This document shows, one piece after another, positions 1 to 32,112 of a DNA stretch of 32,112 nucleotides. A program made the translations under genes and the position numbers. Below the pieces are notes generated by a model. The model saw only the letters and a program-made list of their open reading frames with translations. It did not search any database and had not been told where the DNA came from. Each line of letters begins with the position of its first letter. Within the stretch, counting starts at the first letter, position 1. Location of the stretch: the NCBI GenBank assembly GCA_947581905.1, contig CANPWC010000006.1, positions 1-32,112 of the forward strand. Direction: 5' to 3'. This DNA is from an uncultured Acetatifactor sp. Lineage in GTDB: Bacteria > Bacillota > Clostridia > Lachnospirales > Lachnospiraceae.

Positions 1-75
1 GGAATAATTGCCAACCACGGCTTGATGAGTTGCTAATCATGGCTTAATTCGTAGCCGTCTGCCGTTTGAAAAGTG

Positions 76-157
76 GCCGGCCGTCGCTTAAATCCAGTTG
101 CCGGCTGCCGCTAAATCCGCCGGCTGCCGCTAAATCCGCCGGCCGCCGCTTAAATCC
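76..157. repeat. Short degenerate tandem repeat, unit about GCCGGCTGCCGCTAAATCC (19-20 bp), ~4 copies
   Basis: Copies at 76-95, 100-118, 119-137 and 138-157, read directly from the sequence; the first copy is followed by a 4-nt AGTT spacer. Confidence 0.85.
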
Positions 158-161
158 GGCG

Positions 162-190
162 TTGACAAGGCTGAAAGATATCATTATAAT
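162..190 (+). promoter_or_regulatory. Sigma-70/SigA-type promoter of guaA
   Basis: Perfect TTGACA (162-167), 17-bp spacer, perfect TATAAT (185-190), about 100 bp upstream of guaA. Confidence 0.85.
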
Positions 191-287
191 AGGGCGTGAA
201 AAAAAGAAGTACCATGCCACGATGCCGGAATGAAGACAGGTGGATCGATAAAACGGGTGCGGCTTGCACCGGAAGCGAGGCTTAAGA

Positions 288-1826
288 ATGAAGCGTGAAA
301 TGATAGTCGTCCTGGATTTTGGCGGACAGTATAACCAGCTGATCGCCCGGAGGGTGAGGGAGTGCAGCGTGTACTGTGAGGTCCACCCCTATAACATGGA
401 TCTGGAGCAGTTAAAAGGGTTAGAACCTAAGGGAATCATTTTTACAGGCGGTCCCAACAGCGTATATGGCGAGGATTCCCCGTTGTGCGATCCGGAAGTG
501 TTCCAGCTGGGCGTGCCGATCCTGGGCATTTGCTATGGTTCCCAGCTGATGGCGCACCTGTTGGGCGGCCGCGTGGCGACGGCCCCGGTCAGTGAATACG
601 GGAAGACGGAAGTGGAAGTAGATAATGGGACGGCCCTTTTCCACGGAGTATCCCCTAAGACGATCTGTTGGATGAGCCATACGGACTATATTGAAAAAGC
701 GCCGGAGGATTTTACCATTACGGCGCATACCCCGGTCTGCCCGGTGGCGGGGATGGAGGCACCCTCCAGGAAGCTTTATGCGGTCCAGTTCCATCCGGAA
801 GTGATGCACACCCAGGAAGGGATGAAGATGCTGCATAACTTCGTCATTGACATCTGCGGCTGCAAGGGCGACTGGAAAATGGATTCTTTCGTGGAGACAA
901 GCATACGTGCGCTTCGTGAGGAAGTTGGAAGCGGCAAGGTGCTCTGCGCCTTATCCGGCGGCGTGGATTCCTCCGTGGCCGCCGTCTTGTTGTCTAAGGC
1001 GGTGGGCAAGCAGCTTACCTGCGTCTTCGTGGACCATGGCTTGCTGCGCAAAAACGAAGGGGATGAGGTGGAAGCGGTCTTTGGGCCGGATGGGCCATAC
1101 GACCTGAACTTCATCCGCGTCAATGCGCAGGAGAGGTTCTACAGCAAGCTGGCGGGAGTGACGGAGCCGGAGCAGAAGCGTAAGATCATCGGGGAAGAGT
1201 TCATCCGTGTATTTGAGGAAGTGGCGGACCAGATCGGCGCGGTGGATTACCTGGTACAGGGCACGATTTATCCGGATGTGATCGAAAGCGGCCTGGGCAA
1301 GTCCGCCGTGATCAAGTCCCACCATAATGTAGGCGGGCTGCCGGACCATGTGAAGTTCAAGGAGATCATTGAGCCGTTGCGTCTGTTGTTTAAGGATGAG
1401 GTGCGTAAGGCAGGCCTGGAGCTGGGCATACCGGAATATTTGGTATATCGCCAGCCGTTCCCGGGACCCGGCCTTGGGATCCGTATCATTGGGGAAGTGA
1501 CCGCCGAAAAGGTGAAGATCGTGCAGGAAGCGGACGCGATCTATCGGGAGGAGGTCGCCAAGGCGGGAGTGCAGGGCCTTGCGCAATATTTCGCGGCGCT
1601 GTCCAACATGAGGAGCGTGGGCTGCATGGGAGATGAGAGGACTTATGATTATGCCGTGGTGCTGCGCGCGGTCCTGACTTCGGACTTTATGACCGCGGAA
1701 GCCGCCAGGCTCCCCTGGGATGTGCTGGGGAAAGTGACGAACCGCATCGTGAACGAGGTGAAAGGGGTCAATCGAGTTCTTTATGACTGCACTTCGAAGC
1801 CGCCGGCCACGGTGGAGCTGGAATAG
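288..1826 (+). CDS. guaA: GMP synthase (glutamine-hydrolysing)
   Basis: GATase motif [17 protein letters not shown]-loop [16 protein letters not shown]-terminal [27 protein letters not shown]. Start chosen at [25 protein letters not shown] rather than 264. Confidence 0.97.
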
Positions 1827-1836
1827 CGGGCATTTT

Positions 1837-1880
1837 GGCTGGAAAGCGCGTAAAATGGGCGTTTTCCAGCCTTTTCTTTT
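1837..1880 (+). terminator. Rho-independent terminator of guaA
   Basis: GGCTGGAAA...TTTTCCAGCC stem followed by TTTTCTTTT. Confidence 0.85.
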
Positions 1881-2119
1881 GCTTCGTGAGATGGTTTTGA
1901 GACTGATTTCGAGGCGCTTTCCACATATTCCATAAAAAGAGAATCTGGTTGAAATTCCTGTCGAAGTGTGTTAGTATTTCTTTGGGACTACCAGGATGGT
2001 AGGCGGTTAGCCCTCTCCGGAGGGACTATGACCCTCCGATTACAATGTATCTTCGATACATAGAAACCCGCAAGGGAATAAGGTGAATTTATTCACCTGG
2101 GAAAGGAGGGCTGAGCCAT

Positions 2120-2218
2120 ATGGATATTTTGGGACTGATTGCAGTGTTGAGCTTCGGCTTGACCTGCTTTGGAATCGGATACTCTTTTGGTAAAGATAGT
2201 AACAAGACACAAAAATAA
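2120..2218 (+). CDS. 32-aa small hydrophobic peptide, putative membrane toxin
   Basis: MDILGLIAVLSFGLTCFGIGYSFGKDSNKTQK; SD AAGGAGGG upstream; one hydrophobic segment and a short basic tail. Confidence 0.6.
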   Translation: MDILGLIAVLSFGLTCFGIGYSFGKDSNKTQK

Positions 2219-2250
2219 CCGCCCCCCGACCAAAGGATGCGGTTATTTTT
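2211..2250. terminator. Symmetrical (potentially bidirectional) intrinsic terminator
   Basis: AAAAATAACCGC (2211-2222) is the exact reverse complement of GCGGTTATTTTT (2239-2250). Confidence 0.8.
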
Positions 2251-2293
2251 AGCATTTAACTAATCGGGCTAACCGTCTATCGGTAGAGCCCAG

Positions 2294-2322
2294 GGGCATC
2301 TGTTACTAGCAGGTGCCCTTCT
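2294..2322 (+). terminator. Hairpin/terminator at the end of the structured RNA locus
   Basis: GGGCATCTG-ttactag-CAGGTGCCC followed by TTCTTTAT. Confidence 0.6.
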
Positions 2323-2355
2323 TTATGTTCAATATACCATATTCTGTATGGAGTT

Positions 2356-3462
2356 TCAAGTGTTTTTTTTGCCCTGGTCCTGCGGCGTCCTGCGGAACTG
2401 GTTCAGCCGGTCTGCCAGCTTCGTGTCCTTGTCAGGGTATAGGTGGGAGTAAGTGTCAAGCGTAGTCTTTACCGATTCATGCCCAAGCCGGTCCGCTATT
2501 TCCAACGGCGAGAAGCCGAGCTCGATCAGCATGCTTGCGTGGCTGTGCCTCAAGTCATGCACCCTGATCGGCTCCAGCCCCGCCCTTTTGGATGCCTGCT
2601 TTATTTCCTTTTCCAGGACGGCTTTGGTGAAATAGAAGATTCGATCGCCTTTCCCGATGCCGTAGACCTTTGATATGTATCCGCAAATATCGTCATACAA
2701 GAAATCCGGGATGGAAATACAGCGCTTGGATTTTGGCGTCTTTGGCTCCAGGATCAGCTCTTCACCATTTGCCCTTACATAGTTCTTATTTATGTCTATC
2801 CGCTTTGATGGGAGTATGTCCGCAGGGGTAAGGGCCAGCAATTCCCCGCAGCGGATCCCGGTGTAGAACAAGATATCGAACGCCAGCTTCACGGCAGATT
2901 TCTGTATGGCGTTTGAGAACTGCTCATACTGCTCCTGTGTCCATATGTGCATTTCCTCCGCCCTGTTCTTCCCCATGCCGCCTGCGGTCCTGCATGGGTT
3001 GAAAGGGAGCCGGTAATGCGCCACTGCATAATTCATCAGGGCGGACATCTGGTTATTTACGGATTTTAAATACGTCTGCGAAAAAGGCTTTCCGTCCTCG
3101 TCGCGATAGGAGATCAATTTATTCTGCCACTTCCGGATTTTTATGGTATCTATATCGCAGATTTTCATCCGCCCAAAATAGGGGAGGAGCTTTCTTTCAA
3201 TGATGTAATGCTTATTTTCCATCGTGGTCGGCTTCAGCCGGTTCTCCATGTCATTTAGGTAGTTTTCCACAAGGGAAGAAAAGAGGATGTCGCTGGTATT
3301 GTTCTGTTTATCCAAGAACAAACGCTCATACTCTTTCGCCTCCCTCTGTGTCTTGAACCCCCTCTTGCATGTGTGCCGGTTCTTACCGGTCCAGTCTGTA
3401 TAGTTGAAGGCGGCATACCACATGGTCTTGCCGTTTTTGAGGGTATACTTATAAGCCGGCAT
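2356..3462 (-). CDS. int: Phage/ICE site-specific tyrosine integrase
   Basis: Arm-binding-like N-terminus; catalytic R in TGIRCGELLAL, HDLRHSHASMLIELG, LGHESVKTTLDTYSHLYP. Confidence 0.93.
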   Translation of the reverse strand: MPAYKYTLKNGKTMWYAAFNYTDWTGKNRHTCKRGFKTQREAKEYERLFLDKQNNTSDILFSSLVENYLNDMENRLKPTTMENKHYIIERKLLPYFGRMKICDIDTIKIRKWQNKLISYRDEDGKPFSQTYLKSVNNQMSALMNYAVAHYRLPFNPCRTAGGMGKNRAEEMHIWTQEQYEQFSNAIQKSAVKLAFDILFYTGIRCGELLALTPADILPSKRIDINKNYVRANGEELILEPKTPKSKRCISIPDFLYDDICGYISKVYGIGKGDRIFYFTKAVLEKEIKQASKRAGLEPIRVHDLRHSHASMLIELGFSPLEIADRLGHESVKTTLDTYSHLYPDKDTKLADRLNQFRRTPQDQGKKNT

Positions 3463-3545
3463 GGCGGTCGCCTCCTTTGGTCTTATTATTTATACATTTT
3501 CCGCATGGAGATTTACTACTGGTAGCACCAGGGCGGTTTTTTATT

Positions 3546-4388
3546 TTACTTTTGCTCAAGCCTATGCTGGATGGATTGCTTAAGACGATTTGCAGAATTG
3601 CTTTGCTGCAATGATCGAAGCTGATAATAAGCGACACTTCTCAATTTTCGCAATCTGTCTGTTGCTGCAATCCCATTTCTTATCATGTCTGCATTCATGC
3701 TCTCTAGGTTAATCAATACAATCAGTTGTTCAACACTTGCAAAATCACGCATATTCTGCCTTTTGTTTCCTGTTTCTTCACGCCATTGTTTTGCTGTTTT
3801 TCCAAATAGAGCCATGTTTAATATGTCTGCTTCGGTAGCGTAAGTATAGCTTTCTTCTTGTTTGGTTAACTCTGGCGTAATGAGAAATTCTTTGATGGCA
3901 TCAGTATGTATCCGATAATTAATCTTGGAAAGTTCTCTTTTGGTGTCCCATCCAATTTCGAGGCGCTTTGCTTCATCCAGTTTTAATCGTTGGTAATCTT
4001 TAATAATATAGAGCTTAAATTCTGGCGATATCCATGAAGCAAACTCAAAAGCTATGTCTGTATGTGCATAAGTACCGCCATAGCGTCCTGCTTGCGATGT
4101 CATTCCTATTGCTGACATCCGTTCTATCCATTGTTTAGGAGTCATTATCAAACGCCCTGGTTCACTTCTAACCGTCTGGAATTCCATACGGTTAAAATTT
4201 GGATTGTATAATTTTTCCCACGTCGCAAGAAAATCAATCGTTGCATAGGAACTCATCCAGTTTGAAATTACTATTCTTGGATCGTCAGAATTTTTATGTT
4301 TTGCAATATCTGTTAAAGATATATAATCGTTTTGGTTCTCCTTAGAAAGTAGCACGGATATTTCTGTTCCGTTGGCATTTATTTTCAT
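3546..4388 (-). CDS. KilA-N domain protein (integrase-proximal cargo)
   Basis: N-terminal region DYISLTDIAKHKNSDDPRIVISNWMSS...FLATWEKLYNPNFNRMEF... and FASWISPEFKLYIIKDYQRLK typical of KilA-N proteins; AT-rich compared with the downstream operon. Confidence 0.75.
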   Translation of the reverse strand: MKINANGTEISVLLSKENQNDYISLTDIAKHKNSDDPRIVISNWMSSYATIDFLATWEKLYNPNFNRMEFQTVRSEPGRLIMTPKQWIERMSAIGMTSQAGRYGGTYAHTDIAFEFASWISPEFKLYIIKDYQRLKLDEAKRLEIGWDTKRELSKINYRIHTDAIKEFLITPELTKQEESYTYATEADILNMALFGKTAKQWREETGNKRQNMRDFASVEQLIVLINLESMNADMIRNGIAATDRLRKLRSVAYYQLRSLQQSNSANRLKQSIQHRLEQK

Positions 4389-4563
4389 ACATTCCCTCTT
4401 TTCATTTGATTTTTTATTAAATCGCCGGAGCGGCTATTTTAAGGACTGGGGCAAGTAAATTATATAAAACGGCGCATATAAAAAATAAAACTAGGTAGTC
4501 CAGCAATGTTTTTTTTCGCATTATAGTTTTCCGTTCATACCCTCCGGTACCACTCGAAGGGTA

Positions 4564-5646
4564 TTATTTTGCCAGTTTTCTGGGTTCGTCCGCTGCAACG
4601 GATATTTTCATAAAGTTATCACGTTCTTGTTGGAGAATTTGCTCCGATATCACACCGTCAATTTTTTTCCTATAATGGATTCCCAATTTTCTATAATCTT
4701 TTAGCAAGGCATCTTCATCGGTTTCTTTGCTCTTTTGAATGACCAAAGGACTGTCGCTAAATCCCAAAAGATAATCCGATGATACATTTCCCATTTCACA
4801 AAGTTTTTTTATAACAGCAATATGTGGCAAAAAACCATAATGATATAAATGAAATAACTCGGTAGTTGTTAATCCAAGAATTTCTGCTATATACTCATCA
4901 GTGTCACTTCCCAGGATTGTTTGAATACGTGACAAAGATTTTTTGTCCATTGGGAAAGGATATTCATTTGATGAAAGACGTTCCCTTGTTTTGTTACGAA
5001 TTCCCAATAAAAAGTCGGTTGAAACACAAAACAAATCCGATAATTTTTTGATGTGTTCAGGACTTGGAATATCATCCCCGCTTAAAAATTTCCGTAATCT
5101 TGATATAGAAATATCTAATTCATTAGCAATTTCAAATTCATTATAATCATCCATCAAAGTGATTAGTTGGCTCTGGAATGATGGTACATCCACTCGAATT
5201 TTCTTCTGTTGTATGTGTTCATCAGTTAAACAGAGTATATAATCTGTGGATTCCCCAAAACATTCTGCGAGTAATATTAACTCATTGATATTTGGAGATT
5301 TTCCAGACAATACATCATCAAGGCGTGTTTTTCGTATTCTTGTTATCTCGGAAACTGTTGGTTTGTCCATACTATGATCTTTTATTAGGAATTCAAGACG
5401 TTGATGGAAATTTTCTCCTAATTGTGATTTTATGTATGGTTTTGGATTATCTGTTATTTCTAATAAATAATCACTTGAAACGTTAAATGTTTGACACATT
5501 TTTATTAAGGTTCCAATATCTGGAAGCCTTCTGCCTTGTTCATACATTCCAATTGTGCTAGGTGAAAGATTTAGGATGTCTCCGAGGGAATTTTGAGTGT
5601 ATCCTTTTTCTTCACGCAGTTTTCTTATATTCTCACCAATCAACAA
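4564..5646 (-). CDS. Repressor-like protein with four XRE-like HTH modules
   Basis: Module 1 is canonical (IRKLREEKGYTQNSLGDILNLSPSTIGMYEQGRRLPDIGTLIKMCQTFNVSSDYLLEITD). Modules 2-4 end with ESTDYILCLTD, VSTDFLLGIRN and VSSDYLLGFSD. Confidence 0.8.
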   Translation of the reverse strand: MLIGENIRKLREEKGYTQNSLGDILNLSPSTIGMYEQGRRLPDIGTLIKMCQTFNVSSDYLLEITDNPKPYIKSQLGENFHQRLEFLIKDHSMDKPTVSEITRIRKTRLDDVLSGKSPNINELILLAECFGESTDYILCLTDEHIQQKKIRVDVPSFQSQLITLMDDYNEFEIANELDISISRLRKFLSGDDIPSPEHIKKLSDLFCVSTDFLLGIRNKTRERLSSNEYPFPMDKKSLSRIQTILGSDTDEYIAEILGLTTTELFHLYHYGFLPHIAVIKKLCEMGNVSSDYLLGFSDSPLVIQKSKETDEDALLKDYRKLGIHYRKKIDGVISEQILQQERDNFMKISVAADEPRKLAK

Positions 5647-5676
5647 ATATACCTCCTATGTTGCTACATTAAATTT

Positions 5677-5773
5677 ATTATAACAGAAAAATCACACAAT
5701 TAATCACACAAAAAATGTGTTGACATTCTGCTGCGTATGTGTTAATGTATGATTAACAACACATAAAGTGTGT
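5677..5773. promoter_or_regulatory. Divergent promoter/operator region of the lysogeny-type switch
   Basis: Right promoter TTGACA (5720-5725), 17 bp, TAATGT (5743-5748). Left extended -10 TGTTATAAT on the minus strand (-10 = 5677-5682). Inverted repeats ACACA-N5-TGTGT (5706-5720 and 5759-5773) and TGTTAAT-N5-ATTAACA (5740-5758). Confidence 0.75.
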
Positions 5774-5789
5774 AGAAAGGAGGAGAAAA

Positions 5790-6002
5790 ATGAATTCAAT
5801 GCTTCGCGCTTTCAGGGAAGAACAACAATTATCTATTCTTGAAATGAGTAAAAGCATAGGAGTGTCTAAGTCCACATATGAAAAAGTGGAGTATGGTCAA
5901 AGGACGCCGAGTTATAACTTTGTCAAACGTTTTAAACTAAAATACCCTGCTGCAGACACAGACTCTCTTTTTTTTACCGCTAACTACACAGAATATGTGT
6001 GA
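5790..6002 (+). CDS. XRE-family HTH protein (Cro-like)
   Basis: MLRAFREEQQLSILEMSKSIGVSKSTYEKVEYGQRTPSYNFVKRFKLKYP; SD AAAGGAGGAG; divergent from the repressor. Confidence 0.8.
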   Translation: MNSMLRAFREEQQLSILEMSKSIGVSKSTYEKVEYGQRTPSYNFVKRFKLKYPAADTDSLFFTANYTEYV

Positions 6003-6125
6003 TGATTAAATTATAATCCATAGAGGTGAAAATCAAAATGTCAAATATTGCAGTGAAGACTTGCTTCAACCTATTTTTAAAAGTTCGTTAGGAAACATCA
6101 AGACACAATGAAAGGAGGATGCACT

Positions 6126-6932
6126 GTGAATAGGTTGAAACTGTTACGTGAAGAACGTGGAATGAAACAATCTACATTAGGGAATCTTTTAAACGTCAAG
6201 GATTCTGCCATCTCCAAATATGAATCTGAAAAAGTCCCATTGACTGGTGATGCACTAATAAAACTTTCTGAAATATTTAATGTGTCCGCAGATTACATAC
6301 TCGGGCTATCAGACGAGAGGTTCCCTGTGGTCGATCAGGGACGGGGGCTTCCTAATGGGATGCCTAATTATAGGGACATATTATTTTGCGGGAATTTTAA
6401 GCAATCGGTATGGAATCTGTGCAAAAATAAGCATATTTCCTTAGAGCAGCTTGAAAAAAATCTGGGATTTTCCAGGGGATTCGTGGAGCGAGTCGAAAAG
6501 GGTTTGCTGAAGCTACAGCTGGAAGACGTGCAAAAGATAGCGGAATATTTTCATACGACGCTGGATTCCGTGCTGGATGGCGGGAAAAGGGAATGCAGGG
6601 TTAAGGTACATCCCGGAGATGATCTCTTAGCGGAGAAGCAGGAGGCATGCATCCAAGAATATGCTAGGTTGCTGAAATACAAGGCGATGGGTTATCGGAA
6701 AAATGATCTTTTTACAGAAAAAATAAGTTTGCTAAAGGCATCATTAGAAAGGCTTGAATTTGACTATATGGAGTTTTACAAAGCTCATATGGACGAATTG
6801 GAAGCAAAGATAAGCACCTTCCAAGTAGCGGAATGCGAGGAGGGTGTCTTGGTAAATGAACTGAAAAAGCGGGGATACAGGATAGAAAAGATAGGAAAGG
6901 AGGGTGGTTATGATGCCGAACATAACAGCTAA
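6126..6932 (+). CDS. XRE-family regulator with two HTH modules
   Basis: GTG start after AAAGGAGG; MNRLKLLREERGMKQSTLGNLLNVKDSAISKYESEK...FNVSADYILGLSDER, then a second HTH-like LEQLEKNLGFSRGFVERVEKGLLKLQLEDVQKIAEYFHTTLDSVLDG. Confidence 0.8.
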   Translation: MNRLKLLREERGMKQSTLGNLLNVKDSAISKYESEKVPLTGDALIKLSEIFNVSADYILGLSDERFPVVDQGRGLPNGMPNYRDILFCGNFKQSVWNLCKNKHISLEQLEKNLGFSRGFVERVEKGLLKLQLEDVQKIAEYFHTTLDSVLDGGKRECRVKVHPGDDLLAEKQEACIQEYARLLKYKAMGYRKNDLFTEKISLLKASLERLEFDYMEFYKAHMDELEAKISTFQVAECEEGVLVNELKKRGYRIEKIGKEGGYDAEHNS

Positions 6933-7386
6933 GACAAGCTCCAACGTGTTTTACAAGACCCGTTGCGAAGCGTCAAAGCGTAATGAGGCCTTGAGCAGCA
7001 GGGAGGGGGCGGCGGACATCATGTCCATTGACCGCGGGCGGCTGTACCGGATCGAGAGCGGGATCGCCAACCCATACCCGGAAGAGATCCGCCTGATGGC
7101 AGACCTTTACAACGCCCCGGAGCTTGAGAACCATTATTGCGCGACCATGTGCCCGCTTGGAGGGGACGTGCCGAAGGTGGACGTGGAGGGCATAGACAGG
7201 ATCGCGGTCAAGGCGTTGTCGACGTTCCGGCGGATCGCGGAGACAAAGGAGCTCCTGTTGGACATCACGGAGGACGGGGTCATCACCAAGGAGGAGCAAG
7301 GCGACCTGAACAAGGTGCTTAAGAACTTGGAGGAGCTGGAGCAGGTCACGCAAAGCCTCAAGGTGTGGATCAAGAAGAACCTATAG
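6910..7386 (+). CDS. HTH (XRE-like) phage regulatory protein
   Basis: SREGAADIMSIDRGRLYRIESGIANPYPEEIRLMADLYNAPELENHYC resembles an XRE domain. Confidence 0.6.
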   Translation: MMPNITAKTSSNVFYKTRCEASKRNEALSSREGAADIMSIDRGRLYRIESGIANPYPEEIRLMADLYNAPELENHYCATMCPLGGDVPKVDVEGIDRIAVKALSTFRRIAETKELLLDITEDGVITKEEQGDLNKVLKNLEELEQVTQSLKVWIKKNL

Positions 7387-7390
7387 GAGG

Positions 7391-7609
7391 ATGGCAATGG
7401 CAAAATTGAGCGAAATCCATAAGCTGATCGGGGATTACCTGCAGCTGCATGGGGATAAGGACGTCATCAGCATAGGGACATGGGGCGGGGCGACACCGTA
7501 TGAGTACACGTTCCACCTGCATGATGTGCATGAGGGCGGGAGGGGTACATGCACTGGCAGTGATCAGTTGGATATTCCCAGATATCCGTCATCGAAAGAG
7601 GGCGTATGA
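7391..7609 (+). CDS. Hypothetical small protein
   Basis: ORF with SD (AGGAGG), coupled to the next gene by a 4-nt ATGA overlap. Confidence 0.5.
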   Translation: MAMAKLSEIHKLIGDYLQLHGDKDVISIGTWGGATPYEYTFHLHDVHEGGRGTCTGSDQLDIPRYPSSKEGV

Positions 7610-7848
7610 CTATGGCAAAAGAATGGATGGAAGACAAGGCGACATGGTTGTTTGACCTGGCGCATGGCAACCTGGACGGTGACGGCATCGTGAAAGGGTT
7701 CCTAAAGCATTATGCGCTGCAGGGGCAAGGGCTGGGGGACGTACAACGGGACATGCACTTCCACACGTGCTATGGGGATCATTATTTGGATTCCGCCATG
7801 CGCGGCTTGCGGGAGGCGCTGGAGGCGGCGGCCGGAGGCACTGGATGA
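7606..7848 (+). CDS. Hypothetical small protein
   Basis: Operon-consistent ORF overlapping the upstream stop. Confidence 0.5.
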   Translation: MTMAKEWMEDKATWLFDLAHGNLDGDGIVKGFLKHYALQGQGLGDVQRDMHFHTCYGDHYLDSAMRGLREALEAAAGGTG

Positions 7849-7862
7849 CCACGATGTCGTGA

Positions 7863-8531
<669 letters not shown>

Positions 8532-8567
8532 ATGGAAAAGGGCCATTACAAGGAGGGAAAGGCAAGG

Positions 8568-8870
8568 ATGTACATAGTAAGCAAGGATGGCAGCCAGGCC
8601 ATCAACATGGACAACGTGACCTGCATATACGCCAGCAAGGACGGGCACGCGGTCATGGCCAACTTCGTGGGCGGGGGAGGCTGCAAGATGGCGCGGTACA
8701 GCCGCCCGGTAGCAGGGTGCGCGGTCAGGATGCTGGCGGAGGCGATGGATGTGTTCGAGGCGTACCGCCTACCGAGCGACGAGGACGTGGACGCCCGGAT
8801 GGATGCCGCGGGGAAGGATAAGTTCCAGCATTTCGGCGGCAGGAAGCCGAAAGGGCACGGCTGTACATAA
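8568..8870 (+). CDS. Hypothetical protein
   Basis: MYIVSKDGSQAINMDNVTCIYASKDGHAVMANF...; SD AAGGAGGGAAAGG upstream. Confidence 0.55.
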   Translation: MYIVSKDGSQAINMDNVTCIYASKDGHAVMANFVGGGGCKMARYSRPVAGCAVRMLAEAMDVFEAYRLPSDEDVDARMDAAGKDKFQHFGGRKPKGHGCT

Positions 8871-8885
8871 AAGGGGGGTGGCATA

Positions 8886-9704
8886 ATGGGCATGAACGAG
8901 CCGGATGAAAGGTTGGAAAAGTTCCGGGAATGGATGGAGGAGAAGGAGCTTTCCGAGAGCACGATAGAAAGCTATACCTATGCGGCCAGGCTGTTCTTTG
9001 AAAATTATAGAGAACTCACGAAAGGGAATTTGATCAGCTACAAGAGGATGCTGATGGAAAAGCACTCCCCCAAGACGGCGAACATAAGGTGCATTGCCAT
9101 GAACCAGTATTGCGAGTTCGAAGGTAGGCGTGACTTGGTTTTGAAGAACGTCAAGATCCACAAAGCGACGACCGTGGAGAACGTCATATCCGTGGAGGAA
9201 TATAGGAGCCTGGTTTCCAGGCTACAGGAAGACGGGGACGAGAAAGGCTACTTCCTGGTCAAGTTCTTGGCGAAAACGGGTGCGAGGGTCAGCGAGATAA
9301 TCCGATTCAGGAAGCAGGACCTGGAAAAGGGATATTGCGAGATGTGGACGAAGGGAAAGGTCAGGAGGATATACATACCGGATTCATTGAAGGAAGAGTC
9401 GGAGGAGTATTTCGCAGGGGTGAAAGGGGAACTGCTGTTCCCGAACAGGCAGGGAAAGATGATGTCCACAAGGGGTGTGGCGGAACGGATAAAGAGCATG
9501 GGGATCCGTTACGGGATCAACGGAAAGGTGATGCACCCGCATTCCTTCCGCCACCTATATGCCATCGAGTTCCTGAAGCGGAATAGGAATGTAGCACTCC
9601 TCGCGGACCTGATGGGGCATGAGAGCGTGGACACGACGGCGATCTACTTGAGACTGTCGGAGGAGGAGCAAAGGAAGCAGCTGAACGAGGCGGCGAGCTG
9701 GTAA
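8886..9704 (+). CDS. XerC/D-like tyrosine recombinase
   Basis: TGARVSEIIRF, HPHSFRHLYAIEFLK, LADLMGHESVDTTAIYLRLS. Confidence 0.9.
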   Translation: MGMNEPDERLEKFREWMEEKELSESTIESYTYAARLFFENYRELTKGNLISYKRMLMEKHSPKTANIRCIAMNQYCEFEGRRDLVLKNVKIHKATTVENVISVEEYRSLVSRLQEDGDEKGYFLVKFLAKTGARVSEIIRFRKQDLEKGYCEMWTKGKVRRIYIPDSLKEESEEYFAGVKGELLFPNRQGKMMSTRGVAERIKSMGIRYGINGKVMHPHSFRHLYAIEFLKRNRNVALLADLMGHESVDTTAIYLRLSEEEQRKQLNEAASW

Positions 9705-9715
9705 GGAGCAAATAA

Positions 9716-10453
9716 ATGTTCTTTTTCACAATGGAAAACGCATGTGCGCCCTATGAGGGAAAGGGCGCGTGCATGCCGGAGAGGCTTCCCGGGGCGGATG
9801 CGGAAAGGGACGCCTGCAAGCGGGAGATCCTGAAGGCGCTCCAGAGGATGTCGGGAAAGCATCACCCAAGGGACGTCTTCCATGACTGGGTGGAGTGCAT
9901 GGCGATCTCGATCAGCAACTCATGCCACCTATTGCACGGGGCCGTCTGGCGGGAGCGGGAGGAGGCGTACATCGCGACCATGGGCAAGTACGACGCCGGG
10001 GAACGGCAGGCGATCGTGGAGATGTGCGCATGGCTCGTAAAGGCGCTTGGGGCGTGCGAGGGCGACGTCCTGGGGCAGGTGTACATGGAGTGCGAGATGG
10101 GGAGCAAGGGGGCTGGGCAGTTCTTCACGCCATATTCGGTAAGCCTCGTGTCCGCCGAGATGGCGCTGGGGGAAGTGGGCGACGGCATGGTCAGCATAAA
10201 CGAGCCAGCCTGCGGCAGCGGGGGCATGGTCATAGCCGCGGCAGACGTCCTACGGCGCAGGGGGATCAACTACCAGAGGCGCTTGGACGTGGTATGCCAG
10301 GACCTGGACTGGACGGCGGTCTGCATGTGCTATGTGCAGTTGAGCCTGCTAGGGATCCGGGCGGTGTGCTCACGCGGGGACACGCTGACGCTGGATGGAT
10401 TTAAAGAAAGGGACACGCTGGTGACGCCGGCGAAGATGGGGTTGCTGCTATGA
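9716..10453 (+). CDS. N6-adenine DNA methylase-like protein, short form
   Basis: GQFFTPYSVSLVSAEMAL and motif-I-like NEPACGSGGMVIAAADVL; no (D/N)PP(Y/F) motif IV found before the stop. Confidence 0.75.
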   Translation: MFFFTMENACAPYEGKGACMPERLPGADAERDACKREILKALQRMSGKHHPRDVFHDWVECMAISISNSCHLLHGAVWREREEAYIATMGKYDAGERQAIVEMCAWLVKALGACEGDVLGQVYMECEMGSKGAGQFFTPYSVSLVSAEMALGEVGDGMVSINEPACGSGGMVIAAADVLRRRGINYQRRLDVVCQDLDWTAVCMCYVQLSLLGIRAVCSRGDTLTLDGFKERDTLVTPAKMGLLL

Positions 10454-11493
10454 GGGAGGAATTGCTGGAAAAGTTGACGTTCCTGCTAAGCGCCCATGGG
10501 GTCGTGGACAAGGGGCTCATAAGCGAGCTGGTGATCCTGCTTAACGACTACGACGTGCAGAAGAGGGCCACGGAGGTCGCGTTGAGGACGGACGGCAACG
10601 GGGAGCTGGTGAAGAGGTTCCTAATGGCCAAGCTGGTGGAGGGGCGCTCTGACAGGACGGTGGAGTATTACGGGATGGAGCTCCGAAGCATCCTGGACAA
10701 GATCGGTAAGCCCGTGGAAGAGGTGACGACCAACGACGTGCGCTATTACATGGCCGTGCGCGACCGGCGGGACCACGTGAGCGCGGTCACGCGGGACAAC
10801 GAGCGGAGGTGCCTGCGGTCCTTTTACGCGTGGCTGGTGGACGAGGGGCTGGTGGCGCGCAACCCGATGGCTAGGCTGGACGTGATCAAGGGGCGAAAGG
10901 AAAAGAAGAAGGCTTTCACCGAGATGGAGGTTGAGAGGATGCGGGACGCCTGCAAGGGGGAAAAGGAAAAGGCGGTGTTCGAGCTGCTTTTGTCTACGGG
11001 CTGCCGGGTGTCGGAGCTGGCCGGGATGAAGCTGCAGGACGTGGAAGGGAACCACGTAAGGGTCCTTGGCAAGGGGAACAAGGTAAGGAACTGCTACCTG
11101 AACGCGAAAGCGCAGGTGGCGCTGATGAACTACATGGACAAGCGCGAGGACGGGAACGGCTACCTGTTCGCCGGGCGTGCGGAACGGCAGGCGGGCAAGC
11201 GGGTGGCGGCGGAAGACTGGTGGAAGCATGCGGAATGCGTGGACCAGGGCAAGCCGACGACGGCAAGCGCCATAGAGTCGATGGTCCGAAACCTGGGGAA
11301 AAGGGCGGGGGTGCCTAACGCGCACCCGCACCGCTTCCGGCGGACGTGCGCGACGATGGCGCTGCGGCGCGGGATGCCCCTGGAGCTCGTGAGCAAGATG
11401 CTGGGGCATGATTCCATCGGCACCACGCAGGTCTACCTGGACATGACGGAGGGCGAGCTGGAAAGCGCCCATGGCAAGTACGTGGTCATATAG
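10450..11493 (+). CDS. XerC/D-like tyrosine recombinase/integrase
   Basis: STGCRVSELAGM, HPHRFRRTCATMALRRG, VSKMLGHDSIGTTQVYLDM. Confidence 0.9.
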   Translation: MREELLEKLTFLLSAHGVVDKGLISELVILLNDYDVQKRATEVALRTDGNGELVKRFLMAKLVEGRSDRTVEYYGMELRSILDKIGKPVEEVTTNDVRYYMAVRDRRDHVSAVTRDNERRCLRSFYAWLVDEGLVARNPMARLDVIKGRKEKKKAFTEMEVERMRDACKGEKEKAVFELLLSTGCRVSELAGMKLQDVEGNHVRVLGKGNKVRNCYLNAKAQVALMNYMDKREDGNGYLFAGRAERQAGKRVAAEDWWKHAECVDQGKPTTASAIESMVRNLGKRAGVPNAHPHRFRRTCATMALRRGMPLELVSKMLGHDSIGTTQVYLDMTEGELESAHGKYVVI

Positions 11494-11506
11494 CGTACAG
11501 GTTGGA

Positions 11507-11601
11507 TCGTGCCCCCCATGCGGCGCGTGCAGCGCCGCCACACAACCCCTTTCATGATAATGGCGCGTGGCTTACGGCCACGTGCCGCATGGAGGGCACG
11601 A
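11507..11601. repeat. Long imperfect inverted repeat (23-bp arms, 21/23 identical) with structured loop
   Basis: Left arm TCGTGCCCCCCATGCGGCGCGTG (11507-11529); reverse complement of the right arm (11579-11601) is TCGTGCCCTCCATGCGGCACGTG. Confidence 0.85.
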
Positions 11602-11617
11602 GGAAAGGATGGTTTTT

Positions 11618-11869
11618 ATGAGAGTTGCGGCTGCAACGGACGCGCCGGGGATCATCGGCAAGGCGAAGAGGCTCTTCATTACAAGCGAAGACGTCGAATG
11701 GATCCTCGGGTGCGGGAAGAGCAAGGCGTATGAGGTCGTGCGCAAGGTAAACGACCATGCGCGGAAAAAAGGTCAGATGCCTTTCCCAGCCGGGAGGGCG
11801 AGCAAGTACCTGTTCGCGGACCTTTACGGCATCCCCATAGAGGACGTGGACAAGGTGATCAACGGCTAA
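11618..11869 (+). CDS. HTH DNA-binding protein (excisionase-like)
   Basis: LFITSEDVEWILGCGKSKAYEVVRKVNDHARKKGQMPFPAGRASKYLFADLYGI resembles a MerR/Xis-like HTH. Confidence 0.65.
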   Translation: MRVAAATDAPGIIGKAKRLFITSEDVEWILGCGKSKAYEVVRKVNDHARKKGQMPFPAGRASKYLFADLYGIPIEDVDKVING

Positions 11870-11880
11870 GGAAGGAGGGA

Positions 11881-12084
11881 TTGGAAATGGCTATCTATAG
11901 GACTTGCCCCAGGTGCGGCGCGAACCTGGACCCTGGGGAGAGGTGCGACTGCGAGCTGGAGGAAGAGGAGGCGCGGGAACGCCTTTTGCAGGCGCTGGTG
12001 GTGGATCCAAGGACGGGGCAGCTCACGTTCCTGGTTGACGGGGTTGACGGGGGTGGCGGCTATGCAACATCGGGCACCCATTAG
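11881..12084 (+). CDS. Small zinc-ribbon protein
   Basis: CPRCGANLDPGERCDCELEEEE. Confidence 0.6.
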   Translation: MEMAIYRTCPRCGANLDPGERCDCELEEEEARERLLQALVVDPRTGQLTFLVDGVDGGGGYATSGTH

Positions 12085-12670
12085 GACGGCGGCAATCATT
12101 TGGGCTACGGCTTTTTCCATGTGCGCCTATGCGGGGGTGCTCCCGGACGAGGGGTTCCACGGGGAGGGCCTGCCGGATGGCGGGGCCCAAGCGGAGCGGC
12201 TGGAAGCTGGATGGCGGCCGCCCACGGAGGGGCAGGCTCCCGCAGGGCTGGAACTGGCCGAAGCGGAGGAGGAGCCGCAGCCCGGCGGCATCAGCATGGA
12301 TTGGGACGCGGAAGAAGGCTACCTCCTGGCAAAGTTGGCCATGGCGGAGGCGGAGGGAGAGGACACGGAGGGCAAGGCGCTCGTCATCCTGGTTGTGCTC
12401 AACCGGGTATGGGGCGACGGGTTCCCGGACACGATCGAGGAGGTGGTCTACCAGCCCGGGCAGTTCAGCCCGGTCGCGGACGGCCGCTTTGACAGCGTGG
12501 AGCCGGACGCGGACTGCTGGGCGGCGCTGGACTTGGTGGCGGTCGATAAATGGGACGGGAGCCGAGGGGCGACCTTTTTCGAGGCGGAAAGCGATTCGAC
12601 GTGGCACAGGGAGCACCTGGACTTCCTCTTCCAGCATGGCGGGCACTACTTCTACAAGGAAAGGGGGTGA
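12062..12670 (+). CDS. SleB-like cell wall hydrolase (Hydrolase_2 family)
   Basis: Signal-peptide-like N-terminus (MQHRAPIRTAAIIWATAFSMCAYA); LLAKLAMAEAEGEDTEGKALVILVVLNRVWGDGFPDTIEEVVYQPGQFSPVADGRF. Confidence 0.85.
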   Translation: MQHRAPIRTAAIIWATAFSMCAYAGVLPDEGFHGEGLPDGGAQAERLEAGWRPPTEGQAPAGLELAEAEEEPQPGGISMDWDAEEGYLLAKLAMAEAEGEDTEGKALVILVVLNRVWGDGFPDTIEEVVYQPGQFSPVADGRFDSVEPDADCWAALDLVAVDKWDGSRGATFFEAESDSTWHREHLDFLFQHGGHYFYKERG

Positions 12671-12675
12671 CGGGG

Positions 12676-12915
12676 ATGTCGAAAGGAAAGGTTGCGTCAG
12701 GGCTGGTGGAAAGCCTGTATGCTCTCGCCGTGGCGTCTGCGGTCCTGAAAGGGGCTTCCCGGATGGCATACATGGCCAGGGGGTATGACGCGGCAGGCGG
12801 CGAGTATTGCCTGGCGGCGCTGGCATATTGGGCGGCATGGATGGCGATGCGCGGCCTTGTCAAGGCATTGGAGGGCTTAAGGGATGAAAGAAGACGTAAA
12901 GAAAGCGGAAGTTGA
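12676..12915 (+). CDS. Hypothetical small membrane-associated protein
   Basis: ORF MSKGKVASGLVESLYALAVASAVLKGASRM... with hydrophobic stretches; SD AAGGGGGTG upstream. Confidence 0.5.
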   Translation: MSKGKVASGLVESLYALAVASAVLKGASRMAYMARGYDAAGGEYCLAALAYWAAWMAMRGLVKALEGLRDERRRKESGS

Positions 12916-13174
12916 GGGGCTGCTTGGGTGCGCCCTTACGGACGGGCAGTTCAGGGAGGCGTTGGAATACGCCAAGACGAAGCAGGAATGCATCTACGCC
13001 AAGGAAAAGAGGCCGGAAGTGCTGGAGCGCTGGTACCTCTTGGAGCTGGCGGTGGAATGCGCCAGGACCCTGGCGCTTGCAAGGCTGACGATGGATTTAT
13101 GCGGGACGGCGCGGGAGGCAGAAAAAGGGCGCCCGGCAAGAAGCCAAGGCGCCAATAGGGTACCCTTATTGTAA
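12884..13174 (+). CDS. Hypothetical protein
   Basis: ORF starting MKEDVKKAEVEGLLGCALTDGQFREALEYAK. Confidence 0.5.
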   Translation: MKEDVKKAEVEGLLGCALTDGQFREALEYAKTKQECIYAKEKRPEVLERWYLLELAVECARTLALARLTMDLCGTAREAEKGRPARSQGANRVPLL

Positions 13175-13229
13175 CACCGCCCGCCTTATAAATCAAGCAA
13201 AATATCACAAAAAATAAGGAGGCAAAGGA

Positions 13230-14243
13230 ATGGAAAACACATCTTTAGCAACAATCTTGGAGCATCCGGAGGAATACACCATGTTGATCCCGATCGAGAC
13301 GGTGTCGCATATCCCGGAGATCATGGCGCCAACGATCAAGTCGGTACGGATATCCACCGACCTTAACGACAAGGAGATCTACGTGCAGGAGAAGGCGCAG
13401 GAAGCCTATACGGACCGGACGGGCAAGTACCATCCGGCGACGCCGGCCAGGTACTCCCTCACCAAGAAGGCGCTTACCAAGCTGGCGGAAGCCGCCGGGA
13501 TAAAGCAGGTCTCAAGCGAGCCCGTGCTCCCGACCATATGCCAGAAATGCGTGTCCGTAAACAAGCATGCCGGCAGGGTGCTGCAATGCGGCAACTGCAA
13601 GAGCAACCAGGACGTCCGTTACAAGGTGACGATAGCGTTCCCGCAGCTCACGGGGGAGACGCTGTATTTCGTCGACCACCATGAGATCGACGTCGGGACC
13701 GTCACGGACTCGATGACGGACAAGCAAAAGAATGAGTTCCTTAAGCACCGTGCGCAAATCTGCGAGGCGAAAGCCATGAATGGGGCGATCAGGACCGCGC
13801 TGCAGATCAAGGGCTCCTACCTGATCGAGGAGTTCCAGAAGCCGTTCGTGGTAGGCTACTTGGTGCCCAACTTGGACAATGATGCCGTCAAGCGGGTAGC
13901 GATCGAAAGCATGTTCCAGAGCCGGAACAACCTGTTCGGCCATGCGCCGGGGAATGGCATGGACGCCCTGCCGGTCAATAAGGTCGGGATTGACAGGGGC
14001 CATTACGACCAGGACTACGACGACGTCGTAGACGTGCAGGAGGCGGAGGATTCCATGGCGGGCTGCCCGGCCCCAGCGGATCCGGAGCCACAGGAGGCGG
14101 AGCAAGAAATAGAGGATAGGACGATGGACTTCATGTGCGACAAGTGCCGGGCCGTCATATCGAGGAAGGTATGGGAATACTCCCGCGATAAGTACGGGCG
14201 GCCGCTGTGCATGAAATGCCAGAGGGGGGCGGAGAGGATATGA
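13230..14243 (+). CDS. Putative phage recombination/ssDNA-associated protein with two zinc-ribbon-like motifs
   Basis: SD ATAAGGAGG; CQKC...CGNC in the middle and CDKC...CMKC at the C-terminus; sits immediately upstream of the SbcD-SbcC fusion. Function is contextual. Confidence 0.55.
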   Translation: MENTSLATILEHPEEYTMLIPIETVSHIPEIMAPTIKSVRISTDLNDKEIYVQEKAQEAYTDRTGKYHPATPARYSLTKKALTKLAEAAGIKQVSSEPVLPTICQKCVSVNKHAGRVLQCGNCKSNQDVRYKVTIAFPQLTGETLYFVDHHEIDVGTVTDSMTDKQKNEFLKHRAQICEAKAMNGAIRTALQIKGSYLIEEFQKPFVVGYLVPNLDNDAVKRVAIESMFQSRNNLFGHAPGNGMDALPVNKVGIDRGHYDQDYDDVVDVQEAEDSMAGCPAPADPEPQEAEQEIEDRTMDFMCDKCRAVISRKVWEYSRDKYGRPLCMKCQRGAERI

Positions 14244-14683
14244 GGATGATAAGGGTAAAGACGGACCTGGTGATGACGGTGCATGAGTACCCGTCCGGCA
14301 CTTATGCGGAGCAGGACGAGCGCCTGCGGCAGCTGATCGGGAACGGTTGCCGCACATATGAGCACGTCAAGCCAAACAGGCTTTATACGGAGCTCCACAT
14401 GGTGCGCGACGTTTCCAGCAAGCCCGGGGCATGCGTGTGCATGCTGGTGGACGAGGAAGGAAGGCTGAAGGAAAACGAGGTAAACCTGCTTGGCAGCTGG
14501 CTATACGGGGCAGACATGCACGGGGACCCGATCATGGGGAACGTCCTGTTCGTTGGCGAGGAATGGGTAGGCAACGGGATAGGGTTCTGCGGCATAGACG
14601 AAATGATGTTCCATTACCTTGAGAAGCAGTTGTTCTACTTGATAGCGAAGATGCGGGTGGCAAAGGAGGCGAAAAGGATATGA
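14240..14683 (+). CDS. DUF3846-like protein
   Basis: MLVDEEGRLKENEVNLLGSWLYGADMHGDPIMGNVLFVGEEW resembles DUF3846; overlaps both neighbours by 4 nt. Confidence 0.6.
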   Translation: MRMIRVKTDLVMTVHEYPSGTYAEQDERLRQLIGNGCRTYEHVKPNRLYTELHMVRDVSSKPGACVCMLVDEEGRLKENEVNLLGSWLYGADMHGDPIMGNVLFVGEEWVGNGIGFCGIDEMMFHYLEKQLFYLIAKMRVAKEAKRI

Positions 14684-17600
14684 GGATTTTACATACCGCG
14701 GACTGGCACTTGGGCACGTTCCGCAGCCCCGTAAAGGGAGGGGTGAACCTGCGGACGGAAGACACGAGGCGGTGCCTGGACGAGCTGGTAAGGGTGGCGA
14801 GGGAAGAGGTCCCGGATTACACGCTGATATCCGGCGACGTGTTTGACGCAGGCAAGAGCTGGTCCGACAGGTGCTGCCCGGAGGTCGTCATGGCGGCCCA
14901 GTACATCAAGGACCTTGCGGAGGTGTCAAGGCATGTCATCGTGATGCGCGGGACCCCCAACCATGACGGGGACGTGATAGGTCAATTCAACGTCCTATCG
15001 GAGATGTTCGGTGGACGCCAAAACGTGCACGTCGTGGCGACGCCGCAGGTGGTCAAGTTTGAGGACGTGGACGTCGCGGTGCTGCCTGGGTTTGACAAGG
15101 GCGTATACAGGGCGGGCAACCCTGGGCTGTCCAACGAGGAGGAGAACGAGGAGGTCACCAAGGAGCTATCCAACATCGTCCTCGGGCTTAAGGCGCAGTG
15201 CAGCCCATCGAAGAGGAGCATCCTGATGGCGCATTACACGGTCCCAGGCTGCAACATGGAGAGCGGGCAGACGACGATGCTGGCACGGTTCGAGCCGGTC
15301 ATCCCGCAGGAGGCGTTGTTGGCGGCCGGCTTCGACCTGGTAGCCTTGGGGCACATCCACAGGCCGCAGAGGATATCCCCAACGCAAAACTGGTTCTATG
15401 CAGGCGCGATAAACCAGATCAATTTCAACGACGAGGGGCAGGAACGAGGCTTCTGGATTCACGAGGCGGACCCGGCAGGCGGCTGGAAGAGCACGTTCCA
15501 CGCCACCCCGGCCAGGGAGCACGTTACAATCAAGCTCCAGGACGAGGACGTCACGGCGATCAACCTGGGTGGCATTGACGGGGTGGCGCTGGAGCATTGG
15601 CGCCTTGACGGCGCGGTGGCTGGCAAGATCGCCAGGGTCCGCTACAGCTGCTCCGAGGATAACGCGCAAGCTCTAAAGCTTAACGAGGCGCGGCTGGCGA
15701 AAGCCTTGCTGGATGACGGGGCCTTCATGGTATGGGACATACTGCCTGACAAGGTCGAGGAGTACGCCAACCGGAAAGAGGCAGCCGGCACGGCGGACCC
15801 GGAGGAAAACCTCATAAAATACCTGGAGGAAAAGGAGGTCCCGCCTGAAAAGGTGCAGGAGCTCGTCCTAAGGGCCAGGCCCATCATCGCGGAGGCGGAG
15901 GCGGGGATGCCTACGGCCGCCAACACGGGCGCCTTTGAGCCGGTGGAGATATCGGTCCATAACTACCGCAACTACGAGGACGAGACGTTCAACTTCGAGC
16001 CCGTCACCTTCTGCACCATCAACGGGCAGAACGGGGCGGGAAAGAGCAGCCTGTTCATGGATGCAATTTTGGACTGCCTGTACGAGGAGCCGAGGGAGGG
16101 GGTCATCAAGGATGATTCCGGCAAGCCCCCCTGGCTGCGGAACGACGTGTCGGCACGTTCCGGCTCCATCATGTTCACCTTCAAGGTCGGCGAAAAGCAG
16201 TACCGGGTGACAAGGACCAGGACAAGGTCGGGGAGGGGGACGCTCAACATCGCCTGCCTTATCGGAAGTGAATGGGAAGACTGCTCCAAAGAGCGCTCCG
16301 CCGACACGCAGCAGGAGATCCTGGACATCATCGGCATGGACAGCCTTACCTTCCGGTCCTGCGCTCTGATCATGCAGGACCAGTACGGATTGTTCCTCCA
16401 GGCCAAGCCGGAAGAAAGGATGGAAGTCCTTGGCAGGCTGCTCGGGCTTGGCATCTACCAGGCGATGGAGGGGATCGCGCAGGACAAGTCAAAGGAGGGC
16501 AGGGACAAGGCAAAGGCGGTAAAGCAGGAGGTCGACATCAAAAGCGGCACGATCGCAAGCCTTGGGGACCCCGATGGGGAACTGGAAGCCTGCCGCGCCG
16601 GGCTGGAACTGGACAAGGAGGCCCTGCGGGCGGCGTCCGCGGAGCTGGACAGGGACAAGGCGCTCCTCTCAAGCTGCCAGGAAGCCTCAAACAGGCGCGG
16701 GAAGCTGTTGGCGTCCATTACAGCCTTGCAGGCTAAAAAGGCTGCTACAGGTCAAAATAGGGACATCCAGAGGGAGATAATCGACGGCTGCGACGCCCTG
16801 CTGGCGGAAAGGGGCAAGGCGGAAGCCAAAGTGGCGGAATACCACTCCCAAGTGGAAATGGAGGGCAGGCTCGCCAGGGAATCCGCGCTGTATTCCGCCA
16901 AGAAAGAGGAGGCGGAAAGCCTTACGCGACAGGCGGAGGCGGAGCAGGCGTCCATTGACGGCATCAAGCGTAAGGCACAGCAGAAGGAAAGGGAGCTGGA
17001 ATCGTTGCAGCCTACAGGCCAGGATGCCGTCGTCAAGGAGAAAGCCGAGGAATACGGGCGGTATGTGGGCCTCCTGGAAAAGGAAAGGGAGCTCCAGGCA
17101 AGGCACGCGGCAGCCATGGCGGAAAGGGACCGTATCGCTTACGCCATCCACAGCAAAAAGGCCTACATGGACCAAGGCAAGCGGAGCCTGGACGCAAGGA
17201 AGGCGGACATGGAGCGCCGCACGGAGCTGCTCGGGGATTCCGGTTGCCCGGACCCTGAACATGCGGAATGCAGGTTCCTGGCGGACGCGCTGGAAGCGAA
17301 AAAGGGGCTCCCAGCCTTGGAAGGCGAGATCGCGGCGTTCGTCCGGGGCCAGGGGGCGGAGCTGGAGGGGCTGGAAAAGGCGCTCGAGGAAGCGGAAAAG
17401 AAGGCGCTTGAAATCGGCTACAACGAGGAGCGGTTGCAGGAATGCCAGAGGATGGCACGCGAGCTGTCCGTTTACCCGGCGGCCCTGAAAAGGATCGAGG
17501 AACGGGAAGGCAAGGCGGCCATCATCCAAGCCGACCTGGGGAACCTGCGGTCAAACATGCTCGAGGCGGAAAAAAGGCTCGAGGCGGCCAAGGCGAAGCT

Positions 17601-18546
17601 GCGTGAAGCGGAAATGGAGCGTGACAAGCACGCTGGAGCGCATGAGGAGCATGCGAGGGTGCAAAGGTCGATCCTCGAGCTTAAGCCTTGGCTAGAAAAG
17701 GAAAGGCAGATCGCGGTGGCGGAGGAAAGGGAGCGAACGGCAGCCTCCCGGATCCTGGAGCTCACCAGGGAACTGGAAGCCATCGACGCGGAGATCGAGG
17801 AGAAGCAGGGGGAGGCAGACAGGGAAGCCCTGGCGATGGCGGGCATGGAGGACCTGGCCTGGAACGCCTCCCGCCTGGAAGCCGAGGTGCAGGCGGCCAG
17901 CGGGCGCGTGATGGCCAAGCAGGTGCAGATCGGCGCGCTCCAGCAGAAGTCGGAGCAGCTGGCGAAGCTGAAATCGGAGGTCTCCGGATTGCTGGAAAGG
18001 CAGGCCGCGTACGCGAAGGAAACGGCGGAATACGACGCCCTGAAGGCGGCTTTCAGCCAGAGCGGCGTCCCCCACCAGGTCATCCGGTCGATCATCCCGC
18101 ACCTGACGGCAACGTCCAACTCCATACTGGGGCAGATGACCGGAGGGAAGATGGGCGTGGAGTTCAGGCTCGAACGGACGCAGAAGAACGGCAAGGAAAA
18201 GCCGTCATTGGACATCTACATCGAGGAGTATGGAAAGCCCGCCCTCCCGTACCTGTCAAAGTCGGGCGGTGAAAAGGTGAAGTCCTCCCTTTCCGTCATC
18301 CTCGCCCTCGCCGAGACCAAGTCGTCATCAGCCGGGATCCAGCTTGGGATGCTATTCGTCGACGAGCCCCCGTTCCTGGACGGGGACGGCGTGCAGGCGT
18401 ACTGCGACGCGCTGGAGGCCATACAGGGACGGTACAGGGGCATCAAGGTCATGGCGATCACGCATGACCCGACCATGAAAGCCAGGTTCCCGCAGAACCT
18501 GGACGTCATAAAGACGGAGAACGGCAGCAAGGTCGTCTTCAGATAG
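14680..18546 (+). CDS. Fused SbcD-SbcC (Mre11-Rad50-like) nuclease/SMC-type ATPase, 1288 aa
   Basis: N-terminal metallophosphoesterase (HTADWHLG, SGDVFDAG, GTPNHDGD, MAHYTV, ALGHIHRPQ); Walker A NGQNGAGKSS; Q-loop IMQDQYG; coiled coil; signature LSKSGGEKVKSS; Walker B GMLFVDEPP; H-loop ITHD. Confidence 0.93.
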   Translation: MRILHTADWHLGTFRSPVKGGVNLRTEDTRRCLDELVRVAREEVPDYTLISGDVFDAGKSWSDRCCPEVVMAAQYIKDLAEVSRHVIVMRGTPNHDGDVIGQFNVLSEMFGGRQNVHVVATPQVVKFEDVDVAVLPGFDKGVYRAGNPGLSNEEENEEVTKELSNIVLGLKAQCSPSKRSILMAHYTVPGCNMESGQTTMLARFEPVIPQEALLAAGFDLVALGHIHRPQRISPTQNWFYAGAINQINFNDEGQERGFWIHEADPAGGWKSTFHATPAREHVTIKLQDEDVTAINLGGIDGVALEHWRLDGAVAGKIARVRYSCSEDNAQALKLNEARLAKALLDDGAFMVWDILPDKVEEYANRKEAAGTADPEENLIKYLEEKEVPPEKVQELVLRARPIIAEAEAGMPTAANTGAFEPVEISVHNYRNYEDETFNFEPVTFCTINGQNGAGKSSLFMDAILDCLYEEPREGVIKDDSGKPPWLRNDVSARSGSIMFTFKVGEKQYRVTRTRTRSGRGTLNIACLIGSEWEDCSKERSADTQQEILDIIGMDSLTFRSCALIMQDQYGLFLQAKPEERMEVLGRLLGLGIYQAMEGIAQDKSKEGRDKAKAVKQEVDIKSGTIASLGDPDGELEACRAGLELDKEALRAASAELDRDKALLSSCQEASNRRGKLLASITALQAKKAATGQNRDIQREIIDGCDALLAERGKAEAKVAEYHSQVEMEGRLARESALYSAKKEEAESLTRQAEAEQASIDGIKRKAQQKERELESLQPTGQDAVVKEKAEEYGRYVGLLEKERELQARHAAAMAERDRIAYAIHSKKAYMDQGKRSLDARKADMERRTELLGDSGCPDPEHAECRFLADALEAKKGLPALEGEIAAFVRGQGAELEGLEKALEEAEKKALEIGYNEERLQECQRMARELSVYPAALKRIEEREGKAAIIQADLGNLRSNMLEAEKRLEAAKAKLREAEMERDKHAGAHEEHARVQRSILELKPWLEKERQIAVAEERERTAASRILELTRELEAIDAEIEEKQGEADREALAMAGMEDLAWNASRLEAEVQAASGRVMAKQVQIGALQQKSEQLAKLKSEVSGLLERQAAYAKETAEYDALKAAFSQSGVPHQVIRSIIPHLTATSNSILGQMTGGKMGVEFRLERTQKNGKEKPSLDIYIEEYGKPALPYLSKSGGEKVKSSLSVILALAETKSSSAGIQLGMLFVDEPPFLDGDGVQAYCDALEAIQGRYRGIKVMAITHDPTMKARFPQNLDVIKTENGSKVVFR

Positions 18547-18574
18547 GAGGCTGGAATGTTCAAGGGAATCCAGC

Positions 18575-18597
18575 CCTGCCGGGGAAGCCCCGGCAGG
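18575..18597. repeat. Perfect 10-bp stem hairpin
   Basis: CCTGCCGGGG-aag-CCCCGGCAGG; no following T-run. Confidence 0.8.
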
Positions 18598-18640
18598 AAG
18601 CCAGGGAAATCAGAAAGGCGGTTTGCAAGGAGGAAAGCGC

Positions 18641-18976
18641 ATGGCTCGACCTAAAGAGGGAGATGAATGTTGTTTCCCAAAATGGAAACCGGGATTTCGC
18701 ACAAGACGAAAATTCTATTCGGAGGAATTCCGCGAAAGGTATAAAGCCTTGAGAAACTCGTCTGATAATTTTATTAAGAGGTCAGATGTCAGGGAGTATA
18801 TTTTTCGCAAATATGGCGGGAAATGCCATCTGTGCGGGGCAAAGGCCGATTTGCAGATAGATCATATCACATCTGTCTATGAAGTGGCTCGTAAAATGAC
18901 CGGAATAGGCATGCTTAATTCTGAATGCAATCTGGCCCTTATTTGCCGAAGATGTAATTCCGGGAAAGCTCCATAA
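18641..18976 (+). CDS. HNH endonuclease
   Basis: YGGKCHLCGAKADLQIDHITSVYEVARK...LNSECNLALICRRCNSGKAP. Confidence 0.9.
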   Translation: MARPKEGDECCFPKWKPGFRTRRKFYSEEFRERYKALRNSSDNFIKRSDVREYIFRKYGGKCHLCGAKADLQIDHITSVYEVARKMTGIGMLNSECNLALICRRCNSGKAP

Positions 18977-19011
18977 TTATACGGTGAACTACAGAATAAG
19001 GCGGTGATAAT

Positions 19012-19920
19012 TTGGCAGGCAGGCCAAACAAAGCAGGTCTTGACTACTTTGAGCTGGACTGCCACATGGAAGAGAAGGTCAGGTTGATACAGGCTGAATT
19101 TGGACTGAAAGGGTTTGCTATAGTTGTTAAGCTCTACCAGAAAATATATGGAGAGTTTGGTTACTATTGCGAATGGAATGAAGACTCGCTGTTGCTTTTT
19201 ATGTCAGAGAATGGTGTTTCGAGCCGTGACGAGAGAAATCTAATCGATGAGATTGTGGCAGCCTGTATCAGAAGGGACATTTTTTCAAAGAGACTTTTGG
19301 ATGAATTCGGTATCCTGACATCCTCCGGGGTGCAGAAACGGTACCTAAACGCTACTTCCAAGCGGGAAAAGGTCGAGTTGAAAAAAGAGTACCTTTTAAT
19401 AAATGAACCTATAAATGCAAAAAATGTGGTGGTTAATTCAATTTCTGGAGTAAGAAATTCAGTTTCTGACATCGGAAATGAGCAGAATAAAGTAGAGAAG
19501 AGTAAAGGAGAGAAAAGAAGAGTAAAGGAAAGTAGGGGGAAAAGCGCCGCCAAGGCGGCTCAGCCCACCGCCAGCCAGGTCATTGATGAAAGGGCATTCC
19601 CCGAAGAGCTCGATGCCGCGGTCCGAGAATGGGTGAAATACAAGATCGAGAAACGGCAGGCATACAAGGAGACGGGGCTTCGGAACTTCTTGTCCCAGGT
19701 CGAAAACAAGGCAAAGGCATACGGTCCCGCCCCGGTGGTCGACCTGATCAAGTACAGCATGTCCCAAAACTGGCAAGGGGTAATATGGGACAGGCTCGCC
19801 GAGGGGAAGCATGGGGCGAATCCCAAAACGGGCGGCGGAGGCCCCGGGATGTCCGCATCGGCCGATGGGAATGGGACCATATGGCCTGTGGTTGGCGGGG
19901 TGGATTGGAGCAAGGTATGA
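19012..19920 (+). CDS. DUF4373 (Lin1244/Lin1753-like) phage replication protein
   Basis: DYFELDCHMEEKVRLIQAEFGLKGFAIVVKLYQKIYGEFGYYCEWNEDSLLLF; TTG start. Confidence 0.85.
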   Translation: MAGRPNKAGLDYFELDCHMEEKVRLIQAEFGLKGFAIVVKLYQKIYGEFGYYCEWNEDSLLLFMSENGVSSRDERNLIDEIVAACIRRDIFSKRLLDEFGILTSSGVQKRYLNATSKREKVELKKEYLLINEPINAKNVVVNSISGVRNSVSDIGNEQNKVEKSKGEKRRVKESRGKSAAKAAQPTASQVIDERAFPEELDAAVREWVKYKIEKRQAYKETGLRNFLSQVENKAKAYGPAPVVDLIKYSMSQNWQGVIWDRLAEGKHGANPKTGGGGPGMSASADGNGTIWPVVGGVDWSKV

Positions 19921-20570
19921 CGAGGGACGAGGCGAAGATGCTGATACTGACCATGGAGGCGACTTTCCCGAACTACCACCCCATGGACATAACGATAACG
20001 GTCAATACATGGGCCGCGATGCTAGGGGAATATGGCTTCCAGCAAGTGCAGATGGCGCTCAAGAGATACGTCCTGACCGACACGAGCGGATTCGCCCCGA
20101 GCATCGGCCAGCTGGTGGCGCAGATGCAGGACATCGCAGAGGGCGACGACCTTGGGGAGCTGGAAGCATGGAGCCTGGTAAGCAAGGCGATAGGCAACTC
20201 GCTGTACCATGCAGACGAGGAGTTCGCCAAGCTGCCCCCTGTAGTCCAAAGGGCGGTGCACAGCGCGGCGAACCTGAAGGAATGGTCGTTGATGGACAGC
20301 GACACGGTTGGGGGCGTGGTCCAGTCGCACCTGGTCCGGAATTACAGGGCGGCGGCAAAGGCCATGAGGGACGAGGCGAAGCTGCCCCAAGGGTTCCGGG
20401 AAGCCATTGCAGGCATGCGGTCAGTGCCGGAAAGGCTGTCCGCCAAGAGCGCTGGGCCGGCAGATGGGCGGCAGCTGTTGGAGGACGGCATGGACGGGCT
20501 TACGGAGGAGCAGGCCGAGAAGAGGAAGAGGCAGCTCGAGGAGGTCAGGAAGGCTTTAAACGCGACCTGA
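19917..20570 (+). CDS. Replisome organiser / helicase-loader-like protein
   Basis: ATGA overlap with the upstream gene; MTRDEAKMLILTMEATFPNYHPMDITITVNTWAAMLGEYGFQQVQMALKRYVLTDTSGFAPSIGQLVAQM resembles the G39P/replisome-organiser N-terminal pattern. Confidence 0.7.
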   Translation: MTRDEAKMLILTMEATFPNYHPMDITITVNTWAAMLGEYGFQQVQMALKRYVLTDTSGFAPSIGQLVAQMQDIAEGDDLGELEAWSLVSKAIGNSLYHADEEFAKLPPVVQRAVHSAANLKEWSLMDSDTVGGVVQSHLVRNYRAAAKAMRDEAKLPQGFREAIAGMRSVPERLSAKSAGPADGRQLLEDGMDGLTEEQAEKRKRQLEEVRKALNAT

Positions 20571-20606
20571 AAGGGCGCATGGACGGAGGATGGGCTGGCG
20601 GAAGCC

Positions 20607-20626
20607 GGCCGCGTGGGGCCGCGGCC
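20607..20626. repeat. Hairpin GGCCGCG-N6-CGCGGCC
   Basis: Perfect 7-bp stem in the intergenic region before the PcfK-like gene. Confidence 0.75.
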
Positions 20627-20685
20627 ACGTCAAACGGCGGCAGGAAAAGGGCGCATTGGACGCTAAAATAGATAGGAGGACCAAA

Positions 20686-21306
20686 ATGGATGGAATGATG
20701 ATGCCTGGGAACGGCAAGGACGCATTAGGGCAAGGGACGGCAGGGGCTGGGCCCGGGAAGCCGGCGGATCCGGTAAAGCTGGCCGCAAAGGAAAAGCTGG
20801 AAAAGGAGCTCCAGGAAGAGGAAAACAAGGCTTTCGCGGGATACGTGATAGGCTACCTGATCAAGCGCTGCGAAGAAGACGGGGGCATGGCGCAGGACGT
20901 GGCGCGGAAGCAGAAGTCCTGGAAGGAATGCTTCTCATACATCATGTCACAGGCGGGCAAGGTGGCGCAAGGCAGGAGGGCCTTCCACGTCGACGACGAG
21001 GTCGTCTGTGAGTGGGCGGAGGACTACTACCGCGAGGACGGCAAGTCCGGCAAGGACGGAAAGGCGGAGAAGCCAAAGCGCAAGGAAGCGCCGCCGGCGG
21101 CGCACGTGAAGCCCGTGGAAGCGGTGGGGGCCGTAGCGCCGCCCAAGGGTGGCGGCGGCAAGGGGAAGCAGCCCACATCGCAAGGGGCTGGGACGCACGA
21201 CGGGAAAGGGGAAGCGGAAGGCGATCCCCCAAAGAGGGAAAAGCAAAAGAAGAACGGCAAGGAAATGGACGGGCAGATGGACCTGTTCTCCATGCTTGGC
21301 ATGTAA
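20686..21306 (+). CDS. PcfK-like protein
   Basis: SD AGGAGG; NKAFAGYVIGYLIKRCEEDGGMAQDVARKQKSWKECFSYIMSQAGKVAQGRRAFHVDDEVVCEWAEDYY; directly precedes the PcfJ-like gene; C-terminus ends GQMDLFSMLGM. Confidence 0.75.
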   Translation: MDGMMMPGNGKDALGQGTAGAGPGKPADPVKLAAKEKLEKELQEEENKAFAGYVIGYLIKRCEEDGGMAQDVARKQKSWKECFSYIMSQAGKVAQGRRAFHVDDEVVCEWAEDYYREDGKSGKDGKAEKPKRKEAPPAAHVKPVEAVGAVAPPKGGGGKGKQPTSQGAGTHDGKGEAEGDPPKREKQKKNGKEMDGQMDLFSMLGM

Positions 21307-21320
21307 GGGGGGCGGTGGAT

Positions 21321-23423
21321 ATGGACAAAAAGGCTTTATCGGCGCTCCCGATGCCGGAGGTGGAAGAGCGGTACAACGACCTGCGCCGGATGTACGCGGG
21401 CATGAGGGGCATAGTCACGGCGGAGAGGGTGGACGTTGGAGGGGAGGACACGTTGGTGGTCAACTGCTTCCGCCCGAAAGGCAAGGATAGGGTCGAGCCG
21501 TGGTTCCGGACGTTCTGCCAAAATTCCGGGTACGCCTCGCAGGACTTTACGGGCGTGAAAGCGAAATGGAGGACGGCGACGTTCGCCCACATCGCCGGAT
21601 ACTACATCGATGACGGGTGGAGGACGGACAGCAGGCTGGTGCTCGCCTCCCCGGAAGACGGCGAGGAGGTCATCCGGTGGATGAAGGGATGGATGGAACG
21701 GAACCGCTCCAATCGGTGCGACGCAGGATATGTGTTTGACGACTACATCCATTCCTACCAGGCCGACCTGCTGGAGCGGCGGCTCGAGGAAAAGCGCCGG
21801 AAGGTCCGTGAAAAGATAGACCGCCGGATGGGCCTGTTCGGCGGGCTGCCGGAAGACTACCAAGGATTCGTGGAAAGGCGGGTGTTTGGCGGATACGATT
21901 ACTTCTTTTACAGCCTCAAGGATAAGATTGCCTACTGCACACGGTGCGGGCATGAGTATGAGGTCCGCAAGGGAGGCGTATACCACAAGGACATCCCCGT
22001 GTGGAGCGACAAGCTCCCCAAGCACAACGACACGTACATCTGCCCGTATTGCTCCAGCCCGATCGTCGCGAAGTGCCTTGGATATGGACGGGGACGCTTG
22101 ATAAAGGCGTCATGGAGCGTCCTCGTGCAGCCGAGCGGCAGCGACGTCCTGGTCCGCTACATCCGCCACACGAAGGACTTCCGCGGGGACTTCCGGCGCC
22201 CAGAAATCAAAAGCGTGGAGCTGTACCGCACCATCCATGCCGCCACGTCCGCGGAGGCTTACGATTGGGGGATGTGCCCATACGGCCAGGGGGCTGCGCG
22301 TTGGCGCTACGCGAAAGGCGCATACGCCTGGAACGCGACAGAGTTCCAGGCGCCGAGGTCCGTGATGTTGTACAATGAGGACTTCGGCTTCCTGTCGGGC
22401 ACCTGCATGAGGTATAGCTGCATAGGCACGTTCCTGCGGGAGGTCGTGCCGCGCATCGATAGGCGCGACGTATCCGCATGGGTCGTGGACAAGTACTTCA
22501 ACTTCTACCGCAAAAACCCGTGCGTGGAGAAGATGCTCAAGATCGGATGGTACAGGCTCGTCAAGGAGCTGTTTGATGGCATCTGGCGTTCCGAGTGGTT
22601 CCGGGAAGGCAAGGACGGCATCCTGGAGGCCTGCGGGATCACGAGGGCGCAATTCCGCCTGGTCAGGGATGCCTCCGGCGGGAACCCGGACACGGCGCAC
22701 ATAAGGATCGCCAAGCACGCGGAAGAGAAAGGGGTAAGGCTGACGGTGGACGACCTGCAGGAGCTGCACATGAGGCCTAACAATGGGTGGATCAACCATT
22801 TCGACCGTTACCTGGACGCCATGAGGTACACGACGCTCCACAAGCTGCTTAGGTACCTCGACAGGCAGCGGATCCGGATTGATGACGACTATTTCGACTA
22901 TTTCGGCTGGCTCTTGGAGATGGGATACGACATGCGTAACGAGTCCAACCTGTACCCGAGGGATTTCCGGCGGAGGCACGACGAAATGGCGATAGAATAC
23001 CAGGCTTACAAGGACGAGAAGCACCGGGAGGAGGCCATGGAGTTCGACCGCGCGCTCCAGGAGATGCGCAAGGAGGCGGAAGCGGAAGACGGGAACCCGG
23101 AAAACCTGCATATGATGGGGCTCTTCATCAGGCTCCCGTACCGCGTGGAAGAGCTGAAAAAGGAGGGGGAGGCCCTGCACCATTGCGTCGGCACCTATGT
23201 GGACCGGATCATGAGGGGCGAGACCACGATACTCTTCATCCGGCGGGAATCCATGCCGGACGAGCCGTACTACACGCTCGAGTGGAGCGGGCACAGGGTC
23301 ATCCAGTGCAGGGGGATGCGTAATTGCGACATGACGGCGGACGTGAAGGCTTTCGCGACGGTGTTCGCAGAAAAGATGCGCGAATATGAGGCGCGGAAGG
23401 AGGTGCAGGCATTGGGAGCGTAA
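21321..23423 (+). CDS. PcfJ-like protein
   Basis: C-terminal LPYRVEELKKEGEALHHCVGTYVDRIMRGETTILFIRRESMPDEPYYTLEWSGHRVIQCRGMRNC. Start reassigned to ATG 21321 after the PcfK stop. Confidence 0.85.
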   Translation: MDKKALSALPMPEVEERYNDLRRMYAGMRGIVTAERVDVGGEDTLVVNCFRPKGKDRVEPWFRTFCQNSGYASQDFTGVKAKWRTATFAHIAGYYIDDGWRTDSRLVLASPEDGEEVIRWMKGWMERNRSNRCDAGYVFDDYIHSYQADLLERRLEEKRRKVREKIDRRMGLFGGLPEDYQGFVERRVFGGYDYFFYSLKDKIAYCTRCGHEYEVRKGGVYHKDIPVWSDKLPKHNDTYICPYCSSPIVAKCLGYGRGRLIKASWSVLVQPSGSDVLVRYIRHTKDFRGDFRRPEIKSVELYRTIHAATSAEAYDWGMCPYGQGAARWRYAKGAYAWNATEFQAPRSVMLYNEDFGFLSGTCMRYSCIGTFLREVVPRIDRRDVSAWVVDKYFNFYRKNPCVEKMLKIGWYRLVKELFDGIWRSEWFREGKDGILEACGITRAQFRLVRDASGGNPDTAHIRIAKHAEEKGVRLTVDDLQELHMRPNNGWINHFDRYLDAMRYTTLHKLLRYLDRQRIRIDDDYFDYFGWLLEMGYDMRNESNLYPRDFRRRHDEMAIEYQAYKDEKHREEAMEFDRALQEMRKEAEAEDGNPENLHMMGLFIRLPYRVEELKKEGEALHHCVGTYVDRIMRGETTILFIRRESMPDEPYYTLEWSGHRVIQCRGMRNCDMTADVKAFATVFAEKMREYEARKEVQALGA

Positions 23424-23611
23424 AGCCTGGCAGGCACAGGGTCAAGAACCTGCTGTACAAGCTCAATGACGACGACCGTAACCAGCTCTGTTGCCTGCTT
23501 GTCAAGGCGGGGTATTCGGTCAGGGTCGGAAAGGAGCGCCCCGGAGGCAAGGGGCAGACGCAGTACTATGTCGAATTTTGGGAAGAGGAGGAAAGCGATG
23601 ATGCTACCTAA
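23411..23611 (+). CDS. Small hypothetical protein, probable ATT start
   Basis: 67-codon open frame (I/M)GSVKPGRHRVKNLLYKLNDDDRNQLCCLLVKAGYSVRVGKERPGGKGQTQYYVEFWEEEESDDAT; SD AAGGAGGTG (23397-23405) ends 5 nt before ATT; absent from the supplied ORF track. Confidence 0.6.
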   Translation: MGSVKPGRHRVKNLLYKLNDDDRNQLCCLLVKAGYSVRVGKERPGGKGQTQYYVEFWEEEESDDAT

Positions 23612-23864
23612 ATGGGTTGCGAGGAAGCCGGCCAGGAACGAGGCGCGGTACCTCAAATATGGGTTCGTCCCCATGGCGTTCCAGGGCTTTGTATGCCCCA
23701 GGTGCGGCAACGGCTTGAACGCCGGGCCAGGCCACCAGCCGAACTACTGCGACAGGTGCGGGCAGAAGCTGGACTTCAAGGGGATCGGATGGGGCCCTGG
23801 AATGGAGGAAAGGGCTGAAGGAAGGGGGGATTGGCGTGAACAGGTCGAAGATAGAGTGGTGTGA
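23598..23864 (+). CDS. Zinc-ribbon protein
   Basis: CPRCGNGLNAGPGHQPNYCDRCGQKLDF. Confidence 0.7.
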   Translation: MMLPKWVARKPARNEARYLKYGFVPMAFQGFVCPRCGNGLNAGPGHQPNYCDRCGQKLDFKGIGWGPGMEERAEGRGDWREQVEDRVV

Positions 23865-24906
23865 CCACACCTGGAACCCCATAACGGGATGCCGGCATGG
23901 CTGCCAATACTGCTATGCCAGGCGCATGGCCTCCAGGTTTGCCGGCGACGTCAGGCTCAACCTGATGGCAAGGAAGGATTATTCGGTTGAGCCCGCGGCT
24001 GACGGCGGGGAATGCCTATATGTGCTGGACGCCCCGATGTTGAATGAAACCGGGAAACCGTTGGCATACCCGTTTGGGTTCGCCTCCACGCTGCACAAAT
24101 ACCGGATGGAAATGCCAGGGAAGCTAAAGATGGGGTGCAACATATTCGTGGGCGCCATGTCGGACGTCTTCGGGGCGTGGGTGCCGGACGGGTGGATCGG
24201 GCAGGTGATGGACGCCTGTGGTAGGTACCCCATACATAACTACCTTTTCCTGACCAAGAACCCGGACAGGTACATAGGCCTGGAATCAAAAGGGGAGCTG
24301 CCCGAAAAGAAGAACATGTGGTACGGGATGAGCGTGACGTGCGAAAGGGACACATACACGGCGGAGGCGGTCATGGCGGAATTGCCGGCGGGCGCGGGCG
24401 CGTACTTGAGCATAGAGCCCCTGCTGGAGGACGTAGTGACTGACGCCCTGGAAATAGTGATAGCCAATTTCGTCGACTGGGTGATCATCGGCGCGGAAAC
24501 GGGAAACAGGAAGGGAAAAGTCATCCCGCGCACGGAGTGGGTCAGGAAGATCGTGGAGGAGTGCGACGAGGCGAATATCCCGGTATTCATGAAAGGCAGC
24601 CTCGTGCCGATCGTCGGGGAAGAGAACATGCGCAGGGATTTCCCGGAACAGCTCCTTAACCATGACGCTAGCCCCAAGATGAAGAGGAAGCTGTATGGCG
24701 TATGCGCCGGATGCAAAGCGCACCTGAAAAAGAGCGACATGGTAGCCCTGCTTGCGCGGTCTAAGAGGGGCGAGCAGCCGAAACAGTACGGGTTCATGTG
24801 CAAAGACTGTTTCAGGCGGTCCTGCGAAGGCTTAGGGCTGGGCATCCCGGAACTCGCGGGACTGGCTGGAAGCGCCATGGCCGGGACGGGAGGCGCGGAT
24901 GGCTAA
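23836..24906 (+). CDS. DUF5131 (phage Gp37/Gp68) family protein with radical-SAM-like CxxxCxxC
   Basis: SKIEWCDHTWNPITGCRHGCQYCYARRMASRF; SVTCERDTYTAEAVMAELPAG...LSIEPLLEDV; VIIGAETGNRKGKVIP; GTG start. Confidence 0.88.
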   Translation: MNRSKIEWCDHTWNPITGCRHGCQYCYARRMASRFAGDVRLNLMARKDYSVEPAADGGECLYVLDAPMLNETGKPLAYPFGFASTLHKYRMEMPGKLKMGCNIFVGAMSDVFGAWVPDGWIGQVMDACGRYPIHNYLFLTKNPDRYIGLESKGELPEKKNMWYGMSVTCERDTYTAEAVMAELPAGAGAYLSIEPLLEDVVTDALEIVIANFVDWVIIGAETGNRKGKVIPRTEWVRKIVEECDEANIPVFMKGSLVPIVGEENMRRDFPEQLLNHDASPKMKRKLYGVCAGCKAHLKKSDMVALLARSKRGEQPKQYGFMCKDCFRRSCEGLGLGIPELAGLAGSAMAGTGGADG

Positions 24907-25285
24907 GTGGGGACGGAACAAGGAGGGTTACGCCGATGGGACGGCATGCCTGGCCATAGGGCGGGCGGCACGGGAAGAAAGGAAGGTAGAAATGGCAAAG
25001 AAAAGGAGCTGCAGGCGCACGACGGACGAGGACGCCATCCACCAAAAGGCGGTCAAGATGCGCAAGATGACGGACGAGCAGCTGGTCCACTACGTCGAGG
25101 ACCGCGTGGAGAAGGCGAGGAGCGAGGGCTATAACCAAGGCAAGGCGCAGCCGCCGAAATCCAAGCCGCCCAGCATTGAAAAGGTCGTCAGCGAGATCGG
25201 GAACGTCCGGGGGATCGGGGCGACGAAGCTGGCGGCCATCCAGGAGATCCTAAAAAAGCATTTGGAGGCGCGTGAGGAATGTTGA
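24899..25285 (+). CDS. Hypothetical phage protein with HhH-like C-terminus
   Basis: ATGGCTAA overlap with the upstream stop; N-terminus WGRNKEGYADGTACLAIGRAAREE; C-terminus IEKVVSEIGNVRGIGATKLAAIQEILKKHL. Confidence 0.6.
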   Translation: MAKWGRNKEGYADGTACLAIGRAAREERKVEMAKKRSCRRTTDEDAIHQKAVKMRKMTDEQLVHYVEDRVEKARSEGYNQGKAQPPKSKPPSIEKVVSEIGNVRGIGATKLAAIQEILKKHLEAREEC

Positions 25286-25467
25286 CAGTAGGAGACAAGG
25301 TTATGATGAACGACAACTACGACGTCCCAGGGGAATGCAAGGGGAAGGAGTACGTCGTCACGGCAGGCCCGCAGGAAGTGTGCGGGACGACGTGCGTATG
25401 GTTGGACGGCTACAAGGGGTGTTATGCAGAGGATGGATTGTCAAAGGTTGGAGGCGCCAATGCCTGA
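25279..25467 (+). CDS. Hypothetical small protein
   Basis: MLTVGDKVMMNDNYDVPGECKGKEYVVTAGPQEVCGTTCVWLDGYKGCYAEDGLSKV; SH3-like/KOW-like small protein. Confidence 0.6.
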   Translation: MLTVGDKVMMNDNYDVPGECKGKEYVVTAGPQEVCGTTCVWLDGYKGCYAEDGLSKVGGANA

Positions 25468-26005
25468 TCCAAGGAGGCAGATTATCGGTAGGCGGAGCAA
25501 GGCATCCGGCGAAGCATTTGAGCGCTGGCTGTCAGACGCCTGTGAATTTTACCTTAAAGGGGGGTGGGCCCACATCGAGAAGACGCCGGAGCCATTCCAC
25601 ATCACGGGCAAGGACGCGGACGGGACGGTCCGCGGGTATTACGAGAAGAAAGGGCAGCCGGACTACAAGGGGATCCTCTGCGACGGAACAGGCATCATGT
25701 TCGAGGCGAAGCACACCGATTCCGGCAGGATAAGCCAGAGCGCCGTAACAGATAAGCAGTGGGAGAGCCTGGACGCCTATGAGAGGTTCGGGGCCCATTG
25801 CTACGTGATGGTGTCCCTGGGCCTGGCGAAGTTTTACCGGGTCCCATGGGGCGTCTGGAAGCGGATGAAGGAGCTGTACGGGCACAAGTACATGGCGGAG
25901 CGCGAGTTGGAGCCATACCGGCTGCAAGAGAGGCATTGCATGATATTGTTTCTGGAAGGAGTGGAACTGAAAGATGAAGATACAGAAAGCGGAACTGGCA
26001 TATAA
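25460..26005 (+). CDS. RecU-like Holliday junction resolvase
   Basis: NB: RecU-like pattern IIGRRSKASGEAFERWLSDACEFYLKGG...KKGQPDYKGILCDGTGIMFEAKHTDSGRISQSAVTDKQWESL. Confidence 0.8.
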   Translation: MPDPRRQIIGRRSKASGEAFERWLSDACEFYLKGGWAHIEKTPEPFHITGKDADGTVRGYYEKKGQPDYKGILCDGTGIMFEAKHTDSGRISQSAVTDKQWESLDAYERFGAHCYVMVSLGLAKFYRVPWGVWKRMKELYGHKYMAERELEPYRLQERHCMILFLEGVELKDEDTESGTGI

Positions 26006-27023
26006 GCTCAACAAGGTCAAGGGAGTGGTGCCCCGGAAAGCGTCTATTCCTGCCTTGCAGGGCGTTTTGGTATCCGACGGCTATTTGATTGCCAACAACC
26101 TGGAAATGGCCGTCAAGGCAAAGATAGGGGGCACTGGAGGGGAAAGGTTCCTGATCCCAGAGCGGGCGTTCGACTTGGTCAGCAACCTGCCGGACGGGGA
26201 GGTGGAGGTCACGCCCTCCGGTAGCGGCACCGTCACGATCAAGGCGGAAAAGATAAATAACAAGTACCAGACGCCCGACCCTGGCGCGTTCCCGGACCCC
26301 GCCGCGCAGGAAGGCGGCATGGAGCTGACGATCAAGGCGGAAACGCTCATGGACTCCATGCGCAGGGTCTCCTACGCGGTCCCGCCGTTTAGCGCCCACA
26401 CGGCGATGACGGCGATGTGCCTACAGGCTTCCGGCGGGCAGCTTAACGTCGTCGGGATGGACGGGCACGTGGTGGCATGGGACAAGGTGGGCTGTGACGG
26501 GGAGTTCCAGTTGCTCGTCCCCAAGAACGCGGTGGAACGGCTTAAGACGCTCGGCCTTTCGGGGGACTTGAGGATAAGGCACAACAAGACGATGGCGTCA
26601 TTCGTGACGGAGGAGTATGAGGCCTATACGCGGCTGGCAGACGGGCCGTATTACTCATACCAGGCGGTCTTCGACGGGTTCCAGCTGCATACCGTCGTAT
26701 CGAGGCAGGCCCTGTTGGACGCGGTGACGCGGGCGAACATATGCACGGAGGAGCGGAAGCCGGTAAGGTTCGACCTGGACGGCTGGTCGCTCAACATCAG
26801 CATCACGGAGAGCGCCACGGACTACCATGAGGCGGTGGACCTGCAGAAGGAAATCGGCGAGCCGCTGTCAATCGGGTTTGACGCCAAGCTTGTGGCGGAG
26901 ACGCTCAAGGCCTTTGGGTGCGACAACGTCGGTCTGTCGTTCAGGGGCCCCAAGATGCCGATGCTGATAGAGTCGGAGGACAGCGACTTCCGGGCGCTCG
27001 TCCTCCCCGTATTGATCAGATGA
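25974..27023 (+). CDS. DNA polymerase III beta-subunit-like sliding clamp (phage-borne)
   Basis: KLNKVKGVVPRKASIPALQGVLVSDGYLIANNLEMAVKAKI...; C-terminus LIESEDSDFRALVLPVLIR, the typical DnaN ending pattern. Confidence 0.85.
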   Translation: MKIQKAELAYKLNKVKGVVPRKASIPALQGVLVSDGYLIANNLEMAVKAKIGGTGGERFLIPERAFDLVSNLPDGEVEVTPSGSGTVTIKAEKINNKYQTPDPGAFPDPAAQEGGMELTIKAETLMDSMRRVSYAVPPFSAHTAMTAMCLQASGGQLNVVGMDGHVVAWDKVGCDGEFQLLVPKNAVERLKTLGLSGDLRIRHNKTMASFVTEEYEAYTRLADGPYYSYQAVFDGFQLHTVVSRQALLDAVTRANICTEERKPVRFDLDGWSLNISITESATDYHEAVDLQKEIGEPLSIGFDAKLVAETLKAFGCDNVGLSFRGPKMPMLIESEDSDFRALVLPVLIR

Positions 27024-27078
27024 AAAGCGCCATATTCCGATTGGCCTCGGAAGGGATTTCATAGCACGATAATGACCA

Positions 27079-27099
27079 GGGCGGCCGGCGCTGCCGCCC
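27079..27099. repeat. Hairpin GGGCGGC-N7-GCCGCCC
   Basis: Perfect 7-bp stem upstream of the SD for the next gene. Confidence 0.75.
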
Positions 27100-27114
27100 G
27101 GGAAGGAGGGCAAG

Positions 27115-27780
27115 ATGGCAAAATACCACAAGCACATGGAATACCATGAGGATGCAGTGGAAAAGCACGCATTGACGGCAGGCGAGGCGGAGTACCTTTC
27201 GGCCTTGCAGAAAGAGATGAACACGCAGGACGACCTGTGCCAGGCGGACCCACGCTTCTGGGTGATAGTCGGGACGGAAAAAACGTATGGGTACGAAGAC
27301 GGGTACGCGGATGGGGCGGAATTGGTGGATGTCGATGGCGACACGGTCGCCACGGACATGGAGTCTGCAACGGCATACATCAGGGACGAGCTTTTGGATG
27401 GCATCAACGAGGCAGACGGGATCCAAAGGGAGGTCAGATTTTCGGATGGCATTTTCCACGCGACGATCATCATCTCCTGGGACGATGAATGGGAATACCT
27501 TGAATGCATGGAGGACGTCGCGGACTGGCTGAATTCCAATGGGTATAAATATATGGCGGTTAATTATAAATGCAATGATAAGGCGTACCCAGGGACGATG
27601 TTCCTGACGCAAAAAGCGGCAGAAAGGCATTTGAGGGAAAACGCCCACCACTATCCTGCGGACGCCCATACTTACGCGGTGACGGCCTGGAGGAACCCTG
27701 AAGTGGAAAGGCTTTGGGAAATCCTGCGGCAGGTCGATTGGGAGGCGCTTATACCAAATTTGGGGCCGGCCGGGAAATGA
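27115..27780 (+). CDS. Hypothetical protein
   Basis: ORF with SD GGAAGGAGGG; no family recognised. Confidence 0.65.
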   Translation: MAKYHKHMEYHEDAVEKHALTAGEAEYLSALQKEMNTQDDLCQADPRFWVIVGTEKTYGYEDGYADGAELVDVDGDTVATDMESATAYIRDELLDGINEADGIQREVRFSDGIFHATIIISWDDEWEYLECMEDVADWLNSNGYKYMAVNYKCNDKAYPGTMFLTQKAAERHLRENAHHYPADAHTYAVTAWRNPEVERLWEILRQVDWEALIPNLGPAGK

Positions 27781-27814
27781 GGGGAATAATTTTTTAAGAC
27801 CATGGAGGTGAACT

Positions 27815-28501
27815 ATGAAGCGGATAACGTTAGACAAGCCGGTTTCGGAAATGGGAATGCTCGAACTGGCACACAATTCATGTTACATAAAGGATGGCAA
27901 AGCGAGGTATAGAGATTATGACTTAGATGTTGACGCGAGAGTTCTCACACGACAATTGTTAAAGGATCTCGTCGACGGGGATGATGCGTTTACTTGCGAT
28001 GAGGATTTTGATGAATGGATGGTTGATTATCTGCAAGATGGCATGGATAGCACAGAAGGATTGATAGCATTATTCTATCGTAATCTGTTGGCTATGGCAG
28101 AATTGCGTGAGTGTCTGAAAACCTATGAAGATACTGACCTTACGCCAGACCAGATAAAAGAAGTCGATCGGTTATATGCTGAGAAATGCAAAGAGGTTGC
28201 GGAACTCAAGGGGGAATATAGCGGGCGTACCAGTTGGGTTCCGTCGGATGAACGGCTGCCGGGACATTTCGAATCGGTATTGATTACGGTAAATAGTATA
28301 AATGGATACGGAGATCGAGTGAACTATGTGACGATTGGAACTTACGATTTTTCATCGAAAAAGTGGATAAGTTATACAGGAGATATAACGGATAAAGAGC
28401 TTGTGGTGGCATGGCGCCCGCTGCCAGATCCGCCATGTGAAGAGACAGCAGAGCAAAAGAAAGAAAGGATGAAAAATGAAAAAATGTCCAAAATGTGGTA
28501 G
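27815..28501 (+). CDS. DUF551-containing protein
   Basis: C-terminal WVPSDERLPGHFESVLITVNSI...VTIGTYDFSSKKWISYTGDITDKELVVAWRPLPDPP is DUF551-like; AT-rich. Confidence 0.75.
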   Translation: MKRITLDKPVSEMGMLELAHNSCYIKDGKARYRDYDLDVDARVLTRQLLKDLVDGDDAFTCDEDFDEWMVDYLQDGMDSTEGLIALFYRNLLAMAELRECLKTYEDTDLTPDQIKEVDRLYAEKCKEVAELKGEYSGRTSWVPSDERLPGHFESVLITVNSINGYGDRVNYVTIGTYDFSSKKWISYTGDITDKELVVAWRPLPDPPCEETAEQKKERMKNEKMSKMW

Positions 28502-28691
28502 GTGTTTTGAAAGGCTCATGGCATTATCAAGAACTGACAATAAAACCATGATCTGTGATGAATGCGGAATTATGGAGGCTCTGGATAGTTTGCCTCAGGG
28601 AATTCTAACACCGCAGGAGCGTACAAAGATTGCAGTGGCAGCAACGGGGAATAGGTGGGCAATAGAAAACTTTAATGCCACACATAATTAG
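28476..28691 (+). CDS. Small zinc-ribbon-like protein
   Basis: MKKCPKCGRCFERLMALSRTDNKTMICDECGIMEALDSLPQGILTPQER. Confidence 0.7.
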   Translation: MKKCPKCGRCFERLMALSRTDNKTMICDECGIMEALDSLPQGILTPQERTKIAVAATGNRWAIENFNATHN

Positions 28692-28699
28692 GAGGATTT

Positions 28700-29391
28700 A
28701 TGACAGCAACAGAGAAAAAAGCGTATAAGGCAAAGCAACTTCGATACAAAAAGCCGATAGTAAGAGATCTGAATCTTGATACGATACGATCAGAATTATG
28801 GGACATGATGGATGTTTGCAGTGATATACACTGGTATGATAATGACGAGGAATCACTCGTGAACGCACTTGACGGTGATGAAGATGAGGTATACGAGTTC
28901 AAAATGGCATTTTCAGATCTGGAGGTGGAACTGGATCAGTTTCAAGAGGATTTAAGGGAAGAATATGTTTCGGATTATTTTGACATATTTTTCCCGGCAG
29001 TTGGCGCGTCATACGGAGGCGGATACTTAGGCTATGATGATATGAGGGCGATTATTTCGGATTACAACCATATGAGTATTCATATGCGGAAAATGAAGCA
29101 GCCAAGAAGATCATGTCGTTGACAAAGAAGCAGATGCTGGAAGCCGCCGGGCAGTGCCTTAAGGTCGCGTACTCATACCTGGCGGTAAGGTATCGGTATG
29201 ATTGCCTGGAAGCGGCGATAGACGTCCTGCGCGGATCGAACATGGAACGCATAAAGGCAGTAAAGGGGATCGAGGAACAGTACATTATCGCGGAAAAGAG
29301 CTCCGACGGCTTCCGCTGGAAGAACGACCAGGAGGTCAGGAAGCTTGATGCCATGCTACAGGAAGTGCCGCAGGAATATTGGATACAGTAA
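28700..29391 (+). pseudogene. Hypothetical phage protein interrupted by a -1 frame change near 29040
   Basis: Frame 1 (28700-29122) gives ...YLGYDD then MRAIISDYNHM. The -1 frame is open from 29041, giving YEGDYFGLQPYEYSYAENEAAKKIMSLTKKQMLEAAGQCLKVAYSYLAVRYRYDCLEAAIDVLRGSN through 29391. Confidence 0.65.
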
Positions 29392-29403
29392 AGGGAGGTT
29401 GGA

Positions 29404-29784
29404 ATGAGGACTACTTGCGAGATCGTAGCGGATTTGAAGGAAGGGAAAGATGCCACTTATGAGGAGTTGAAAATGGCGTGCCTTACATTGAACGCCTGCG
29501 CCTACCTCTTCAAGAGGGACATCGCCGCCCTTATAAAGGGCGGAATTGCAGCTGATTTGAAGGTAACGTCGGAATATTCGGACCCTGAAACATCCTCGAA
29601 AGAATATGGTATCCCGTCATGGTATTACAAGGCGGTCAATAAGGACCCAATGGAATGGCTTAGCCCTGGAAACATGCCTGGGACAGCGGAATATGAGGCA
29701 CGTTATAAGGCAAGCAAGGCCATATTTGACAAGGCGATGAAAGGCAATGATAAATTGCAAGGGAAAGGATGGTCTAAGAGATGA
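29404..29784 (+). CDS. Hypothetical protein
   Basis: ORF with SD GGGAGG; operon context. Confidence 0.55.
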   Translation: MRTTCEIVADLKEGKDATYEELKMACLTLNACAYLFKRDIAALIKGGIAADLKVTSEYSDPETSSKEYGIPSWYYKAVNKDPMEWLSPGNMPGTAEYEARYKASKAIFDKAMKGNDKLQGKGWSKR

Positions 29785-30083
29785 AGAAAAGGATGAAAAG
29801 CTTCGCGGACAGGTGCATCGCGCTTACCGTTGAAGGGAAGACGCCAGAGGCGATGAAGCTAATGGAAAGGGGCCTTGAATATTACTCGAATAACGTCATC
29901 AATGCGCTAAGCCCATACGCGAAAATGGATGCCGGGATGGTCGTCTTCGTCCTGCGCCACATAGCGGACGAGGTCGAGAAAGGGAACCCTGGGGCAAAGG
30001 AGCTATACGACGGCCTGAAAGGATGTGTACGTCCGACTTCCCTCGTGGAGGTGGAGAAGGTAAAAAAGGCGACGGAGGAGTGA
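29781..30083 (+). CDS. Hypothetical protein
   Basis: 4-nt overlap with the preceding gene; operon context. Confidence 0.55.
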   Translation: MKKRMKSFADRCIALTVEGKTPEAMKLMERGLEYYSNNVINALSPYAKMDAGMVVFVLRHIADEVEKGNPGAKELYDGLKGCVRPTSLVEVEKVKKATEE

Positions 30084-30085
30084 GC

Positions 30086-30436
30086 ATGAAAGATGTGGAT
30101 GAAATGGTAAAAAGCCTCCTCCATATGGACGTCATCAAAGATGGCTGGATCTCTTTCACGGACGAGGCAAAGCAGCTAATCCATGCGATAGCGGAAGAAT
30201 GCAAGGATTTCCGCATTGTTGCCGACAACATGGGCAAGTTGGAAGAGTACATGGAGGGGCTTAGCGCAGAGGACGTATATGTTGACATGCTGTACAAGGT
30301 CGCCCACGCGCCGACGCGCCTCCATATGGTGATGTCCGCGTACCTGCTGATTACGGCCGTCGATTGGAAACTTTCACGGATTACGACAGGAGGCTATATA
30401 GGATGTTTGAAGGAGGTGGAACGAGGCGATGAATGA
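30086..30436 (+). CDS. Hypothetical protein
   Basis: SD ACGGAGGAG then ATG (MKDVDEMVKSLLHMDVIKDGWISFTDEAKQL). Confidence 0.55.
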   Translation: MKDVDEMVKSLLHMDVIKDGWISFTDEAKQLIHAIAEECKDFRIVADNMGKLEEYMEGLSAEDVYVDMLYKVAHAPTRLHMVMSAYLLITAVDWKLSRITTGGYIGCLKEVERGDE

Positions 30437-31376
30437 GCGGAAAGCCACATCCAAGGAAATAAAGCTGGCCCTGGCAAAATATAGGCCGAACGACTTCTTC
30501 ATCCCGGAATGCAAGACCGATTCCACGTATTTTTCCGGCCCGCAGGGGCTCCTGATATTTGACGGGTTGGCCATCACCAGGAGCTATACGTCATTACGCG
30601 TGACCGGCTACGAGGTCAAGGTCAGCCGCGGAGACTTCCTGCGGGACGGCAAATACCACCTATACTTGCAGTACTGCAATGAGTTTTACTTCGTCGTCCC
30701 GGCCGGGATGGTCAAGAAGGAGGAAATACCGGATGACATTGGGCTAATCTATTATTATCCAGAAACCGGCAAGCTGATGAAGAAGAAAAGGGCGCTTTAC
30801 CGGCAGATAGAGGAGCCCGTCGGCGTATATAAGTACATCATATTCAGCAGGTTGGCACAGGACCGGATCCCGTTTTATGAGACCCGGGCGGAATACGCGA
30901 AAGACTACCTGGAGGACCGGGCAGCCAAAAGGGACCTGGGCTGGGAGCTTGGAAGCAAGATGGCAAGGGACCTGTCGGACGCATATGGCAGGCTGGAGCG
31001 CCTGGAAAAGGCGGAGGCAGACCTAAAGCTCCTTGACAGCCTCTTGAAAGTCATGGCGGACAACGGGATCCACTGCTGGAGGGGAGAAGATTATGCGGAA
31101 AAGCTGGATGCCGCCCTGCAAAACACGGTAGACCCGGACACCCTGAAATATTTGGAGGGCGACCTGCAAAACGCCATGTACATCGTAAAAAGGATAAAGG
31201 GAAAAGGAAAGGGGCCCAGCCGCAGAAAGGGCAGGCGGAGGATTATGGGATCCCTGGGCAGATATCGATCGACGAGTACCTGCAGTCGCTTATGGGATAA
31301 GGAGGGCGCTTTCGCGACCCTCCCGACAGACAGACACATTATACCATGGATCGATGGAAATGGGAAGACTTTTTAA
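30429..31376 (+). CDS. MmcB-like DNA-repair/PD-(D/E)XK-type protein; real C-terminus may use the -1 frame (stop at 31300)
   Basis: GYEVKVSRGDFLRDGKYHLYLQYCNEFYFVVPAGMVKKEEIPDDIGLIYY is MmcB-like. The in-frame tail after ~31210 looks non-coding (PSRRKGRRRIMGSLGRYRSTST...). Confidence 0.7.
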   Translation: MNERKATSKEIKLALAKYRPNDFFIPECKTDSTYFSGPQGLLIFDGLAITRSYTSLRVTGYEVKVSRGDFLRDGKYHLYLQYCNEFYFVVPAGMVKKEEIPDDIGLIYYYPETGKLMKKKRALYRQIEEPVGVYKYIIFSRLAQDRIPFYETRAEYAKDYLEDRAAKRDLGWELGSKMARDLSDAYGRLERLEKAEADLKLLDSLLKVMADNGIHCWRGEDYAEKLDAALQNTVDPDTLKYLEGDLQNAMYIVKRIKGKGKGPSRRKGRRRIMGSLGRYRSTSTCSRLWDKEGAFATLPTDRHIIPWIDGNGKTF

Positions 31377-31390
31377 GGAGGAGCGGAAGC

Positions 31391-32068
31391 ATGCACGTAG
31401 ATATCGATGGAAAAGACATGCCCTTAGCGGAAGGCGGGGGCGGGATGGATGTGGCTGCAAACGTGGTACGGGAGGATCCCGGCAACGCCAATGGGAAACG
31501 GCCGGTGCTTGTAACGATGACCCAGGAACAGCTCAAGGGGATATACGAGAGCGCCGCCATGATCGGCGCGAAAGAGGCGTTGAAGGCTTACGGGCAGGAA
31601 CGGAAGAAGGAGCTTTCCAGCAGGGCGGACCGGCGCTTAAGGAACACGAAGCTGCTCCTGCGGAACTACCACATGCTTAAGGAGCACGCGGAAAGCTCCG
31701 TGTTCGGGCGGGCGCAGATGGGGGAGTCGGCACTGGACATCCTGGAATCGATGATGTCGATATATGACAACGAGGTCATTATCGATAGCATTAAGCGCAG
31801 CGCCACCAGGACCGCGATAATCGTGTCGCACATCGAAACCATGTTCGGCCTGTACAGGGCATACTGTGACAAGGCGCCGAACCGGGAAGTCGAAACGAGG
31901 CGCTTTGAAGTCGTATGGGACATGTACATGGCTGACGACGCCTTGTCGGTCGAGGAGGTCGCAGAGAAGCAGCATATATCAAAAAACAACGTGTATGCCG
32001 ACCTTAGGGTGGCGACCGAGAGGCTTACAGCCCTCATATTTGGCGTGGACGGATTGTACGTACAATAA
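31391..32068 (+). CDS. ArpU-like/sigma-like phage transcriptional regulator
   Basis: SD AAGGAGG 9 nt upstream of ATG 31391; C-terminal HTH-like MADDALSVEEVAEKQHISKNNVYADLRVATERLTALIFGVDGL. Confidence 0.55.
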   Translation: MHVDIDGKDMPLAEGGGGMDVAANVVREDPGNANGKRPVLVTMTQEQLKGIYESAAMIGAKEALKAYGQERKKELSSRADRRLRNTKLLLRNYHMLKEHAESSVFGRAQMGESALDILESMMSIYDNEVIIDSIKRSATRTAIIVSHIETMFGLYRAYCDKAPNREVETRRFEVVWDMYMADDALSVEEVAEKQHISKNNVYADLRVATERLTALIFGVDGLYVQ

Positions 32069-32093
32069 ATCCACCACCCCAAAAAAATATGAA

Positions 32094-32099
32094 TTGACA
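32094..32099 (+). promoter_or_regulatory. Possible -35 element (TTGACA) of a downstream promoter
   Basis: TTGACA after the end of the early operon; the -10 lies beyond the window edge. Confidence 0.3.
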
Positions 32100-32112
32100 A
32101 CCAGTTATAAAT

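Follow-up and report, generated by a model that had tools for sequence, protein, structure and literature searches.

Known fusions and related systems

Fusion proteins of Mre11 and Rad50 (SbcDC) were described by Yoshida, Claverie and Ogata in 2011 from Clostridium, Ruminococcus and Anaerostipes, from plasmids and from a Bacillus phage (PMC3175470). According to that paper, cellular hosts of the fusions generally keep a normal SbcCD, the retained helix-loop-helix (HLH) region and a linker of 9-12 residues fit the known Mre11-Rad50 complex, and recurrent fusion across all groups was argued for (PMC3175470). The SbcD-SbcC fusion itself is therefore not new, and where the preliminary description of the DNA analysed here had presented it as a departure from the two-gene norm, the fusion proves real and its novelty falls to the 2011 publication (PMC3175470). 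The words hook, zinc and CXXC do not occur in the text of the same paper, its sections drawn on here say nothing of an upstream partner gene, and no later account was found in the open-access literature.

The CxxC zinc hook is reported to be kept in every domain of life. Among phages, synaptase-exonuclease pairs are represented by lambda Red, RecET and SPP1 gp34.1/gp35. Herein, a window of 32,112 nucleotides from an uncultured Acetatifactor sp. (contig CANPWC010000006.1) was analysed, in which a fused SbcD-SbcC gene with a longer predicted hook lies downstream of a gene for a probable RAD52-like protein.

Architecture of the fused gene

The fused gene is read from an ATG and stays open throughout its 1288 codons. 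Its start overlaps the preceding gene by 4 bases (ATGA), and the Shine-Dalgarno-like AAAGGAGG stands directly 5' of it. The following parts were recognised.

14680-18546, + strand: fused SbcD-SbcC (Mre11-Rad50) protein, 1288 aa (ORF, Pfam, PHROG and family alignment)
14680-15462, + strand: SbcD/Mre11-type nuclease domain, residues 1-261, metal-ligand motifs complete
15463-15906, + strand: capping region and the helix-loop-helix that binds Rad50, residues 262-409 (domains named after the Mre11 literature)
15907-15942, + strand: linker of about 12 residues (410-421), from the alignment
15943-16530, + strand: SbcC/Rad50 ATPase N-lobe, Walker A at residues 449-456
17236-17289, + strand: long-loop hook at the coil apex, residues 853-870, C856-x7-C864-x-F-L
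18040-18543, + strand: SbcC/Rad50 ATPase C-lobe with signature SKSGGE, Walker B and H-switch

As the preliminary description had proposed, both halves are complete within one polypeptide, and the profile searches agree on this: residues 1-229 match Pfam Metallophos and 424-617 match AAA_23, while residues 1-452 correspond to PHROG 100 (SbcD-like) and 254-1286 to PHROG 77 (SbcC-like). The nuclease motifs are DWH (8-10), GD (52-53), GTPNHD (91-96), H185 and GHIH (224-227), and the ligands D8, H10, D53, N94, H95, H185, H225 and H227 are present and strongly conserved in the family alignment. The GTPNHD motif, singled out earlier for its departure from GNHD, is present as described; it is no peculiarity of this single protein, since GTxNHD runs through the fusion family. 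On the ATPase side, Walker A (GQNGAGKS, 449-456), Walker B (VDEPP) and the H-switch (H1262) accompany the ABC signature LSKSGGE (1192-1198), which had been reported for this protein and is found family-wide. An AlphaFold model spanning residues 270-1288 (mean pLDDT 82) gave Rad50, SbcCD and SMC structures as its Foldseek matches, with helices predicted at 374-384 and 389-409 in the Rad50-binding region. The capping/HLH region and the 9-12 residue linker of the published fusions are thus both found in the window protein, and linker length is constant in all 81 aligned fusion members.

Searches of viral contigs and genomes yielded 93 distinct full-length fusion sequences, alike in architecture and length (relatives about 32-65% identical); in them the ATPase motifs are kept, as are nearly all of the metal-ligand motifs. 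Because many independent contigs carry the same ORF, an assembly join, a frameshift artefact or chance is excluded, and the ORF truly joins SbcD to SbcC, with the catalytic motifs of both intact. In five records (L013, L016, L019, L032 and L042) ATT, not ATG, stands at the aligned start, which suggests that the start codons are non-standard or that translation truly begins elsewhere. In Eubacterium plexicaudatum ASF492 (L095) the fusion copy is broken into three frames, either as a decaying prophage gene or through sequencing errors.

Distribution and phage context

As to the spread of the fusion between phages and chromosomes, a question raised in the preliminary description, most of the 93 sequences come from viral contigs, and a phage terminase is present in 36 of the 42 larger viral records that hold fusion members. 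Relatives also occur in genomes of Lachnospiraceae, Oscillospiraceae and other Clostridia; one genome record with a relative is labelled Bacteroides. Only 4 of 60 same-genus genomes contain a fusion relative, as expected of a mobile element, and the host genome encodes separate, canonical SbcD and SbcC, the latter with the hook CPVCGS. In addition to the fusion, the window, read as part of a prophage in a gut-type Clostridia genome, encodes a replication initiator, a RecU-like resolvase and a sliding clamp. No phage structural genes were recognised on its contig and the terminase match in its own genome is marginal; part of the element may therefore be missing or lie on other contigs.

Several further genes of the element were recorded. 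Three tyrosine recombinases and one serine resolvase lie at 2356-3462 (-), 7923-8531 (+), 8886-9704 (+) and 10450-11493 (+). The first of these adjoins guaA (264-1826), a plausible integration site; a second copy of the guaA end, as a mark of integration, was not found in the genome. A short N6-methyltransferase-like ORF (9716-10453) is upstream of the fusion here, and its relatives are downstream in 40 of 92 loci. Directly 3' of the fusion, an HNH endonuclease-like ORF (18623-18976) is shared by only 2 of 92 loci and is possibly a recent insertion. A DUF5131/radical-SAM-like protein (23836-24906) is kept downstream in 45 of the 92.

The preliminary description had also suggested an anti-host function, and the gene could in principle be an anti-phage defence or anti-host nuclease borne by the element, given weak matches of its ATPase to the LmuB (Lamassu) and Mads models. 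These matches reflect the generic ABC-ATPase only, which leaves an anti-host role unsupported: PHROG 77 matches far more strongly (3e-107 against 7e-20), the gene sits among the replication and recombination genes of a phage-like element, and no LmuA-type partner was found among the five ORFs tested (the fusion and its nearest neighbours). A defence function is thus considered highly improbable.

The hook at the coil apex

The C-x7-C that had been reported in place of CxxC was borne out. Its cysteines, C856 and C864, lie at 50-51% of the SbcC part, and in the AlphaFold model the coil helices break exactly at this pair, forming a helix-turn-helix apex. Nine other SbcC/gp46 proteins, from phages, plasmids and one Listeria record, carry CxxC at 50-51%. 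A canonical hook elsewhere in the coil was looked for and is ruled out, as CxxC is absent from the entire window protein; it is likewise absent from the coil of all 81 aligned members. Both hook cysteines are invariant in these 81 sequences, and of all positions in the 516-residue coil C856, C864, F866, L867 and A870 alone are identical throughout. The spacing is C-x7-C in 90 of the 93 fusion sequences and C-x6-C in the other three.

From the alignment and the model we infer that the fusion hook resembles that of Rad50 in place and cysteine number and has a longer loop, a form that appears to be unreported. Alternatively, the loop might carry no zinc and serve as a structural or redox element or as a place where another protein, such as the annealing protein, docks, with dimerisation through heads and nuclease only. 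The spacing is indeed unlike that of the CxxC hooks in the literature consulted, loops of 6, 7 and 10 residues are tolerated, and the invariant F866, L867 and A870 alongside suggest a protein contact surface. Against this, exactly two invariant cysteines occupy the apex where Rad50 has its zinc pair, the protein is expected to be cytosolic, and H861 of CPDPEHAEC, considered as a third zinc ligand, is not conserved, so that no loop histidine would be required. A loop without zinc is therefore regarded as rather unlikely. A large lineage with both cysteines at another spacing would offer a natural test of what the hook must do.

The upstream partner gene

Two genes precede the fusion on the same strand.

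13230-14243, + strand: probable RAD52-fold single-strand annealing protein with a C-terminal zinc ribbon, 337 aa, PHROG 13782
14240-14683, + strand: small DUF3846-like protein between partner and fusion, with ATGA overlaps on both sides

Of 92 fusion loci, 87 have the partner gene directly upstream in the same orientation, with a median gap of 46 bases, and 31 contain the DUF3846-like gene. In the reverse search, started from the partner, an SbcD-like gene came next in 78 of 80 loci, and in the remaining two the sequence ends about 100 bases downstream. Such a near-constant, probably RAD52-like neighbour of the fusion appears to be undescribed.

In the sequence libraries the partner matches PHROG 13782 alone, a family without assigned function. 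The cysteines of its C-terminal zinc ribbon (C303, C306, C327 and C330) are invariant. An ETKALNRAIR helix had prompted the suspicion of an annealing protein ahead of the structure search. The AlphaFold model of the partner (mean pLDDT 84) was compared with the PDB, where the first 16 matches are all human RAD52 (best E 0.0066, probability up to 0.96, with low TM-scores), and with viral structures, where RAD52, RecT and ERF make up most of the functionally named matches (best E 2e-4, probability 1.00). None of the known annealing-protein sequence families matched; profile comparison with small Rad52, ERF and RecT sets gave probabilities of about 0.1-0.2%, that is, no relation. Since that comparison is negative, the assignment is made at the level of the fold, and the model indicates that the partner is probably a RAD52-like annealing protein of a distinct family. 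A probable function is thereby assigned to PHROG 13782. No other annealing genes were recognised in the flanks of the fusion loci save two weak ERF matches, and the host genome has no Pfam match to RecT, ERF or Rad52.

The pairing also bears on a rival reading, in which the fusion is of the ordinary published type and acts alone in phage DNA replication and end repair, like T4 gp46/47, the upstream gene being a co-regulated but functionally separate early protein. Published fusions do have intact motifs, some of them being plasmid-borne and one coming from a phage (PMC3175470), and phages of the T4 and SPO1 types have SbcCD without a RAD52-like neighbour. However, the pairing is almost obligate even though partner sequences diverge to about 23-30% identity, and the predicted fold of the partner matches RAD52. 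Independent action of the fusion is accordingly judged unlikely.

Origin of the fusion and of the long hook

The reverse search also recovered loci in which separate, overlapping SbcD and SbcC genes adjoin the same partner gene, the two being joined through TAATG or ATGA overlaps. In a quick tree of fused and split proteins, a fully supported branch sets the fused proteins apart, with the split proteins as their sister. The outgroup branches are very long, and the direction, fusion rather than fission, therefore rests on parsimony. Within the lineage of the window fusion a single fusion origin suffices. L147, a 59,182-base record, falls inside the fusion family in the tree; we take it to be, probably, the C. 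kluyveri plasmid of the published fusion study. In L214 (8532-10319) what comes after the partner gene is an SbcD part that runs on into unrelated sequence, and the rest of that contig has no SbcC match.

The split SbcC relatives beside the partner gene carry C-x7-C, or in L216 C-x10-C, each followed by x-F-L. The separate SbcC of L216 (8251-10803), with C-x10-C-A-F-L, has the longest spacing seen. The long hook is thus not a result of fusion, since the unfused sister pairs have it too. Because it is present in split SbcC beside the partner, the long hook characterises the partner-linked lineage rather than the fusion.

A probable phage recombination module

Altogether, the phage recombination role put forward in the preliminary description is supported by the conserved RAD52-like gene adjoining the fusion. 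As the simplest interpretation, we consider it probable that a phage-borne single-chain Mre11-Rad50 forms the exonuclease half, and the upstream gene the annealing half, of a recombination module. Dimer contacts between two fused chains would lie in the nuclease, in the ATP-bound heads and at the apex of the coil. There, the invariant C-x7-C of each chain may contribute to holding a shared zinc ion, as CxxC does in canonical Rad50, but within a longer loop. Opening driven by ATP would enable end resection by the nuclease, and the strand so exposed would be coated and annealed by the RAD52-like protein while phage DNA is replicated and repaired. Nuclease activity, zinc binding, the form of the dimer and the annealing function of the module are what we infer from these features. 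The chances appear evenly balanced for a broader claim, namely that the long-loop hook (C-x6/7/10-C-x-F-L) fusion and its near-obligate RAD52-like partner of PHROG 13782 constitute an undescribed, widespread phage system whose hook is adapted to the partner. A nuclease with Mre11 and Rad50 in one chain, encoded beside a putative annealing protein, would make end resection accessible to study in a compact system of two genes, possibly usable for recombineering in anaerobic Clostridia.

Comparison with known systems

The fusions of 2011 share with the window protein the domain order, the capping/HLH region, the short linker, the sporadic spread on mobile elements and Clostridia among the hosts. 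Canonical SbcCD, T4 gp46-gp47 and SPO1-like SbcCD have the same nuclease ligands, ATPase motifs and coil with an apex cysteine pair, but are encoded by two genes and carry a CxxC hook; in the records examined they also show no conserved RAD52-like neighbour, unlike the fusion loci. The synaptase-exonuclease pairs of phages provide a parallel in organisation, as there too a nuclease adjoins an annealing protein (here a predicted one) in an early phage operon. Their nuclease is a simple 5'-3' exonuclease, whereas that of the present locus would, judging from its motifs, be an ATP-dependent Mre11-Rad50 fusion, and the annealing protein predicted here belongs to a distinct family with a zinc ribbon.
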